Positions 1-64,000 of a DNA stretch of 64,000 nt are shown in pieces (position 1 is the first letter of the stretch; each line of letters starts with the position of its first letter). The position numbers and the translations under genes were made by a program. This DNA comes from Candidatus Magnetomicrobium cryptolimnococcus (lineage in GTDB: Bacteria > Nitrospirota > Thermodesulfovibrionia > Thermodesulfovibrionales > Magnetobacteriaceae), in assembly GCA_018606805.1 (NCBI GenBank), contig JAGYWI010000008.1, positions 62,001 to 126,000 on the forward strand. Direction: 5' to 3'. The notes under the pieces were generated by a model that worked only from the letters and a program-made list of their open reading frames with translations, was not told the origin of the DNA and made no database searches.

Positions 1-1611
1 AAAGAGACTGCTACAGAGACTGCTACAATAGATAAACCGTTAGGGACTTCTGCTACTAAGAAGGCAAGTGCTCAAAAAAAGGATAATATTAAGGATAATA
101 TTATAGAGCAATCTGATGCTCAAAATGCACCACGTCTTATTAAGAAAGACGAAAAAAAGGAAGTTGCAGAGGCTAATGCAACTGCTACAGCAAGACCTAC
201 CGCCAAACCGACAGTAGTGCTGACTCCAAAGCCAACAGTAAAGGCAACCCCTAAACCAACACCGAAAAAGGAAGAAGAAGTGGTAGACAAGGCAACTGCT
301 ACAGCCAAACCAACATCCAAACCGACAGTAGCGCCGACTCCAAATCCAACAGTAAAGGCAACCCCTAAACCAACGCCAAAAAAGGAAGAAGAAGTGGTAG
401 ACAAGGCAACTGCTACAGCCAAACCAACATCCAAACCGACAGTAGCGCCGACTCCAAAGCCAACAGTAAAGGCAACCCCTAAACCAACGCCAAAAAAGGA
501 AGAAGAAGTTGTAGAGCCCAAGGCAACTGCTACAGCCAAACCAACATCCAAACCGACAGTAGCGCCGACTCCAAAGCCAACGGTAAAGGTAACTCCAAAG
601 CCAACACCTATTATAAATGAGAAGAAGGAAGAGGTAGTGGTAGAGGCCAAGGTAACGCCAAAAGCTACAGTAAAGCCAACGGTTGAACCAATATCGAAGG
701 CAACCCCTAAGCCTACATCTAAAATAGACGATAAAAAAGAAGGACAGCAGTCTACTCCTGATAAGAAAGACGATACCGCCTTACTTGAGGCAAAGGCAGA
801 TATTACTAAAAATGCGAACAAAAAATTATCAAATGAGGCTGCTAAAAATGCGAACAAAAAATTATCAGATGAGGCTGCTAAAAATGCTAATAGTAGTAAA
901 ACCGCTAAATCGAGTGAAGGTAAAATAGAAAATAAAACTGATGATAAAAACATTAATGCTGCTAAAAATGCTAATAAAACCACTAATACTGATAAAGATG
1001 GGGCAGGTGGACAGAATGCTCAAAAAGTAGGAAAAGGGGCTGTTAGTGCCTCATCAAAAGGTGCTGAAAAAGGTACTGATGATAAGAGTGATAAAGATTT
1101 GGCTGGTGATATTGATAGTAAAATAGCCGCACTTAAAATAAAAAAGAGGATAGAGGAAGTATCGGCAAAGGCAGGAGGCGGGGCTGATGGTGGTGGTAAA
1201 GCTGCTGATGATAAATATGTGAAATCGGCTGATACAAATGCTGGGAGTGTATCTAATACATCCACTTCACCAGCTGGTAATAGTAGTAGTGCATCTAGTA
1301 GTGGGGGTTCGTTTCAAACTACTGTGAAAACATCAGCAGGAGAAGGGGGACCTCAACTTACTGTTTATGCAAATCTTTTACAAAGGCATGTGAAAAATAA
1401 CTGGGTTTTACCGAGCTCATCCAAGAAAAATTTGGAGGTTATTGTAACTTTTATGGTTCAAGCTGATGGAAATATTACTGGACTTATTGTAAAGCAATCC
1501 TCAGGAGATAAGTTCTACGACCATAGCGCTCTGAAGGCTGTAACTAAATCAGCTCCTTTTAAAACCCCACCAGAGCCAAATCTTGATATAGAAATGAGGT
1601 TTACACCATGA
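1..1611 (+). CDS. tolA: TolA-like protein with TonB C-terminal domain (5' end outside window)
   Basis: The frame is open from base 1, so the start lies upstream; 536 codons are visible. TolA-type proteins span the periplasm and link the inner-membrane TolQR motor to TolB/Pal. The visible part has three layers. First is a Lys/Thr/Pro-rich region built on a 38-residue repeat (114 bp period, copies near 265, 380 and 494) rich in KPT and KEEEVV. Next is an Ala/Asn/Lys-rich low-complexity stretch with a 36 bp repeat near 807-880. Last, over roughly the final 85 residues, is a TonB/TolA C-terminal domain (QRHVKNNW, VTFMVQADGNI, DHSALKAV). The stop overlaps the tolB start (ATGA). TolA identity rests on this domain plus the following tolB, pal and cpoB. 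A GTG at 217 lies inside the repeats and is not the true start. Confidence 0.9.
   Translation, partial: KETATETATIDKPLGTSATKKASAQKKDNIKDNIIEQSDAQNAPRLIKKDEKKEVAEANATATARPTAKPTVVLTPKPTVKATPKPTPKKEEEVVDKATATAKPTSKPTVAPTPNPTVKATPKPTPKKEEEVVDKATATAKPTSKPTVAPTPKPTVKATPKPTPKKEEEVVEPKATATAKPTSKPTVAPTPKPTVKVTPKPTPIINEKKEEVVVEAKVTPKATVKPTVEPISKATPKPTSKIDDKKEGQQSTPDKKDDTALLEAKADITKNANKKLSNEAAKNANKKLSDEAAKNANSSKTAKSSEGKIENKTDDKNINAAKNANKTTNTDKDGAGGQNAQKVGKGAVSASSKGAEKGTDDKSDKDLAGDIDSKIAALKIKKRIEEVSAKAGGGADGGGKAADDKYVKSADTNAGSVSNTSTSPAGNSSSASSSGGSFQTTVKTSAGEGGPQLTVYANLLQRHVKNNWVLPSSSKKNLEVIVTFMVQADGNITGLIVKQSSGDKFYDHSALKAVTKSAPFKTPPEPNLDIEMRFTP
249..600 (+). repeat. 114-bp in-frame tandem repeats in tolA
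   Basis: The marker string GGAAGAAGAAG recurs at about 270, 384 and 498, exactly 114 bp apart. Each unit encodes 38 residues with a KPT / PTPK / KKEEEVV pattern, and a partial fourth unit follows. The copies are nearly identical at DNA level, which points to recent expansion. Because the period is a multiple of three, copy-number change would alter linker length without breaking the frame. Confidence 0.9.
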
Positions 1612-2867
1612 AAAAGGGATTTTTAATAGTACTGTTAAGTGTTTTATTGTTAATGCAAGGAACTGCTTTTGGAAAGCTCTTTGTTGATATTAGCGCACCG
1701 GGAGGATTTAAGCTTCCCATAGCTGTAGTAGACTTTTTAGGTATGAATGAGGCATCGCTGGTTTCAGATGTTGTTAGGCAAGATTTAATAAGTTCTGGGT
1801 ATTTTACAGTGCCTGATAAGAGCACCTACCTTGAGACATCAAATGATCCGTTTACGCTTGCTAACTGGAAACCTTTAGGTATAGAGGCTGTGGCGAAGGC
1901 TACTTTAAGTGGGTCGCGTGATAATATGGAATTAGTGTTTACGCTTTATGATGCTGTTGAGGATAAAGTAATATTGAAAAAAAAATATACCTCTACTGCT
2001 GATTTAGTAAGACCGCTTGGGCATAAGATAGCAAGTGATATTTTTAAGGCTATCACTGGGCAAGAGGGGATTTTTTCATCTAAGCTCGCTTTTGTTGTAA
2101 ATGGTCAAAGCTCCGGTTCTATCTATATAATGGACTGGGATGGTGAAAGGACACAAAAGGTGTTGACTAGAAGTGGGGAAATCATGCGTCCTATTTGGAT
2201 ACCTAGTACTAACAAATTGGCCTATTCGTCTTTGAGGGATAAGAGATGGATTATTTATACATTTGATTTAGGAACTGCAACTGAAAAAGAAATTTATTCT
2301 TCCGATAGGACGGATTTAGCAGGGGATTTTTCACGTGATGGTTCAACGTTATATTTTTCTTCAACAAAGTCCGGTTCCCCAGATATATTGAGTTTGAACC
2401 TTATGAGTGGTGCTATAAAACAAATAGCAGCAAGTAGGTTTATTGAGGTGTCGCCGAAGCTTTCGCCAGATGGCAGGCGCATAGCATTTGTGTCGGATGC
2501 TAGTGGGTCGCCTCAAATATATGTAATGAGCGTTGATGGTTATAATAAACAGCGTTTAACGTTTCAAGGGTCGTACAATACGAGTCCTGATTGGTCTTAT
2601 GCAGGAGATAAAATTGTGTATACGGGCATAAAGGGTGGACAGTTTCATATATTTACAATGAATGTTGATGGTTCAAACGTTACACAATTAACTACTGAGG
2701 GAGATAATGAAGAGCCGGCGTTTTCACCGGATGGACTCTTCATAGCCTTTGTTTCAAGTAGAGGCGGTGGGAAAGGGATTTACATAATGAACTCTGATGG
2801 TACTAATCAAAGACGGGTGTCACAAAAATCATTTGGGGCCTTGGGTCCTGCATGGTCAACTGAATAA
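1608..2867 (+). CDS. tolB: Tol-Pal system protein TolB
   Basis: 419 aa, the usual TolB length. A signal peptide (MKKGFLIVLLSVLLLMQG, cut near residue 22) sends it to the periplasm. The TolB N-terminal domain follows (DISAPGGFKLPIAV, then VVRQDLISSGYF), and from about residue 150 a beta-propeller of PD40/WD40-like blades with repeated S-PDG and D-G motifs (LSPDGRRIAFVS, FSPDGLFIAFVS). TolB couples TolA to the peptidoglycan-associated lipoprotein Pal during outer-membrane constriction. The ATG overlaps the tolA stop, so translation is probably coupled. Confidence 0.96.
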   Translation: MKKGFLIVLLSVLLLMQGTAFGKLFVDISAPGGFKLPIAVVDFLGMNEASLVSDVVRQDLISSGYFTVPDKSTYLETSNDPFTLANWKPLGIEAVAKATLSGSRDNMELVFTLYDAVEDKVILKKKYTSTADLVRPLGHKIASDIFKAITGQEGIFSSKLAFVVNGQSSGSIYIMDWDGERTQKVLTRSGEIMRPIWIPSTNKLAYSSLRDKRWIIYTFDLGTATEKEIYSSDRTDLAGDFSRDGSTLYFSSTKSGSPDILSLNLMSGAIKQIAASRFIEVSPKLSPDGRRIAFVSDASGSPQIYVMSVDGYNKQRLTFQGSYNTSPDWSYAGDKIVYTGIKGGQFHIFTMNVDGSNVTQLTTEGDNEEPAFSPDGLFIAFVSSRGGGKGIYIMNSDGTNQRRVSQKSFGALGPAWSTE

Positions 2868-2883
2868 TGGAGGGTAGTTTTAA

Positions 2884-3462
2884 GTGAAAAAAAGTATTCT
2901 TTTGATTTTAGTAGTGTTTTTGTTAATGTCTTGTGCCGAAAAAAAAGGCATTGTACATGATGATCAAATGGGTGGTGGAGCGCTGGAAGGTGAGATGGAT
3001 GGTAGCGGGGCAGATGGTGAATATGGCAGTGAAAGTGCTTTAGGTAAGGACCGTGTGGATGGTAGTGATTTAGAGGAAAATGGCTTTGGTGGTACGTTAA
3101 GCGAACAGGAGTGGAAGGCCAGAACTAGTGAAATTTTCACAGACGTACTTTTTGGCTTTAATAGATACGACGTTAGCAGTGAGTACCAACATGGTTTAAA
3201 TGCAATGGCGGATTTTCTGGCAGCACAGTCTAAGGGTATGGTTAAGGTGGAGGGGCACTGTGATGAGCGTGGTACAAGGGAGTATAACATAGCATTAGGT
3301 GATCAGCGTGCTCAGTCAGTAAAGAATTATCTTGTGTCTCTTGGGGTTTCAGGGGCAAGGATTAGTACCGTTAGTTATGGCAAAGAACGCCCTATGTGCA
3401 AAGAACATAATGAGAGGTGTTGGGCATTAAATAGACGGGCGCACTTTGAAGTTACAAGATAG
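2884..3462 (+). CDS. pal: Peptidoglycan-associated lipoprotein Pal
   Basis: 192 aa with a GTG start preceded by GGAGGG at 2869-2874. The N-terminus is a lipoprotein signal with lipobox LMSC (lipidated Cys17). A Gly/Asp/Ser-rich acidic linker follows to about residue 75. The C-terminal OmpA-like peptidoglycan-binding domain shows DVLFGFNRYDV, VEGHCDERGTREYN and the NIALGDQRA helix whose Asp and Arg contact diaminopimelate. It anchors the outer membrane to the cell wall and binds TolB. It is the third gene of the tol operon, 16 bp after tolB. Several extra cysteines near the C-terminus (MCKEHNERCW) are typical of this group. Confidence 0.95.
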   Translation: MKKSILLILVVFLLMSCAEKKGIVHDDQMGGGALEGEMDGSGADGEYGSESALGKDRVDGSDLEENGFGGTLSEQEWKARTSEIFTDVLFGFNRYDVSSEYQHGLNAMADFLAAQSKGMVKVEGHCDERGTREYNIALGDQRAQSVKNYLVSLGVSGARISTVSYGKERPMCKEHNERCWALNRRAHFEVTR

Positions 3463-3504
3463 TGGAAGGGTTTTTGTCTTAGTTGTTAAGAAGGAGGAGA
3501 TAAG

Positions 3505-4512
3505 GTGTCGTTTTCTATAATAAAAAAGATTCCGCTACTTTTGATTTTGCTTGTAAGTGCCTGTGCTACTACCAATGACCAAACAATGTATGAGATAATC
3601 AGGCTCAATAAGGCAATGATGAGTGTAAGGAACGATGTTAATGATATTCAAAAACGGCTATCCATTACGAAAGGCTCTGTGCCTGGTCAAGATGGTGCTG
3701 ATATGTTGAATACTATAAAGGGTAGTCAAACGGATTTAAATAAGAAAATCGAAGACTTAGGTAATGGTGTGCAAGCTCTAACCGGCCGGTTTGAAGAACG
3801 GAGCTTTAACTCTGATAAGTTTTTTGAAGAAAGTAAAACAGACCGGGATGTTATGAGGGCTGAAATTGCTACAATAGAAAATAAATTAGTACTTATCGAA
3901 GATGCTCTAAAAAGGGGGGGCGTAGACCTATCTAAGCAAACGCATCCACCTGCAACTCCACCACAGCCAAGTGGTACGCCAGCTGTACCGCCTCCCACAA
4001 CACCTTCTGATAATACCTCAGCCAAGGCGCAAAAACCCTCTACTCCTGCTATGTCGCCTCCGGCTGCAACAACAGCAACAGGTGTTACTGATACTGAGAT
4101 TAAAACTCTCTATGATGAGGCTGTTAATGATATGAATAGTGGTGATTACAGTGTTGCAAGAAAGAAATTCACACGTATAACAAAGGAATTGCCGGCTAAT
4201 AAGTATACGGATTCTTCACACTATTGGCTTGCTGAAAGTTATTATAAGGATGGTAGGTATGAAGATGCAATCGTGGGCTATCAGGCATTTGTTAAACTTT
4301 ATCCAAAAAACCAGCAAGTGCCTGGTGCTAAGTTAAAACAGGCACTATCGTTTCTCGAGATTAAAGATAAGGATACGGCTGTTGCTATTTTTCGGCAGTT
4401 AGTGAATGAATACCCAAACTCTAAGGAAGCTGAAATTGCTGGTATAAAACTCAAAGGCTTAAATGAAGGTACGAAACCTAAGCCAAAGCCTACAGACGAG
4501 CCAGATGAATAA
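3505..4512 (+). CDS. cpoB: Tol-Pal system TPR protein CpoB/YbgF
   Basis: 335 aa. The GTG start is supported by AAGGAGGAG at 3491-3499. The signal has a lipobox (LVSAC, Cys20), so unlike E. coli CpoB this version should be a lipoprotein. An N-terminal coiled coil (about residues 30-130) is followed by a Pro/Thr/Ala-rich linker and about three C-terminal TPR units (LYDEAVNDMNSGDYSVARKK, YWLAESYYKDGRYEDA, AVAIFRQLVNEYP). CpoB coordinates Tol activity with peptidoglycan synthesis at the division site. It is the last gene of the cluster, before a terminator. The neighbourhood makes the assignment firm. Confidence 0.92.
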   Translation: MSFSIIKKIPLLLILLVSACATTNDQTMYEIIRLNKAMMSVRNDVNDIQKRLSITKGSVPGQDGADMLNTIKGSQTDLNKKIEDLGNGVQALTGRFEERSFNSDKFFEESKTDRDVMRAEIATIENKLVLIEDALKRGGVDLSKQTHPPATPPQPSGTPAVPPPTTPSDNTSAKAQKPSTPAMSPPAATTATGVTDTEIKTLYDEAVNDMNSGDYSVARKKFTRITKELPANKYTDSSHYWLAESYYKDGRYEDAIVGYQAFVKLYPKNQQVPGAKLKQALSFLEIKDKDTAVAIFRQLVNEYPNSKEAEIAGIKLKGLNEGTKPKPKPTDEPDE

Positions 4513-4570
4513 CAACACATAATATGATAAAATATTTTAAGTAGTAGTTTAGTGTTTTTTGTTAAAATAA

Positions 4571-4609
4571 AGGGGACCTTTTAATAAGTATTGTGGGTCC
4601 CTTTTTTTT
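4571..4609 (+). terminator. Rho-independent terminator after the tol-pal operon
   Basis: GGGACC (4573-4578) pairs with GGTCCC (4596-4601), extended by a G-T and an A-T pair, and is followed directly by a run of eight T. It sits 60 bp after cpoB and just before moaA. Confidence 0.8.
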
Positions 4610-4633
4610 ATGTCCCTTTTTTTATGGAGTGGT

Positions 4634-5617
4634 ATGAAACTTGAGGATAAATATAACCGTGTAATTGACTACATGCGGATATCTATAACCGGCAGATGTA
4701 ATCTGCGCTGTGTTTATTGTATCCCAGACAGGCACTCTGCAACTAACTGCTCAATTGATTACATGTCAGCCGAGGAGATACTTAAAGTTGTAGAATGTGC
4801 CGTTGAGCTTGGCGTTAAGAAAATAAGAATAACCGGTGGTGAACCTCTTATTAGAGGGGATATTGGTTATATAATAAAAAAAATCAAAGAACTTGGCGGC
4901 GTTGATGACTTAAGTGTTACCACCAATGGGATTAAGCTTGCCAAATACGCCTTTAGTCTTAAAGAGGCAGGGCTTGAGAGGGTGAATATAAGCCTTGACT
5001 CTCTTAATCCGCAGAGATTTGCAGAAATAACTAACGGTGGCCTGTTAAGTACAGTCTTTGACGGCATTAAGGCGGCTGAAAAGGCAGGTCTATTACCTAT
5101 AAAGATAAATATGGTACCTATACGCGGTATTAACGATGATGAGATTGAAGATTTTGCCAAGCTTACCTTTGTAACCAACTACCATATACGCTTTATCGAA
5201 CTTATGCCGTTTAATAAGGGCAAATGGTGGACAGCGGATAAGTTAATAAGTACTGAGGAGATTAAATCAAGGATTGAAAAAATAGCCCCACTTGAGCCTG
5301 TCAAAAAAAGACAGTCAGGGCCTGCTCGGTATTATAAATTTAGTGAGGCTTTAGGGGTTGTAGGCTTTATAAGCCCAATTACCCATCATTTCTGTAACCA
5401 ATGTAATAGGTTACGGTTAACATCGGAAGGCAAGCTAAGGCCTTGTCTTTTTATGAATAGGGAAATAGATTTACTTAGTGAGATTCGCAAAGGGGCAGGC
5501 AAAGAGGAAATTAAAGCGATTTTGTTAAAGGCAGTAGAAGTGAAGCCCGAAGGACACCGTATTGTAGAGGAGAAAGACCCGGTTTCTCAAACTGAGATGT
5601 CTAAGATTGGTGGATAA
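4634..5617 (+). CDS. moaA: GTP 3',8-cyclase MoaA (molybdenum cofactor biosynthesis)
   Basis: Radical-SAM enzyme that starts molybdopterin synthesis by converting GTP to 3',8-cyclo-GTP. I take the ATG at 4634 (327 aa), with GGAG at 4626-4629. The upstream in-frame ATG at 4610 falls in the T-tract of the terminator and has no ribosome site. Motifs are the N-terminal CNLRCVYC cluster (Cys22, 26, 29), TGGEPL for SAM binding, the C-terminal cluster ligands HFCNQCNRLRLT and RPCLF, and the terminal Gly-Gly needed for catalysis. moaC and mobA lie elsewhere in this window, and MoeB-like and TusA-like genes are at 28 kb. Confidence 0.95.
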   Translation: MKLEDKYNRVIDYMRISITGRCNLRCVYCIPDRHSATNCSIDYMSAEEILKVVECAVELGVKKIRITGGEPLIRGDIGYIIKKIKELGGVDDLSVTTNGIKLAKYAFSLKEAGLERVNISLDSLNPQRFAEITNGGLLSTVFDGIKAAEKAGLLPIKINMVPIRGINDDEIEDFAKLTFVTNYHIRFIELMPFNKGKWWTADKLISTEEIKSRIEKIAPLEPVKKRQSGPARYYKFSEALGVVGFISPITHHFCNQCNRLRLTSEGKLRPCLFMNREIDLLSEIRKGAGKEEIKAILLKAVEVKPEGHRIVEEKDPVSQTEMSKIGG

Positions 5618-5636
5618 GTAAAAGTGGAGGGAAAAT

Positions 5637-6806
5637 ATGATAGAGTGTTCAGATAAAGAATCTACAAATATTGGAAAAAATAACTCAGATGTTATTGATG
5701 AAAGGGATGTAATTAGATTAAATAGATATGATATTTCAGTAAATTTGATGCAACCTACAATTGAAACTTGGGTTTCATATATAGATAAAAAATATATATC
5801 TATACCACCATTTCAAAGAAATTTTCGGTGGAAGATTACAAAGGCAAGTAAATTAGTTGAAACCTTTCTATTAGGTTTACCGGTACCACCGATTTTTCTA
5901 TATGATGTAACAGAAAAAAAGCCTAGTTTTAGGTTGATAGATGGACAGCAACGTTTATTGAGTTTATTCTTTTTCATTAAAAATATCTTTCCAAAAGAAG
6001 GGGTACCCATATTTGATGGAAATAAACCAATAATAGATGTTATAAGTTCACTAAAAAATGAAAATAGATTACAGGAATTTGTTTTAACGGGTGTTGATGA
6101 CAGATGGAATGATTTAACATTTGGTGCTTTAGATGAAGATGATCAAATGTGGCTGCAAACAAGACCGTTATGGGCTATTGCCTTTAGACAAATAAAACCT
6201 GATCCTGATAATGAAAAATTAAATAGTATTTTCTATGTTTTTGAGCGTTTAAATACTGGTGGTGAGATACTTAATAGTATGGAAATGAGAAAGGCTTTAT
6301 TTTTTGGCGATTTTGCCCTATTATTAGAAGAATTAAATAAAAACCAGTATTGGAGAAAGATATACGGTAAAACCACTGAACATGAAAAATTAATTGATAT
6401 AGAACTAATATTAAGGTTTTTTGCATTACAAGAATGGACTATCTATAACGAACCTATGAAAGAATTTCTCAATAGTTTTATGCGTAATAAAATAAATGTT
6501 AGTTCAGAAGATATTGAACGCTCTAAAGATTTATTTTTAAAAACTTGTGAGTTGATTTATGATAGTGTTGGAGAGAAACCTTTCCATATATTTGGTCCTT
6601 TAAATACTGCAATGATGGACTCATTTATGGTGCTTACATCAAAACATGTTAGTAATCTTACACAAGATAAATTAAAAAATATTTATGAAAGCTCCAAAGG
6701 TAATGATGAGTTTAAGGAGCGTTTACAAGCAAGAGTCAATGTAGGGGAAGTTGTCTTGAAAGAACGTTTTACACTATTGTCATCAATTTTTGAAAAATAT
6801 GTTTGA
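5637..6806 (+). CDS. DUF262 (GmrSD/ParB-like N-terminal) domain protein
   Basis: 389 aa, 19 bp after moaA, with GGAGGG just before the ATG. DUF262 hallmarks are clear: IPPFQRNFRW (about 56-65), LPVPPIFLYD, then IDGQQRLLSL with the DGQQR motif at 102-106, and FERLNTGGEILNSMEMRKAL near 200-225. DUF262 is a ParB/Srx-like fold. In GmrSD, SspE and BrxU it serves nucleotide hydrolysis and sensing in antiphage nucleases. Here it stands alone without an obvious HNH (DUF1524) nuclease, and its 3' end overlaps a HEPN-type gene. No signal peptide or membrane segment is visible. The pair is AT-rich compared with moaA, consistent with acquisition. Domain assignment is firm; the defence role is inferred. 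Confidence 0.88.
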   Translation: MIECSDKESTNIGKNNSDVIDERDVIRLNRYDISVNLMQPTIETWVSYIDKKYISIPPFQRNFRWKITKASKLVETFLLGLPVPPIFLYDVTEKKPSFRLIDGQQRLLSLFFFIKNIFPKEGVPIFDGNKPIIDVISSLKNENRLQEFVLTGVDDRWNDLTFGALDEDDQMWLQTRPLWAIAFRQIKPDPDNEKLNSIFYVFERLNTGGEILNSMEMRKALFFGDFALLLEELNKNQYWRKIYGKTTEHEKLIDIELILRFFALQEWTIYNEPMKEFLNSFMRNKINVSSEDIERSKDLFLKTCELIYDSVGEKPFHIFGPLNTAMMDSFMVLTSKHVSNLTQDKLKNIYESSKGNDEFKERLQARVNVGEVVLKERFTLLSSIFEKYV

Positions 6807-7278
6807 GCAAACTCAAAAAATAGTAGATTTAATAAATACCATTGATGATAATGTTGTTGGTATACGCTTTTTAAAAGAGTATGCAGTTATTGTCTTTCAT
6901 GCAGAAGTAGAGTTAACTTTGCAAGAAATTTTTTTTCGTAAGACGATTTTTGACTGCACTAAAGATGGTTTTAAAAGAAATTTAAGTTCAACCTTAACAG
7001 GTAAGTTGTCTTTTCAGGATATTGGGGGAAAATTTAAGACGGATATATGGAGAAAAATAGAACGAGAAACGGAAACAGTACTAAAAAAAAACTTAAATGA
7101 CCCAACTTTTCATATAGAACAACTTAAACGTGATTATAATGAGCTTATTACTGCAAGAAATGAGCTGGCTCATCGAACTACGACATTGTATTTAATTGAT
7201 GTAAACAATATACAAAAATGTATTGATTTTATGAAAGCACTAATAGCAAATATGGAAAAATTTTCTCAAACTGCATAA
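6799..7278 (+). CDS. HEPN-type protein, probable RNase partner of the DUF262 protein
   Basis: 159 aa from the ATG at 6799, which overlaps the DUF262 stop by 8 bp; an in-frame TTG at 6790 is an alternative start. The sequence looks all-helical and ends with ARNELAHRTT. The Rx4H motif (Arg120...His125) is the catalytic signature of HEPN ribonucleases. The layout (two helices, a variable middle, then the R-x4-H helix) fits MAE_28990/RiboL-PSP-like HEPN families. The translational overlap implies a fixed ratio with the DUF262 protein, as in toxin/antitoxin or sensor/effector pairs. The exact HEPN subfamily is not determined. The next gene (alr) is convergent, so the pair ends the moaA transcription unit. 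Confidence 0.75.
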   Translation: MFEQTQKIVDLINTIDDNVVGIRFLKEYAVIVFHAEVELTLQEIFFRKTIFDCTKDGFKRNLSSTLTGKLSFQDIGGKFKTDIWRKIERETETVLKKNLNDPTFHIEQLKRDYNELITARNELAHRTTTLYLIDVNNIQKCIDFMKALIANMEKFSQTA

Positions 7279-7314
7279 GTTTTTTACTAAATTTAGTTCG
7301 GCCAATAGTTAGTA

Positions 7315-8433
7315 TTATTCAACAAGAGTTTTTTTATTAATTCTACCAAAGGTTGTCAGTACCTCGTAAGAAATGGTATTTGCCCTTACTGCTAATTCAT
7401 TAGCACTTATGCTATTGTCCATCTGCTTACCTATTAATACCACTTCATCGTTATAATCTACACCGCTTATATCTGTCAAATCAACCATTATCGTATCCAT
7501 ACAGATTCTACCTACAATCGAAGCCCTTTGTCCGCGCACAAGTACAAAGGCATTGTTTGACAGAATACGCTGATAGCCATCTGCATATCCCATCGGAAGC
7601 ACGCCGATTACGCTATCCCGTTTCGTTATAAATGTGCGGCAGTAGCTTATGCTTCTACCTGCTGGCACGTTTCTGACTTCTATTAGGTTGGTTTTAACTG
7701 TCATTACAGGGCGTAAGTCAATATTGTTATATGCGCCATTTTTATAATTTAATGGGCTATAGCCATAAAGTGCAATACCCGGACGGATTGCATCAAGATA
7801 GGCTTCTTTTAATGTTAACGAGGCGGCACTATTAGACATATGCCACAAAACGGTACTCTGTTTTAGGTAATCCGACAGTTCTTTTTTTACTTCCATAAAT
7901 CGTTCTAATTGATTATAAGCAAAGGCTCTGTCTATTAAATCTGCCTCACTAAAATGACTCATAAAGCCAACTACATTTATGTTATCCAACTGCAAGACCT
8001 TTTTTATGTTTTCAACGCCAAGGTCATACAAAAACCCCACGCGCCCCATCCCCGTATCTACGTTTATGTGAACATTTAGAGAAACATTATACTTGAGAGC
8101 CCATTTTGACGCCTCGCATGCTGATTTGACGTTATAAATAATAGGGGTCAACTTATATTTTATGATCTTTTCTATGTCTATTTCATCAAAAAAAACAATA
8201 ACTTGCCCCTCTACACCTGCTTGCCGTAAACCTATTGCCTCCTCATTATATGCAACACCAAACATATTTGCCCCTTCAGCGGCAAACTCCCTCGCACATT
8301 CAACCATCCCGTGCCCATACGCATCCGCCTTTATAACACATATCACTGCGCGTTTACCCACCAAATCTTTTAATAACCGAAAATTGTGTCTCAACCTTGA
8401 AGCGCTTATCTCAAGCCTCGGTCCCCTTAGCAC
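7315..8433 (-). CDS. alr: Alanine racemase
   Basis: 372 aa, PLP-dependent fold-type III enzyme making D-alanine for peptidoglycan. It shows the PLP lysine in VIKADAYGHG (Lys35), the partner tyrosine in SISYCRTF (Tyr264), and VDTGMGRVGF, MSHFSEAD and the C-terminal GRICMDTIMVDLT. The start is a GTG (8433) 6 bp after the tatA stop. It is the last gene of dapB-mobA-tatA-alr on the minus strand; dapB also feeds cell-wall diaminopimelate, so the operon joins two wall-precursor enzymes. It converges with the DUF262/HEPN pair. Confidence 0.96.
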   Translation of the reverse strand: MLRGPRLEISASRLRHNFRLLKDLVGKRAVICVIKADAYGHGMVECAREFAAEGANMFGVAYNEEAIGLRQAGVEGQVIVFFDEIDIEKIIKYKLTPIIYNVKSACEASKWALKYNVSLNVHINVDTGMGRVGFLYDLGVENIKKVLQLDNINVVGFMSHFSEADLIDRAFAYNQLERFMEVKKELSDYLKQSTVLWHMSNSAASLTLKEAYLDAIRPGIALYGYSPLNYKNGAYNNIDLRPVMTVKTNLIEVRNVPAGRSISYCRTFITKRDSVIGVLPMGYADGYQRILSNNAFVLVRGQRASIVGRICMDTIMVDLTDISGVDYNDEVVLIGKQMDNSISANELAVRANTISYEVLTTFGRINKKTLVE

Positions 8434-8439
8434 CTTTAA

Positions 8440-8655
8440 TTAGTCCTTCTTTTCTTCCTTTTTAGTTGTTTTATCCTCTTCTTTTATCTTCTCCTTCGGC
8501 GTAACGTCTATTTCTTCGGGTTCATTTAGTCCCCTTTTTAGGTTTTTTACAAATGACCCCACACCCTTGCCAAGCTCCGGTAGCCTTGATGCCCCAAAAA
8601 GCACTATCACTATTATTAATATAATTGTTAACTCTTGTACCCCTAAGCCTAACAT
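8440..8655 (-). CDS. tatA: Sec-independent translocase subunit TatA/E
   Basis: 71 aa from the ATG at 8655, chosen because AGGAGG (complement of 8661-8666) lies 5 nt before it; the longer upstream reading would overlap mobA. The protein has one N-terminal membrane helix (QELTIILIIVIVLFG), the conserved FGASRLPELGKGVG hinge and amphipathic helix, and a charged Lys/Glu tail. TatA oligomers form the pore through which the Tat system exports folded proteins. No TatB or TatC gene is in the window. Confidence 0.93.
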   Translation of the reverse strand: MLGLGVQELTIILIIVIVLFGASRLPELGKGVGSFVKNLKRGLNEPEEIDVTPKEKIKEEDKTTKKEEKKD

Positions 8656-8675
8656 GCACACCTCCTTAAAAACAT

Positions 8676-9287
8676 TTATATGCTTAAAGCCTCTCCACCA
8701 CACTTCATATTAACACGTTTTAGCTCATCAACTGTGTTAATATTTATAAAACTGACGCCTTCTTTGTCAATTTTCAAAACTTCACTCTCATTAACATATT
8801 TAACATCAATCATATTGAGAAACTCTCTAACACTTCTTCTACCAGCTGCAATTTCTCTATATATAGTTGGTATTATTTTCTTATTATATAAAGCAAGGAG
8901 TGGCTCTGGCTTTCCATTATAAGTGGCAACTACGGCGCCAACTCCCGTCTCTATTGATGAGGCAATATGCTTAACCAGCTCAATGCTAATAAAAGGCATA
9001 TCTGAGGCTGCTATAAAAATGTACTCATTCGTAGCATTTATCAAACCTGTCAAAATGCCAGCTAGCGGTCCACACGATTCAGTAACGTCGCCTACTAAGT
9101 TTATTCCCTTTTTAAAGTAAACCTCCGGTGCGTTTGTGCTTATTAATACTTCATTAAAGCACTCTTTAAATATTAAAATAGTCCTATCGAGTATGGATTG
9201 CCTCCCACACCGTATAAATCCCTTGAGTATGGGAAACCTCTTATTTTGCCCGCCAGCTAAGATTACGCCGGTTATGTCAAATTTCAT
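8676..9287 (-). CDS. mobA: Molybdenum cofactor guanylyltransferase MobA-like
   Basis: 203 aa, close to MobA length. It transfers GMP from GTP to molybdopterin. Visible motifs are VILAGGQNKRF (nucleotide loop; the usual R-M-G-x-x-K is replaced by RFPILKG), the metal/nucleotide site AASDMPF (about 93-99), CGPLAGI, and FININT near the C-terminus. It lies 6 bp after dapB. The altered second half of the LAGG loop is a mild oddity. A related NTP transferase is possible, but moaA and moaC in the window support the Moco role. Confidence 0.87.
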   Translation of the reverse strand: MKFDITGVILAGGQNKRFPILKGFIRCGRQSILDRTILIFKECFNEVLISTNAPEVYFKKGINLVGDVTESCGPLAGILTGLINATNEYIFIAASDMPFISIELVKHIASSIETGVGAVVATYNGKPEPLLALYNKKIIPTIYREIAAGRRSVREFLNMIDVKYVNESEVLKIDKEGVSFININTVDELKRVNMKCGGEALSI

Positions 9288-9293
9288 TAGTAT

Positions 9294-10097
9294 TTACTTT
9301 AACCCAAGTATATCTTGCATATCGTACATACCAGCCCCTTTCCCCCTTAACCACAGAGCTGCCCGTAAAGCCCCGTGTGCAAAGGTATCGCGGCTTGATG
9401 CCTTGTGGGTAATTTCTATCCGCTCACCAAGACCACCAAATAACACCGTATGCTCTCCTACAATATCCCCAGCTCGCACAGTCTGTATCCCTATCTCCTT
9501 TTGCTTACGCTCACCAATAAGCCCCTTTCTGCAAAAAACAGCGTTTTGGTCAAAATCCCGCAAAAGGGCATCTGCTATCACCTGAGCTAACTTAAGTGCC
9601 GTCCCGCTTGGGGCGTCTTTTTTTAATCTGTGGTGAGCCTCTACTACCTCGACATCGTAATCATCGCCTAAAACTGTTGCCACTTCTCCAAGTATTTTAA
9701 ACAACAAATTTATCCCAACAGACATATTTGGTGAAAGTACCACCGGTATATTTTTACTTTTTTGTCTAATGACGTTTAACTCGTCTTCTTTAAAACCAGT
9801 TGTGCCTATAATAATGGGTTTTCTATAATCCTCACAAACGTTCAGATTTTCCATTGTTGACTGTATAGAGGTAAAATCAATAACGACCTCAGTTTGTTGT
9901 ATGTGCGCTAAAATATTTTCACTTAAAATCACCCCAATTTTTGGATAGCCTAATACATCGCCAATATCCTTACCCATGTGCTCGTTGTCTTTTGCCTCGA
10001 AAGCGCCTGTTAAGTTTATCTCCGGGTGCTCTATCGCAAGTGATGCAATCCTCCTTCCCATTTTACCACAAGCCCCCGCCACTGAGACATTTACCAT
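9294..10097 (-). CDS. dapB: 4-hydroxy-tetrahydrodipicolinate reductase
   Basis: 267 aa. It reduces the DapA product in lysine/diaminopimelate synthesis using NAD(P)H. The Rossmann motif VAGACGKMGRRI is at the N-terminus; the catalytic region VEVVEAHHRLKKDAPSGTA contains the His-His pair and KKDAPSGTA signature; FGGLGERIEITHKASSR lies near the end. GGAGG precedes the ATG. It is the first gene of the minus-strand dapB-mobA-tatA-alr operon and is divergent from the membrane protein at 10.25 kb. Confidence 0.96.
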   Translation of the reverse strand: MVNVSVAGACGKMGRRIASLAIEHPEINLTGAFEAKDNEHMGKDIGDVLGYPKIGVILSENILAHIQQTEVVIDFTSIQSTMENLNVCEDYRKPIIIGTTGFKEDELNVIRQKSKNIPVVLSPNMSVGINLLFKILGEVATVLGDDYDVEVVEAHHRLKKDAPSGTALKLAQVIADALLRDFDQNAVFCRKGLIGERKQKEIGIQTVRAGDIVGEHTVLFGGLGERIEITHKASSRDTFAHGALRAALWLRGKGAGMYDMQDILGLK

Positions 10098-10248
10098 AAA
10101 TTTAATACCTCCAATATGAAATTAATCGAAATTATAACACAAAATGATGGTGAGTATAAAAATTTTGAAAAAAAGGATAAAAGATGTCAGAGGTTTTTTT
10201 TTATGGTATAATATTATCCTAATATTATTTGTCTAAAGGATAAATGAC

Positions 10249-10902
10249 ATGTATATATACAAAGTAACCTTTATTTGCGTTGGTTTTATACTGATTCACA
10301 GCTTTATGGTATCAAAAATAGGTAAATGTTTTTTTAGACGGCTAACTAGCGACAGGTTCATGAAACTCTACTACAGATTAATCTTTGTGCTTATAAGTGC
10401 CGTATTGATGTTTTCCATATACTTTTATCTTAACTACATACCAGGCAGGGTTTTATATAGTGCCCCATTATGGTTAAAGTACATAATGCATAGTATACAA
10501 ATAGGTGGTATGCTTTTTGGTATGGGGTCCCTTTTAACACTTGACTTTTTTGAGTTTTTTGGTATAAGGCAGTTTAATAGGAAAAATCTATCAAGTAGGG
10601 TGCTTACCGTATATTCAGTAGATGGCTGTGGTGGCTTTAGATTTGCAACTACTGGGGTTTACTCTATAATAAGGCATCCGATTTACTTTGCCGGTATTTT
10701 AATGATAACCTTTCAGTCTGTTATTACTGAAAATTGGTTGGTTGTTACTATTTTTGCAGATATTTACTTTATAATAGCAGCCTTTAAGGAAGAATACCTG
10801 CTTGCTAAAATGCTTGGTGTAAGGCATAAGCAATACCGCCAAAAAGTCCCTATGTTTAATATCTTTATGGGTTTGTACCGCAAATTTGCCGTATCCAAAT
10901 AA
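10249..10902 (+). CDS. Isoprenylcysteine methyltransferase/NnrU-like integral membrane protein
   Basis: 217 aa with about five or six hydrophobic helices. The C-terminal half has the pattern GVYSIIRHPIYFAG, followed by KEEYLL and HKQYRQKVP. That is the signature of the ICMT/PEMT-type membrane methyltransferase superfamily, in which the RHP-x-Y and E-E/Y-x-x-Y residues bind SAM and substrate. NnrU proteins share this fold. The substrate cannot be told from the sequence. AAGGA at 10236-10240 is the ribosome site, and a TATAAT-like -10 box lies at 10207-10212. It is a single-gene unit with a small hairpin behind it. Confidence 0.7.
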   Translation: MYIYKVTFICVGFILIHSFMVSKIGKCFFRRLTSDRFMKLYYRLIFVLISAVLMFSIYFYLNYIPGRVLYSAPLWLKYIMHSIQIGGMLFGMGSLLTLDFFEFFGIRQFNRKNLSSRVLTVYSVDGCGGFRFATTGVYSIIRHPIYFAGILMITFQSVITENWLVVTIFADIYFIIAAFKEEYLLAKMLGVRHKQYRQKVPMFNIFMGLYRKFAVSK

Positions 10903-10909
10903 ATACAAT

Positions 10910-10931
10910 AAGTCAAAATAATGACTTTTTT
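10910..10931 (+). terminator. Weak hairpin terminator
   Basis: AAGTCA (10910-10915) pairs with TGACTT (10922-10927), followed by a short T-run. The stem is only 6 bp with few G-C pairs, so it is a weak candidate for ending the preceding membrane-protein gene. Confidence 0.45.
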
Positions 10932-11050
10932 GTGTTTAATGTTTAATTACAACTTACTTGAGTAACGTTTAAAATCTATAAGCCGCATAAGGGGTTTTGA
11001 TAAATCTATAATAATTGTTAATAAAAAAATTATGTTTAGCTGTTAATATA

Positions 11051-11079
11051 TTGACATATAATGTTAATAACGGTAGAAT
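11051..11079 (+). promoter_or_regulatory. Consensus sigma70 promoter, predicted leaderless start
   Basis: TTGACA (11051-11056), 17-nt spacer, TAGAAT (11074-11079). The next in-frame ATG is at 11087, 7 nt after the -10 box, so transcription should begin at or within a base or two of the start codon. No Shine-Dalgarno sequence precedes that ATG. Confidence 0.75.
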
Positions 11080-11086
11080 ATCTGCT

Positions 11087-12121
11087 ATGAGTACATGTGT
11101 GAAGAGAAAGTCGTTTCATAAATTGATAGGTGAGTCGCAGGCAATGCAGGAGTTGTATAACATGATAGAAAAGGTGTCGGATTCGGATACCACTGTATTG
11201 TTAGATGGCGAAAGTGGGACAGGCAAGGAACTTGTAGCTAAGGCTATACACCATTATAGCCGCCGTAATACTAAAAATTTTGTACCTGTAAACTGTGGGG
11301 CAATACCGAAGGACCTTTTGGAGTCGGAGTTGTTTGGACATGAAAAGGGGGCATTTACGGGGGCTGTTACGACGCGTGTCGGACGCTTTGAGCTAGCAGA
11401 TGGTGGGACTATTTTGTTGGATGAAATAGGGGAGCTGCATCCGTCGTTGCAAGTTAAGCTATTAAGGGTGCTGCAGGAAAAGGAGTTTGAGCGTGTTGGT
11501 GGTACGAAGACAATCAAAGTGGATGTTCGAATACTTGCTGCTACAAATAAAAACCTTGAGGTGGCTGCAAAGGATGGAGATTTTAGAGAAGACCTCTTTT
11601 ATCGTTTAAATGTAATACCTCTTCATTTACCGCCTCTTAGAGCTAAGAAAGAGGATATTCCCGTTTTATTAGAACATTTTATGAATGTGTTTTGTCAGAA
11701 AAAAGGTGTAAAGCCATTGAAAGTAAGTGCTGAGACACTACAATACATATTAAATTACGACTGGCCTGGCAATGTCAGAGAACTTGAGGCTCTTGTAGAG
11801 CGCGTAGTTGTTTTATCTGATGGCGATGAGGTAGGTATTGCTAATCTTCCTGCACGATTTACCTCAAATGCTAATAAAACATCATCGCACAACATGCCAA
11901 AGGACATTGCAGCTTTAATTAAGCTACCGCCAGAAGGACTTGATTTGAATGCTATGCTTGAATCAGTAGAAAAAAATCTTATCTTGCAAGCTATGGAGTT
12001 AGCCGCAGGAGTTAAAAGCAAGGCAGCTGCACTTCTTGGACTTAACCGGACTACTTTTCTTGAAAAACTGAAAAAACGTGGCCTCGATGCTAAGGCTGCT
12101 GACCCTTCTCCTTTCCAATAA
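11087..12121 (+). CDS. Sigma54-interaction AAA+ transcriptional activator
   Basis: 344 aa from the ATG at 11087; an upstream TTG at 11015 lies ahead of the promoter and is unlikely. There is no receiver, GAF or PAS domain: the protein starts almost directly with the AAA+ module (KLIGESQAMQ). Motifs are Walker A GESGTGKE (41-48), the sigma54 contact loop GAFTGA (88-93), Walker B GGTILLDEIGE, and the arginine-finger region FREDLFYRLNV. It ends in a Fis-type helix-turn-helix (SKAAALLGLNRTTFLEKLKKRG). Such proteins use ATP to open sigma54 promoters. With no N-terminal sensor, activity is probably set by expression level or a partner protein. Targets are unknown. Confidence 0.9.
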   Translation: MSTCVKRKSFHKLIGESQAMQELYNMIEKVSDSDTTVLLDGESGTGKELVAKAIHHYSRRNTKNFVPVNCGAIPKDLLESELFGHEKGAFTGAVTTRVGRFELADGGTILLDEIGELHPSLQVKLLRVLQEKEFERVGGTKTIKVDVRILAATNKNLEVAAKDGDFREDLFYRLNVIPLHLPPLRAKKEDIPVLLEHFMNVFCQKKGVKPLKVSAETLQYILNYDWPGNVRELEALVERVVVLSDGDEVGIANLPARFTSNANKTSSHNMPKDIAALIKLPPEGLDLNAMLESVEKNLILQAMELAAGVKSKAAALLGLNRTTFLEKLKKRGLDAKAADPSPFQ

Positions 12122-12361
12122 ACATTCTATTGGCTATATTAATAAGTACTTTATAAACTTTATGATAACTATTTAGTCTTCCCTAAATGTATAGAAACTC
12201 CTTATCTTTTATTATATACTTGGTGTAGCGATGCTTCTGCTTTTGTTTCAATATTATTGGTAAAAGCTATTTTTTAACTTTAATATGTTATAATTCATAA
12301 AACTCAAAACGTAAAGAACCGGTATTCGATTAACAAAATAAACGAAATAGAAGGAGGTTAT
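12122..12361. other. Intergenic region before glgC
   Basis: 240 bp of AT-rich DNA. A TATAAT (12289-12294) without a convincing -35 box could be the glgC promoter, and a good ribosome site (GAAGGAGG) ends the region. I see no riboswitch-like fold or small gene. Confidence 0.5.
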
Positions 12362-13582
12362 ATGCATCGTAAAGTATTAGTGATGGTATTGGCTGGCGGT
12401 GAAGGAAGAAGGCTGTTTCCATTAACGGCAATTCGCTCAAAACCGTCAGTACCCTTTGGCGGGCGATACAGAATTATTGATTTTGCTTTAAGTAATATTG
12501 TTAACTCAGGGATGTACTCGATATACTTGCTTGTGCAGTATAAGTCGCAGTCTCTGATAAAACACGTACAAGAAAACTGGAGTCAAGCCTCCGTATCGCG
12601 TGATCAGTTTGTAACGATTGTGCCGCCGCAGATGCACAAAGGGCAGGAATGGTTCCAAGGTACGGCTGATGCAGTGCTCCAAAACATAACCCTTATTACA
12701 CAACATAACCCGACCCATGTGGTTATCTTTGGTGCAGACCATATTTACAGAATGGACATTTCACAAATGCTTGATTTCCATATTGATAATAAAGCGCACG
12801 TATCCGTAGCAGCAAGACCAGTGCCCATAGAACAGGCCTCTGCCTTTGGTGTTATTAAGGCGGATAAATCAGGGAAAATTGAACGCTTTGAAGAAAAGCC
12901 CAAAAATCCTTCCCCTATGCCTGAAGACCCTAAGCAATCTTACATTTCCATGGGGAATTATATTTTCGATACAAATGTTCTCCTTGAATCCTTGTATGAT
13001 GCTCAAAAGAAAAATGAACACGACTTTGGTAGTTATGTTTTACCCACACTCGTAGAAAAGGGTGCTAACTTGTATGCCTATGATTTTTCGTTAAATAAGG
13101 TTGCTGATGTTAAACCATATGAAGAAGTAGCTTATTGGAGAGACGTTGGAACTATTCAGGCCTACTGGCAATCCCATATGGATATGCTTGGGGAAAATCC
13201 ACCGTTTGATGTTTATAACAGTAATTGGCCTATACATCCGGAGTTTACGCTTGTCCCACCAGCAAAGATAATCAGTGGCGACATATCTAACTGTCTCATT
13301 GCTGCTGGGGTTGTTATCAGGGGGGCTAAAATCAGAAACTCTATTATCAGAAGCGGTACTGTTATTGAAGATAATGTCGAAATTGCGGATTCCATTATAT
13401 TTGACCATGTACATATCAAAAAAGGTGCACGTCTTAACAAAGTAATTATTGATAAAAATAATATCATAGAGGAAAATGAAACCTTTGGTTTTGATATAAA
13501 TCAAGATAGATTTAAACTACATATGGACCCTTCCGGTATTGGCATACTACCAAAGACCTCAGCACGAGATAAAACCGTATGA
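12362..13582 (+). CDS. glgC: Glucose-1-phosphate adenylyltransferase
   Basis: 406 aa. It makes ADP-glucose from ATP and glucose-1-phosphate for glycogen synthesis. The N-terminal nucleotidyltransferase domain shows LAGGEGRRLFPLT, SKPSVPFGGRYRIIDF, GTADAVLQN and FGADHIYRMD; a C-terminal left-handed beta-helix has hexapeptide-like repeats (IAAGVVIRGAKIRNSII). AGGAGG precedes the ATG. The yjbQ start overlaps its stop by ATGA. galU, a second sugar nucleotidyltransferase, is at 32.6 kb. Confidence 0.95.
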   Translation: MHRKVLVMVLAGGEGRRLFPLTAIRSKPSVPFGGRYRIIDFALSNIVNSGMYSIYLLVQYKSQSLIKHVQENWSQASVSRDQFVTIVPPQMHKGQEWFQGTADAVLQNITLITQHNPTHVVIFGADHIYRMDISQMLDFHIDNKAHVSVAARPVPIEQASAFGVIKADKSGKIERFEEKPKNPSPMPEDPKQSYISMGNYIFDTNVLLESLYDAQKKNEHDFGSYVLPTLVEKGANLYAYDFSLNKVADVKPYEEVAYWRDVGTIQAYWQSHMDMLGENPPFDVYNSNWPIHPEFTLVPPAKIISGDISNCLIAAGVVIRGAKIRNSIIRSGTVIEDNVEIADSIIFDHVHIKKGARLNKVIIDKNNIIEENETFGFDINQDRFKLHMDPSGIGILPKTSARDKTV

Positions 13583-13998
13583 CTGTAATAAATGAAACAT
13601 TGACTGTTCAAACAAAAGGTTATGGCCATTTAATTAATATAACCGATCAGTTGTCATCGGTACTAAAGGCCTCTGGTGTAAAAAAGGGTATTCTTACCGT
13701 GTTTGTTGTGGGGTCTACTGCTTCTATTACTACTTTTGAGTACGAACCTGGACTTATAAAAGATATGGGTGAGTTGTACGAAAAACTTGTGCCAAGCAAT
13801 AAAACCTATCACCATGATGCAACATGGGGGGATGGCAACGGCTTTAGCCACGTGAGGGCAGCTTTGCAAGGCCCATCGCTTACAGTACCGTTTGAAGATA
13901 GCTCGCTATATCTTGGTACGTGGCAACAGGTGGTCATTGCTGATTTTGACAATAGACCACGTAATCGTTCTTTTGTTATTAACATAATTGGTGAGTAA
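13579..13998 (+). CDS. yjbQ: YjbQ/UPF0047 family protein
   Basis: 139 aa, the usual family size. Diagnostic motifs are the strand pair GILTVFVVGSTASI, the metal/phosphate-binding segment YHHDATWGDGNGFSH, and LGTWQQVVIADFDNRPRNR. The family forms small trimers and has been reported to have weak thiamine-phosphate synthase activity in E. coli; the physiological role is open. It overlaps the glgC stop by 4 bp, so it is co-transcribed and probably translationally coupled. Confidence 0.92.
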   Translation: MTVINETLTVQTKGYGHLINITDQLSSVLKASGVKKGILTVFVVGSTASITTFEYEPGLIKDMGELYEKLVPSNKTYHHDATWGDGNGFSHVRAALQGPSLTVPFEDSSLYLGTWQQVVIADFDNRPRNRSFVINIIGE

Positions 13999-14014
13999 AA
14001 GGAGGTATGTTTAT

Positions 14015-14284
14015 ATGGAAATCAAAGTAGATAAGCTCGATGAAAAAGAGATACAAAAAAGAGGCATACGCTCGTGGCCTATTTGGGAAAAAGAAATCTC
14101 TAAGTTTGATTGGAATTATGATAGTACGGAGGAATGTTTGATACTTGAAGGTGAAGTTACTGTGGAAACATCAGAAGGGAAAAAGGTACACTTTAGTAAA
14201 GGCGATTTTGTTACCTTCCCAGAAGGGCTTTCTTGTAATTGGGAAATACAAAAACCAGTAAGAAAACATTATAATTTCAAATAA
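14015..14284 (+). CDS. Small cupin-domain protein (DUF861/EutQ-like)
   Basis: 89 aa from the ATG at 14015, which has GGAGG at 14001-14005. It is a single cupin barrel with the first motif degenerate (ECLILEGEVTVET) and the second as KGDFVTFPEGLSC, then WEIQKPVRKHY. It resembles the short DUF861-type cupins found in many bacteria. The usual metal histidines are largely absent, so it may bind a small molecule rather than act as a dioxygenase. It is third in glgC-yjbQ-cupin, and a repeat element follows directly. Confidence 0.8.
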   Translation: MEIKVDKLDEKEIQKRGIRSWPIWEKEISKFDWNYDSTEECLILEGEVTVETSEGKKVHFSKGDFVTFPEGLSCNWEIQKPVRKHYNFK

Positions 14285-14287
14285 AAG

Positions 14288-14464
14288 GTTGAAGGAAAGA
14301 GCGGGGGGAATCCTTTTAGGCAAAAGGGGTGCGGAGGCGCACCAGGGCAATGTCATTAAGTTAAGGAAGGAGAGGAGCGGGGGAAAACCCTTTTAGGCAA
14401 AAGGGTTTTCCCCCGTACCCCTTTTCCTAAAACTTTTGGCTTGTTATCTCTTTAGTTATCCTTC
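14288..14464. repeat. Dispersed hairpin repeat, copy 1 (largest)
   Basis: This copy fills much of the 391-bp gap 14285-14675. It contains GGTGCGGAGGCGCACC (a degenerate core) at about 14328-14343, then a near-perfect 17-bp stem with a 4-nt loop: CGGGGGAAAACCCTTTT (14378-14394), AGGC, and its complement (14399-14415). The tail (ACTTTTGGCTTGTTATCTC, from 14431) closely matches the tail of the copy at 50.69 kb. The hairpin could also end transcription of the glgC operon. Confidence 0.85.
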
Positions 14465-14675
14465 TATGTTTGCTATAGTCTAACTCAAATTTTCTTAATT
14501 TAATGGTATTGCGACGGTATTGATTGAGGATGTTAAAAATCTACAGTGAAATTTTTTGTGTAAACTATTTTATTTTTGTATAGCATTGTCTTTTCCCTTT
14601 CTCGTTATGTTAAAGTAGTCGAAAATCCTTAACGATGTTTTTCATACATAAACCAAAGAAAGGGAGATTCCACAA
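14465..14675. other. Rest of the intergenic gap before the 14.7-kb gene
   Basis: AT-rich and without an open frame of note. It must hold the promoter of the following gene, but I could not pick one convincing -35/-10 pair. An AGGGAGA ribosome site ends it. Confidence 0.4.
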
Positions 14676-15587
14676 ATGAATAGTAGGGATGCAATAATTT
14701 TTAATAAAAAAGGTGTCATATCTAAAAGACTTGTAATGGTAATTACCTCTGTTTTGGTTTTACTGACATTTGTATATTTTGGCTTGCAGTTGTACCTAAT
14801 TTCTATAGCAAAGAAAAATGTTAATCAATTCATAAGCTATGCTAAACCCTATATGGATATAAAATATAAAAATGTACGGGTTGAGCTATTTAAGACCATG
14901 ACATATATAGACAGCGTTGAGGTCAACTTTCCCGGGTCAAATGAACATTTGCAAATTCAAAACATAGCACTACATAGCTTTGACTATGCAAATAAGCCTC
15001 CACATTATATGAACATAGCATTTAATGGTATTGATTTGAATAAAACCGGTAGCATTCTAAATAATAAAGAAGTGAAAAAGCTTGGTTACAGTAATGTAAA
15101 AGGTCAATTAGCAATGAACTACAAGTATATGAAGGAAACGCAGGATTTGTCCTTGGAGCAATTTAATATAAAAATTCATGAAATGGGCAGCATTAATATT
15201 AATTTTCTTTTGAGCAATTTCAACATTGAACAGAATAATTACCTTACAGCACTTTTATCGCTTATGGCGACCAGTATAAATAGAGCTAATATTAGTTATA
15301 CAGATGATTCGCTGATGCAAAGATTAATGGTAGCTGCAGCAAATGAAAAGGGTACCGATGTGGATAATTTGAAAAAAGAAATTATTAGTGAGCTAAACAA
15401 TGTTGTTAAAGACAAGGATGCTGAGTTTGAAAGAAAAATAGTGACTCCAGTAAGGAATTTTATTGAAAAGCCCAATAGAATTGCAATTACTATAAAGCCA
15501 GCAAAACCAGTACAAATAAAAGATATAAATAATATAAACAATCCTGATGAATTAATAAAGATGCTTAATCTTACAGTAGAAAATTAA
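14676..15587 (+). CDS. Membrane-anchored periplasmic protein of unknown function
   Basis: 303 aa, start supported by AAAGGGAGA upstream. One N-terminal membrane helix (about residues 20-42, VMVITSVLVLLTFVYFGL) is followed by a soluble, presumably periplasmic part. The architecture vaguely recalls AsmA-like or DUF945-like anchored proteins, but no family signature is clear enough to name. The C-terminal part contains a charged helix (KEIISELNNVVKDKDAEFE) and a Lys/Pro/Ile-rich end. It stands alone between a repeat element and surA. Confidence 0.7.
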   Translation: MNSRDAIIFNKKGVISKRLVMVITSVLVLLTFVYFGLQLYLISIAKKNVNQFISYAKPYMDIKYKNVRVELFKTMTYIDSVEVNFPGSNEHLQIQNIALHSFDYANKPPHYMNIAFNGIDLNKTGSILNNKEVKKLGYSNVKGQLAMNYKYMKETQDLSLEQFNIKIHEMGSININFLLSNFNIEQNNYLTALLSLMATSINRANISYTDDSLMQRLMVAAANEKGTDVDNLKKEIISELNNVVKDKDAEFERKIVTPVRNFIEKPNRIAITIKPAKPVQIKDINNINNPDELIKMLNLTVEN

Positions 15588-15877
15588 ATAGTTGAAATTT
15601 GTATAGTGCTCAAATAAGCGGTTTTTGGTTGCAGTCATAACAATATAATTGAGTGGAAGGTAGGCTCTTTTAGACAAAAATGTACTGCGACACACCTCCC
15701 TACGCGTCTTCGCCCTTGTTTTGCTTGCAATAACAATACATGATGATTTGTCAACTAAAAAAACTTGATTATATAATTATCAAAATTTTTGAATAAAGTT
15801 GTTGCTTTTTTGCTTATTGTTGTGGCAAAATTGACACATATGGTTGATGTATTTATTTTTAACGTGGGGGTTGTGAC
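15588..15877. other. Intergenic region before surA
   Basis: 290 bp. The centre (about 15650-15735) is relatively GC-rich and contains fragments reminiscent of the dispersed repeats (CCTACGCG), too degenerate to call. The right end holds the surA promoter. No small gene is visible. Confidence 0.4.
15831..15859 (+). promoter_or_regulatory. Probable surA promoter
   Basis: TTGACA (15831-15836), 17-nt spacer, TATTTT (15854-15859). Transcription would start near 15866, about 12 nt before the proposed TTG start codon of surA, leaving a very short leader containing a run of five G. Confidence 0.65.
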
Positions 15878-16918
15878 TTGTTTAGAAATGTGAGCAAGGT
15901 TATCTTTTGTACGTTATTTACTCTTTTAATAAGCAGTGTAAATGTGGATGCTGTTTTATTAGATAGAATTGTTGCCGTAATAGATAAAGAGGTAATAACT
16001 TGGAGTGAGCTGTATCAAACGATGGAGTTTGATATGAAGGATAAAACAAGAGGGATGGATTCGAAGGGGAAGATCGAATTTCTGAAGGATTACGAGAAGG
16101 GTTTTCTTGAGAGAATGATTGAAATTAAGTTGATATTGTCATATGCAAAGCAGAGAAATGTTTCAGTTAGTGAGAAAGATATAGAAAATGCAATGCAAGA
16201 TATACGGGCTAAATATAATCTAACAGAAGAGCAGTTTAGAAAGGCAATTAGTAGTGAAGGTTTTAATTATGATGTTTATAAGGAAAAACTTGGCGAGCAG
16301 ATAGTGCTTGCTCGTGTTACAAATGATAAGGTCAATTCAAAGATAGTTGTAACTGATGATGAGGTGCATTCCTATGTTGCAAATCCATCTTCTGAAGGAC
16401 ACATGGAACAAATCAACAACCAAGCTAATAATAATAGTAATAATAATAGTATAGAAGAGCAGACCGTTAGTTATAGGATAAAACTATTACAGATAGACAA
16501 GACATCGGATGTTACAGATAAAGAAATGCAAAAAAGAGCAGAAGGAATATACAAGGAAATACAAAAAACTGGTAAATTCGATGAGATAGTTAAAAGATAT
16601 TCCACTGGACCTAACCTAACAGATGGTGGAGACCTTGGGTATTTGTATATAACAGAAATGGCTCAGCCCTTTGGTGAAATTGTAAAAAAATTAAAGATAG
16701 GGGAAGTAAGTAAGCCGTTTTTGACAAAAGATAGTATAAATATTATAAAGCTTGTTGATATTAAAAAAGGTGATGTAAATAAATCTAAAAAAGACACAGT
16801 AAGAGATATTTCTTTTGATGAGGCTAAACAGGAGCTTTTGAAAAGAAAAGCTGATAAGGCTTATAAGGAATGGATTAACTCACTGAAAGAGAATAGTTTT
16901 ATAAAAATAACATTATGA
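15878..16918 (+). CDS. surA: SurA-like periplasmic peptidyl-prolyl isomerase/chaperone
   Basis: 346 aa with a TTG start. The signal peptide (VIFCTLFTLLISSVNVDA) is cut near residue 24. The SurA N-terminal chaperone domain begins LLDRIVAVIDKEVITWSEL, the classic start of mature SurA. One parvulin/rotamase domain follows (about 165-290; SYRIKLLQI, RYSTGPNLTDGGDLGY, KPFLTKDSINIIKLVD). It assists folding of outer-membrane proteins. An Asn-rich linker (NNQANNNSNNNS) made of near-identical AAT codons separates the two. Only one of the two parvulin domains of E. coli SurA is present, as in many non-gamma lineages. ihfA follows. Confidence 0.9.
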   Translation: MFRNVSKVIFCTLFTLLISSVNVDAVLLDRIVAVIDKEVITWSELYQTMEFDMKDKTRGMDSKGKIEFLKDYEKGFLERMIEIKLILSYAKQRNVSVSEKDIENAMQDIRAKYNLTEEQFRKAISSEGFNYDVYKEKLGEQIVLARVTNDKVNSKIVVTDDEVHSYVANPSSEGHMEQINNQANNNSNNNSIEEQTVSYRIKLLQIDKTSDVTDKEMQKRAEGIYKEIQKTGKFDEIVKRYSTGPNLTDGGDLGYLYITEMAQPFGEIVKKLKIGEVSKPFLTKDSINIIKLVDIKKGDVNKSKKDTVRDISFDEAKQELLKRKADKAYKEWINSLKENSFIKITL

Positions 16919-16960
16919 TTTCTATATTTTATATTGAGGAGTGTTTTATAAAACGTTAAG

Positions 16961-17233
16961 ATGACAAAAGCAGATATAATAATGACATTGTTTGAAAAAG
17001 TGGGGCTTCCCAAAAAAGAATCAGAAGAAGTGATTGAGATAATTTTGTCAATTATGAAGCAAACCTTTGCAGAAGGTGAATCTATAAAGGTATCAGGATT
17101 TGGTACGTTTAGTGTGAGACAAAAAAGGGCAAGACGTGGTAGAAATCCTAAAACAGGTGAAGATATAGAAATAACAGCAAGGAGTGTGGTAAGTTTTAGG
17201 CCAAGTAATTATCTAAAATCTAGACTTGAATAA
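16961..17233 (+). CDS. ihfA: Integration host factor alpha-type DNA-bending protein
   Basis: 90 aa. HU/IHF fold with the minor-groove arm RRGRNPKTGEDIEI and the end TARSVVSFRPSNYLKSRLE, closer to IHF alpha than to HU. The start is MTKADIIMTLFEKVGLPKKES. The DNA-intercalating proline is in the RNPKTG turn. IHF-type bending commonly assists sigma54-dependent activation, which fits the AAA+ activator at 11 kb. It sits between surA and a MerR-type regulator, an arrangement recurrent in some diderm lineages. Confidence 0.93.
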   Translation: MTKADIIMTLFEKVGLPKKESEEVIEIILSIMKQTFAEGESIKVSGFGTFSVRQKRARRGRNPKTGEDIEITARSVVSFRPSNYLKSRLE

Positions 17234-17277
17234 TCATTATGGGATATAGTTATAACAAATAGATATAGGAAGTACAT

Positions 17278-17727
17278 ATGGATAAATATATGATTAAACC
17301 AAACACAACACCGGTAAATAGGGTTATTGAAATGCCCCAAAAGCTCTTTTATAAGATAGGGGAAGTAAGCAGAATAACATCACTTGAACCATATGTATTG
17401 CGTTACTGGGAAACGGAGTTTCCATTTCTGAAACCTAAGAAGGGTAAGTCAAAACAGCGTTTATATCAGAAAAAAGATATAGAGGTTTTGTTAGAAATCA
17501 AGCGGTTGCTTTACGAGGAAAGACTTACAATAGAAGGAGTAAGGAAGAGATTAGCTAAAAACTATATAGACGTGATAAAAACTGAAAGCAAACATGTAGA
17601 AAATTCTTTACACAGTAATGATAATGATGATAATACCGCACCTACTACAGTAAAGGAAGGTTTAAAACAAGAGGTAATCAGTAATATAAGAATAAAGCTA
17701 AATACCCTGCTGCACACATTAAAATAA
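17278..17727 (+). CDS. MerR-family transcriptional regulator
   Basis: 149 aa with AGGA before the ATG. Residues about 22-90 form a MerR winged helix (LFYKIGEVSRITSLEPYVLRYWE, then RLYQKKDIEVLLEIKRLL). The remainder is charged and shows no metal-binding cysteines, so a classical metal sensor is unlikely. Its close position to ihfA suggests the conserved but little-studied MerR protein that accompanies ihfA in several phyla. tRNA-Pro follows after only 1 bp, so both may share a transcript. Confidence 0.88.
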   Translation: MDKYMIKPNTTPVNRVIEMPQKLFYKIGEVSRITSLEPYVLRYWETEFPFLKPKKGKSKQRLYQKKDIEVLLEIKRLLYEERLTIEGVRKRLAKNYIDVIKTESKHVENSLHSNDNDDNTAPTTVKEGLKQEVISNIRIKLNTLLHTLK

Positions 17728-17728
17728 T

Positions 17729-17806
17729 CGGGGCGTAGCGCAGTCTGGATAGCGCACTCGCTTGGGGTGCGAGAGGTCGGCCGTTCGAATCGGCTCGCCC
17801 CGACCA
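17729..17806 (+). tRNA. tRNA-Pro (GGG)
   Basis: Complete cloverleaf: acceptor CGGGGCG/CGCCCCG, D-stem GCGC, anticodon stem CTCGC/GCGAG around loop TTGGGGT with anticodon GGG, T-loop TTCGAAT, and encoded ACCA at 17803-17806. Confidence 0.96.
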
Positions 17807-17816
17807 AATATAGCGG

Positions 17817-17885
17817 CTTTAGGGAGGTGTGCCTGTGCACCCTTTTGCCTAAAAGGGTTTTCCCTCGCTCTTCTATTTCTTTAAA
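17817..17885. repeat. Dispersed hairpin repeat, copy 2
   Basis: GGTGTGCCTGTGCACCC followed by CTTTTGCCTAAAAGGGTTTTCCCTCGCTCTTCTAT. It is a variant of the GTGCG-N4-CGCAC core plus the AAAAGGGTTTTCCC block shared with the copies at 25.2 and 30.8 kb. It lies between tRNA-Pro and the convergent dgt gene. Confidence 0.7.
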
Positions 17886-17895
17886 TCTTTTAAAA

Positions 17896-18927
17896 CTACA
17901 GCCATGGTTCAGGTATGAATATCTTTTCATACTTCATAAGCGCGAACCTATCGGTCATACAGGCTATAAAGTCGCACACAAGCCGGTGCTTATTTTGACT
18001 ATCCTCCATAGGAATATACATACTGATTTGTTTAGGATACTCGATGTAGTATTCATAAAGACTTTTAAGGATTCTCTTTGCCTTATTTGAGTCAGCTAAA
18101 ACCCGTTCACTTTCGTATACCTTTTTAAATAGAAAGGTTCTAAGTGCATTTATTGCCTCAAGGACATTCTTAGTCATGGTCAGTTCACATAGGCAATTGT
18201 CAAGTGTAGTGTAGACTAAGTCCTTTACCATTGTATCTATTCTCTTTGCATGGGTTATGCCGACCACATCTAAAATCTCTGTTGGTATATCTTGTTCAGT
18301 AATAACGCCAGCTCGTAGGGCATCATCGAGGTCGTGATTTACGTATGCTATAATGTCTGATAAGCGCACAACTTGTCCTTCGAGTGTTTCAGCCTTTTCG
18401 CTATCCTTACCTGGTATTATGCGGCCCTTACCCTTTGAATGTTTAAAAATACCGTCTCTCACCTCATAGGTAAGATTAAGTCCTTTGCCGTCTTTTTCTA
18501 AAAAATCAACGACCCTTAGACTTTGATAATAATGATCAAAGCCTCCCGGATGGATTTCCCTTAAGATTTGTTCCCCGGCATGTCCAAATGGCGTATGTCC
18601 AAGGTCATGTCCAAGCGCTATAGCCTCCGTAAGGTCCTCGTTAAGCCCAAGGGCACGGGATATAGTGCGGGATATTTGCGAAACCTCAAGCACATGAGTA
18701 AGCCTCGTACGATAGTGATCGCCCATAGGGGAGAGGAACACCTGTGTTTTATGTTTAAGCCTACGGAATGCCTTTGAATGGATTATTCTGTCTCTATCGC
18801 GTTGAAAACATGTGCGCATTTCCCCTTCTTTTTCTTTATGTATGCGCCCTTTTGTGTTAACACTTAAACATGCCGCACGGTTTAGGATTTGTCGCTCTCT
18901 TTCTTCAATTTGTTGTCTTATTAACAT
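17896..18927 (-). CDS. dgt: Deoxyguanosinetriphosphate triphosphohydrolase-like protein
   Basis: 343 aa HD-domain enzyme of the dGTPase family, which hydrolyses dNTPs to nucleoside and triphosphate. Metal ligands are visible as [10 protein letters not shown] (His78), [11 protein letters not shown] (His107-Asp108) and [14 protein letters not shown]. The N-terminal [21 protein letters not shown] motif is diagnostic. The length fits the shorter non-enterobacterial subfamily. Its start overlaps the dinG stop by 7 bp. Relatives of this fold also deplete dNTPs during phage infection, but the context here is housekeeping. Confidence 0.93.
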
Positions 18928-20876
18928 AAGGGTAGTTTATTTTTAAAAAAAGTCATAACTTCATTTAAGTTTTTTGTTATCTTAGCAGGTGGAAGGGATT
19001 TTAAAAAGCTCTTACCGTACCGTTTATACAAGACCCTTGAATCAAGTACGGCAACTACTCCGTAGTCATTCTTAGTTCTTATTAGCCGACCAAAGCCCTG
19101 TTTAAATGTTATAACAGCCCTTGGAACTTGGTAATCGTTAAAAGGTTCACCGCCTTGTTTTTGTATAAACTCTATTTTGCCCTCCATAACTGGGTCTGTT
19201 GGTACATCAAATGGAAGCCGTGTAATTATAACGCAACTTAACTCATCGCCTGGAAAATCTACTCCTTGCCAAAAGGTCTTTGTTCCAAATAATAGTGCCC
19301 CGTTAGAGCGTCTGAATTGTTCAATAAGCGAATAACTATCCATATCCCCTTGTTTATATATTGTAAGGTGTTTAGAAAGTACCTCAAAGACGCCATTCAT
19401 TAAGGCGTAGCTTGTAAACAACACTAAAGTTTTACCTTTATGTATAGAAGCAATATCGTGTATTTCTTCTACAATTATGTTAAAATATTCATTATCTGAT
19501 GGAAGTTTTGTATTTGTAGATATGTATAACAGTGCCTGATGTTTGTAATCAAAAGGGGACTTTAACAGTAATTCATCACTATTATCAGCGCCAATGCGTT
19601 GTCTAAAATAGTTAAATTGTTCATCTGTTGATAATGTGGCAGAGGTCATAACACAAGTTTTATAAACATCAAACACTGTTGATTTTAACATATCGGCAAT
19701 ATTTATAGGGGTTGCAACAAGCCGTACTGTTTTGTTGGCTTTTTCAGCAAAATAAACAATATCAGTCATACTCATTTGTAAAATTACTTTAAGATTACTG
19801 ACTATAGCGTTGCAGCGCTCTGCAATCGTATTTATTTCAAAGCTGTCGTCCTTATTGTCACACAACTTAGCAAACTTGTGTAGATGAGTAGTTAGTTCGT
19901 TAAGAAATGTAGATAGCGTATCATCTACAAAGCCACTTTCGCGTATTCTTAGTGGGGAGTTATCTGTAAGCCGGTTTAACACTTCGCGAAAAAAACTCTC
20001 TTCTCGCTGTCTTAAGTCATTAACGGCAAAAATGATATTTTTTCTATGAAACCCTAACTCATCCGTAACGCGTATTTTATTTAGTAACCCCTTGCCGCGC
20101 ACTGTATAAATCGAGTCAAGAAGCCGTTTAACTTGGTAGTTGCTTACTTGGAAGCTTAGGTAGTCGCTAGCGACATCTTCGATAGCGTGAGCCTCATCAA
20201 GTATTACTGTACTAAATTGTGGAAGTGCCTTATATCCAGATGATATATTAGTAAAAAAAAGATGATGATTTGTTACTAAAATTTGCGCTTTATTGGCGCT
20301 GAATCGAGCCATTTGATAAAAGCAATCTTTAAAAAACCTGCAACGCTTACCATAACATAGGTCTGTTTCCCTACACACTTGTTGCCACAGCTCATTTTTA
20401 ACGCTTATTTCAGAACGAATCCCCTTCTGTGTAGCTTTAGCCCACGATAGTACCATAGAGTATTCTGCAACATCAAAATCATCGAACAAATGCTCATGGT
20501 TAACAGCGTATAATTTTCTAAGGCAGACATAATTTTCACTACCAAGGCACAAAGCATACGAAAGCTCTGGAAACAGATTGTTTTTTAAAAAAGGCAAGTC
20601 CTTTTCATATAATTGGCTTTGCAGTGCCTTGGTATAAGTGGATATGGCTAGTTTTCTTTTTTTATCTTCCCAAAGCCAAAAAATAGCTCCCATTAAGTAA
20701 GCAAAGCTCTTCCCAACACCAGTGCCAGCTTCCACTATCAAATGCCTTTCATTTAGAAGGGCTAAGATAATAGCATGTACCATATCCTCTTGTTCTTTTC
20801 TATACTCATAACTTTTTAAAACCCCACCGAACAAGGCATTTAAGTCTATATTAAATTCTTCTTTGAGCTTTGACAC
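18921..20876 (-). CDS. dinG: DinG/XPD-type ATP-dependent DNA helicase
   Basis: 651 aa superfamily 2 helicase, 5'-3' type. It has Walker [10 protein letters not shown] (49-57), DEAH (227-230), and an iron-sulfur cluster region with cysteines at about 118, 174, 179 and 185 ([15 protein letters not shown]). C-terminal helicase motifs include [14 protein letters not shown] and QGFGRLIRT. Such helicases resolve R-loops and unusual DNA structures. GTG start with no obvious ribosome site. It is upstream of, and overlaps, dgt. Confidence 0.92.
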
Positions 20877-20923
20877 TATATTAAATTCATAAAAATAAAT
20901 TTACCTCAATAATTAATAATATA

Positions 20924-23900
20924 TTAGCCTGCAAATGCAAGTGTTGTCTCACGTTCTTCTTCTATTATATAAACAAGTCTTTTAAATATTTCAATTAAAA
21001 CTGATAATACACTTTCCTTAAACTCGGTCAATAAAAATTCTAAGCTATCGTTTATATGTTTAAAATCCATTCCCATATGGCGCTTAATAGTTAAAAGATT
21101 ATCTATCTGCAAATACCGTTCATTTAAAAAATTAACAACCACCTTAGTTCTTGACTGAGTAATAGCGGCTATTTTTAGTTTCTTACAAAGGAGCTTAAGG
21201 CGCATAGCATCAAAGAACGTTTCAAGCGGCTCTGGCAGTCTGCCAAACCTATCCGATAGTTCATCTTTAAGGCTAAATAGGTCTTCCTCTTCCTTAGCGA
21301 CGACGATACGTCTGTAAAAATTCAGTCTTAGCGAGACATCCTCTATGAAGGTATCAGGGATAAAGGCCTCTATTTTTAAATCAATCTGAGGTTCAGGCTC
21401 TGTCTCAATTGGTTTGCCGCGTGTTTCGGCTACTTCTAATTCAAGCATTTCCATATATGTATCAAGCCCTACTTCATGTATGTGCCCAGATTGCTCAGCA
21501 CCAAGTAAATTGCCAGCTCCACGTATCTCCATATCCTTCATCGCTAGATGAAAGCCAGCCCCCAAGTAACTGAAATCACTAATGGCGGTCAGTCGTTTTC
21601 TCGCTGTTTCAGTTATAAAATCCTCCCCAGGTATGAAAAAATAGGCATAGCCACGTACATTACCGCGTCCCACTCGGCCGCGCAACTGGTGTAAATCGGC
21701 AAGCCCCATAAGCTCAGCCCTGTCCACTATTATTGTATTAGCCCGCGGAATGTCCATCCCAGACCCCACTATTGCTGTTGATACCAGTATATCTATATCG
21801 CCTTTTATAAAATTTATAATAATATCTTCTAATTCACTTTCCTTCATTTGACCGTGGGCTATTTCTACTTTGGTGCTAGGTGGTGCATTTTCCTTTACTT
21901 TAAAGGCTATTTTTTCAATATCTCTAATTCTATTGTGCACGAAATAAACCTGTCCACCACGCGTTAGCTCTCTGTGTATAGCTTCTTTTAATAAATTAGT
22001 GTCGAATTTGGATATAATTGTTCTAACTGCCTGCCTATCCACAGGTGGCGTTTCAATAGTAGAGAGGTTCCATATACCTGAAAGGGACATTTGCAGTGTA
22101 CGTGGTATGGGAGTAGCGCTTAAACTTAAAAAATGGATATCCTTTTTAAGCTCCTTAATCTTTTCCTTTTGAGATACACCAAAGCGGTGTTCTTCATCTA
22201 TAATTAAAAGCCCAAGGGCTGGCACCTCTACATCTTTTCTTAGGAGTGCGTGAGTGCCAATTATAATATCCACTTCACCGCGGGCAAGGCGTTTTAGGGT
22301 TTCATTTATATGTGGACGCGGTTTAAATCTGCTAACATAGTCAATTTTAACAGGAAAGGCATTAAATCTTTCTTTGAAAGTCATATAGTGCTGCTCACAC
22401 AAAATAGTAGTAGGCACTAAAACCACCACCTGCTTAGAATCATAAAAAGCCTTAAATGCAGCCCTCATGGCAACTTCTGTTTTTCCATAGCCAACATCAC
22501 CACAAAGGAGTCTATCCATAGGTTTTTCGGATTCCATATCCATTTTTATTTGCTCAATTGCCGTTAACTGGTCTGGGGTTTCATCATAAGGAAAGAAATT
22601 ATCAAATTCTTTATGTACATGATTATCAGCACTAAAACTATAAGCCCTTGAAAGCTCCCGCTCAGCATAATGTCTTACGAGCTTTTCAGCTGCTATTTTC
22701 AGCTTCTTTCTAACCTTAGCCTTTACCTTCTGCCACGTCTTGCCACCCAAGCGGTCAAGCTTTGGTAGCACACCCTCTTGTGCTCGATACTTTTTGATTT
22801 TCCCAAGACTATACACGGGTAAGTACAGTCTAGCCCCGTCATCGTAATTAATAAGGAGCATGTCGGATTCAAAACCTTCGACCACTTCATGTCGTAATTG
22901 CTCAAAAATGCCTATGCCATGGTCTTCATGCACCACATAATCACTGGGCTTGAGGTCCTCCATTTGGCTTAAATAATCTGTAATAGTGGTGGTCTTTGGG
23001 CTTTGCTTTCGCCTTACCTTGATTTCACCAAAAAGCTCCTTTTCTGTGAGCACTACTAGGTTTTGCACAAAAAAACCTTCCATTAAGGCACCAGTTGTAA
23101 TGAAAATCCCACCTGTCCATGTCCCAACCTCATCCAGTTTTAAAATAGGTACGAGCATGTCAGCTTCCATAAAAATATCTTTAACACGCTCTGCTTGTGC
23201 TGTAGTAGCACTGACAATCATGACACGGTTTTGGGCATAAAGCCGCCGTACACCTTCTACAAGCAGACTTAGCGACGTACGTTCGTTAAGTAAAATCCCA
23301 TATCCATTTAAACTAAGATAACCAGCATCAACCCCTTCAGTGTCTACTATAGGGTCTTGTGAAAGTAATGTAAAAGACACTGTTTCTGTACACAATTTAC
23401 GCAGCCTATCTATGCTGTCATCCCCTACGTTATCCATATATAATACGTGCGAAAGGTTAAAAATCTCATGTATATACCTTCTACCGCCAGTTTGCTTTAT
23501 AGGAAACAACTCTATTTTATCTATGTGCTTTATGGTTCTTTGCGTATCAGGGGCAAAAAACCGTATTGAATCTATCTCATCGCCAAAAAACTCCACCCGT
23601 ACCGGATTTTCCATATTAGGCAGAAACAGGTCTAACACATAATTCCTTATGCTAAACTCGCCCTTTTCTAATACCATAGAAACGCTCTTATAGCCAAACT
23701 CCGTAAGAAACTCAACAACGTCCTCACGCGAGACCTCCTCAGCCCTTGTTAGCGTAATGGATTCAGAGGAAAGCTCGGTAGGTGTCTTGATAGATGTAAG
23801 GGCAGTGTCAAGCGTGCACAGTAATGAATTATATTTTTTGGCATGTACGGTGATTTCCACCTGTTGGGCCTTTGCAACAATGTCATCGGCATCAGGGAAA

Positions 23901-24121
23901 AACACTAGTTCACCGGTAGGCACTATTTGTTTGAAAAAATCGTAATCTTCTTTGATTTTTTGGCACTCATCACTGTCTTTGCAAATGAGTAAGAAGTTTT
24001 TTCTAAAAAGTACCAAAAAAAGAGCTAATAGCGAACCCCTTAGATTAAATACCTTGTCTCCTTTATCTACCCCTGTAGAAATGGAGTTAAACCACAGCTT
24101 TATCAGTTCACTAAAAACCAC
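20924..24121 (-). CDS. mfd: Transcription-repair coupling factor Mfd
   Basis: 1065 aa. Mfd removes stalled RNA polymerase and recruits UvrA. The N-terminal UvrB-like module is shortened compared with E. coli (1148 aa). Next comes the RNA-polymerase-interaction domain (LKPSDYVVHEDHGIGIF), then the RecG-like translocase with Walker A CGDVGYGKTEVAMRAAF, DEEHRFGV, SATPIPRTLQMS and the TRG motif region LRGRVGRGNVRGYAYF, and a C-terminal TRCF domain. The start overlaps rfaE2 by 11 bp. No obvious frameshift. Confidence 0.96.
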   Translation of the reverse strand: MVFSELIKLWFNSISTGVDKGDKVFNLRGSLLALFLVLFRKNFLLICKDSDECQKIKEDYDFFKQIVPTGELVFFPDADDIVAKAQQVEITVHAKKYNSLLCTLDTALTSIKTPTELSSESITLTRAEEVSREDVVEFLTEFGYKSVSMVLEKGEFSIRNYVLDLFLPNMENPVRVEFFGDEIDSIRFFAPDTQRTIKHIDKIELFPIKQTGGRRYIHEIFNLSHVLYMDNVGDDSIDRLRKLCTETVSFTLLSQDPIVDTEGVDAGYLSLNGYGILLNERTSLSLLVEGVRRLYAQNRVMIVSATTAQAERVKDIFMEADMLVPILKLDEVGTWTGGIFITTGALMEGFFVQNLVVLTEKELFGEIKVRRKQSPKTTTITDYLSQMEDLKPSDYVVHEDHGIGIFEQLRHEVVEGFESDMLLINYDDGARLYLPVYSLGKIKKYRAQEGVLPKLDRLGGKTWQKVKAKVRKKLKIAAEKLVRHYAERELSRAYSFSADNHVHKEFDNFFPYDETPDQLTAIEQIKMDMESEKPMDRLLCGDVGYGKTEVAMRAAFKAFYDSKQVVVLVPTTILCEQHYMTFKERFNAFPVKIDYVSRFKPRPHINETLKRLARGEVDIIIGTHALLRKDVEVPALGLLIIDEEHRFGVSQKEKIKELKKDIHFLSLSATPIPRTLQMSLSGIWNLSTIETPPVDRQAVRTIISKFDTNLLKEAIHRELTRGGQVYFVHNRIRDIEKIAFKVKENAPPSTKVEIAHGQMKESELEDIIINFIKGDIDILVSTAIVGSGMDIPRANTIIVDRAELMGLADLHQLRGRVGRGNVRGYAYFFIPGEDFITETARKRLTAISDFSYLGAGFHLAMKDMEIRGAGNLLGAEQSGHIHEVGLDTYMEMLELEVAETRGKPIETEPEPQIDLKIEAFIPDTFIEDVSLRLNFYRRIVVAKEEEDLFSLKDELSDRFGRLPEPLETFFDAMRLKLLCKKLKIAAITQSRTKVVVNFLNERYLQIDNLLTIKRHMGMDFKHINDSLEFLLTEFKESVLSVLIEIFKRLVYIIEEERETTLAFAG

Positions 24122-24578
24122 TATTTTTAACTATCTTATTAATTATGTCTGTTGTTGAAATCCCCGGTATATACGATAAGCTGTAAACCTCTGGCACTAT
24201 ATCATTACCAACAATCTCATCCTTTTTCCAATCCCCCCCTTTAACTAAAACATGAGGGGCAAGTGCCTTGATTAGCTCATAAGGGGTATCTTCATTAAAT
24301 ATGGTTGTATAATCTACCATAAACAAAGACGCTACCATAAATGCCCTATCAGATTCATTTATTATAGGTCTGCCGGGCTTTAAACGACCAACTGAAATAT
24401 CCGAATTAATACCTACGACAAGAATATCCCCAAAGCCCTTTGCCTCTACTAGATATTCAACATGACCTTTGTGGAGAATATCAAAGCATCCGTTTGTAAA
24501 GACAACTTTCCTTCCGGCTCTTTTTTCTCGTTCTAATCTGTTTTTTAATTCACTTAATGCTAATACTTGGCCAGTCAT
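24111..24578 (-). CDS. rfaE2: D-glycero-beta-D-manno-heptose 1-phosphate adenylyltransferase (RfaE2)
   Basis: 155 aa stand-alone cytidylyltransferase-fold enzyme corresponding to the C-terminal half of HldE. It adenylylates heptose-1-phosphate for LPS inner core synthesis. Motifs are VVFTNGCFDILHKGHVEYL (HxGH-type site), GINSDISVGRLKPGRPI, and LVKGGDWKKDEIVG. The kinase half is absent here and would need a separate gene. The start has no clear ribosome site. It forms an operon with mfd (11-bp overlap), downstream of the initiator tRNA. Confidence 0.92.
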   Translation of the reverse strand: MTGQVLALSELKNRLEREKRAGRKVVFTNGCFDILHKGHVEYLVEAKGFGDILVVGINSDISVGRLKPGRPIINESDRAFMVASLFMVDYTTIFNEDTPYELIKALAPHVLVKGGDWKKDEIVGNDIVPEVYSLSYIPGISTTDIINKIVKNSGF

Positions 24579-24644
24579 ATGTTATGTAGGAAACCTAAAA
24601 TTGCAGAAACAACTCTCCATATCTAAAATGCTAATATAAACACT

Positions 24645-24721
<77 letters not shown>

Positions 24722-24800
24722 ATGTTTACTAACTTAAAGTATGAGTATAACACGAGATTTATTGAAAGTCAACTAAAATTTTTTTAAATTAAAAAAAAAT

Positions 24801-24875
24801 AAAAGGACGGGGGGAAACCCTTTTGAAAAAGGGTTCTTCCCCCGCACCCCCTTTCCTAAAACTTTTGTCCTGACA
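24801..24875. repeat. Dispersed hairpin repeat, copy 3
   Basis: ACGGGGGGAAACCCTTTTG and AAAAAGGGTTCTTCCCCCG form a stem of about 17 bp. The tail CCCCCTTTCCTAAAACTTTTG matches the 14.4-kb copy. It lies just upstream of the initiator tRNA gene on the minus strand. Confidence 0.8.
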
Positions 24876-24946
24876 ATAAGTGCTAAATGTTATACACTGT
24901 GGCAGGATGACACTTTTTTCCCAAAGCTTGTGCAGGCATAACGAGT

Positions 24947-25010
24947 AAATCGCCGACGGGCAAGAGTATCCCCATAAAAAAATGGTGATACTCTTGCCCG
25001 TCGGCGATTT
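24947..25010. repeat. Perfect 23-bp inverted repeat with 18-nt loop
   Basis: The left arm (24947-24969, starting AAATCGCCGACGGGCAAG) is exactly complementary to the right arm (24988-25010). The loop is AT-rich (CCCCATAAAAAAATGGTG) and can itself pair partly. There is no T-tract, so it is not a typical terminator, and the sequence differs from the dispersed repeat family. Confidence 0.9.
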
Positions 25011-25171
25011 GGTGCAAAAGGGGGAGGCAAAATATCTCCCCCTTAAACCCCCTCTCGCTACTTTGCAACCACGCAGAGACTTTACGGCCAACGTGTGTTG
25101 TACAATAAATGCGAACACATAGGTTTCCCCTATAAATGTGTGTGTCTGATATTGCCGACTTGGTATAGTGT

Positions 25172-25252
25172 TGGACGGTGGTAGCACCACCTGGTGCGCC
25201 TACGCACCTTTTTATCGAAAAGGGTTTTCCCCCGCTCTTCTATTCCCTTAGT
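25172..25252. repeat. Dispersed hairpin repeat, copy 4
   Basis: A small hairpin GTGGTAGCACCAC is followed by GGTGCGCCTACGCACC and TTTTTATCGAAAAGGGTTTTC. The core and the AAAAGGGTTTTCCCCC block are the same as in the copy at 30.8 kb. Confidence 0.85.
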
Positions 25253-25294
25253 ATATTTGCTGTATATATTTGCAATTTTTTTTTGTATATATGC

Positions 25295-25325
25295 TTGATA
25301 TAAATGGCAGAAATTATAGTATAAT
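25295..25325 (+). promoter_or_regulatory. Probable alaC promoter, predicted leaderless start
   Basis: TTGATA (25295-25300), 19-nt spacer, TATAAT (25320-25325). The ATG at 25333 lies 7 nt after the -10 box and no Shine-Dalgarno sequence is present. The spacer is longer than ideal. Confidence 0.6.
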
Positions 25326-25332
25326 ATTAAGC

Positions 25333-26505
25333 ATGATGAATTTTAATAGAATAAAAAGATTGCCACCATATGTGTTTGCTGTTGTAAATCAAATGAAGAT
25401 AGAGGCCAGACAAAAGGGGGAGGATATTATAGACCTTGGTATGGGAAATCCGGATTTACCAACTCCTCCACATATTGTCGGTAAGCTTAGGGAGGCCTCG
25501 AAAAACTCTAAAAACCACAGATATTCAGCCTCACGTGGAATTACTCAGCTTCGAATGGCTATTTGTGAGTGGTATGAACGCAGATATAATGTTAAATTAG
25601 ACCATGAAAAAAACTCTGTGGTAACCATAGGCTCAAAGGAGGGCTTAAGCCATCTGATACTTGCAATGATTGAGCCGGGTGATGTTGTCTTAACGCCATC
25701 TCCTGCGTATCCGATTCATCCTTATAGTGCAATAATAGCAGGAGGGCAGGTATGCAGTATACCGATAGGGGCTGGTATTGATTTTTTTGAAGAAATGGAG
25801 AGGGCTTTTCGTGAGACGTGGCCAAGACCAAAGTTATTGTTGATAAACTTTCCCCACAATCCGACAACGGAAGTAGTTGATATTAGTTTTTTTGAAAAGG
25901 TGGTTAAATTTGCAAAGGAAAACGATATAATTGTTATTCATGATTTTGCGTATGCTGATTTAGTATTTGATAATTATAAGGCACCGAGCTTTTTGCAAGT
26001 GGAAGGGGCTATTGATGTTGGGGTGGAGTTTTTCTCAATGACCAAAAGCTATTCCATGGCAGGGTGGAGGGTTGGCTTTTGTTGTGGTAACAGTGAGATT
26101 GTTGGGGCTTTGACTAAAATAAAAAGTTATTTAGATTACGGGATGTTTCAGCCAATTCAAATAGCCTCTATTGTGGCTTTAAGGGGTGAGCAGGATTGTG
26201 TTGAACAAATAAGGCAGGCGTATGAAAGCCGTAGGGATGTGCTTATTGACAGTTTAAATAAGGCTGGATGGGATGTACCACCACCAAAGGCAACAATGTT
26301 TGTATGGGCTGAAATACCTGAACCGTTTAAACATATGAAATCGTTGGAGTTTTCAAAGTTATTGTTAAAAGAAGCTGGGGTTGCCGTTTCGCCGGGTATT
26401 GGCTTTGGTGAAAGTGGTGATGGGTTTGTGCGTTTTGCACTTGTTGAAAATGAGCAGAGGATCAGACAGGCTGCTAAGGGTATCAGGAGGTTTTTAAATA
26501 AATGA
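25333..26505 (+). CDS. alaC: Class I/II aminotransferase, AlaC-like
   Basis: 390 aa from the ATG at 25333 (a second ATG follows at once at 25336). Fold-type I PLP enzyme: [16 protein letters not shown] at the N-terminus, [16 protein letters not shown], and the PLP lysine in [16 protein letters not shown] (about Lys238). The [13 protein letters not shown] variant and the [10 protein letters not shown] region match the AlaC/YfdZ alanine transaminase group. It makes alanine from pyruvate and glutamate, and may accept related substrates. The hom start overlaps its stop (ATGA); pairing with homoserine dehydrogenase is common in several phyla. Confidence 0.88.
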
Positions 26506-27791
26506 TAAATGTGGCAGTTATTGGTTTTGGCACTGTTGGTAGTGGCACTGTTAAGGTGCTATTGCAAAACAGTGAATTAATCAAGGAAAGGACTGGCCTT
26601 GACATTAGGTTAAAGTGGATTGCTGATTTAGATATAGAAAAAGACAGAGGGGTAAAACTCCCGGAGGGGGTTTTAACAACTGATGCTTACAAGGCAATTG
26701 ATGATCCGGAAGTGAACATTGTAGTTGAGCTGATAGGTGGCAAGACTAAGGCCAAAGAGCTTATACTGCGGGCTTTAAGGAATGGAAAAAACGTTGTTAC
26801 TGCAAATAAGGCGTTACTTGCTGAGGATGGATATGAGCTATTTAAGGAAGCTTACATACAAAGTAGAGAACTCGGGTTTGAGGCGGCTGTGGCAGGTGGC
26901 ATTCCTATAATAAAGGTATTAAAAGAAGGGCTTGTTGCAAATAATATTATTGCCGCATATGGAATCATTAATGGTACCTCTAATTATATTTTATCAAAGA
27001 TGACGAAGGATAAGATTGACTTTAATACTGCCCTAGCTGAAGCCCAAGTGCTTGGTTACGCCGAGCAAGACCCTACTTACGACATTGAGGGCATAGATAC
27101 TGCTCACAAGCTTACCCTGATGGCAACCCTTGTCTATGGCATTCCACTTTATTATAATGAAGTGTATAAAGAGGGGATTACTGGGATTACGCCAGAGGAT
27201 ATTACTTATGCGCATGAGTTAGGCTATAAGATTAAACTATTGGCTATCACTAAAATGATAGATGGGGAGATAGAGCTTCGTGTGCACCCGACAATGATTC
27301 CTGATAATTATCTTATATCTAGGGTAGAAGGGGTTTTTAACGCTATTTACATTAGAGGTGATGCCGTTGGTGATACGCTATATTATGGTAGAGGCGCTGG
27401 TGATTTACCCACAGGAAGCGCTGTTGTTAGTGATATTATAGATATAGCAAAGGTGTGTAGTAATGGTAAAAGCTACGCTGTTAGGATGGATAATAAGGCT
27501 TATAAAATTAAAAAAATAGAAGATATTTTAGCTATGTATTATTTTAGGTTTAGCGCCCTTGATAAGCCAGGGGTTTTATCTAAGATTTCCGGTATCCTTG
27601 GTGAACATGACATAAGTATATCGGCTGTTATACAGAAAGAAAGAAGGAAGGGCGAGGCAGTGCCTGTGATAGTGCTTACTCATTTAGCTAGAGAAAAAAA
27701 TGTACTGGAAGCTATAGCAACAATAGATAAACTGCCTGTGATTACCACAAAGACCCATTTTATAAGGGTAGAAAACCAGTCAATTGGGTAA
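26502..27791 (+). CDS. hom: Homoserine dehydrogenase
   Basis: 429 aa. NAD(P)-dependent reduction of aspartate semialdehyde to homoserine for threonine and methionine synthesis. The Rossmann motif [17 protein letters not shown] is at the start, then [23 protein letters not shown] and the signature [26 protein letters not shown]-terminal ACT domain (about 350-429, [17 protein letters not shown]) suggests feedback control by an amino acid, usually threonine. Translation is coupled to alaC. Confidence 0.96.
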
Positions 27792-27802
27792 CATTAAAAA
27801 AA

Positions 27803-28051
27803 ATGGATGAGGCTATAATTCCCGATAAGAGACTTAATTTAAAAGGTTTTAGATGTCCGTATACCTTTGTTAAATCGAGGCTTACGATAGAGGCTATGAC
27901 GCCTGGTGAGGTACTTGAGATAATCGTTGATTACGAGGGGGTGTCTGGCAGTATCCTTAAATCAATGGAAGACCACAGACACAGGGTGCTTAAGGCGCAA
28001 AAGACTAACGAGACGGATTGGATTTTACTTGTACGAAAGGAAATGGAGTAA
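27803..28051 (+). CDS. TusA/SirA-family sulfur-carrier-like protein
   Basis: 82 aa. The N-terminal strand LNLKGFRCPYTFVKSRL places the active cysteine (Cys18) where TusA has CPxP; here the motif is C-P-Y-T. The rest (GEVLEIIVDYEG, ILKSMEDHRHRVL) is a normal TusA two-layer fold. The CPYTFV subgroup typically sits beside a MoeB/ThiF-like adenylyltransferase, as here, suggesting a sulfur relay for a cofactor or amino acid. It follows hom by 11 bp and overlaps no other gene if the MoeB-like start is at 28081. Confidence 0.85.
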   Translation: MDEAIIPDKRLNLKGFRCPYTFVKSRLTIEAMTPGEVLEIIVDYEGVSGSILKSMEDHRHRVLKAQKTNETDWILLVRKEME

Positions 28052-28080
28052 GTTTTGCTCTTAAGGTGAAGCCCAAAGTT

Positions 28081-28908
28081 ATGGATTTCCATTTAAGCGA
28101 TTTGGTGCCTGAGTTGCAGGGAGGGTCTTTTGTAGGTTTTACAAATGAGCAATTGACTCGTTATAATCGCCACTTTGTGTTATCTGGAATTGGAGCAGTT
28201 GGGCAAAGAAGAATCTCTCAAGCAAAGGTTGCACTTATTGGTGCAGGCGGGTTGGGTTCTGTTATCGGGTACTATTTGTGTGCTGCTGGTATCGGTAAGT
28301 TAGCTATTGTTGATAATGATAAGGTGGAGCTATCAAACCTGCAAAGGCAAATTGCGCACAATATGGCACGGATTGATGTTAACAAGGCAGAGTCGGCGGC
28401 TCAAACGTATAGAGCACTTAACCCGGATGTAGATATAAAAGTATTTAAAGAGCGTTTAGTAAAAGGAAATATTAGGGGTCTTATTGCTGACTACGATGTA
28501 GTGATTGATGGAAGCGACAATTTTCAGACCCGTTTTTTGATAAATGATGCCTGTGTGTTGATGGGTAAGCCGTTAGTAAGTGGAGCGGTGTTGGGTTTTG
28601 AAGGGCAGTTGATGGTAGTAATGCCGCATGATGGACACTGTTACCGTTGTGTGTTTGAAGATGTGCCGCCAGACGGTGTCGTGCCCACGTGTAGGGAAGT
28701 TGGAGTACTTGGGGCTGTGCCGGGTGTTATTGGGTCTTTGCAGGCTATGGAGGCAATCAAGTTGATTGTTGGAAATGGTGAGGTTTTAAAAGGTTGTATC
28801 TTAATTTACAATGCCCTTAACGTTTCTTTTAGAAAGGTAGCTGTACAAAGGAATCCAAGTTGTAAGGTTTGTGGTACAACTCCTTCAATGTCAATATATG
28901 ACTTCTAA
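28081..28908 (+). CDS. MoeB/ThiF/HesA-family adenylyltransferase
   Basis: 275 aa from the ATG at 28081; a GTG at 28066 is also possible and a TTG at 28018 would overlap the tusA-like gene. This E1-like enzyme activates the C-terminus of a small sulfur carrier by adenylation. It has VALIGAGGLGSVIGYYL (ATP site), SNLQRQIAH, the catalytic aspartate region DYDVVIDGSDNFQTRFLIND, and two CxxC zinc pairs (CYRC, CKVC). There is no C-terminal rhodanese domain. The carrier partner (MoaD/ThiS) is not in view. Its role could be Moco or thiamine or cysteine synthesis; moaA/moaC/mobA in the window favour Moco slightly. Confidence 0.85.
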   Translation: MDFHLSDLVPELQGGSFVGFTNEQLTRYNRHFVLSGIGAVGQRRISQAKVALIGAGGLGSVIGYYLCAAGIGKLAIVDNDKVELSNLQRQIAHNMARIDVNKAESAAQTYRALNPDVDIKVFKERLVKGNIRGLIADYDVVIDGSDNFQTRFLINDACVLMGKPLVSGAVLGFEGQLMVVMPHDGHCYRCVFEDVPPDGVVPTCREVGVLGAVPGVIGSLQAMEAIKLIVGNGEVLKGCILIYNALNVSFRKVAVQRNPSCKVCGTTPSMSIYDF

Positions 28909-29023
28909 TTTATAATTCTATAAATATTTATTTATAAATTAACTGTAGCGTTCTAATTTAAACAATAAGTCATATTTTAATAATAATATACACACTGAGA
29001 ATTTATATATAAGAGGAGCGGTT

Positions 29024-29341
29024 ATGGGTAACTTAATAGGGAAACCTGCAAAGCACGGGGAGAAAATGATTGAAATTAGGGTGCGCTTTTGGACCAATGA
29101 TATAGCTGACAATGAAGAACACGTGATTCCTAAACACTGTTGGACAAACGGAGTTGTCGTTATGGATAGAAACGAAACACATGAAATTATACCTCAAGCA
29201 CCAAAACCATTTAATTCATTAATGGAGTTACTGGCAGTCGTTGAGGATGTATTGATTGAACATGGGATTACGTTACACGTAAGTGGAAAGGCTGAAAAAT
29301 ATATCAAGAATAGTTGTAATAATAATGAAAAAAGTCAGTAA
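29024..29341 (+). CDS. Small conserved-looking protein of unknown function
   Basis: 105 aa with AGGAG before the ATG. No signal peptide or membrane segment. It has a basic start, a beta-rich middle (EIRVRFWTNDI, HVIPKHCWTNGVVVMDRNETHEI) and a helical end (LMELLAVVEDVLIEHGITLHV). I half-recall similar short proteins with PKH-W-x-G-V and KPFNSL in cyanobacteria but can name no family. It is a separate unit between moeB and a regulator/membrane pair, with its own 115-bp upstream region. Confidence 0.65.
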   Translation: MGNLIGKPAKHGEKMIEIRVRFWTNDIADNEEHVIPKHCWTNGVVVMDRNETHEIIPQAPKPFNSLMELLAVVEDVLIEHGITLHVSGKAEKYIKNSCNNNEKSQ

Positions 29342-29603
29342 ATATTAATAGTGTTAATTGTAATAAGTAGCACAAAATATATTCTTGTATAGAGAAGTTG
29401 TTTTTAGGCATTTGGTTGACTTTTTGTTATATTTATGTCAATAATAAATTAAGTATATAAGAATTGGTTATTTTTATTTGATATAGGATGGGTTTCTGTA
29501 GACAAGTAAGAGGACAACAACTTATAGACTAAGTAATAGGGAACTGAGGGCATTGTCTATAATAGAAATATATTTATTATAGTCAAATGGAGGTAAACTT
29601 ACG
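29342..29603. other. Intergenic region before the winged-helix gene
   Basis: 262 bp, AT-rich. TATAAT at 29558-29563 and TTGACT at 29416-29421 are visible but not correctly spaced with partners. GGAGG precedes the 29604 start. No small gene or strong fold seen. Confidence 0.4.
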
Positions 29604-29933
29604 ATGAGTTATAAACAATATACTGAAACATTTTTTGGTAATTATAACAAAAGGGAGAAGGATAAGGCTGTAAGTAACACCGAATCGCAATCTAATATTG
29701 AAATTCTTATGATGTTTGGTCACCCTATTTTGGATACGCTTAATAAGTCATCCAAACCAAAAGGGGTTCATGATATTGCGAAAGATACTAAGATAACTAT
29801 TTGGAATATTTATAAGGCAATTCCAGTGATGAAAGAATTAGGTTTTATTAAGGTTGTTGAGTCTGATGATGTTACGGGGAATTATCTTTTGGAAATTACA
29901 GAAAAGGGCAGAAATATGATGGCAAGCAAATGA
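29604..29933 (+). CDS. Winged helix-turn-helix DNA-binding protein
   Basis: 109 aa with TGGAGG upstream. After about 35 polar residues comes a single winged helix (NIEILMMFGHPILDTLNKS, GVHDIAKDTKITIWNIYKAIPVMKEL) and a wing (VVESDDVTGNYLLEITEKG). It looks like a single-domain ArsR/MarR-like repressor or structural DNA binder. The downstream membrane protein (34 bp later, same strand) is its likely operon partner and perhaps its target. Confidence 0.7.
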   Translation: MSYKQYTETFFGNYNKREKDKAVSNTESQSNIEILMMFGHPILDTLNKSSKPKGVHDIAKDTKITIWNIYKAIPVMKELGFIKVVESDDVTGNYLLEITEKGRNMMASK

Positions 29934-29967
29934 ACAGCTCTTTAGTATTAATGGAATGGGGTGTTAA

Positions 29968-30642
29968 GTGGGATTATCAAAGGAATCAATAATGTTGTTG
30001 TCAGGGTTATTAGCTTTTATGCTTGGAAGTATTACTGCCGCTGCTGAGCTGCTATCAAAATATAGAGATGAGCCATGGAAGGCGTTGATAACAAGGGGCG
30101 CTATAGTATACTTATTTATTAATGGTCTTATTAGTATGTTTGCTTATGTGGTGGTTATTTATTTCAAAATTATTGTAGATAGTTTACAAGCTTCTTTGGT
30201 ATCAGGAACTGGTGCTATGGCCATTTTGAGGTCTAAGTTATTTGTTTATGCCTCTGGTAGTGGGAAAGAGTACTCAATTGGACCGGACATTGTAATTAAT
30301 GTATTTATGAAAGCAATAAGTGGTCAAATAGATAGAGAAAGAGCGTTTAAGAGGCAAAAACTTATAATATGCCATATGGCAGACCTGGAAGATGGAGATT
30401 TTGATTCACTGGTTAAGTTTTTTGATACTGTTATTCCTTCTTTTCAAGGTATTGATAAAGATGATATTGCTAATCATAATGACATGGTAAAAAACCTTAT
30501 AAAGGATAATGAATTACCTAATAAACTAAAGATTTTTAAGTTTGGTTATCTCTTTGTTACGTTGGTTGGTGAAGATAATTTTGTTTTTTCTATGAAGAAT
30601 TTTAAAGATTATTACGCCCACCATTTGAAAAGCACGCCATAG
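29968..30642 (+). CDS. Membrane protein with two N-terminal helices, unknown function
   Basis: 224 aa with a GTG start behind GGGGTG. Two hydrophobic helices lie at about 7-27 (IMLLSGLLAFMLGSITAAA) and 42-68 (GAIVYLFINGLISMFAYVVV). The C-terminal 150 residues are soluble and probably cytoplasmic, with no known catalytic motif visible. It pairs with the preceding winged-helix gene. A membrane protein with a cytoplasmic domain beside a small regulator resembles sensor/effector modules, but no function can be assigned. Confidence 0.65.
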   Translation: MGLSKESIMLLSGLLAFMLGSITAAAELLSKYRDEPWKALITRGAIVYLFINGLISMFAYVVVIYFKIIVDSLQASLVSGTGAMAILRSKLFVYASGSGKEYSIGPDIVINVFMKAISGQIDRERAFKRQKLIICHMADLEDGDFDSLVKFFDTVIPSFQGIDKDDIANHNDMVKNLIKDNELPNKLKIFKFGYLFVTLVGEDNFVFSMKNFKDYYAHHLKSTP

Positions 30643-30941
30643 TACTTATACATAAATAAAAATGGCTTTAAAAGAGTAAGTAACGCCATTAGACTAAGAG
30701 AAATTATATTGGAATGTAGTAAAAGATAATGAGGAATAACTAACATAGATTACAAGTCAAAAGTTTTAGGAAAGGTTGGGGCGGGGTTTGGGAGTGCGCC
30801 TACGCACCTTTGCGGGAGTGCGCCTACGCACCTTTACGGGAGTGCGCCTACGCACCTTTACGGGAGTGCGCCTACGCACCTTTTTGTCGAAAAGGGTTTC
30901 CCCCATATCTTTTTCCTTAACTTAATGGAGGTATAATAATA
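30643..30941. other. Intergenic gap dominated by the repeat element
   Basis: 299 bp. Apart from the dispersed repeat with its fourfold tandem core (30752-30925), it holds the GGAGG ribosome site of the MTA phosphorylase gene at 30927-30931. No additional gene. Confidence 0.7.
30752..30925. repeat. Dispersed hairpin repeat, copy 5, with four tandem cores
   Basis: The 24-bp unit GGGAGTGCGCCTACGCACCT plus TT(T/A/G)C is repeated four times with exact 24-bp spacing, starting at 30790, 30814, 30838 and 30862. Each unit holds the palindrome GTGCG-CCTA-CGCAC. It is flanked on the left by AAAAGTTTTAGGAAAGG and on the right by GAAAAGGGTTTCCCCC and TCCTTAACTTAATG, which are shared with other family members. 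Confidence 0.9.
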
Positions 30942-31730
30942 GTGCCTGAAATTGGTATAATTGGAGGAAGTGGGGTGTATAGTACTCCGGGTGTTGAATT
31001 TTTACGGGAAGAGACCGTATCAACGCCCTACGGTGAGCCCTCTGATTCCTTTAGAATATGTAGGATAGAAGGTGTAGAGGTTGCCTTTCTTAATAGGCAC
31101 GGTAGGGAGCATATAGTAGCGCCACACAAGGTAAACTATATGGCTAATATCTGGGCATTTAAAACCCTTGGAGTTCGGCATATACTTGCCACAGGGGCTG
31201 TCGGTGGTATTGATGAAAACCTGCATCCCGGAGACTTTGTTTTAGTTGAGCAAATTATAGATATGACCAAATCAAGGCCTTCTACGTTTTATGAGGAGGG
31301 GGCTGTCTATCATGTGGATTTTACAGAGCCATACTGTTGGCAAATGAGACAAAGTGTGTTAAAAGCCTCTAATGCTTTAAATATAGAAGTGTATAATGGT
31401 GGGACATATGTATGTACTGAAGGACCAAGGCTTGAGAGCAAAGGGGAGATACACTTTTTTAAAAAACTTGGAGCCTCCGTCGTTGGTATGACAACAATGC
31501 CTGAGGCAGCACTAGCAAGGGAGCTTGAGATTTGCTTTTGCACTTTATGTATTGTTACAAACTACGCAGCAGGCATAGCAGAAGGAAGACATTTAACTGC
31601 TAAAGAGGTTGTAGAGACAATGAACACTAGAGCAGAACTCTTAGGGCAGTTAATACGAAAATCCGTTATGTTTATACCGGAAAAACGCCTATGTCATTGC
31701 AAAGATGCCTTAAAAGAAGCTAAAATATAG
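30942..31730 (+). CDS. mtnP: S-methyl-5'-thioadenosine phosphorylase
   Basis: 262 aa with a GTG start and GGAGG 10 nt upstream. Purine nucleoside phosphorylase fold: EIGIIGGSGVY, AFLNRHGREH, ATGAVGGI, EGPRLESKGE, and the substrate-site motif VGMTTMPEAALARELEIC, then NYAAG. The MTMPE-A-x-LARE pattern with NYAAG marks the MTA phosphorylase branch. It recycles methylthioadenosine from polyamine or AI-1 synthesis to adenine and MTR-1-P. The C-terminus has an unusual RLCHCKDA pair of cysteines. Confidence 0.9.
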   Translation: MPEIGIIGGSGVYSTPGVEFLREETVSTPYGEPSDSFRICRIEGVEVAFLNRHGREHIVAPHKVNYMANIWAFKTLGVRHILATGAVGGIDENLHPGDFVLVEQIIDMTKSRPSTFYEEGAVYHVDFTEPYCWQMRQSVLKASNALNIEVYNGGTYVCTEGPRLESKGEIHFFKKLGASVVGMTTMPEAALARELEICFCTLCIVTNYAAGIAEGRHLTAKEVVETMNTRAELLGQLIRKSVMFIPEKRLCHCKDALKEAKI

Positions 31731-31767
31731 CCATTTTTTTGACAAATATTAATAATGGAGGATAGTT

Positions 31768-32376
31768 GTGGACAGATTTTTAAGAATTAGCATAGCATCA
31801 TTGCTTTTTTTGGTATTTGCTGGCACTATAGTATCTTATGCACAAGAGGTAAAAAATAAAACATATACGAAAAAGGAGATTGAGAAGATGTCTAAAGAGA
31901 GGGCTATTATAAAAACGTCTTTTGGGGAAATCAAATTGAAATTTTTTCCGGAGGTTGCACCAAACCACGTTAATAACTTTATAGAATTAGCCCAAAAAGG
32001 GTTTTATAATGGAACAACATTTCATCGTGTAATACCGGGCTTTGTTATTCAAGGAGGTGATCCAAACACAAAAAGCGCTGATAAGACTAAACACGGCACA
32101 GGTGGACCTGGTTATACGGTAAAGGCTGAGTTTAACGATAAACCACATAAGCGCGGTATTCTTTCTATGGCAAGGTCGCAGCAGCCGGATAGTGCAGGCT
32201 CTCAGTTTTTCATCTGTGTTGCTGATGCCCCGTTTCTGAATAATCAGTACACGGTGTTTGGTGAGGTGGAAAGCGGTATAGAGGTGGCTGATAAGATTGT
32301 TTCACAAAAAAGGGATGATATGGATAACCCTATAGATAGAGTTGAGATGACTGTTAGCATAGTGGAAGGAAAATAG
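31768..32376 (+). CDS. Secreted cyclophilin-type peptidyl-prolyl isomerase
   Basis: 202 aa with a GTG start and GGAGG. A signal peptide (ISIASLLFLVFAGTIVSYA) sends it to the periplasm, followed by a short charged segment and a complete cyclophilin domain: NFIELAQKGFYNGTTFHRVIPGF, QGGDP, GPGYTVKAEF, MARSQQPDSAGSQFFI. The catalytic Arg in FHRVIPGF is present. Together with SurA it gives two periplasmic prolyl isomerases in the window. Confidence 0.94.
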   Translation: MDRFLRISIASLLFLVFAGTIVSYAQEVKNKTYTKKEIEKMSKERAIIKTSFGEIKLKFFPEVAPNHVNNFIELAQKGFYNGTTFHRVIPGFVIQGGDPNTKSADKTKHGTGGPGYTVKAEFNDKPHKRGILSMARSQQPDSAGSQFFICVADAPFLNNQYTVFGEVESGIEVADKIVSQKRDDMDNPIDRVEMTVSIVEGK

Positions 32377-32567
32377 CTATATAGATTTATTGTGGGTATT
32401 TTGAAAATGTTCCAACTATTTTGTAGAAAATAATAGGTAGATGAATCCCCGCTTGATTTTTTAGGCGATTTTTGAGTAAACTTACAATGAATACGGTTTG
32501 GATTTTAAGTATCAGGCGAATAAATTGGACTTTTGGACTTAAGGAATGGGGGTAAATATATAGTATT

Positions 32568-33431
32568 ATGATAAAAAAGGCAGTGTTACCGGCAGCAGGG
32601 CTTGGAACAAGGTTTCTCCCTGCTACAAAGGCTTCACCGAAGGAAATGCTCCCTATCGTAGATAAACCGATGATTCAGTACTCGGTGGAGGAGGCTAAGG
32701 GTTGTGGTATTAATGATTTTATAGTAATAACAGGTAAAAATAAGCGCGCTATAGAGGACCATTTCGATTTTGCTCCGGAGCTTGTTGAGTATCTAAAGCA
32801 AAAGGGAAATGGAGACCTTTTAGATGAGATAGATAAAATGAAGGGGCTTAGCTTTGCATATATACGGCAGGGTAAACCGTTAGGTTTGGGGCATGCTATT
32901 TTGTGTGCAAAGCCATTTTTAAATAATGCCTCTTTTGCTGTACTTCTGGGGGATGATATTATAGACCCTGATGATAAACTTTTATATGAAATGATTCAGG
33001 TTCATAATGAAACGAAGGCACCTGTTGTTGCTTTACAGGAAGTTGCTCAGGCAGAGGTATCCAGATACGGTATTATTGATGGTAATCTGGTTAAGGGTAA
33101 TACGTATGAAATAAAGAGCTTGGTTGAAAAACCTCCTACGGATAAAGCCCCGTCTAATTTGGCGGTTATTGGCAGGTATATATTAAGCCCTGATATAATG
33201 GACATATTGGCCGATATGCAGCCAGGGGCCGGAGGAGAGTATCAGTTAACGGATGCGCTTAACATACTGCTTTCAGAAAGAAAAATATACGGTTATTTGT
33301 TTAAAGGTAAGAGGTATGATGCCGGTGATAAATTAGGTTTTTTAAAGGCTACTATTGACCTTGCCCTTAAAAGACCGGAGTTTTCGGCTGGTTTACTTGA
33401 GTATATTCGTATGATTTCAAATAGGTTATGA
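32568..33431 (+). CDS. galU: UTP-glucose-1-phosphate uridylyltransferase
   Basis: 287 aa. Makes UDP-glucose for LPS and exopolysaccharide. Motifs are AVLPAAGLGTRFLPATKASPKEM, DKPMIQYSVEEA, LGLGHAILCAKPF, VLLGDDII, and the C-terminal GKRYDAGDKLGFL. The start has GGGGG 15 nt upstream, rather far; a TTGGAC/TATATA pair (32533-32538, 32557-32562) would put transcription close to the ATG. The hsp20 start overlaps the stop by 4 bp. Confidence 0.95.
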   Translation: MIKKAVLPAAGLGTRFLPATKASPKEMLPIVDKPMIQYSVEEAKGCGINDFIVITGKNKRAIEDHFDFAPELVEYLKQKGNGDLLDEIDKMKGLSFAYIRQGKPLGLGHAILCAKPFLNNASFAVLLGDDIIDPDDKLLYEMIQVHNETKAPVVALQEVAQAEVSRYGIIDGNLVKGNTYEIKSLVEKPPTDKAPSNLAVIGRYILSPDIMDILADMQPGAGGEYQLTDALNILLSERKIYGYLFKGKRYDAGDKLGFLKATIDLALKRPEFSAGLLEYIRMISNRL

Positions 33432-33817
33432 TTAATATGAAATATAAACTGAAAGAATGTTTGTTTTATAATACTGAGGGGTCTAATACGTTGCCGCTAA
33501 TGGATGTTTATGAAACGACAGACTTTTTGGTATTTGAAATTGATTTACCTGGTGTTGACCTAAATGATGTGTCAATAAATGTGTACGATGATATTGTCGT
33601 CATAGAAGGTATTAAAAGTGCCGAAGTAAGACCGCAAGATTGTCGTTATTTATGTATGGAAAGGAGTTTTGATAGTTTTAGAAGAATGATTAAAATACCT
33701 GTAAAAGTGAATAATTCAGAAGGTAAAGCCAAGTACGTTGATGGGGTCATTAGGCTTACATTACCAAAGGTGAAGGACAGGGTTATTAATATTAAAATAG
33801 AAAAGGAGTTAGATTGA
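33428..33817 (+). CDS. Hsp20/alpha-crystallin family small heat-shock protein
   Basis: 129 aa. Single alpha-crystallin domain with VYETTDFLVFEIDLPGVDLNDV at the start, a degenerate middle (YLCMERSFDSFRRMIKIP) and DGVIRLTLPKV at the end, lacking the usual I-x-I tail but closing with VINIKIEKELD. It holds unfolding proteins for refolding or degradation. Overlapping both galU (ATGATT) and lon (TTGA), it is co-translated with a protease that could remove its clients. Confidence 0.9.
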   Translation: MINMKYKLKECLFYNTEGSNTLPLMDVYETTDFLVFEIDLPGVDLNDVSINVYDDIVVIEGIKSAEVRPQDCRYLCMERSFDSFRRMIKIPVKVNNSEGKAKYVDGVIRLTLPKVKDRVINIKIEKELD

Positions 33818-36183
33818 CTGATATGGCTGACACAGATAAAAAGGATGAAAAAGAAATAGAGATACCTCAGACTTTACCTGTATTGCCTGTTAGAGATATA
33901 GTTGTTTTTCCCTACATGATACTTCCTCTTTTTGTTGGCAGGGAGAAATCTATTAATTCTATAGATTATGCGTTAAGTACTAACAGAATGATTATGCTTC
34001 TAACTCAGAAGGACCTTAACGTTGAAAATCCAGAAGGTGATGACCTATATTCAGTGGGAACTGTTGGGCTTATTATGAGAATGTTAAAGCTGCCTGATGG
34101 ACGGGTTAAAATATTAGTGCAGGGATTGACAAAGGCTAGGTGTCTTTCTATATCTGAAAAGGATAATTACTATGTAGCCCAGATTGAAAAGATCGAAGAA
34201 AGTAAAATCGAACAGATGACGCTTGAATCAGAAGCGCTCATTAGGACGGTTAAGGAGCAGATAGATAAGACTGTTTCTTTGGGTAAAACAATATTGCCGG
34301 ATATAATGGTTGTGCTTGAAAATCTCGATGATGCTGGTAGACTAGCTGATTTGGTTGCTTCAAATATTGGTCTTAAAACGGAGCAGGCACAACATATTTT
34401 AGAGATTACTGATGTGTTGGAGCGCCTTAAGAAGGTTAGTGAGATACTTAATAGAGAAATCGAATTGCTTTTGGTTCAACAGAAAATCCAGTCTGAGGCT
34501 AAAGGGGAAATAGATAAGACCCAGAGGGAGTATTTTTTAAGAGAGCAGCTGAAGGCTATTCAAAAGGAACTTGGCGATATTGATGAGCGGATGGAGGAGA
34601 TAAAGGAGTTTCGTCGTAAGGTGGAAGAGGCTAAGATGCCTGAAAAGGTGCATCAGGAGGCAGAAAAGCAGTTGAAGCGGCTTGAAAAAATGCACCCAGA
34701 TAGCGCTGAGGCGGCTACCGTTAGAACCTACCTTGATTGGCTTGTTGATGTGCCATGGTCTAAATCTACTAAAGATAATCTTAATATCAAGATGGCAAAA
34801 AAGGTTTTAAATCAAGACCATTATGACCTTGAAAAAATCAAAGAAAGGATTTTAGAGTATCTAAGTGTTAGGAAGCTTAATCCGAAGATGAAGGGACCGT
34901 TGCTTTGTTTTATAGGACCGCCGGGAGTTGGCAAGACTTCTTTGGGAAAATCAATAGCAAAGGCGCTTGGCCGCGAGTTTGTCCGCATGTCCTTGGGAGG
35001 GGTGCGAGATGAGGCGGAAATCAGAGGACATAGAAGAACCTATGTTGGAGCGCTTCCGGGTAGGATTATTCAGGGTGTTAAACAGGCTAGTACCAATAAC
35101 CCGGTCTTTATGCTTGATGAAATTGATAAAATTGGCAAGGACTTTCGAGGCGACCCCTCTTCTGCTCTTTTAGAAGTATTAGACCCGGAGCAAAATAACT
35201 CCTTTATAGACCATTATTTGGCTGTACCTTTTGATTTATCAAGGGTTATGTTTATTACAACTGGCAATATGACCGACACCATACCTAGTCCTTTAAGAGA
35301 TAGGATGGAGATTATTCGTCTTTCAGGTTATACGGCTGAAGAGAAAATGGGTATTGCCTATAATTATCTATTTCCAAAACAACTCAAAGAGCATGGGTTA
35401 GCCAAGGAATGGCTTAAGGTATCAGAGCATGCCTTGATGCTTATTATTTCTCAGTACACGAGGGAAGCTGGAGTGCGAAATCTAGAGCGGGAGCTTGCAA
35501 ATCTTTGCCGTAAGGTAGCAAGGCAAATAGCTGAGGGAAAGAAGAAGACCTTTTTAATAACAAACAATAACGTGCATAAGTATCTAGGAGCGCCTAAGTT
35601 TTTACCAGAGGAGGAAATGAAAAAGGATGAGGTAGGCGTTGCTACTGGGCTTGCTTGGACTGAAACAGGCGGGGATATAATCTACGTTGAGGCTACAACT
35701 ATGAAGGGTAAGGGCAGCCTTACAATTACTGGGCAGCTTGGTGATGTTATGAAGGAATCCGCTCAGGCTGCACTTTCATACGTGCGCTCAAGGGCTAAGG
35801 AACTTAATATTAACGAGGATATTTTTTCAAAAAAGGACATTCATATCCATATACCTGCTGGAGCTATCCCTAAAGATGGACCCTCTGCCGGTATTACCAT
35901 GACTACAGCAATAGCCTCGACCTTAACAGGTAAGCCGATTAGTAGAAATCTCGCTATGACCGGTGAGGTTACGCTAAGAGGCAGCGTTTTGCCTATTGGT
36001 GGTTTAAAGGAAAAGGCATTGGCTGCTAAACGTATGGGGATTGGGACAATTATAATTCCTAAAAGAAACTCAAAGGATTTGGAAGAAATCCCTAAATATG
36101 TAAAAAAAGATATGGAGTTTATACTTGTTGAGACTATGGAAAACGTGCTTGATGTTGCGCTTGATAAAAAGAAACTCTCTTGA
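33814..36183 (+). CDS. lon: ATP-dependent protease Lon
   Basis: 789 aa. The TTG start at 33814 is preferred (AGGAG 5 nt upstream, overlapping the hsp20 stop); an ATG at 33823 is possible. Order: Lon N-terminal domain (TLPVLPVRDIVVFPYM), coiled-coil, AAA+ module with Walker A GPPGVGKTSLGKS and sensor motifs, and the C-terminal serine protease with the catalytic Ser in PKDGPSAGITM and Lys in GGLKEKALAAKRMG. LonA type, cytoplasmic. Full length, with no damage visible. Confidence 0.96.
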   Translation: MTDMADTDKKDEKEIEIPQTLPVLPVRDIVVFPYMILPLFVGREKSINSIDYALSTNRMIMLLTQKDLNVENPEGDDLYSVGTVGLIMRMLKLPDGRVKILVQGLTKARCLSISEKDNYYVAQIEKIEESKIEQMTLESEALIRTVKEQIDKTVSLGKTILPDIMVVLENLDDAGRLADLVASNIGLKTEQAQHILEITDVLERLKKVSEILNREIELLLVQQKIQSEAKGEIDKTQREYFLREQLKAIQKELGDIDERMEEIKEFRRKVEEAKMPEKVHQEAEKQLKRLEKMHPDSAEAATVRTYLDWLVDVPWSKSTKDNLNIKMAKKVLNQDHYDLEKIKERILEYLSVRKLNPKMKGPLLCFIGPPGVGKTSLGKSIAKALGREFVRMSLGGVRDEAEIRGHRRTYVGALPGRIIQGVKQASTNNPVFMLDEIDKIGKDFRGDPSSALLEVLDPEQNNSFIDHYLAVPFDLSRVMFITTGNMTDTIPSPLRDRMEIIRLSGYTAEEKMGIAYNYLFPKQLKEHGLAKEWLKVSEHALMLIISQYTREAGVRNLERELANLCRKVARQIAEGKKKTFLITNNNVHKYLGAPKFLPEEEMKKDEVGVATGLAWTETGGDIIYVEATTMKGKGSLTITGQLGDVMKESAQAALSYVRSRAKELNINEDIFSKKDIHIHIPAGAIPKDGPSAGITMTTAIASTLTGKPISRNLAMTGEVTLRGSVLPIGGLKEKALAAKRMGIGTIIIPKRNSKDLEEIPKYVKKDMEFILVETMENVLDVALDKKKLS

Positions 36184-36254
36184 TAAAAAGAAGCTCTAAT
36201 GAATAGAAAGTGTATTAGTGCACATTACTTATACAAGTGGTGTCATTTCGGATT

Positions 36255-37238
36255 ATGAAACTTGGAGATATAGGTGAACTTTCTATTGTTGATTATATAA
36301 ACAATAAGTTTTTAACAAATGATGATGCCGTAGCTGTTTCAATAGGTGATGATGCTGCTGTTTTTAAGGCAAAAGATATGCCTATGCTTGTTACGACAGA
36401 CACTATGGTTGAGGGGATTCATTTTGATTTATCTTATGCTACGTACTTTCAAGTAGGTTTTAAACTTATATCTATAAACGTAAGCGATATATATGCTATG
36501 AATGGTGAGCCGGCTTATCTTTTCCTCTCCCTATCATTTAACCCCGATACTGAGTATAAGGACATATGTAGTTTTTTGGATGGGGTAAAGAGTGCTGCTG
36601 ATATGTATAAATTAAGCCTTTTAGGTGGCGATACCACAGCTGCTGTCAATGGGATGGTAATAACGGCTACAGTGTTGGGGTATGCCAAAAGACCAGTCAC
36701 ACGGGCTGGAGCTAAGGTAGGGGATAGGATGTACGTTACTGGTCCTTTGGGTAGTTCAGCCTGTGGGTTTGAACTTTTAAAGAGGGTCAAAAAACGTGTA
36801 GAGCCTGATAGACCTGAAAACTTAGGTATACCGCTTACGTGGGATAGGGTAAAATCGCTTTTTTTTAGCCATTTGATGCCTGTTGCCAGAAAACCTTTTT
36901 TTGAAAACAGCTCTATTAATTCACTGATGGACTTAAGTGATGGTTTAGCTATAGATTTGAGGAGGCTTTGTTATAAAAGTGGGGTTGGGGCTGTTGTTTA
37001 TGAAAATCTGCTGCCAATGACTGATGAAATGATTGAGGCATGTAAATATTTGGATATTGAGCCATGGAAATTAGCGCTTTGTGGGGGTGAGGACTACGAG
37101 CTGCTTTTAACTTCAAAGGAAGTGTTACAAGGTGTATATCAAATAGGTGAAATAATTGAAACTGGTTGTTTTTGGGTAGATGCAAATAACTTCAAACACG
37201 AGTGGCCAGCTTGTGGCTATGAGCACTTTAAGTATTAA
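36255..37238 (+). CDS. thiL: Thiamine-monophosphate kinase
   Basis: 327 aa from the ATG at 36255, giving the family-typical start MKLGDIGELSIVDYI; a GTG at 36237 would add six residues. It phosphorylates thiamine-P to thiamine-PP. Motifs are SIGDDAAVF, TTDTMVEGIHFD, the Mg-binding NVSDIYAMNG, LLGGDTTA, SLMDLSDGLAIDL and LCGGEDYELLLTS. A DUF2062 gene overlaps its end by 20 bp, then rimO. Confidence 0.93.
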   Translation: MKLGDIGELSIVDYINNKFLTNDDAVAVSIGDDAAVFKAKDMPMLVTTDTMVEGIHFDLSYATYFQVGFKLISINVSDIYAMNGEPAYLFLSLSFNPDTEYKDICSFLDGVKSAADMYKLSLLGGDTTAAVNGMVITATVLGYAKRPVTRAGAKVGDRMYVTGPLGSSACGFELLKRVKKRVEPDRPENLGIPLTWDRVKSLFFSHLMPVARKPFFENSSINSLMDLSDGLAIDLRRLCYKSGVGAVVYENLLPMTDEMIEACKYLDIEPWKLALCGGEDYELLLTSKEVLQGVYQIGEIIETGCFWVDANNFKHEWPACGYEHFKY

Positions 37239-37671
37239 GAAAGTATTGAAAACTATTACAGGTATTAACGAACCTCCCGTTGAAGTGGCTTTTTCCTTTG
37301 CAGTTGGGACGTTTGTAGGATTTTCACCTTTTTTTGGTTTTCAGATAATCATTGCTATAGCGCTTGCTTGGTTATTTAAGGTGACTAAGTTTCCAGCCAT
37401 AAGCGCTACCTTTATCTCAAATACATTTACATCTATACCGCTTTATACATTTAATCTGTGGGTGGGATTAAAATTAACCCACAGCAACATTGCCTTTAGC
37501 GATGTGCATTTTAATGATTTAACGTGGTCAACATTTATGCAAGAGCTGCGGGCAATGGTTGTGCCTCTTTTTGTAGGGTGCACTGTTGTTGGTATTTTAG
37601 CCGCCATTGCAGGTTTTTTTTTAGTACTATATGCTTTTAAAATAAAGGATAGGTTGAGTTTTCTAAAGTAA
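37219..37671 (+). CDS. DUF2062 integral membrane protein
   Basis: 150 aa from the ATG at 37219, inside the thiL 3' end. DUF2062 pattern: PPVEVAFSFAVGTFVGFSPFFGFQ, then ALAWLFKVTKFPAISATFISNTFT. Three or four hydrophobic segments, inner membrane. Function of the family is unknown; it often sits beside lipid or cell-envelope genes. The rimO start comes immediately after its stop. Confidence 0.87.
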   Translation: MSTLSIKKVLKTITGINEPPVEVAFSFAVGTFVGFSPFFGFQIIIAIALAWLFKVTKFPAISATFISNTFTSIPLYTFNLWVGLKLTHSNIAFSDVHFNDLTWSTFMQELRAMVVPLFVGCTVVGILAAIAGFFLVLYAFKIKDRLSFLK

Positions 37672-38961
37672 ATGTCTAAGGTTTTTATTACTACGCTTGG
37701 GTGTCCTAAAAACGAGGCTGACTCAAATCATCTCTTGGATTTACTTGTAAAGGAGGGGATTTATCATACTGATAATCCTGCTGAGGCATCGCTTATCTTA
37801 GTCAATACATGTGGGTTTATTAATGATGCTAAGGAAGAGTCTATAGAGGAGATTTTACGTTTTATTGAGCTGCGGGCAAGTGGGCAGAGGATTTTGGTCT
37901 TTGGTTGTCTTGCTAAACGATACAAAGAAGAATTAATGAAGGAAATACCGGAAATTGATGCCTTATGGGGGATTGGTGATGAACAGCTCATAGTTCAGTA
38001 CTGTAAGAATCACGTAAAGGCAATCAATAAAAAAAGCCCCCTAGTGCCCATGAGTTTTAATTCCCAGCCCTATGAGTACTTAAAAATTGCCGATGGCTGC
38101 AACAGGCATTGCACGTTTTGTATAATACCAAAGATTAAAGGCCACTTTAAAAGTGAACACCCCGACAATATATTAAAAAAGGCTCAAAATGCCATCATTG
38201 CAGGTAAAAAGGAACTTATACTGGTTGCACAGGATTTGACATCATATGGTAGCGATAATGGTTATAGTCTTGAACGACTAATTGACGATATTGCCTCTAT
38301 AAGCGGGGACTTTTGGCTCCGGCTTATGTACTTATACCCGCTATCCGTGGATGAGTTATTGCTTCAAAAAATTAAAACTGAAGATAAGGTGTGTAAATAT
38401 CTTGATATACCACTACAACACTCAAAAGACAAGATACTTAGGGCAATGGGTAGGGGAATAAACAATGATTATATAAATTTTTTGACGAATATCAGAAAAG
38501 AAATCCCTGATGTGGTTTTACGAACTGCATTTATTGTTGGTTTTCCCGGTGAAGAGGAAGATGATTTTATGGGACTTTTAGACTTTATCCAAGAAATTCA
38601 ATTTGATAGATTGGGTGTCTTTGCCTACTCACGTGAAGAGGGCACAAAGGCTTTTAAAATGAAGCCAGTTTTGCCAAGGTATGTTATTAAACATAGAATA
38701 GACAGACTTATGGAACTGCAAGCCGACATTTCCTACAAAAAAAATATAGCCTATGTCAATAAATCATTCAAGGCGCTTATAGATGAAAAGGATAGCGCTG
38801 GCAATACATTTGCGAGACTCTATAGCCACGCCCCCGACGTGGATGGCTGTGTCTTTATAGAGAATGTATCTAACAATGTAACTGGTGAGTTTGTTAATGT
38901 TAAAATAACCAATGCCCATACATATGATTTAATTGGTGAGGTGTATACCAAAACGAATTAG
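37672..38961 (+). CDS. rimO: Ribosomal protein uS12 methylthiotransferase RimO
   Basis: 429 aa. Radical-SAM enzyme modifying an Asp of ribosomal protein S12. The N-terminal UPF0004 domain has TLGCPKNEADS and NTCGFI cysteines; the radical-SAM cluster is DGCNRHCTFCIIPKIKG; the TRAM domain closes the protein (KALIDEKDSAGNTFARLYSHAPDVDG). LGCPKNEADS and the TRAM region favour RimO over MiaB. It is the last housekeeping gene before the accessory block. Confidence 0.95.
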   Translation: MSKVFITTLGCPKNEADSNHLLDLLVKEGIYHTDNPAEASLILVNTCGFINDAKEESIEEILRFIELRASGQRILVFGCLAKRYKEELMKEIPEIDALWGIGDEQLIVQYCKNHVKAINKKSPLVPMSFNSQPYEYLKIADGCNRHCTFCIIPKIKGHFKSEHPDNILKKAQNAIIAGKKELILVAQDLTSYGSDNGYSLERLIDDIASISGDFWLRLMYLYPLSVDELLLQKIKTEDKVCKYLDIPLQHSKDKILRAMGRGINNDYINFLTNIRKEIPDVVLRTAFIVGFPGEEEDDFMGLLDFIQEIQFDRLGVFAYSREEGTKAFKMKPVLPRYVIKHRIDRLMELQADISYKKNIAYVNKSFKALIDEKDSAGNTFARLYSHAPDVDGCVFIENVSNNVTGEFVNVKITNAHTYDLIGEVYTKTN

Positions 38962-39059
38962 TTTTACAAACCATTTTTATTTTGGTATAAATCAAAAAAA
39001 GATTGCTGTCCTTTCTTTTATAATCTTTCTTTTAACTTTTACACCAGCACCATTATATT

Positions 39060-39239
39060 CTAATAGTATAAGCAGCCGCCTTGATATGTACCACATGATG
39101 TTTGTACCCTTTGGTAATATACAGAGCCACTACAACTACACGGAGAGCCCTCACATGAGCTTGGTACACACGATGGTACCTTGTAACACCCATAAAGTGT
39201 TGTTAGTGCTAAAATTACTGCTATAAATAATAGTCTCAT
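39060..39239 (-). CDS. Small cysteine-rich lipoprotein
   Basis: 59 aa, read directly from the minus strand. ATG at 39239 with GGAGG (complement of 39250-39254) 10 nt upstream, and stop TAG at 39060. The signal MRLLFIAVILALTTLYGC has a lipobox ending in Cys18. The mature part is only about 42 residues with six further cysteines (at about 24, 29, 34, 36, 49 and 56), plus Ser, Gly and Tyr. No known family comes to mind. It is the last minus-strand gene of the accessory block, convergent with rimO. Frames on the opposite strand here are shadows. Confidence 0.72.
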   Translation of the reverse strand: MRLLFIAVILALTTLYGCYKVPSCVPSSCEGSPCSCSGSVYYQRVQTSCGTYQGGCLYY

Positions 39240-39490
39240 ATCGTTTATTCCTCCAGTTTGTTTGATAATTATACAACTATGAAAAATGTTTTTACAATTG
39301 AAACTTGAAAAGGCAACGATTCAGCCGACATTCCGCACCCTCTTAAATTTGTTTTTATTTTCAATGAGTTAGTGTATTGACACAACCAGACTTAAGTTTT
39401 ATAATTTATTGAAAAATAATGATTTTTAATAGGGGTTATGAAACTCTGTGAGCAAGTTTTTTCTGCTTGATTAAATTAGACCGTCCCTCT
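39240..39490. other. Intergenic region with an orphan consensus promoter
   Basis: 251 bp between two minus-strand genes. The left end is the ribosome site of the Cys-rich lipoprotein gene. It carries a plus-strand consensus promoter at 39377-39405 with no plus-strand gene behind it, and an ATG at 39438 that opens only a 10-codon frame preceded by AGGGG. Confidence 0.6.
39377..39405 (+). promoter_or_regulatory. Consensus sigma70 promoter without a sense gene
   Basis: TTGACA (39377-39382), 17-nt spacer, TATAAT (39400-39405): both hexamers match consensus. It points rightwards into the 3' end of the minus-strand gene 39491-39970, so the transcript would be antisense to it. Confidence 0.65.
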
Positions 39491-39970
39491 TTAAAATTGC
39501 CAAAACCATGCAGTTAAATTGTTATTATCAAGGGCTAAGAAGGCCATTTGCTTTTGATAAAGCAAGCCCTCGTATTCAAATTCGACATTACATGAAAAAA
39601 ACTCGTAAGAACTTTGTAAAAAACCAGAATATGGTTTTAAAGTATTAGGCCACCATTTAGCCGACCTACGAGGATAACGTACCTGTGATTTTTTAATTTT
39701 CTTACAGGCATTATAAATAGAAGATAGGCTTGAAGGAGAATAGTTGAATTTAATAGTTATTTCGTTGGAATCAATGTTATGTCGTTCAAATATTTTGGTG
39801 GCATCAGGTGGGAAGAATGCTGGTATCCATCCTCTTTTTACAGCACCTTTTTCAATTGCTTCACTATAAGTTTGATAAAAATTCTCTTCAACGTCAAAAT
39901 TATATGTGTCACAGTAAGTAAGCGTTAATATTATTAAAAATATAACTGTCTCCAGTATTTGTGTTATCAA
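39491..39970 (-). CDS. Small secreted or lipoprotein-like protein, unknown function
   Basis: 159 aa from a TTG start with AAAGGT 7 nt upstream. The N-terminus is hydrophobic (ETVIFLIILTLTYC) and could be a signal with an imperfect lipobox (LTYC). The mature part has YSEAIEKGAVKRGWIPAFFP and FERHNIDSNE. This RGWIPxxxPxxAxxIxExHxxDxNE pattern I associate with small lipoproteins scattered in Proteobacteria, but I cannot name a family with confidence. It ends with a Trp- and Phe-rich tail (AWFWQF). It belongs to the minus-strand accessory block. Confidence 0.65.
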   Translation of the reverse strand: MITQILETVIFLIILTLTYCDTYNFDVEENFYQTYSEAIEKGAVKRGWIPAFFPPDATKIFERHNIDSNEITIKFNYSPSSLSSIYNACKKIKKSQVRYPRRSAKWWPNTLKPYSGFLQSSYEFFSCNVEFEYEGLLYQKQMAFLALDNNNLTAWFWQF

Positions 39971-40641
39971 TATAAGTACCTTTGGCTAATGTATTATGCT
40001 GGTTGTTAATCTGCTCTACAACATTTATAACGTTGTCCACTTCTTTGTAACAGCCATATCACATATTATAACATCACTAAACTAATAAATAACAGTGTCT
40101 TCTTAAAATTTTAAAATTTCATGGTAGTTTCTCACAAAAATATTTTTATAAAATCATAAATGCTTATAAATCAAGGATTTTAAAAATAAAAAATGAGATT
40201 TTAAAATTTTACACTGAAATTTTAAGAAGGTACAATTACCACTTTTGAGCAAGTTTTTTTAGTTGACAACGGATGTTGGCTAACAATTTTATATGATTTT
40301 TAAAATAATATATATATCAATACTTTATACCATTTTTTTATGATTTTAGGTAGACACTACGAGTCGACTTTTTTGAATAGCTTTTTAAAAACTATTATCA
40401 TGGTAAGTATCTAATTAATAAGGATAATTTTAATGTAGACACTACTATTTTTAAAAAATAATTAAAAATTAAGTGGTTATATTGTCTTTTTTTTGAAATT
40501 TAGCCAACATCCGTGACAAATAATCATTTATTGTAATTGCAAACAAAGTGAGGGCTTACCCTTAGGTTTGCCCTATGTTCCTTAAGAAAAAACTTTAACA
40601 TCGAGTAACAGGTACAGATTAGAAATACAGTATTTTAATCA
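39971..40641. other. 671-bp very AT-rich gap with inverted and direct repeats
   Basis: No credible gene. CTTCTTAAAATTT (40099-40111) is mirrored by its complement at 40217-40229, bounding a 131-bp MITE-sized segment. CGGATGTTGGCTA (40270-40282) has its complement at 40501-40513, bounding 244 bp. GTAGACACTAC occurs twice (40350-40360, 40435-40445) inside the second segment. Confidence 0.6.
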
Positions 40642-41088
40642 CTATTTAGACGTTGATCCTTTTTGTCCTAATAATGGAGAGCATACTTCTTTACAATCTT
40701 TATTAGCATCACCCCTTCTCCCAATCTCATTAGCGACTAAGTCTTTAAATATGTCTGTTGTAGGGTCTAATGTGAAATAACCATAAACTTCTCGTCCAGT
40801 ACTGATTACATAAGATGCAACTTTACCTCCTTTTTTATGTCTTGATGCTTCACAGTTAGCCTTGCAATGAAAGTATCTGTCTGAACCTATCATATTTGCA
40901 TCCTTCATTTCTTGATAATTTCTTATCATATCCTTTATTCCAGCCGTAAATTGCTCAAAGAATATATTATTTTTTTCTGTATTAGCCTCGTTACTTTTTA
41001 TTATTATTTTTTTCTTTGCGAATCTTTTTTCATTGCCTTTAAACTTTTCATTTTTAACATTTTTCCAATAACATTTTTTACTATCCAT
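40642..41088 (-). CDS. Serum amyloid A-like domain protein
   Basis: 148 aa with GGAGG just before the ATG and no signal peptide. After a Lys/Asn-rich start of about 45 residues, the remainder matches the vertebrate serum amyloid A pattern: DMIRNYQEMKDANMIGSDRYFH (SAA: [22 protein letters not shown], from memory), then a GG turn, VASYVISTGRE (SAA: AAEVISDARE) and LVANEIGRRGDANKDC (SAA: QAANEWGRSGKDPN). Unlike SAA it has two C-x3-C pairs (CKANC, CKEVC). Similar bacterial domains occur at the C-termini of Rhs-type toxins, as I recall. Here the domain is stand-alone at the downstream end of tail-like genes. Function unknown; toxin, adhesin or lipid-binding roles are all open. Confidence 0.78.
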   Translation of the reverse strand: MDSKKCYWKNVKNEKFKGNEKRFAKKKIIIKSNEANTEKNNIFFEQFTAGIKDMIRNYQEMKDANMIGSDRYFHCKANCEASRHKKGGKVASYVISTGREVYGYFTLDPTTDIFKDLVANEIGRRGDANKDCKEVCSPLLGQKGSTSK

Positions 41089-41257
41089 CTTACCTCCAAA
41101 TAATGTTTAATTACAATTTTAATATAATAAGGAAATGTGCCAGTTAGTTTTTGAACCATTGTTTATCCTGTAAGATGCCCAAAAGTAGTTTTCTTTCTTC
41201 TTTCTTTTTTTTAAGAGTTATTTTTCACAATGTTTTTAATCTTTATCTTCTTTAGCC

Positions 41258-43267
41258 CTATGATTCTGATTTAATTATTGCCGATATAGCATTAAAACTA
41301 TTAGCAGCACCTTTTGTAACCTCTCCCACGATTGTTGCTATTGCTTTAGCGGCTTCAGTCTTTGAATCGGTTTCTTTATTAAATTGCTGTAACTGTACTT
41401 CAATGTTCTTTGTATCTGTTTCCACCTTACGGTATTCTAAGTCTGCCTTTGTTTTGTATGCCTCAATGCCAAGTCTTGCTATTTCTGTACTTGCCCGTAC
41501 TTGTTCTATGTATCGTTTTAACTCGGCATCGTATTTGTCTATAATTGTTTTATTATTACTTACAATGGCATTTATTTTTGATGTATGGGCATCAAGTTGT
41601 ACTTTATACTGTTCAATGGTCAGTTGCTCGTTTCTGTACTTAGCCTCTGCTTGGTTTTTTGCTATTTCGGATTTTAGGCGGGCTGCCTCCATTTTAGTTT
41701 GAAATGCCTGCACCTTTGTTTCATATTCTTGTAACTGCATCTTACCCTTTTCAAGACTGGCTTTAAATGCCTCAAATTCAAGCCGCTTAAAATCCAGATG
41801 TGTTTGATACTCTTGAATTGTGTACTTAAGCTGTTCAAGGCTTGTCATATGTGCCTCAGCATAGGTCTTTTGTGCCTCAAGTTCGGTTTTATAAATATTC
41901 ATCTTAATTTGTACAGCGTTGAGGCGTTCACGGTACAGCTCTATTAATATTTGCTTTGCTTGTAGCAAATTAGCATATGCTTCAACATCTATTCTATAGG
42001 TGTCTTGTTTAATTCGTTCGGCTTCTACTTGTATACCATACACTTGTGCTTGTGTCTGATACACTTGCACCTTTGCACCATAAAGCCTAATTTTAGAGTC
42101 AAAGAACTTATATGTTTCAGCCGCTGCCATTGTTTCTGCATCAAATGCCTGTATTTGTGCTCGATAAGCATCAACCTTTGCACTATAGAGTGCGACCCGT
42201 GCATTATAGTTTTTTAATAGTAGGTCAAAAACCGTATGGCTTGCTTCAATTGCGGTTTTGGCAGTTAAAAGAGCCCTATCTTGTACGGAGTTGTGCCATC
42301 TCCGTAGTATTTCATCTAACTTTATAGCAGAATCAATGGTATGTTGCCTTGCAGCAAAGTGTAACTCTGCTCGTTTGATGTAAATATCGCGCATAGACTC
42401 CAACAGTCTATCCCTTACCTCCTGTTGCGCACGACGAATGGCTGCATTTCTAGCCCCTGTCGGTATTGGAAAGCCAAAGGCTGCATGGGTCTTGTTAATA
42501 TCCTCTATGGCTTTGTTGGCTGTGTAAATGGAGTTATCTTTAAGTCTCTGTGTTAACATAAGCTCGTCTGTGGATTCTATGCCGTAGGTACCGTTAGATA
42601 GGTCGCTTAAGAGTTTTGCTATTAATGTTATGTCTATTTCCTCGTTAAACGGCACTTCTTGGTAATCCAGCTCGCTGTTTAAGGACTCTGGCAGTTGGTC
42701 TTCCCACGAGCTTTCAGGCGTTAGTGTTGGCAAGGTAACGGTTTTAGCATATTCGTTGAACTGCTCCGTAAAGCTAGGTAGCGTGCTATTAAATGCCGGC
42801 CACTGAAGTGCTGGTTTTTCTGGCTGTTGTGGTAGTGAAAAATCCTCTTCTGAGGGCTCGGCAGGGTATGATATATCTGGTTTTTCTATTCGTTCAAGGT
42901 CAAAGGAAGGTACGTTTAAATTCAACTCTTCAAGTGCTATACTTGGCACATCTTTAGTGTCGAGATTTGGTTGCCCCACATCGTCATCAGGTATGGTAAT
43001 ATCTGAGACTAATATTTTTTCTAATGATATTGATGTTTGTAAGTCTGTTGGTAGGTTATCAATATCAGGGGCTTGTGGCACGTCATCTTTTAGAGCACTT
43101 AGGGCATTACTTATTGTATCGTAATCACCGTAATCTGTTACTGTTGGCAAGGTTATGTTAGTTATTGTATTTGCAACGGCTTGAAGATTATCTAAATATG
43201 GCATAAGCTCACTTTGCAAATTATCTGAATAATTTTGTATATATTCTATAATGCTTTCTGGAGTCAT
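41258..43267 (-). CDS. Large coiled-coil protein of the tail-like block
   Basis: 669 aa with a strong AGGAGGGGG ribosome site. Residues 1-240 are acidic and rich in Pro, Ile and Leu (TLPTLTPESSWEDQLPE), probably extended. Residues 245-650 are almost entirely helical with an aromatic every seventh position (ALYSAKVDAYRAQIQAFDAE, LYGAKVQVYQTQAQVYGIQ), implying a very long rod. The junction contains GFPIPTGARNAAIRRAQQEVRDR. I know similar Y-x-A-x-V-x-A proteins only as phage-associated hypotheticals. It probably builds a fibre or needle-like rod of the tail. It follows the 43.3-kb beta-rich gene by 57 bp. Confidence 0.75.
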   Translation of the reverse strand: MTPESIIEYIQNYSDNLQSELMPYLDNLQAVANTITNITLPTVTDYGDYDTISNALSALKDDVPQAPDIDNLPTDLQTSISLEKILVSDITIPDDDVGQPNLDTKDVPSIALEELNLNVPSFDLERIEKPDISYPAEPSEEDFSLPQQPEKPALQWPAFNSTLPSFTEQFNEYAKTVTLPTLTPESSWEDQLPESLNSELDYQEVPFNEEIDITLIAKLLSDLSNGTYGIESTDELMLTQRLKDNSIYTANKAIEDINKTHAAFGFPIPTGARNAAIRRAQQEVRDRLLESMRDIYIKRAELHFAARQHTIDSAIKLDEILRRWHNSVQDRALLTAKTAIEASHTVFDLLLKNYNARVALYSAKVDAYRAQIQAFDAETMAAAETYKFFDSKIRLYGAKVQVYQTQAQVYGIQVEAERIKQDTYRIDVEAYANLLQAKQILIELYRERLNAVQIKMNIYKTELEAQKTYAEAHMTSLEQLKYTIQEYQTHLDFKRLEFEAFKASLEKGKMQLQEYETKVQAFQTKMEAARLKSEIAKNQAEAKYRNEQLTIEQYKVQLDAHTSKINAIVSNNKTIIDKYDAELKRYIEQVRASTEIARLGIEAYKTKADLEYRKVETDTKNIEVQLQQFNKETDSKTEAAKAIATIVGEVTKGAANSFNAISAIIKSES

Positions 43268-43324
43268 AGTAAAACCCCCTCCTAATTATTTTATATTATT
43301 TGGACATAATTTAAGTTTTATTTA

Positions 43325-45358
43325 TTAAAATACCCCAATAGCTGCAATATTATCATGTGCAAATTCTTCCAATCTTTTATCATCATCATAAAACGTGAAC
43401 TCTTTCTTATAGCCGTCGTTTTTTATGGCGATAAGGCCTATTATGCGTTTGGTAAAAGTAAATCGGATATACCCTCTATCATCGTCGTAAGCATCAGCCA
43501 AACAGTAGGTATACACCATAAAGTTAGTGTTTATCTGACATGAGGCGTTATAAATGTAAATGCCGCTGGCTGTGTAGTTGTCGCTAATAGGCTCGGCATA
43601 ATCTGGCAGGAACTCTCCATTAACAACGTAGTGCCCCGTGCGGGTTTCATTGTAACTATCAATAAACTCAGTGATTGGGTCGTTGTCCGGTAATTTATAG
43701 GAAAGATAAAATTTGTGCGTACGGCTGACACTAATACTTCCAAAGGCTGTGCCTGTAACTGGCGGCACTACATTTTTATCATAGCTACTTGTATCGTTAT
43801 ATTCAGTGTACTTATAAAATATAATAAAACAATCATCCTCGTCTTTGTTGTCATACATCAAAACATTAATATCCCTGCCGCCAATATAACTATACTCATA
43901 GATACTGCCAATAGTCTGGTTAGTATCCCACACCATAGTATCTTTATTGCCATACAAAGTTTTGACGGTCTTAGTTTTTACTTGTATATCTGAGCCTGCC
44001 CCTGAAAGACTAAGTGAGCCTAATAACATAGCAGTGCTTGTAGTAAGACCAGAACCCATTCCGACGTTTGGGCAATTTTGAGCAAATTGATAATCACGAC
44101 TTTCTGATGTTATCTTTATCCATGCTGGCATAATCCCGCTTAATGAAAAATTAAATTCTACGATACGACTCTTACTTTCTGAGGCTTTTACATTTAATAT
44201 GACATAATCGCCAAGCCTTAATTCTTCTTGCCAGTTATCCAGTCCCTCTTCTTTATTAGTTTTAGTTGAGCCACTATATGTTGTGGTTACAGTGCTATAT
44301 ATGACTTCTTGATTTCTACTAGCGCACCAATAATAAGTAGTAAATATTTTAGTTCCAGTAAATGAGACTGTTTGGTCTTTGTTCATACCAAAAGGCGATT
44401 TAAGCTGTGTCCTTGCGGTAGAGCATATAAGCGCCTTACCGTGTCCTATGATGGCAATTATGCTATGATATTTCCAATTATATCCATCGTCTTTATAAAA
44501 CCCCTCTTCAAATGTGCTGGCAATTACCGGGCTATCCACCATTTCATATTGATAGCCGCCGCTACTATCGGGGATTAGCTTACCATCTGTTCCTCTTAAA
44601 TACTGCTTGCACCTAGTAAACCAGTCAATCAACGGCCTTTCATGAGGATTCCACGATATATAGAAATAACCTGAGCCTAGGTTATTGCCTTCTATCTGCA
44701 AATCCTCGTAAAGTATCAAACCATCTGCTCCGTATACGTAATTACACCTAGCATTTAGCGCCCCTGTTATCTTACCGGCTGTTGGCAGATAGGCTTGGTT
44801 TGAGCCGGTATAGTAGCTTTCCATATACGCATCCCCTGCCGTTACAGTTTCTCGAAAGCCCCAGTATTTGCTCCTTTCATAAAGCACAATGCCTGAATAA
44901 TCCGGGGAATCAATATAGTTTTCAAGGACGAGGTTGTGTGCTAAAGTTACATAAAACGTGCTGCCGCTGCCCGGTTGTGCTACAAGATTAAACCCGTTAA
45001 CAGTAACCGTTCCATTGTGATTAATATCCTCACTGCTAAGCTTGTCAACGTTACTGTCTTTATCTTTTTTTATCCTATAGGTTAATACCTGAGAGCCGGT
45101 ATCATCAAAGAAGGAACTTACATGTTTTGAGTATACAAGGTACAGACAGGACAGGCTGCTTACCTCTATTTTTATAAAATTAGATAGCGGGTTTAGATGT
45201 ATATAAATATCACCATAGCCGTCGTTTATAACGATAGTCTTTTTAGAAATGCCTGTTTCTTGCATCGTTTTATAACGTTTTTTAGCAAAGCCTACAAATA
45301 CTATAGCCCTGGCAACGTCGTTTTCATTAGTAGCAATTATGGTAGTAGTTGGTATCAT
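43325..45358 (-). CDS. Large beta-rich phage-like structural protein
   Basis: 677 aa; its ATG overlaps the stop of the upstream gene (ATGA). The sequence is rich in Ser, Thr, Tyr, Gly and Asp with alternating hydrophobicity typical of beta-structured virion proteins (SGYFYISWNPHERPLIDWFTRCK, GSISVSRTHKFYLSYKL). No enzymatic motif is visible. Position between a tail-like protein and the long coiled-coil protein suggests a tail-tip or receptor-contact component. I do not recognise a named family. Confidence 0.7.
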   Translation of the reverse strand: MIPTTTIIATNENDVARAIVFVGFAKKRYKTMQETGISKKTIVINDGYGDIYIHLNPLSNFIKIEVSSLSCLYLVYSKHVSSFFDDTGSQVLTYRIKKDKDSNVDKLSSEDINHNGTVTVNGFNLVAQPGSGSTFYVTLAHNLVLENYIDSPDYSGIVLYERSKYWGFRETVTAGDAYMESYYTGSNQAYLPTAGKITGALNARCNYVYGADGLILYEDLQIEGNNLGSGYFYISWNPHERPLIDWFTRCKQYLRGTDGKLIPDSSGGYQYEMVDSPVIASTFEEGFYKDDGYNWKYHSIIAIIGHGKALICSTARTQLKSPFGMNKDQTVSFTGTKIFTTYYWCASRNQEVIYSTVTTTYSGSTKTNKEEGLDNWQEELRLGDYVILNVKASESKSRIVEFNFSLSGIMPAWIKITSESRDYQFAQNCPNVGMGSGLTTSTAMLLGSLSLSGAGSDIQVKTKTVKTLYGNKDTMVWDTNQTIGSIYEYSYIGGRDINVLMYDNKDEDDCFIIFYKYTEYNDTSSYDKNVVPPVTGTAFGSISVSRTHKFYLSYKLPDNDPITEFIDSYNETRTGHYVVNGEFLPDYAEPISDNYTASGIYIYNASCQINTNFMVYTYCLADAYDDDRGYIRFTFTKRIIGLIAIKNDGYKKEFTFYDDDKRLEEFAHDNIAAIGVF

Positions 45359-45828
45359 TTAGCCAAAATGCGTAGCGGTAGTGGTGTAACGTTTAAATCC
45401 ATAGAGTGAAGTTCAAAATGTGCCCCATCTGCGTTTTCAAATATGACTTCCCAGTGGCATCCTCTTACACCTTTAGATAGCTTAATGTGCTTTGTGTGTA
45501 TCTGTAAATCTTCATCCAAGACTGGGTATTCATGAGTACGGTTGTCGTGGCTAATTGTCTTAATAGTATAACTGCCGCAAGCTTTAATCATAAGGTATAT
45601 ATCTGCAATATTTTTTATCTCTTGTTGGCCAAAATCTAACCTTGCTGTCTTTATAGAGGCATTTATAGGCTGACCATTATCATCATCACCATTAAGCTCA
45701 TAAATGCCAGTTGAGGAAACACCATAGTAATTATTATCGATTTTAAAAAATGAATTAAATGGGTATTTTGTATATTCTGATAAAGCATTTGTCTGTGTGT
45801 TTAGCACAAAAGTAGTTGATATAGGCAA
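45355..45828 (-). CDS. Small phage tail-like protein
   Basis: 157 aa from a TTG start with AGGAGG about 10 nt upstream. It has the motif series FFKIDNNYYGVSSTGIYELNGDDDNGQPINASIKTARLDFGQQEIKNIADIYLMI (split here only for illustration of the DDDNGQ / TARLDFG / KNI order), a pattern seen in tail proteins of podovirus- and siphovirus-like prophages where conversion of position-dependent values is displayed. It ends HWEVIFENADGAHFELHSMDL. It is translationally coupled to the next gene. Tail assignment is by pattern and context. Confidence 0.65.
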   Translation of the reverse strand: MPISTTFVLNTQTNALSEYTKYPFNSFFKIDNNYYGVSSTGIYELNGDDDNGQPINASIKTARLDFGQQEIKNIADIYLMIKACGSYTIKTISHDNRTHEYPVLDEDLQIHTKHIKLSKGVRGCHWEVIFENADGAHFELHSMDLNVTPLPLRILAK

Positions 45829-45914
45829 AGGTTTATCCTCCTAATGTAGCAGTTTTATGTTGAATTAAAAAAATATGCGGTAAAGATAAAGATTACAGCA
45901 GTGGTATAATGTGC

Positions 45915-46270
45915 TTAAGTATTTCGTAGTGGTACGGGATAAACAGTATGTTTGGGGTCATACCACAATATATATAATATCTCGTTTTCTCGTATACCCC
46001 ACAACCTTTCGCTACCAGTTAAACGCATGGAATATAAATCAGAGCAATCATCTAAATTTATTTCCTTCAGTATTTATATTGTATTCTTTGTATAGTATTA
46101 ATATCCTCTATATTTGTCCATCCCCAATCTCCATTAAAATCCAATTTACTTAAACACCACACCGGTTGCATATCTATTATGGAACTACGACTGTTGTTTG
46201 AAGCAATGCGCGGTGTTTTTTCTGCTATTGGTTGTATTTTATTTATTGGTTTTTTCTTAGTCTTCTTCAA
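45915..46270 (-). pseudogene. Broken partner gene of the Panacea protein
   Basis: The first part reads 67 residues from a TTG at 46270 (inside the Panacea stop region) to a TGA at 46067, including QPVWCLSKLDFNGDWGWTNIE. A second part in the next frame runs from 46070 to a TAA at 45915 and reads LKEINLDDCSDLYSMRLTG, then ERLWGIRENEILYILWYDPK and VYPVPLRNT. From memory these are the N-terminal and C-terminal signatures of one family found directly after Panacea genes (WSFxxLDxDGxWGW ... DDxxELFSLRLxGxxRIWGI ... WWDPEH). The middle third, about 35 codons, is missing and the frame is shifted, so the gene is broken by an internal deletion. Confidence 0.75.
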
Positions 46271-46694
46271 GACTGCCGTAATACTCCATCATATCAGCAT
46301 GTGAAATAACACGACTTCCCCTTTCATTAGGAGATAAACCCTTTCTTGCTATTAACCATGGGTCCTCTTTATGAGTTAAGTCTGAAAGCCATTGAGCGCT
46401 TTTATCACCATAGTAATCTAACACACTATCAATAGTTTCTTTTTCAATACCCTGTACCTTAGAAGCATCTCCAAAACTCCATTGGTTAACACTGTATTGC
46501 CCTTTGTGATTTTCATAAAGTTTTCTTACCACAGGACCACTTAACCATGCTTCTATTTCATCATTAAAAAGTGGTTTCTCATCCCACACTAAAGACCATA
46601 CTTGGCAGTAATAAATCAACTTTTGAAGTTTCATTGCAGTGATTGTCCCCATCTTTTTTACAATATAATCTGCTACATCATCTGCACTTAACAT
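46257..46694 (-). CDS. Panacea (DUF4065/SocA-like) antitoxin-type protein
   Basis: 145 aa with GGAGG upstream. Panacea hallmarks are AMKLQKLIYYCQVWSLVW, PLFNDEIEAWLSGPVVRKLYENHKG, and a helical C-terminus with WLSDLTHKEDPW. Panacea domains occur in the SocA proteolytic adaptor and as antitoxins for many unrelated toxins. The partner gene that overlaps its stop is broken here, so this copy is probably an orphan. It is inserted between the 48.2-kb fibre-like gene and the tail-like gene at 45.8 kb. Confidence 0.88.
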   Translation of the reverse strand: MLSADDVADYIVKKMGTITAMKLQKLIYYCQVWSLVWDEKPLFNDEIEAWLSGPVVRKLYENHKGQYSVNQWSFGDASKVQGIEKETIDSVLDYYGDKSAQWLSDLTHKEDPWLIARKGLSPNERGSRVISHADMMEYYGSLEED

Positions 46695-46804
46695 TGCTTA
46701 TTACCTCCATTTTTTATATGCTCATATTATGCTTATAGTATAACAATAATAATACTTAAATATGGCAATAATATTTAGCAAGTTCTTAAAGAAAAATCCA
46801 ATAA

Positions 46805-48241
46805 TTATATTAAAACGTACCAATTATCCTTTATTGCCATTAAAATTGTTTCAAGCAAAGGTATCTCTACATTGCCAGTATATACAATATTTTCATAAAT
46901 ATTGCCGGCTAATTTAATCAAAACCGTATTATCTATACTAATATCAATAGTCCTGCCAACTAAACAACTATTATTAAAGCGTACTAAAGGCAATTCAATA
47001 GCTCCACTACTATACGAAACCGACCCAAAAGAGAAAAGCTCTTGCCGTAAGGTTTCCACATCAACTGCCCCAAAATTACCTGCTAAGGCTGCTCCACGAA
47101 TAACCATCAAAGAAACATTACAGCTACCAGCAACAACTGGTGAGTGCAACACCCAAGCAGCCCCTTTGAGCAAATTTAGCTTGAAACCGGACAACCCAAC
47201 ACAGCCAACAAAACACGCACCATTTACAATAAGCTCCTCAAAAGACATAACTCCAATGTGCCCTGCCTCACTACTTGCAGTAAATAACGGAATCGCCCCA
47301 GCTACCTTACAAACATTACCTCTTAATAGCCCGCCGTTAATATAAAATACCGGCACCAGCCCCAACCCTCTAACCACCGGCACACTATAAGACGTGCTAT
47401 CAACCTCAAACTCAGTCATTGTTATATCTGATGTTACTGTGGGCGGTGTTTTTGCTTGTAGTGAAATTGCTGACAAAGATATAGAAAGGTTACTAATTTC
47501 ACCAGTTAGTTCATCTGCACTTACATTTATAATAGGAGGCGACAATTGTGCAAAATTGCCACTTTGTTCATGATAACCGACAACTGTTAATTTTGGCAGT
47601 GTTAAAATAGCCCCATCACTGCCAGTATCAACTATAATAGTTGGTAGCGTAATATTAGCACTACCATTATTATCTGATGTTAACAGATACTCTATATAAT
47701 CAAACTTTAAGCCGGGTGCATTTGTTTGCTGTTCAGCATAGACCTCTATACTATCAATACTGCCACTATAGGTATTTGTAGCAGTAAACCATGATGACCA
47801 TGTACCATCGTTTAACCTAACTCTACCGTTTTTATCACTACTTCTGAATTGACATTCAAGTTTATGATAAATATTATTACCAATACCGGCCCCAACTATA
47901 TTAAAGGTAGAGCCACCATTAGTTATATAGCCATACTCACCGCCATTGTCGTGCCTGAGAAAAACAGCATGTGCAGTCGTAGCACCGCTTTTTAATCTAA
48001 ACCGAAGACGACAACCACCATAGGCATTTGTATCAGTTCTTGCCCATATTGATATACTACCATCGGCAAAGGATGATATACTTTTTGAAATATAAACAGC
48101 ATTACCAGCCACATCAATGTGTTTAACACCCTCATACGGAGTACCAGTAGTTACAACATTGAAAGTCGTACTACCGCTCCATCCACCTTGATTATTTAAA
48201 TCACCGTTTGAGTAACTATTAAAATTATCTATTAATGCCAT
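46805..48241 (-). CDS. Fibre-like protein with N-terminal jelly-roll domain
   Basis: 478 aa from the ATG at 48241. Residues 1-200 resemble a LamG/concanavalin-type jelly roll (LIDNFNSYSNGDLNNQGGWSG, SISIWARTDTNAYGG, DSIEVYAEQQTNAPGLKFDYIEYL), common in phage and surface proteins that bind sugars. The rest is beta-rich with repeated short strands (NITLPTIIVDTGSDGAILTLP) and Gly/Ala/Val-rich turns. Likely a tail fibre or appendage; no enzyme motif seen. It sits upstream of the Panacea gene and downstream of the ImmA-linked membrane gene. Confidence 0.68.
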   Translation of the reverse strand: MALIDNFNSYSNGDLNNQGGWSGSTTFNVVTTGTPYEGVKHIDVAGNAVYISKSISSFADGSISIWARTDTNAYGGCRLRFRLKSGATTAHAVFLRHDNGGEYGYITNGGSTFNIVGAGIGNNIYHKLECQFRSSDKNGRVRLNDGTWSSWFTATNTYSGSIDSIEVYAEQQTNAPGLKFDYIEYLLTSDNNGSANITLPTIIVDTGSDGAILTLPKLTVVGYHEQSGNFAQLSPPIINVSADELTGEISNLSISLSAISLQAKTPPTVTSDITMTEFEVDSTSYSVPVVRGLGLVPVFYINGGLLRGNVCKVAGAIPLFTASSEAGHIGVMSFEELIVNGACFVGCVGLSGFKLNLLKGAAWVLHSPVVAGSCNVSLMVIRGAALAGNFGAVDVETLRQELFSFGSVSYSSGAIELPLVRFNNSCLVGRTIDISIDNTVLIKLAGNIYENIVYTGNVEIPLLETILMAIKDNWYVLI

Positions 48242-48439
48242 GTTATTATACTTCCACAATGATTATTTAATAGTGATTTTTGACAAAATAGGTTTGTAAT
48301 AAATATTTTAAGTATCATATATTCCTCTTGAAATTTTTATAAAATAAAGGAAGGTTTATTAAAAAACTAGTATAAGAAATAACATAATATGGATTATTAT
48401 TTAGGAAAAACTCGATGTTAATTTATTTTATTAATGGAG

Positions 48440-48787
48440 TTAATTTCTAAAGAGATACTTCAATACATATACAAATGCTACAAAAGATTGTACAAGCGTT
48501 GATTCAAATAATAAAGCAACAAGCCATTCTTCCAGCTTAAACCAACCTACCCCTGCAAACCCAACGAAGGCAAAAGCTAAACATATTTCTACCCCTAATC
48601 CACCTATTATCCACTTAGCATACATTTCCCTCAATTGTCTATCAGATTTTAAATCCTCAATTTCTTGATGCTCTCTTTCTAAAGGAATACTTGGTTTATT
48701 AAAATCAAAGTCCTGCCCCTCTGCTTCCTCACCCTCAGAGCGCTTCTCAGCTATTTCCACAAATGCTTTTCTTCCTTTAGATGCCAA
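48440..48787 (-). CDS. Two-helix membrane protein, partner of the ImmA/IrrE gene
   Basis: 115 aa; its start overlaps the protease gene by 11 bp. The N-terminal half is charged and cytoplasmic (EIEDLKSDRQLREMYAKW). Two hydrophobic helices follow, about 58-76 (WIIGGLGVEICLAFAFVGF) and 88-111 (LLFESTLVQSFVAFVYVLKYLF). I recall a recurrent group of short proteins with LKxDRxLRxxYAKW before two helices and a YLF ending, often next to toxin or phage genes, but cannot name it. Overlap with a protease gene suggests the membrane protein is either its substrate or effector. Confidence 0.7.
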   Translation of the reverse strand: MASKGRKAFVEIAEKRSEGEEAEGQDFDFNKPSIPLEREHQEIEDLKSDRQLREMYAKWIIGGLGVEICLAFAFVGFAGVGWFKLEEWLVALLFESTLVQSFVAFVYVLKYLFRN

Positions 48788-49286
48788 GTCGCCTTCTTCT
48801 AATTTCTATTACTTTGAGACTAACATCAAAAACTCTTACCAACCTATCGTTTGAAGTTGTAACATTCTTTATAACATAACGCAACCAACCTTCCGGTACT
48901 AATAAATTGCCGGCAAACTCCTGTGCTTCAACCTCTTGTGTCTCACCTGAAGAAAATTTCCCCCTGCAGTCTATCTTCTCACCATGGTCTAACAACAAAT
49001 GTCCAAGCTCATGAGCTATCGTAAATCGCATTCTTACATCAGCATCAAGTTTATTTACAAAAATATAATTCTTATTTTTAATATTTTTAATTATAGCACC
49101 AGCAAAATCATTCCTTGGACAATCAAAATCTTCCGGTAAGTCAGTAGGATACAACGATATAATCTCACATTTATGCACTCTAGCTATTTTTTCTATATCA
49201 ACAGGAGTAACATTTATATGAGCTTTCGTCAAAGCTTCATTCGCTTTATCTTTTATCTCTTGCATTCTCTCTTTTGTTAATGTCAT
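48777..49286 (-). CDS. ImmA/IrrE-family metallo-endopeptidase
   Basis: 169 aa from the ATG at 49286, chosen for GGAGG (complement of 49296-49300) 9 nt upstream. Zincin motif FTIAHELGHLLLDH with HExxH, then EVEAQEFAGNLLVPEGWL, the second conserved block of this family. ImmA-type proteases cleave repressors to induce mobile elements; others act as toxins or stress regulators. There is no helix-turn-helix domain and no repressor gene next to it. It is followed by an overlapping two-helix membrane gene. The whole pair is inserted between two tail-like genes. Confidence 0.9.
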   Translation of the reverse strand: MTLTKERMQEIKDKANEALTKAHINVTPVDIEKIARVHKCEIISLYPTDLPEDFDCPRNDFAGAIIKNIKNKNYIFVNKLDADVRMRFTIAHELGHLLLDHGEKIDCRGKFSSGETQEVEAQEFAGNLLVPEGWLRYVIKNVTTSNDRLVRVFDVSLKVIEIRRRRLGI

Positions 49287-49333
49287 AAAATAGCACCTCC
49301 TTTTATTATTGTATTTCCTATTATATAACAATG

Positions 49334-50605
49334 TCAAGTAAAAAGCATTGGCATAGTAACATCACCATACACCATCCATTTATATGAATTATCTACCACA
49401 TTTTCAGCACCAAACAGTGTGCAAATGTATTGTACTATGCCGTTTCTTTCTATAAGCGTTCCGACTCCTTGAGTAGATACATTAAAAGAATATCTCCCCT
49501 CTGTTACATTGACAATCCATCCATTATTAAACACAAAACAAACTCCCTTTTCAGACAAAAAATATATACCATTGCCATAATTATTGTCTTTATTAATAGA
49601 GGTGTTATTTGCCGATACTTTTACATCAGTACCGATAACAACACCATAACTGGCTATAAAACTGCGACTAAATTGCTCAGGCACTTGCCCATGAAGAAAG
49701 ACTATTTCATTTTTAGTGCCAATCCAAAGCCCATCTTGTACACTTGCAACCATTGTTATTGGCTTTTCAAATTGAATATACTGCTCAAGGTCAAAAAGCT
49801 CATATCCATAAGGCTTAGAGTAATAAAGCACATCGTCAACCGCTATGAAAATATGACCACTATAGTACTCAATGATGCTTCCAGCAGGCGGTGGACTTAG
49901 ATGTTGGGTATGAAGAGGGTAGGTAAGCTCTTGGCTATTACCACTATAAACAAACTCTGCTAATATATTTGGCACCTGCAACGCCAAATAAAAGGCCGTT
50001 CCATTTGAGTGAGTTATGTAAATACGGATATTTTTAACAGTAGAATCAGACGACGGATAAACTTTTATGCCAATACCAGCAGATTTTAAGTTGATACTCG
50101 ATGGCTCACAAGCACCTGATTCCTGCCCGTCATCTCTAACATAAGTGCAAACTACTTGATAAGTAGCATAACTATCATGTTTGATTTCTGGCAAATTGCC
50201 ACCAGATACACTTAACTGCGGAGGTGGTGGTACAGCAAGCCCCCAACTTCTACTTGATCCATTTTCAATAACACCACTGACAACACCATCCGTGTAATAG
50301 ATTTTACCATTTAACGCAAGATAACGCATAGGTAGTTCCTCTATAATGCCATTCCTAATAGTACTAACTGTCATATCTTTGTTTAATTTTTTAAGCGACT
50401 GCCCTTCCCTAAAAACAGCTATATCACCCACACTAAAGCCTGAATAACATACACCACTATAGACCTGATAAAAACCACTCCGACGCCTTATGCTGCCTGT
50501 GTTATCTATGTCAACGTTTCTGGCTCCTTGCAGCTCTGTTGTATTAAGAGATTCTGGTGGTAGAACGTTGTTAAGACCTGTAAATTTGTTAAGTTTTATA
50601 AACAT
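49334..50605 (-). CDS. Phage stabilisation/tail accessory-like protein
   Basis: 423 aa, ATG with AAGGAGGG. The start FTGLNNVLPPESLNTTELQGARNVDID and DNTGSIRRRSGF is typical of phage proteins annotated as P22 gp10-like stabilisation or tail accessory proteins. The body is beta-propeller-like (YLALNGKIYYTDG, GHIFIAVDDVLYYSKP, DGLWIGTKNEIVFLHG). In phages these close the portal and connect head to tail. It is the first gene of the minus-strand block. Confidence 0.72.
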   Translation of the reverse strand: MFIKLNKFTGLNNVLPPESLNTTELQGARNVDIDNTGSIRRRSGFYQVYSGVCYSGFSVGDIAVFREGQSLKKLNKDMTVSTIRNGIIEELPMRYLALNGKIYYTDGVVSGVIENGSSRSWGLAVPPPPQLSVSGGNLPEIKHDSYATYQVVCTYVRDDGQESGACEPSSINLKSAGIGIKVYPSSDSTVKNIRIYITHSNGTAFYLALQVPNILAEFVYSGNSQELTYPLHTQHLSPPPAGSIIEYYSGHIFIAVDDVLYYSKPYGYELFDLEQYIQFEKPITMVASVQDGLWIGTKNEIVFLHGQVPEQFSRSFIASYGVVIGTDVKVSANNTSINKDNNYGNGIYFLSEKGVCFVFNNGWIVNVTEGRYSFNVSTQGVGTLIERNGIVQYICTLFGAENVVDNSYKWMVYGDVTMPMLFT

Positions 50606-50635
50606 TAGCCCTCCTTATAACAAAAAGAAAGATTA

Positions 50636-50724
50636 GAGGATGCGGGGTAAAACCCTTTTCGAGAAAAAGGTGCGTAGGCGCACTCCCAAACCTTTGACTT
50701 GCTATCTACTTGGTTATCCTTTTA
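50636..50724. repeat. Dispersed hairpin repeat, copy 6
   Basis: GGGGTAAAACCCTTTTCGAG, then GGTGCGTAGGCGCACT (50669-50684), then a tail CCTTTGACTTGCTATCTAC that matches the 14.43-kb copy. Orientation is opposite to the copies at 25.2 and 30.8 kb. Confidence 0.88.
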
Positions 50725-51004
50725 CACTTTAAGTTCATAAACAAAATTAATCTAATTACGCGTGTACTGATATATTATGATAAACTAAAGCAGATATTGG
50801 ACATCTTACATGAGAGGAACAACACTGTCTGAAAATAATTTTTCAAGTTTTTCTAAGCAAGAAAAACCATTATAAATAAATAATAATATCAGTCTTAAAA
50901 TTTTGTCAAGTATTTTTTTAATACATTAATTTTAGTAATAAAAAAACGTTATAGGGTTATAATATAGTAAAGTTGTAGAGAGAGATGTTATTAATAGTCT
51001 GCGA

Positions 51005-51062
51005 GTTAAAAGTTTTTGGAAAAGGTGCGTAGGCGCACTCCCAAACCCCACACCCTCTAATC
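51005..51062. repeat. Dispersed hairpin repeat, copy 7
   Basis: AAAAGTTTTTGGAAAAGGTG, then the core GGTGCGTAGGCGCACTCCCA. It lacks the AAAACCCTTTT arm of copy 6. It ends 18 bp before the moaC stop. Confidence 0.85.
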
Positions 51063-51079
51063 TTCTGTATTTTTTTTCT

Positions 51080-51562
51080 TTATTTTTCTTTTCTTTTAAA
51101 GTGGCCGCTTTTGCCACCTTTTTTTTCAACCAAGCAAATATCGCTAATAACAATTTCTTTATCAACGGCTTTACACATGTCATAAATAGTGAGGGCTGTT
51201 ATAGAAACGGCTGTAAGGGCTTCCATTTCAACGCCGGTTTTACCGGTTATTTTGACAACAGCATCTATGTTAACACATGAGAGATTGTCGTCAATATTTA
51301 GCTCAACGGATATGGATGTAATGTTTAATGGATGACAGAGTGGAACGAGGGAAGATGTTTGTTTAGCACCCATAATACCTGCAATTTTAGCTACCTGTAG
51401 GGCATCGCCTTTTGTTAGTTGATTATCTTTTAAAAGCTGTAGGGTGCTTTTTTTCATATAAACGGAGCCTTTAGCGTGTGCCTCACGGCTGGTATCGTCT
51501 TTAGCAGTAACGTCTACCATATGGGCTTCACCTTTAGTATCAATATGTGTCAGTTTTTCCAT
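51080..51562 (-). CDS. moaC: Cyclic pyranopterin monophosphate synthase MoaC
   Basis: 160 aa. Second step of molybdopterin synthesis, acting on the MoaA product. Motifs are MVDVTAKDDTSREAHAKG, GDALQVAKIAGIMGAKQTSSLVPLCHPL, and TGKTGVEMEALTAVSITALTIYDMCKA with KSGHF near the end. Its start overlaps the siroheme gene by 23 bp, so it is the third gene of bamD-cysG-moaC. Confidence 0.96.
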   Translation of the reverse strand: MEKLTHIDTKGEAHMVDVTAKDDTSREAHAKGSVYMKKSTLQLLKDNQLTKGDALQVAKIAGIMGAKQTSSLVPLCHPLNITSISVELNIDDNLSCVNIDAVVKITGKTGVEMEALTAVSITALTIYDMCKAVDKEIVISDICLVEKKGGKSGHFKRKEK

Positions 51563-52211
51563 AAAATATTTGTACCTTTGAAATTAAGTGTTCTTTTAAT
51601 TGTTTAAAAAAGCCAGCTCTTAGCGCTGCAAGGCTTGATGGAGTGGCAGCTTCGGATAAGATTTCCTTGCGTTTTTTAGCATCTTTTATAAATGTTTTCA
51701 CAGTCATGCGCAACCATTTTAAAAAAGCGAGGTATTCTTCAAATTCTGTACCGTAGGTGGATTCAAGTTCAATTCGCAAGGTTTTAGCAAGGGCGGGGCT
51801 GATACTGCTTGTGGATATGGCAATGCACAACTGTCCTCTTCTAATAACGGAGGGGACTGTAAAATTACAAAGTTCTGGGATATTAACCACATTTACTAAA
51901 AAAGGCGCATCCATTGCGATTTGGCGATTTAAAGAAACATTGTCTGTTGCGGCTATCACAATAAAGGCATCGTTGCAGTCACCACTTTCGTATTCTTTAC
52001 AAACATGATTAATAGCTTGTATTTGATTAAGCCATTGGAGTTCAAGCGTTAATGTGGGGCTTATGATAGTAACATTAGCTTGGGCTTCAAGGAGTCCTTC
52101 TGTTTTTCGCTTGGCAACATTACCACCGCCAACAACAACACATTTTTTGCCACTAATATTTAAAAATACTGGATAATGGTTATCAATTGCTATTTTTTCT
52201 TCTTTAATAAT
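51540..52211 (-). CDS. cysG: Precorrin-2 dehydrogenase/ferrochelatase-type siroheme protein, non-canonical start
   Basis: About 223 aa if translation begins at ATT 52211-52209 (or the next ATT at 52208). The full N-terminal Rossmann half is readable: NHYPVFLNISGKKCVVVGGGNVAKRKTEG, then VIAATDNVSLNRQI and FLVNVVNIPELCNF, followed by the central and C-terminal helical part. No ATG, GTG or TTG exists in frame before a stop at 52215-52217, except an internal GTG at 51959 that would delete the nucleotide-binding loop. AGAGAGG lies 8 nt before the first ATT. It oxidises precorrin-2 and inserts iron in siroheme synthesis. It overlaps bamD by 22 bp and moaC by 23 bp. Confidence 0.83.
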   Translation of the reverse strand: MIKEEKIAIDNHYPVFLNISGKKCVVVGGGNVAKRKTEGLLEAQANVTIISPTLTLELQWLNQIQAINHVCKEYESGDCNDAFIVIAATDNVSLNRQIAMDAPFLVNVVNIPELCNFTVPSVIRRGQLCIAISTSSISPALAKTLRIELESTYGTEFEEYLAFLKWLRMTVKTFIKDAKKRKEILSEAATPSSLAALRAGFFKQLKEHLISKVQIFYGKTDTY

Positions 52212-52939
52212 ACCTTAAGCCTCTCTTCGGCGGCACCTATAAGGTCTTTTCTTTGTGCCTTTAGTATTGTTTTATTGTAAAATTCCTCTGCCTTTTTAAA
52301 ATCGTTGGTAGCTTCATAGGATTGTGCAAGGAGATAATAAACGTCGGCAATATCTTGGTAATCGCCATAGTCTTCGATAATTTTATTAAATCTGCCAATG
52401 GCGGCCTCGTATGAAGCCTTTTTAAAATAATGCTCGCCAACATAGTGCTCATGGGCGGCAAGAATATTTCTACTTTTTTCAATACGTAAAGGAATAACTT
52501 CCCTGTATGGGTTTCGAGGATATAGGGTCTTCAATTTTTCAAATTCTTCAATAGCATTTACGGCATACCGATAGCCTCTATCTCTGCCTTCTATTTGTTT
52601 AAAATATATAGAAGCTATCTGGTACTGGGCATAGGGTGCGTACCGGTTTTCAGGATAAAGATTTACAAAATCTTTGTACTGGGTAATAGCAAGGTCATGC
52701 TCTTGCTCTAAAAGGTAGGATTCAGCTATCTTTAATTTAGCAAGAGGTGCGTAATCGCCGGCATCGCTTCTGTTTTCAATTTCTGTTAGCAGCTCCCGAG
52801 CCTCTTCAAAGTCGCCATCATCTACTTGTTTAGAGGCATATTGAAAGACTTCCGCTGCATTTGAATAATCAGGTTTTTTAGCCTGCTTGGAACAGCCGAC
52901 AATAAGAAAAGCTAATACAATAATTGTAATTATTTTCAT
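52190..52939 (-). CDS. bamD: BamD-like outer-membrane assembly lipoprotein
   Basis: 249 aa from the ATG at 52939 (MKIITIIVLAFLIVGC; lipobox LIVGC, Cys16). Five or so TPR-like helical repeats follow, with BamD signatures: LAITQYKDFVNLYPENRYAPYAQYQIASIYFKQ (in pieces: YKDFVNLYPENRYA), RDRGYRYAVNAIEEFEKL, YPRNPYREVIPLRI and HEHYVGEHYFKKASYEAAI. BamD is part of the machine that inserts beta-barrel proteins in the outer membrane. The 3' end overlaps the siroheme gene, an unusual operon partner. Confidence 0.9.
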   Translation of the reverse strand: MKIITIIVLAFLIVGCSKQAKKPDYSNAAEVFQYASKQVDDGDFEEARELLTEIENRSDAGDYAPLAKLKIAESYLLEQEHDLAITQYKDFVNLYPENRYAPYAQYQIASIYFKQIEGRDRGYRYAVNAIEEFEKLKTLYPRNPYREVIPLRIEKSRNILAAHEHYVGEHYFKKASYEAAIGRFNKIIEDYGDYQDIADVYYLLAQSYEATNDFKKAEEFYNKTILKAQRKDLIGAAEERLKVLLKKKK

Positions 52940-53204
52940 AATATATGCTATGCCCTCATTATTAATGTTTTCATTATATTTTAAACCTGTATGGGTATAA
53001 ATAGTCAAGGTTCTATTTAAAAATTATAAAAATAACTATTAATTACTTTTTAGAAAAAATTGATTTTATAATTTAGACAGCAATGACAAAAATGTGTGGG
53101 GGAAGAAGATACTAAGATAAGTGTTCGGGTAATATATTACCATTTTTTTGTAATTATGGTGTAAAATAATACCAGTAGTATAGATTTAGTGGAAGGAGGT
53201 GCTA

Positions 53205-54164
53205 TTGGTCAACACACCAAAGCAATCAACATACCGTTCAACATACGACAATGGGCAAAAGAAAGGCAATCAGATGGAGATGTTGACTTTCTTTCTGACA
53301 GATAATCAGTTGTATGCAATTAATGTATTTAAGATTATAGAAATATTAGAATGTCCATCAAAGATAACGACCTTACCGCACGCTCACCCATCTATAAAGG
53401 GTACGATTAATTTCCGTGGCAAGTCCATTTCAATCATTGATGTTGCAGAGTTTTTGAAATTAGATGTGCTTGATTATAAAAATAAACTATGTTATGTGAT
53501 AGTTTGTGAGTATCACAAGATGGTACAAGGGTTTTTAATAAGTGCCCCGGATACGTTATTGAGCAGAGGATGGGAAGATATTAAAAAACCGGGCGATATG
53601 GTAAGCTCTTGTGCATACTTGACGGCAGTTACGCATTCAGAAGATGGCAAAATGATACAGATACTTGATATTGAAAAAATGATTATTGAAATAATAGGTG
53701 TGTCCGAAGAGCTAGCCGAAGAATATATTGAAATGAGTAAAGATGAACGATATAAAAAACACCATATATTGCTAGTTGATGATTCAAAGGCAGCACGGAC
53801 TATGATGAAAACAGTGTTGGATAAGATGGGGGTAACGTTTACGTTGATGGATTCAGCGGTGGGAGCTCTACAGCTTATGGAAGACCTCTCAGAAAGTGGA
53901 GACAATATACCGAAAATGTTTAGCATGGTTATTTCAGATATAGAAATGCCGGTTATGGATGGCTATACCTTTTGTCGAAAAATTAAATCAAATGCAAAAC
54001 TATCTAATCTTTATGTAATGCTCCATAGCTCGTTAAGTGATAAAGCCAGTATTGTAAAAGCCGAACAATCCGGCTCGGATGATTTTACGCCAAAGTTTGA
54101 TCCAAACGTTATTGCCGTAAAAATAATGCGGCGCATAGATGAACTTGAAAAAAAGCGCTCATAA
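53205..54164 (+). CDS. cheV: Chemotaxis coupling protein CheV (CheW-REC)
   Basis: 319 aa from the TTG at 53205, which has AAGGAGG 5 nt upstream. The N-terminal CheW-like domain (about 22-165: MLTFFLTDNQLYAINVFKIIEILE, HPSIKGTINFRGKSISIIDV) links receptors to CheA. The C-terminal receiver domain (about 190-315) has ILLVDDSKAARTMMK, the phospho-acceptor Asp in VISDIEMPVMDGY, and the SS and K switch residues (LHSSLSDKAS, FTPKFD). CheV buffers kinase signalling during adaptation. No other che genes are in the window. Confidence 0.94.
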   Translation: MVNTPKQSTYRSTYDNGQKKGNQMEMLTFFLTDNQLYAINVFKIIEILECPSKITTLPHAHPSIKGTINFRGKSISIIDVAEFLKLDVLDYKNKLCYVIVCEYHKMVQGFLISAPDTLLSRGWEDIKKPGDMVSSCAYLTAVTHSEDGKMIQILDIEKMIIEIIGVSEELAEEYIEMSKDERYKKHHILLVDDSKAARTMMKTVLDKMGVTFTLMDSAVGALQLMEDLSESGDNIPKMFSMVISDIEMPVMDGYTFCRKIKSNAKLSNLYVMLHSSLSDKASIVKAEQSGSDDFTPKFDPNVIAVKIMRRIDELEKKRS

Positions 54165-54177
54165 CGAAGGAGATAGG

Positions 54178-54792
54178 TTGTTTAAGCGTTTTATTGGTGT
54201 GGTAATTAAATTAACAGGTTTTGCCCTTGTAATATTAGGGATTATTGTAGCGTTTCATTTTTTCTATAAAAAAAACAGAGCGCTTTTTATAAACCCTGAA
54301 ATGGCCACTGAAGTCTCATTGGAAAAACTCTTTGAAAGACCGGAGAAATATTACAATAAGATAGTAAGCGTAGAGGGAGAACTATGGCGTGCAGGTGTTA
54401 CAACGGCAGTATTAGTGTCAAAAGGCTCAGGCAGCGAAACATTAACAGATAATGAATATGATAGGTTTTATCAGGAGCCTGCAAATAAAAGTAAACCCCT
54501 TTCACCAACAAGAGCACTACCAGAAGTCCACATAGAAGTCGTACATTTTGAAGAAGGCATTTTCCGCACCCTGTCTTTTATTGATATAGGCAATGAGACA
54601 GTGGTCATTGCTGGTAAATTTAGAAAACCAGATAAAGAGATAAACACACCGTACCTAGAGGCAATTGTAATGGTAAAACCATTTTTACAAATGTACTGGG
54701 CATCAATAGTTATTGCAGCTCTAATCCCATTATTTATGATATGTCTTGGTTTTAGTATAGTATATATTGGCTCACAGATGACCAGTAGATAG
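54178..54792 (+). CDS. Membrane protein with extracytoplasmic central domain
   Basis: 204 aa from the TTG at 54178 (GAAGGAG upstream); an upstream ATG at 54139 would overlap cheV. One membrane helix at about 6-28 (VVIKLTGFALVILGIIVAF), a soluble domain of about 125 residues (EVSLEKLFERPEKYYNKIVSVEGELWRAG, which resembles an OB-like or GIDE-like segment), and a second helix near the C-terminus (WASIVIAALIPLFMICLGF). No enzymatic motif. It directly follows cheV, but a link to chemotaxis is unproven. Confidence 0.65.
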   Translation: MFKRFIGVVIKLTGFALVILGIIVAFHFFYKKNRALFINPEMATEVSLEKLFERPEKYYNKIVSVEGELWRAGVTTAVLVSKGSGSETLTDNEYDRFYQEPANKSKPLSPTRALPEVHIEVVHFEEGIFRTLSFIDIGNETVVIAGKFRKPDKEINTPYLEAIVMVKPFLQMYWASIVIAALIPLFMICLGFSIVYIGSQMTSR

Positions 54793-54856
54793 AAGAAAAG
54801 GGGAAGGACTCTGTCCCAATGCCATTAAGTTAAGGAAAATTGCGTTAAAGATGTAG

Positions 54857-54992
54857 TAAAAATAAGGTAGTCCTGAATGGGTAGTGGTCATATAATATTT
54901 ATACATTTCTGTCATTGCGAGCGCACCTTCGCTGCGCTTGCAATGACAAATTTGTTATCTAACACTATCTATTCAGGACTACCCTTTATTTT
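54857..54992. repeat. MITE-like palindromic element between convergent genes
   Basis: Terminal inverted repeats GGTAGTCCTGAAT (54866-54878) and its exact complement (54971-54983), extendable with G-T pairs. An inner hairpin TGTCATTGCGAGCGCA (54910-54925) pairs with 54933-54948 at 15 of 16 positions around loop CCTTCGC. The GTCATTGCGAGCG motif is a well-known short interspersed palindrome in many bacteria. A T-run follows, so it may also terminate both flanking genes. A fragment of the other repeat family (CATTAAGTTAAGGAA) lies at 54822-54836. Confidence 0.75.
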
Positions 54993-55006
54993 TTTCTTTT
55001 TTTTCT

Positions 55007-55693
55007 TTATGGAAGTTTTATGATAAAACTACCGCCGCCATATTTACCGCCATTTTCTATTTTTACTGAGCCAATTTTATCTTTATTTTTATGAGCTTGT
55101 GCAATCATAGACGCAAAGAATATACCAAGCCCTGTACTTTTAGTTTGTGGATTTACTGGTTTTTGAGTCATAATATCTTCTATGATATTTTGTGGATAGC
55201 CTGGGCCATTATCATCTATTTGTATGTAGAGGTAATCTTTATCATAATTAATGGTTATGGCTATTTTACCGTTAGTATATTGGTATTTATTAGTCAAAAC
55301 GCTATTCATAAGTATGATAAGCATATCTCTATCAAAAAACCAATAGAGGTCGTCTTCTGGGCAATCAATGTCAATGGAAATGCCTTTTATGTCGAGTATG
55401 TATTTATTTTGGAGGGCGAGGTCTTCCATAAATTCACGTATGTTATGATGAGCTATATTTAGCATGTAACGTGAAGTTTCCAAGCTATAGATGGTAAGTA
55501 GCTGTACGAGTTGGTTAATCACCTTCAAGGTATCGGCTCGCAGTAGGGAGAGAGTTTTATATGTTTTGGAGTCTGGGTGGGTTTCATCAATAGCAACAGC
55601 AATTAAATTAAGCAAAAGTGCAAGGGTGTTCTTAATATCGTGGGCTGATGAAGCAAAGATACTTGCCATGTCTATATTATTTTTTGAAAGCAT
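55007..55693 (-). CDS. Soluble histidine kinase-like protein
   Basis: 228 aa from the ATG at 55693, since AGGAGGG lies about 10 nt upstream; an ATG at 55702 would be too close. There is no membrane segment or sensor domain. H-box SSAHDIKNTLALLLN (phospho-acceptor His near residue 18), N-box LMNSVLTNKYQYT, G-boxes IDDNGPGYP and STGLGIFFASMI. HATPase domain with a somewhat shortened dimerisation part. It follows the REC-TPR response regulator by 31 bp, so the two probably form a cytoplasmic two-component pair. Confidence 0.87.
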   Translation of the reverse strand: MLSKNNIDMASIFASSAHDIKNTLALLLNLIAVAIDETHPDSKTYKTLSLLRADTLKVINQLVQLLTIYSLETSRYMLNIAHHNIREFMEDLALQNKYILDIKGISIDIDCPEDDLYWFFDRDMLIILMNSVLTNKYQYTNGKIAITINYDKDYLYIQIDDNGPGYPQNIIEDIMTQKPVNPQTKSTGLGIFFASMIAQAHKNKDKIGSVKIENGGKYGGGSFIIKLP

Positions 55694-55724
55694 AATGTAC
55701 ATACCCTCCTTTTATTTTTAGTGT

Positions 55725-57344
55725 TTATTTAGAAATATCTCTTTTCATTTTTTCATATACAGGTAATAGGTTTCTATATTTTTTATAGGATGGGTCAACG
55801 TTTTTGATATTATCAAGATAACGTTTGGCCTGAAAGAGGTATCTTTCGTTTATAGCCACTTTTTGCATGTACATAAGTAAAGCCTGTGCGGCATTTGCAT
55901 TAATAATTTTATTATCAGGTAGTCCTCTAGCGGCTTTTTCAAAGAACTCGATAGCTTCTTTGAGTTTACCCTCTTGGACTAGGCGAACGCCCTCGTTATT
56001 TATATGTATAATTTCACGTCGAGATGAGGCTATGAACTCAGCTCCTTCGATTTTAAGATTAGCCTCATTAAATACTTCTTGTACGAGTTTGAGTACCTTT
56101 TCGTCATCGTGGTGGTTTTGGATTATGCCTTTCATGATAGTAACGCCTTGTTCTTTATCGCCAAGCATAAAAAAAGCCCTTGCCATATCCATAGCAATGT
56201 CGGCATCCACCTTACCTTCTATACCTGAAAAGATTATAGAGGCTTCTTCGATAGCCTTTTTAGATGCCTCACTCCTTCCTATTTCTTTATTAATGATGCC
56301 TTCCATAACCGCTGCCTGGAGCACAGCTTTATTATCATCAGAAAATGCAGTTTTGGCCTCTTTGAGCACAGCAAGTGCCTTATCATGTGAAAATTTATTA
56401 AGCAGTACTTTTGCAAGCCCGATATAGTCCGATTGGTTTTTAAAACACGAAAGTTTACCAAGCTCCACTGTTGATTTGTATGCCTTTTCCGCCATATCGT
56501 AGTCTTTATTTTTAAAAGCCACCTCTGCCAGTGCCTTTTGTCTGAGTATAGCGCGTGGTGAGTAATCTGTAGCCTTTATGAGGACATTTTGGGCTTCGCT
56601 GTAGAGAGCCATTTCCGAATAAGCCTTTGCAAGCCAGTCGTAGGCGTCTAAAAGCACGATATTTTCTTCTGTAAGGGACTTAAATATGTCCTTTGCAACC
56701 CTGTAATTGCCTTTATAAAACTGCACTTTACCTTTACCAAGCATAGCCCATGGTATACTTCTCATTTCGATAACTGTGTCAAAAACCTCCTCTGCCTTGT
56801 CATACTCGCCAATGAGTAGGCAAAGCTCACCTTTTAGGCGATAGAATTCGATTAAATTTTTGGGCTTATCGAGGATTTTTTTATTACAAAGTTGAATAGC
56901 TGTGATGTATTCGTCTCGTTGGATAGCCCTGTCAATTTCTTCAAAATCTTTCTTTTTTTCAGTAATTCTTTCAAGCCTGCTTTGTAGGATTTCTTTTGTA
57001 AAAGGCTTTGTAAGGTAATCATCTGGTTTATACTCTAAAACGCCCATAACCATAAACATGGCATTTTCCGCTGTTACCATTATGTAGATAGTAGAATACT
57101 TCATCAGACGCCTGTGCTTAACCTCTTCAAGTACCTGTTGACCGTCCTTTCTACCTTCACCTAAATTATAATCACAAAGTATTATGTCGTAGTGTTTCAA
57201 AGCTATACGATCTATAGCGGTATCACCGTCCCCCACGTCATCCACATCATCACAGTTTAGCGATTGAAGCATTTTTTTGAGTGTATACCTAAACTCTGCA
57301 AAATCATCTATTATGAGTACTTTTTTCTTAGATAAATCAAACAT
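55725..57344 (-). CDS. Response regulator with TPR output domain
   Basis: 539 aa. Receiver domain (about 1-130): KVLIIDDFAEFRYTLKKML, phospho-acceptor Asp in IILCDYNLGEG, and PDDYLTKPFT. The rest is a tetratricopeptide-repeat array (GEYDKAEEVFDTVIEM, DAYDWLAKAYSEMALYSEAQN, GKLKEAIEFFEKAARGLPDN), so the output is protein-protein binding rather than DNA binding. AAAAGG precedes the ATG. Upstream at 57462-57482 an 8-bp inverted repeat (ATAAATAC/GTATTTAT) could be an operator. The partner is the kinase gene downstream. Confidence 0.88.
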   Translation of the reverse strand: MFDLSKKKVLIIDDFAEFRYTLKKMLQSLNCDDVDDVGDGDTAIDRIALKHYDIILCDYNLGEGRKDGQQVLEEVKHRRLMKYSTIYIMVTAENAMFMVMGVLEYKPDDYLTKPFTKEILQSRLERITEKKKDFEEIDRAIQRDEYITAIQLCNKKILDKPKNLIEFYRLKGELCLLIGEYDKAEEVFDTVIEMRSIPWAMLGKGKVQFYKGNYRVAKDIFKSLTEENIVLLDAYDWLAKAYSEMALYSEAQNVLIKATDYSPRAILRQKALAEVAFKNKDYDMAEKAYKSTVELGKLSCFKNQSDYIGLAKVLLNKFSHDKALAVLKEAKTAFSDDNKAVLQAAVMEGIINKEIGRSEASKKAIEEASIIFSGIEGKVDADIAMDMARAFFMLGDKEQGVTIMKGIIQNHHDDEKVLKLVQEVFNEANLKIEGAEFIASSRREIIHINNEGVRLVQEGKLKEAIEFFEKAARGLPDNKIINANAAQALLMYMQKVAINERYLFQAKRYLDNIKNVDPSYKKYRNLLPVYEKMKRDISK

Positions 57345-57461
57345 GTGCCTTTTAGACTATTCCATTATCCTTAATTGATAGAGCTAAAACTATAGCGAAG
57401 CGCTTTTATTCCTCTGCCTAAAAGAAAAGAGTTTACTTATATTATAGCAGTTTTCAATATG

Positions 57462-57482
57462 ATAAATACGTTGTGTATTTAT
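57462..57482. promoter_or_regulatory. Inverted repeat upstream of the REC-TPR gene
   Basis: ATAAATAC-GTTGT-GTATTTAT, a perfect 8-bp dyad with a 5-nt centre, about 120 bp upstream of the response-regulator start and just upstream of a minus-strand TATAAT (57441-57446). A regulator-binding site is possible. Confidence 0.4.
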
Positions 57483-57563
57483 ATACCTGCTAGTAGGCAC
57501 TAAAAAATTAAAAAAACCAGTATTCCATTAAATTCCAATAAGCAATATAATCTCCTGTATACA

Positions 57564-58904
57564 TTATAATCTCCAACAGACGTTATCCAACCTTAGACGT
57601 TTGAGTAATTCCTTTTTTTGACAAAACTCATCTTTTGAAAGCATCGCAAAGATGTTTTCCTTACCTTTTTCAATCCAAGGTTGATTAAAAGGATTAACGC
57701 CAAAAAGAAAGCCGATAACGACAGTGGATAATTCAAGAAACTGGAGTAACTGCCCCACATGGTAAGCATCAATTGTGGGCATATACAATGTCATATTTGG
57801 CTTTGATGCTTCAGAAAGTACAACCTCTGTAGCCTCTTCAGCAGCTTTTATGAGGTCGCTCAGGCTATTACCAGCCAAACATGAGCATCGTTCCTTTTCT
57901 TCAAAAATATTGGGTATTTTAATATCCACGGCGTAATCCCCTATATGGATAAAAATAACCACCTTATCTTCAGGCCCTTCAAGCCACAGTTGCAGTTGTG
58001 AATGCTGGTCTGTGGTACCTAATGATGGATATGGAGTAAGGCCAAAGCCGAGTTTCCCAAGACTTTCGGCCCACAACTGACAAAACCATTCAGCAGCAGC
58101 CTTAAGGCCATCGGCATATGGCATCATTACGTTAATGTTTCTACCTTCTTTGACACTCATTAGATATAAAAGTGCGGAAAAGACATAGGCCGGATTTTCC
58201 CATAACTCGCTAACTTGACATCTTTGTATAATGTCTCTAGCCCCGCTTAAAAGTTCAGTAGTGTTTATCCCAGCTATTTCAGAAATCAAAAGCCCAGCGG
58301 AGCTAAAAACCGAATACCTACCGACAATACCATCGGGAATGGGCAGACTTTTAAACCCATACTCATTAACAAGCTCTCTCATCATACCCTTTGCTGGACT
58401 TGTTGATATAATAAACCGTTTAGCAGCATCTTTACCGAGGGCTTTTTCCATCTTATTCCAAAGCACCATAAAAGACGCCAATGTTTCAGCAGTGGTACCG
58501 GATTTAGTTACAACGTTAACTGATGTTTTCGAGGCATCTATTATGGATAGTATGGCATTTAGGGTACGAGGGTCTATGTTATCATATATGAAAATTTTAG
58601 GCGAACTAATGTAGTTATGTAATGGTTTTAGTGCTTCAAGTATAACCCGTGGTCCCATGGCAGAGCCGCCAATGCCAAGAAGCAAAAAATAATCAGAGGT
58701 ACTAATAACCTCTGCAGCTATTTCCTTTATAGAGCTAGTGTCGTAAGCCGCTAAATCTAAAAAAGCGAGCTCTTGCCACTTTCGTTTAATAATTTGCTCA
58801 TGAGCCTTTTCTATATTGTCTCTAAGGGACTCTATCTGTAGTAGAGATAACCCCTTTTCACCGATTGCTTCTTCAAGCATGTTTGCAAAATACAGTTCCA
58901 GCAT
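57564..58904 (-). CDS. pgi: Glucose-6-phosphate isomerase
   Basis: 446 aa, the short bacterial form. It interconverts glucose-6-P and fructose-6-P. Motifs are LLLGIGGSAMGPRVI, VVTKSGTTAETLASF, GRYSVFSSAGLL and GTTDQHSQLQLWLEGP. GGAG lies 10 nt before the ATG and a TATAAT lies on the minus strand at 58924-58929. A separate single-gene unit. With glgC and galU it forms the hexose-phosphate supply in the window. Confidence 0.95.
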   Translation of the reverse strand: MLELYFANMLEEAIGEKGLSLLQIESLRDNIEKAHEQIIKRKWQELAFLDLAAYDTSSIKEIAAEVISTSDYFLLLGIGGSAMGPRVILEALKPLHNYISSPKIFIYDNIDPRTLNAILSIIDASKTSVNVVTKSGTTAETLASFMVLWNKMEKALGKDAAKRFIISTSPAKGMMRELVNEYGFKSLPIPDGIVGRYSVFSSAGLLISEIAGINTTELLSGARDIIQRCQVSELWENPAYVFSALLYLMSVKEGRNINVMMPYADGLKAAAEWFCQLWAESLGKLGFGLTPYPSLGTTDQHSQLQLWLEGPEDKVVIFIHIGDYAVDIKIPNIFEEKERCSCLAGNSLSDLIKAAEEATEVVLSEASKPNMTLYMPTIDAYHVGQLLQFLELSTVVIGFLFGVNPFNQPWIEKGKENIFAMLSKDEFCQKKELLKRLRLDNVCWRL

Positions 58905-59065
58905 AAAATATACTCCAAACGAAATTATAACAAAAAACTTAACTTTTTTTGTACATAAAAAAAATAGCTTCCAATCTTTATACGTAAAACTTTAAAAATT
59001 GGAAGCATTAATTCTTTCTTCATTTGTGTGATTTCTATAGTTATTTGTCCAACAGTGCATTATTT

Positions 59066-59338
59066 TTATCGTTGTTCTTCCGGTGGTACATAGTTTGCTA
59101 CTGTTCCCCGGCCTATAATTTTTTCTTTGTCTGAGTCATTCACCATAAGGAAATTACAGTAACCACCTGAGCTGGAGTTCTGTTCATATGTATTTTGGAT
59201 AGTTGTAGTAGTGTTGTAATTACCTTGCGTATTTTCATCATCTTGAGTACTTTCACTCCAACTGTTTGGGGTAGCGACGAAAAATACTATAACTAAAACA
59301 GTACATACTATTTTTAGTATGGGCAACTTTTTTACCAT
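59066..59338 (-). CDS. Small secreted protein, unknown function
   Basis: 90 aa from the ATG at 59338, with GGAGG (complement of 59346-59350) 7 nt upstream; a much longer upstream frame is not supported. The signal peptide (LPILKIVCTVLVIVFFVATPNSWS, cut near residue 27) is followed by an acidic Asn/Thr/Gln/Ser-rich stretch (DDENTQGNYNTTTTIQNTYEQ) and a short end with one Cys (GYCNFLMVND). It may be a low-complexity cell-surface or periplasmic protein. I recognise no family. Confidence 0.68.
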   Translation of the reverse strand: MVKKLPILKIVCTVLVIVFFVATPNSWSESTQDDENTQGNYNTTTTIQNTYEQNSSSGGYCNFLMVNDSDKEKIIGRGTVANYVPPEEQR

Positions 59339-59612
59339 AAAACTACCTCCTTTTATGTGATTAAGGATTAGTTCACACAAACTTATTTTATTATAACATA
59401 TATTAATTAATTTTATCAAACAAGAAAAATTGTAATAGTTCACTCTTACTTTGTTAGTACTCCCCACTGTGTTATTACAGCTGTTGTAAAGCACTCTCCT
59501 TGTTAAAAGAGGGGATTTCTTAGCAACGCTTGTAATAACAGCATATAAGATATTATATGAGCACTATTTGTGCACAACTACACTTTGTTGAACTGTAGCA
59601 TATTGGTTTTTT

Positions 59613-60065
59613 TTATACGGTACCTTTTTTTATTTTTTTGTAGAAGTCGCAGTTTTTGCAATTGTCAATATTGCCACTTGTAAGGAGTTGACACTGTGCC
59701 CTTTTACCGCTTAGTGTACCAGCTACAAGCCAACATCGTCGTCCTGCCGCCTGAGTGCGCACTGGACAATTAGTGTGTTTACAGTTTCTGTACTCCCAGC
59801 ACTTCATCCGTTTGTGCGATAAATTATTTTCCGCATTTTTAAAATATTCTGTTACCTTATAAAGGTCCCCAAGGCCGCTTTTTAAAAGCTCCCTGTGGTC
59901 ACACGGCTGAGCTGGTTTATTTAATTCGGCATTTGAATCAGAAGTGGTAATGCTGTGTTTTTTTACAATTTTGTCTGAAGACAAATCAACTCCCCCTTTT
60001 TTTTCTATGATAACACTTGGTTTTATAGTAACATATTGTTGTCGAAGTTGAATTTTTTTTTGCAT
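59613..60065 (-). CDS. Two-CW-type cysteine-rich small protein
   Basis: 150 aa from the ATG at 60065 (GTG at 60077 also possible). The first 85 residues are polar and probably unstructured, with one Cys-His (PCDHREL). The C-terminal 65 residues carry the CW pattern MKCWEYRNCKHTNCPV, RRCWLVAGT, CQLL and DNCKNCDFYK. Such CW-x-x-x-C-...-CPxx...CW...GT domains occur in redox- or signalling-linked proteins in sulfate reducers, Nitrospirota and relatives and are thought to bind metal. It lies downstream of tgt on the same strand, 48 bp away. Confidence 0.75.
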   Translation of the reverse strand: MQKKIQLRQQYVTIKPSVIIEKKGGVDLSSDKIVKKHSITTSDSNAELNKPAQPCDHRELLKSGLGDLYKVTEYFKNAENNLSHKRMKCWEYRNCKHTNCPVRTQAAGRRCWLVAGTLSGKRAQCQLLTSGNIDNCKNCDFYKKIKKGTV

Positions 60066-60113
60066 TATATATATCACATTGCGATTTGATAAGCCAATAC
60101 CGCAGAGTATTGT

Positions 60114-61259
<1,146 letters not shown>

Positions 61260-61310
61260 TTATTTTTTATTAATATACAATAAAAAAATAATAAAGGATG
61301 GGGCGCAGCC

Positions 61311-61619
61311 ATGATAGTTACAGTGGTAACGGTATATGTAAAGCCTGAAAATGTGGCAGACTTTATAGCAGCTACAATAAAAAACCATGAAGGCTCGATT
61401 AAAGAGCCGGGGAATATGAGATTTGACGTACTTCAATGTACGGATGACCAGATGCGGTTTACCCTTTATGAGGCCTATGAATCAAAAGAGGCTGTGGCAG
61501 CACATAAACAGACAGAGCACTATCTTGCGTGGCGTAAGATGGTTGAGCCGTGGATGGCCAAGCCTCGCGAAGGGGTTGTCCATAGTGTAATAAGACCAGA
61601 GGGTAGGGGGCTTTGGTGA
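61311..61619 (+). CDS. Antibiotic biosynthesis monooxygenase (ABM) domain protein
   Basis: 102 aa, single ABM barrel: TVVTVYVKPENVADFIAATIKNHEGS, MRFDVLQCTDDQMRFTLYEAYESKEAVAAHKQTEHYLAW. Very close to the YgiN/LsrG type, which acts on quinols or AI-2-like compounds. GGATGGGG precedes the ATG. The next gene, an iron-type alcohol dehydrogenase, overlaps its stop, so the two probably act together on a small aldehyde or phospho-sugar. Confidence 0.9.
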   Translation: MIVTVVTVYVKPENVADFIAATIKNHEGSIKEPGNMRFDVLQCTDDQMRFTLYEAYESKEAVAAHKQTEHYLAWRKMVEPWMAKPREGVVHSVIRPEGRGLW

Positions 61620-62803
61620 GTTTAACATTTGATTTTGCGAGGATTCCATATGTGCATTTTGGGGCCGGTAGGTTTGCTGATATAGGGAAGTTTGCTGCAA
61701 GGTTAGGGAAGGTGGTCTTACTTGTAACTGGAGTTAGCTCTTTTAAAAAAAGTGGTCGGTATGAGGTTTTAGTTAAGGATTTGAATGCAAATGGGGTGAG
61801 GTGCTTTAATTATACAATAAGTGGTGAGCCATCGCCTGAGATAATTGATAGTGCAGTTAGGGATTTGAAAGATAACGGTATAGAAGTAGTGGTTGCTGTT
61901 GGAGGTGGCAGTGTGATAGATGCCGGTAAGGCTATTTCTGCTATGCTTAAGGTTGAGGGGTCTGTTTTTAACTATCTTGAAGGTATTGGAGGGGCGTTAT
62001 CTCATAGCGGGGTTAAGGTGCCATTTATAGCAGTGCCAACCACATCTGGTACTGGTAGTGAGGCTACTAAAAACGCTGTTATAAGTCGTGTTGCAAAAGA
62101 AGGGGGATTTAAGCGCTCTTTAAGACATGATAACTTTGTTCCAGATGTTGCCATCATAGACCCACAACTTACTGTAGATTGCCCAGCAGCTATAACTGCT
62201 GCCTGTGGGATGGATGCCTTTACACAGTTAATAGAATCTTATGTATCTACCAAGGCATCACCAATGACGGATGCCCTTTCGTTGAAAGCCATTGAACTTT
62301 TAGTGGAGTCTCTTGTACCATCTTGTACGTCTGAGGCTGGAAACGTTGAGGTACGAGCTAAGATGGCTTATGCGTCCTTTATATCTGGCGTTACACTTGC
62401 AAATGCAGGGCTTGGGGTTGTACATGGTTTTGCTTCTACTGTGGGAGGGGAGTTTGATATTCCCCATGGGGTGCTCTGTGGTACTTTAGTTAGTGCTGCA
62501 ACGAGAAAGATTATTGAGTGCCTTAAATGTAGTGGAAATGATACATATCTTGAAAAATATGCAAATGTTGGCGCTGTTTTTATAAAAAAACATCTTGATA
62601 ATTTAGGTAGTAGGGATTATTTATTAGATGTTCTCATTGATAGACTTGAGGAATGGACTCAGGTTTTAAAGCTGCCAAGACTTTCGGAATACGGGATAAG
62701 CAATGTGGATGTTGACAGGCTTTCTGAAAAGACAGGCAATAAAGAAAGCCCGGCAAAACTTACTAAAGATGCACTTAAAGAGATACTTGTTGCAAGGCTT
62801 TAA
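61616..62803 (+). CDS. Iron-containing alcohol dehydrogenase family protein
   Basis: 395 aa from the GTG at 61616 (GGGGG about 6 nt upstream; TTG at 61613 adjacent). Group III dehydrogenase with VAVGGGSVIDAGKAI, VPTTSGTGSEATKNAVIS, the metal-binding region ACGMDAFTQLIESY and VVHGFASTVGGEFDIPHG. The protein appears complete. The ABM neighbour recalls lactaldehyde/LsrG-like metabolism, but the substrate is open. A 20-bp palindrome (GCAAGGCTTT and its complement, 62793-62812) spans the stop codon and may form part of a terminator. Confidence 0.9.
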   Translation: MSLTFDFARIPYVHFGAGRFADIGKFAARLGKVVLLVTGVSSFKKSGRYEVLVKDLNANGVRCFNYTISGEPSPEIIDSAVRDLKDNGIEVVVAVGGGSVIDAGKAISAMLKVEGSVFNYLEGIGGALSHSGVKVPFIAVPTTSGTGSEATKNAVISRVAKEGGFKRSLRHDNFVPDVAIIDPQLTVDCPAAITAACGMDAFTQLIESYVSTKASPMTDALSLKAIELLVESLVPSCTSEAGNVEVRAKMAYASFISGVTLANAGLGVVHGFASTVGGEFDIPHGVLCGTLVSAATRKIIECLKCSGNDTYLEKYANVGAVFIKKHLDNLGSRDYLLDVLIDRLEEWTQVLKLPRLSEYGISNVDVDRLSEKTGNKESPAKLTKDALKEILVARL

Positions 62804-63048
62804 AGCCTTGCAGTATGCTCCCACACTGATGGAATTTTTGAAGTTTTAGGGGGTTCAAAATTAAAAAAATTAATAAACAATGCTTTACTAAAAGCATAAT
62901 TTGGGCGATTCGATATTTTTTAATTGTTGTATTATTGTATATTTTGTGGTACGCATTATTGTAATGCAGAGTTCTTTCCCTCTTTTTTTTATATATTTTT
63001 TAAGTTTTTTTCTTGACTTATATTTAATAGAGTATTATAATATCCATT
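62804..63048. other. Intergenic region before ileS
   Basis: 245 bp. It contains the second half of the palindrome across the preceding stop codon, a hairpin TGCTTT-ACTA-AAAGCA near 62882, GCATTA-TTG-TAATGC near 62953, and a T-run at about 62981, then the ileS promoter. There is no T-box leader, which would need far more space after the promoter. Confidence 0.6.
63013..63041 (+). promoter_or_regulatory. ileS promoter, predicted leaderless start
   Basis: TTGACT (63013-63018), 17-nt spacer, TATAAT (63036-63041). The ATG at 63049 lies 7 nt after the -10 box and there is no Shine-Dalgarno sequence. Confidence 0.78.
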
Positions 63049-64000
63049 ATGTCTAAAGATTACAAAGATACTTTAATGTTGCCTCATACTGAGTTTCCGA
63101 TGAAGGCTAATCTTGTTAAGAAAGAGCCGGAGATTTTGGAATTTTGGAATGAGCATGCTATTTATGAAAAAATGGAGGGCAATAACCGTTTAAAAGGGCG
63201 GTATATACTTCATGATGGGCCGCCGTATGCAAATGGGCACATTCATCTGGGTACGGCTCTTAATAAGATATTGAAAGACATCATAATAAAGTATAGATTT
63301 ATGAAGGGTGAGTATGCGCCTTATATACCTGGGTGGGATTGTCATGGTCTTCCGATAGAGTTGCAGGTGGATAAGAATTTAGGTAGTAAAAAGCAGGACG
63401 TTGGTATTGTTGAAAAACGTAAGCTTTGTCGGGAGTATGCCTTCAAGTTTTTGGATATTCAGCGTGAGGAGTTCAAGAGGCTTGGGGTTTTTGCAGATTG
63501 GGATAATCCGTATGTTACTATGGAATATAAGTATGAATCCTATATATTAGATGAGTTTTATAAATTCCTAAAAAGTGGCCGTGTCTATAAGGGCAAGAAG
63601 CCGGTGCACTGGTGTCCATCGTGCGTAACGGCACTGGCAGAGGCGGAGGTGGAGTATCAGGATAAGGAGTCCCCGTCGGTATATGTTAAGTTTAAGGTTG
63701 GTGGGGAAGATAGTGTCAGGTTAGGGATGAGTGGCGCTCTATATATTGTAATATGGACTACAACACCATGGACGCTGCCGGCGAATCTGGCGCTTGCGGT
63801 TTCTGCTGAGGTTGACTATGCTTTTATTGAAGTAGCCGGAGAAGTATTAATAGTAGCGGAGCTATTACTTAATAAACTTGCTGAAACGATTAAGTTAGAA
63901 GGCAGAGTAGTCAAGAAGCTAAGCGGGGCAGAGCTTGTTGGGATAATGGCTTTGCATCCTTTTATGGATAGACAATCGAAGGTGGTTGAAGCGGAGTTTG
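63049..64000 (+). CDS. ileS: Isoleucyl-tRNA synthetase (3' end outside window)
   Basis: 317 codons are visible and the frame is open to the window end. It begins MSKDYKDTLMLPHTEFPMKA. Class I motifs are the HIGH-type site PPYANGHIHLGTALNKILKD and PYIPGWDCHGLPIE; then the start of the editing domain TTTPWTLPANLAL. This is the IleS N-terminus rather than ValS or LeuS (GWDCHGLPIE, KYRFMKGEYAP). It charges tRNA-Ile. The start is fixed by conservation and by the promoter arrangement. Confidence 0.95.
   Translation, partial: MSKDYKDTLMLPHTEFPMKANLVKKEPEILEFWNEHAIYEKMEGNNRLKGRYILHDGPPYANGHIHLGTALNKILKDIIIKYRFMKGEYAPYIPGWDCHGLPIELQVDKNLGSKKQDVGIVEKRKLCREYAFKFLDIQREEFKRLGVFADWDNPYVTMEYKYESYILDEFYKFLKSGRVYKGKKPVHWCPSCVTALAEAEVEYQDKESPSVYVKFKVGGEDSVRLGMSGALYIVIWTTTPWTLPANLALAVSAEVDYAFIEVAGEVLIVAELLLNKLAETIKLEGRVVKKLSGAELVGIMALHPFMDRQSKVVEAEF

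Follow-up and report, generated by a model that had tools for sequence, protein, structure and literature searches.

We propose that two overlapping genes in a Nitrospirota genome form an anti-phage module that was acquired horizontally and belongs to the PD-T4-2 type, in which a DUF262 sensor protein would gate a HEPN ribonuclease, and we give this reading a probability of about 0.7. In its favor are the Pfam and PADLOC matches, the strict pairing of the two genes, their conserved motifs, the predicted folds, the carriage of homologous pairs on plasmids and in phages, and the anti-T4 activity of PD-T4-2, while against it stand the distance of this HEPN protein from the tested PD-T4-2 effector and the setting of the pair among housekeeping genes, not in a defense island. 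The pair is a real but diverged member of the DUF262/RiboL-PSP-HEPN kind, and because the PD-T4-2_A model is matched but PD-T4-2_B is missed, we term it PD-T4-2-like and not a strict PD-T4-2. This combination of domains is already known, having been recorded in 2013 (PMC3710099) and validated in Escherichia coli in 2022 (Vassallo et al., PMC9519451), and hence the initial annotation of this DNA erred in implying that it was undescribed. All positions given below are those of the window, that is, the whole 64,000-nucleotide stretch of DNA that was analyzed, except where a locus is named.

The gene pair and its surroundings

Both genes are on the + strand (Table 1), and the 8-nt overlap of their reading frames, which had been described initially together with the R120-x4-H125 motif of the second protein, suggests translational coupling. 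The second gene has two possible starts, an ATG that gives the 159-residue protein and an upstream TTG that gives one of 162 residues. Upstream is moaA (4610-5617), with the DUF262 gene beginning 19 nt past its end, and downstream is alr (7315-8433), which is on the opposite strand and convergent to the pair. The GC content of the pair is 0.29 versus 0.37 for the window and 0.40 for both moaA and alr, in line with the AT-rich character that was originally noted for the pair between these two genes. No promoter for the pair was recognizable above chance, two terminator-like sites were found, neither of them positioned after the DUF262-HEPN operon, and neither protein was matched in NCBIfam. In relatives moaA and alr do not lie side by side, and thus no empty site could be read between them. 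We infer that the pair was acquired horizontally, and the copy in the window is probably active.

Elsewhere in the window, a further AT-rich stretch (38550-40450, down to 28% GC) is mostly without long open reading frames, and the product of a gene on the - strand (41258-43267) is long and coiled-coil-like and may belong to a mobile element or prophage.

Table 1. Positions of the two genes and of their sequence features within the window.
Feature	Position	Strand	Basis or remark
GGAGG (likely ribosome-binding site, DUF262 gene)	5626..5630	+	sequence
DUF262 / GmrSD_N protein	5637..6806	+	389 aa; Pfam, PADLOC, model, BrxU/SspE structural matches
QR motif (Q60 R61), DUF262 nucleotide pocket	5814..5819	+	invariant in 90 homologues
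DGQQR motif (residues 102-106)	5940..5954	+	D102, G103, Q105, R106 invariant in 90 homologues
FxRLN motif (residues 202-206)	6240..6254	+	F202, R204, N206 invariant in 90 homologues
Overlap of both reading frames (8 nt)	6799..6806	+	sequence; homologous-pair spacing
RiboL-PSP-type HEPN protein, predicted ribonuclease effector	6799..7278	+	159 aa; Pfam PF18735, all-helical model, HEPN toxin matches
R120-x4-H125 catalytic motif of HEPN ribonucleases (predicted)	7156..7173	+	conservation in homologues

The DUF262 protein

The first protein matches the Pfam family GmrSD_N (PF03235, formerly DUF262) at 86.9 bits (2.6e-24; curated cut-off 33.2) and contains the motifs PPFQR, IDGQQR and FERLNTGG, all of which the initial annotation had placed here. 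Neither protein of the pair has a Pfam match to DUF1524/HNH, and thus the usual nuclease of DUF262 systems is indeed absent. The protein is predicted to consist of a ParB/Srx-fold NTPase-sensor and a helical C-terminal domain, with no nuclease domain. Its model (pLDDT 89.5) has BrxU and SspE as the top structural matches, followed by ParB/Noc CTPases and sulfiredoxin. The alignment with BrxU reaches residue 421 (1-421 of the 587-residue chain) at an overall rmsd of 15.6 A, a value so large that the domain arrangement of the model is uncertain, while over the DUF262 domain the fit to SspE is closer, at 3.8 A across 152 residues. The best match in PADLOC is NsnA (8.1e-51), which we take to be a component of Menshen, followed by PD-T4-2_A (3e-34), and both of these models are matched by all 90 of the family DUF262 proteins. 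A search on NsnA returned nothing relevant among the papers covered.

Most DUF262 proteins of the family have an acidic N-terminal tail, which in the window corresponds to the region 5637-5726. Its median net charge is -8 among 154 HEPN-paired DUF262 proteins, and the net charge at the N-terminus is -3 or lower in 86% of these versus 9% of 658 other open reading frames; the tail is weak in the window copy, with a net charge of only -2. The tail was considered as a means of controlling the HEPN partner and this was rejected, since DUF262 proteins for which no HEPN neighbor was detected have the tail about equally often, and it is therefore not tied to the pairing.

The HEPN protein

The second protein matches the Pfam family HEPN_RiboL-PSP (PF18735) at 35.8 bits (1e-8; curated cut-off 28.4), a family also matched by 85 of the 88 paired HEPN proteins. 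Its model is all-helical (pLDDT 89). Nothing significant was matched by Foldseek alone, and it was a slower aligner that gave the HEPN matches, with the ten top-ranked entries of the structural search all being HEPN proteins. The toxins of HEPN-MNT modules scored highest, with a Z of 9.5 at 3.6 A across 121 residues, compared with 6.1 for Csm6 and 5.8 or less for unrelated helical bundles, Z values of such a size not being decisive alone for helical proteins. In the R-x4-H region, the HEPN family profile also aligns with a CRISPR-associated protein of known structure. Such a string by itself carries little weight in a protein of 159 residues; R120 and H125 are, however, nearly invariant (at least 90% of 88 homologues), as is E38. 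Taken together, the structural Z values, the Pfam match and the near invariance of R120 and H125 make the HEPN assignment secure, and the fold proposed in the initial annotation stands. The R-x4-H motif is kept in 158 of 163 HEPN open reading frames, and of the other five, one is truncated where its contig ends and four read K-x4-H. In the K-x4-H partners (L064, L072, L075 and L091) catalysis may be weakened or abolished.

Pairing and co-inheritance of the two genes

The genome (3.59 Mb, 98.5% complete) contains exactly two PF18735 genes and two full PF03235 genes, and these make up two pairs. The second, paralogous pair (L002:718-2469) is on the same contig, approximately 50 kb upstream of the pair in the window, and beside it is a gene whose product, judged by eye, resembles a patatin-type lipase.

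Genome contigs were scanned with a DUF262 alignment and the 80 best loci were kept, which hold 82 DUF262 open reading frames and span the Nitrospirota, Pseudomonadota, Acidobacteriota, Chloroflexota, Bacteroidota, Clostridia and archaea, among others. Neighbors were searched with an iterated HEPN profile built from 13 of them. Of the 82 DUF262 open reading frames in these best 80 loci, 75 have a HEPN gene directly downstream (76 if L053 is included, an extra case in which the called start overlaps further). Although the loci were picked solely by their DUF262 sequence, most of the seed alignment was drawn from HEPN neighbors, and the rate is therefore valid for this DUF262 subfamily. The relatives' more distant DUF262 genes are mostly without HEPN. 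The same arrangement was found for 68 of 81 DUF262 open reading frames in viral contigs and at all six of the plasmid loci examined, and all recorded gaps between the two genes but one are within -44 to +29 nt. In a mirror-tree comparison of 130 pairs, the pairwise distances of the DUF262 and HEPN proteins correlate with r = 0.78, the maximum of 2000 permutations being 0.11, and for 68 of the 130 both proteins have their nearest relative in one and the same pair. The two genes are inherited together and their pairing, which recurs far beyond this genome, is no accident. DUF262/RiboL-PSP-HEPN is thus a widespread two-gene arrangement that is tightly co-inherited across bacteria and archaea, and a PD-T4-2-like module is now placed in a Nitrospirota genome.

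Plasmids, phages and flanking genes

Plasmid-borne pairs are present in Escherichia, for example on the E. coli plasmid pLR-27_3, and in Exiguobacterium, Kocuria and Hymenobacter, and Salmonella plasmids contain near-identical DUF262 genes. A tblastn search of plasmids with the window HEPN protein gave no match, which left the DUF262 half as the sole usable probe. Many viral contigs, phage or prophage-like, contain pairs, and phage records include related DUF262 genes together with a following gene. In Akkermansia phage Chambord (L198:1890-4700) a DNA methyltransferase gene, a DUF262 gene and a probable HEPN gene, the latter with a weak PD-T4-2_B match, are found in a row, and this could possibly be a self-protecting version of the module.

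The flank survey of homologous pairs revealed no recurrent third gene. The immediate neighbors include several DNA methyltransferases and restriction enzymes, while most are unrelated, and as the survey had no control set we claim no enrichment in defense islands despite these restriction-modification genes. The pair in the window is itself outside any defense island, flanked by housekeeping genes. Computation supports the initial annotation as regards domain content, the lack of an HNH nuclease, the fold of the HEPN protein and recurrent pairing, and does not support it as regards the novelty of the combination or a defense-island setting. There is good reason to read the pair as a defense system, since PD-T4-2, a validated anti-T4 system, is made up of the same two domains (PMC9519451, PMC10952713).

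Proposed mechanism and alternative explanations

In the anti-phage module that we favor, the DUF262 protein, with its ParB/Srx-like NTPase pocket and helical domain and no DNase, would detect some mark of infection by a phage, which is most likely a feature of phage nucleic acid such as modified DNA. A nucleotide-driven change in this protein, through the binding or hydrolysis of NTP, would release or activate the co-translated HEPN protein, to which it presumably binds. The HEPN protein, probably as a dimer, would then cleave RNA through R120/H125 and in this way stop phage production. DNA sensing and an NTP switch are expected because of the analogy with BrxU, SspE and GrwAB, in which the NTP pocket of DUF262 is important and the trigger is modified DNA (PMC12137116, PMC10952713), and as the partner is a HEPN protein the output should be RNA cleavage, predicted to proceed by way of R-x4-H. 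According to Vassallo et al. (2022, PMC9519451), their systems selected with T4 generally also protect against T2 and T6, which is compatible with the sensing of modified DNA and does not demonstrate it.

The main alternative is a toxin-antitoxin system, in which the HEPN protein would be an RNase with constitutive toxicity, countered by DUF262 as its antitoxin, with the maintenance of a plasmid or island as the main benefit and phage defense secondary. The overlapping genes, strict pairing and plasmid carriage are in its favor, as is the fact that the nearest solved folds are those of HEPN toxins from HEPN-MNT modules. We nevertheless consider it unlikely, as the first gene encodes the complete, invariant NTP pocket of defense sensors, not an MNT or small DNA-binding antitoxin, and PD-T4-2 is not among the toxin-antitoxin-like systems listed by Vassallo et al. 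(PMC9519451). Distinctly less probable is DNA restriction of a type IV-like kind, whereby the DUF262 protein would itself be the DNA-nicking enzyme, with a structural or regulatory role for the HEPN subunit. The near invariance of R120 and H125 would be needless for a purely structural HEPN protein and there is no DUF1524/HNH domain, even though the DUF262 proteins of GmrSD, BrxU and SspE do work in DNA restriction, some ParB/Srx proteins nick DNA (PMC12839542), and DNA methyltransferases adjoin a few of the pairs.

We find it very improbable that the pair is the remnant of a three-gene Menshen system with an NsnA-like DUF262 protein and its other components lost, as NsnA, while the best PADLOC match here, is also matched by all 90 of the HEPN-paired homologues, no third gene recurs, and the neighbors in the window are moaA and alr. 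An inactive defense-island leftover without present function, which might be suggested by an AT-rich insert amid housekeeping genes with no promoter recognizable above chance, is scarcely credible given that both frames are open and all of the family-invariant motif residues are intact.

Returning to the anti-phage module, a broader and quite tentative view is that DUF262/RiboL-PSP-HEPN pairs might represent a phylum-spanning form of modification-dependent immunity that converts the recognition of phage DNA into RNA cleavage, in effect a 'type IV restriction' sensor joined to an RNase, with the acidic N-terminal tail as a built-in inhibitor. If the HEPN protein is the effector, DUF262 sensors of the DNA-restriction type would be linked to RNA cleavage, and the question of what the pair senses and cuts is common to the whole family.

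Comparison with known systems

The pair shares the HEPN fold with HEPN-MNT toxin-antitoxin systems and Csm6 (Z 9.5 and 6.1, respectively), but its partner is DUF262 and not a nucleotidyltransferase or CARF domain. Its DUF262 protein is of the same NsnA subfamily as that of Menshen, yet the OLD/TOPRIM nuclease partner of that system (PMC10952713) is missing from the operon, which has moaA and alr as neighbors instead. With GmrSD, BrxU, SspE and GrwAB it has in common the DUF262 domain with its QR, DGQQR and FxxxN motifs, as well as the fold in the case of BrxU and SspE, but in those systems the nuclease is a DUF1524 His-Me DNase, and here a HEPN protein takes its place. Lacking DUF1524 in either protein, the pair therefore does not belong to the GmrSD-type IV enzymes.

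Closer relationships are evident with two reports of the same kind of pair. RiboL-PSP-HEPN was recorded as being in an 'operon with ParB' by Anantharaman et al. (2013, PMC3710099), and as DUF262 is called 'ParB' elsewhere in the same table, the HEPN family is identical and the partner is most likely also DUF262, although that entry is a table row without mechanism or tests. PD-T4-2, which was selected from E. coli ECOR65, protects both its native strain and K-12 against T4 (Vassallo et al. 2022, PMC9519451), and in a later review it appears under DUF262 as well as under PF18735 HEPN (PMC10952713). We found no solved mechanism for it. The PADLOC model PD-T4-2_B did not match the window HEPN protein up to E = 1, one such model is weakly matched by 12 of 88 HEPN homologues (best 2e-6), and the second pair of the same genome also gives a weak match (1.6e-4). 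Hence, the pair resembles PD-T4-2 in its two genes, DUF262 and PF18735 HEPN, and in the match to PD-T4-2_A, and differs from it in a HEPN protein too diverged for PD-T4-2_B and in a host from the Nitrospirota as opposed to E. coli. With PF03235 above its cut-off and an adjacent PF18735 gene on the same strand that retains R-x4-H, it falls within the broad DUF262 plus RiboL-PSP-HEPN kind.
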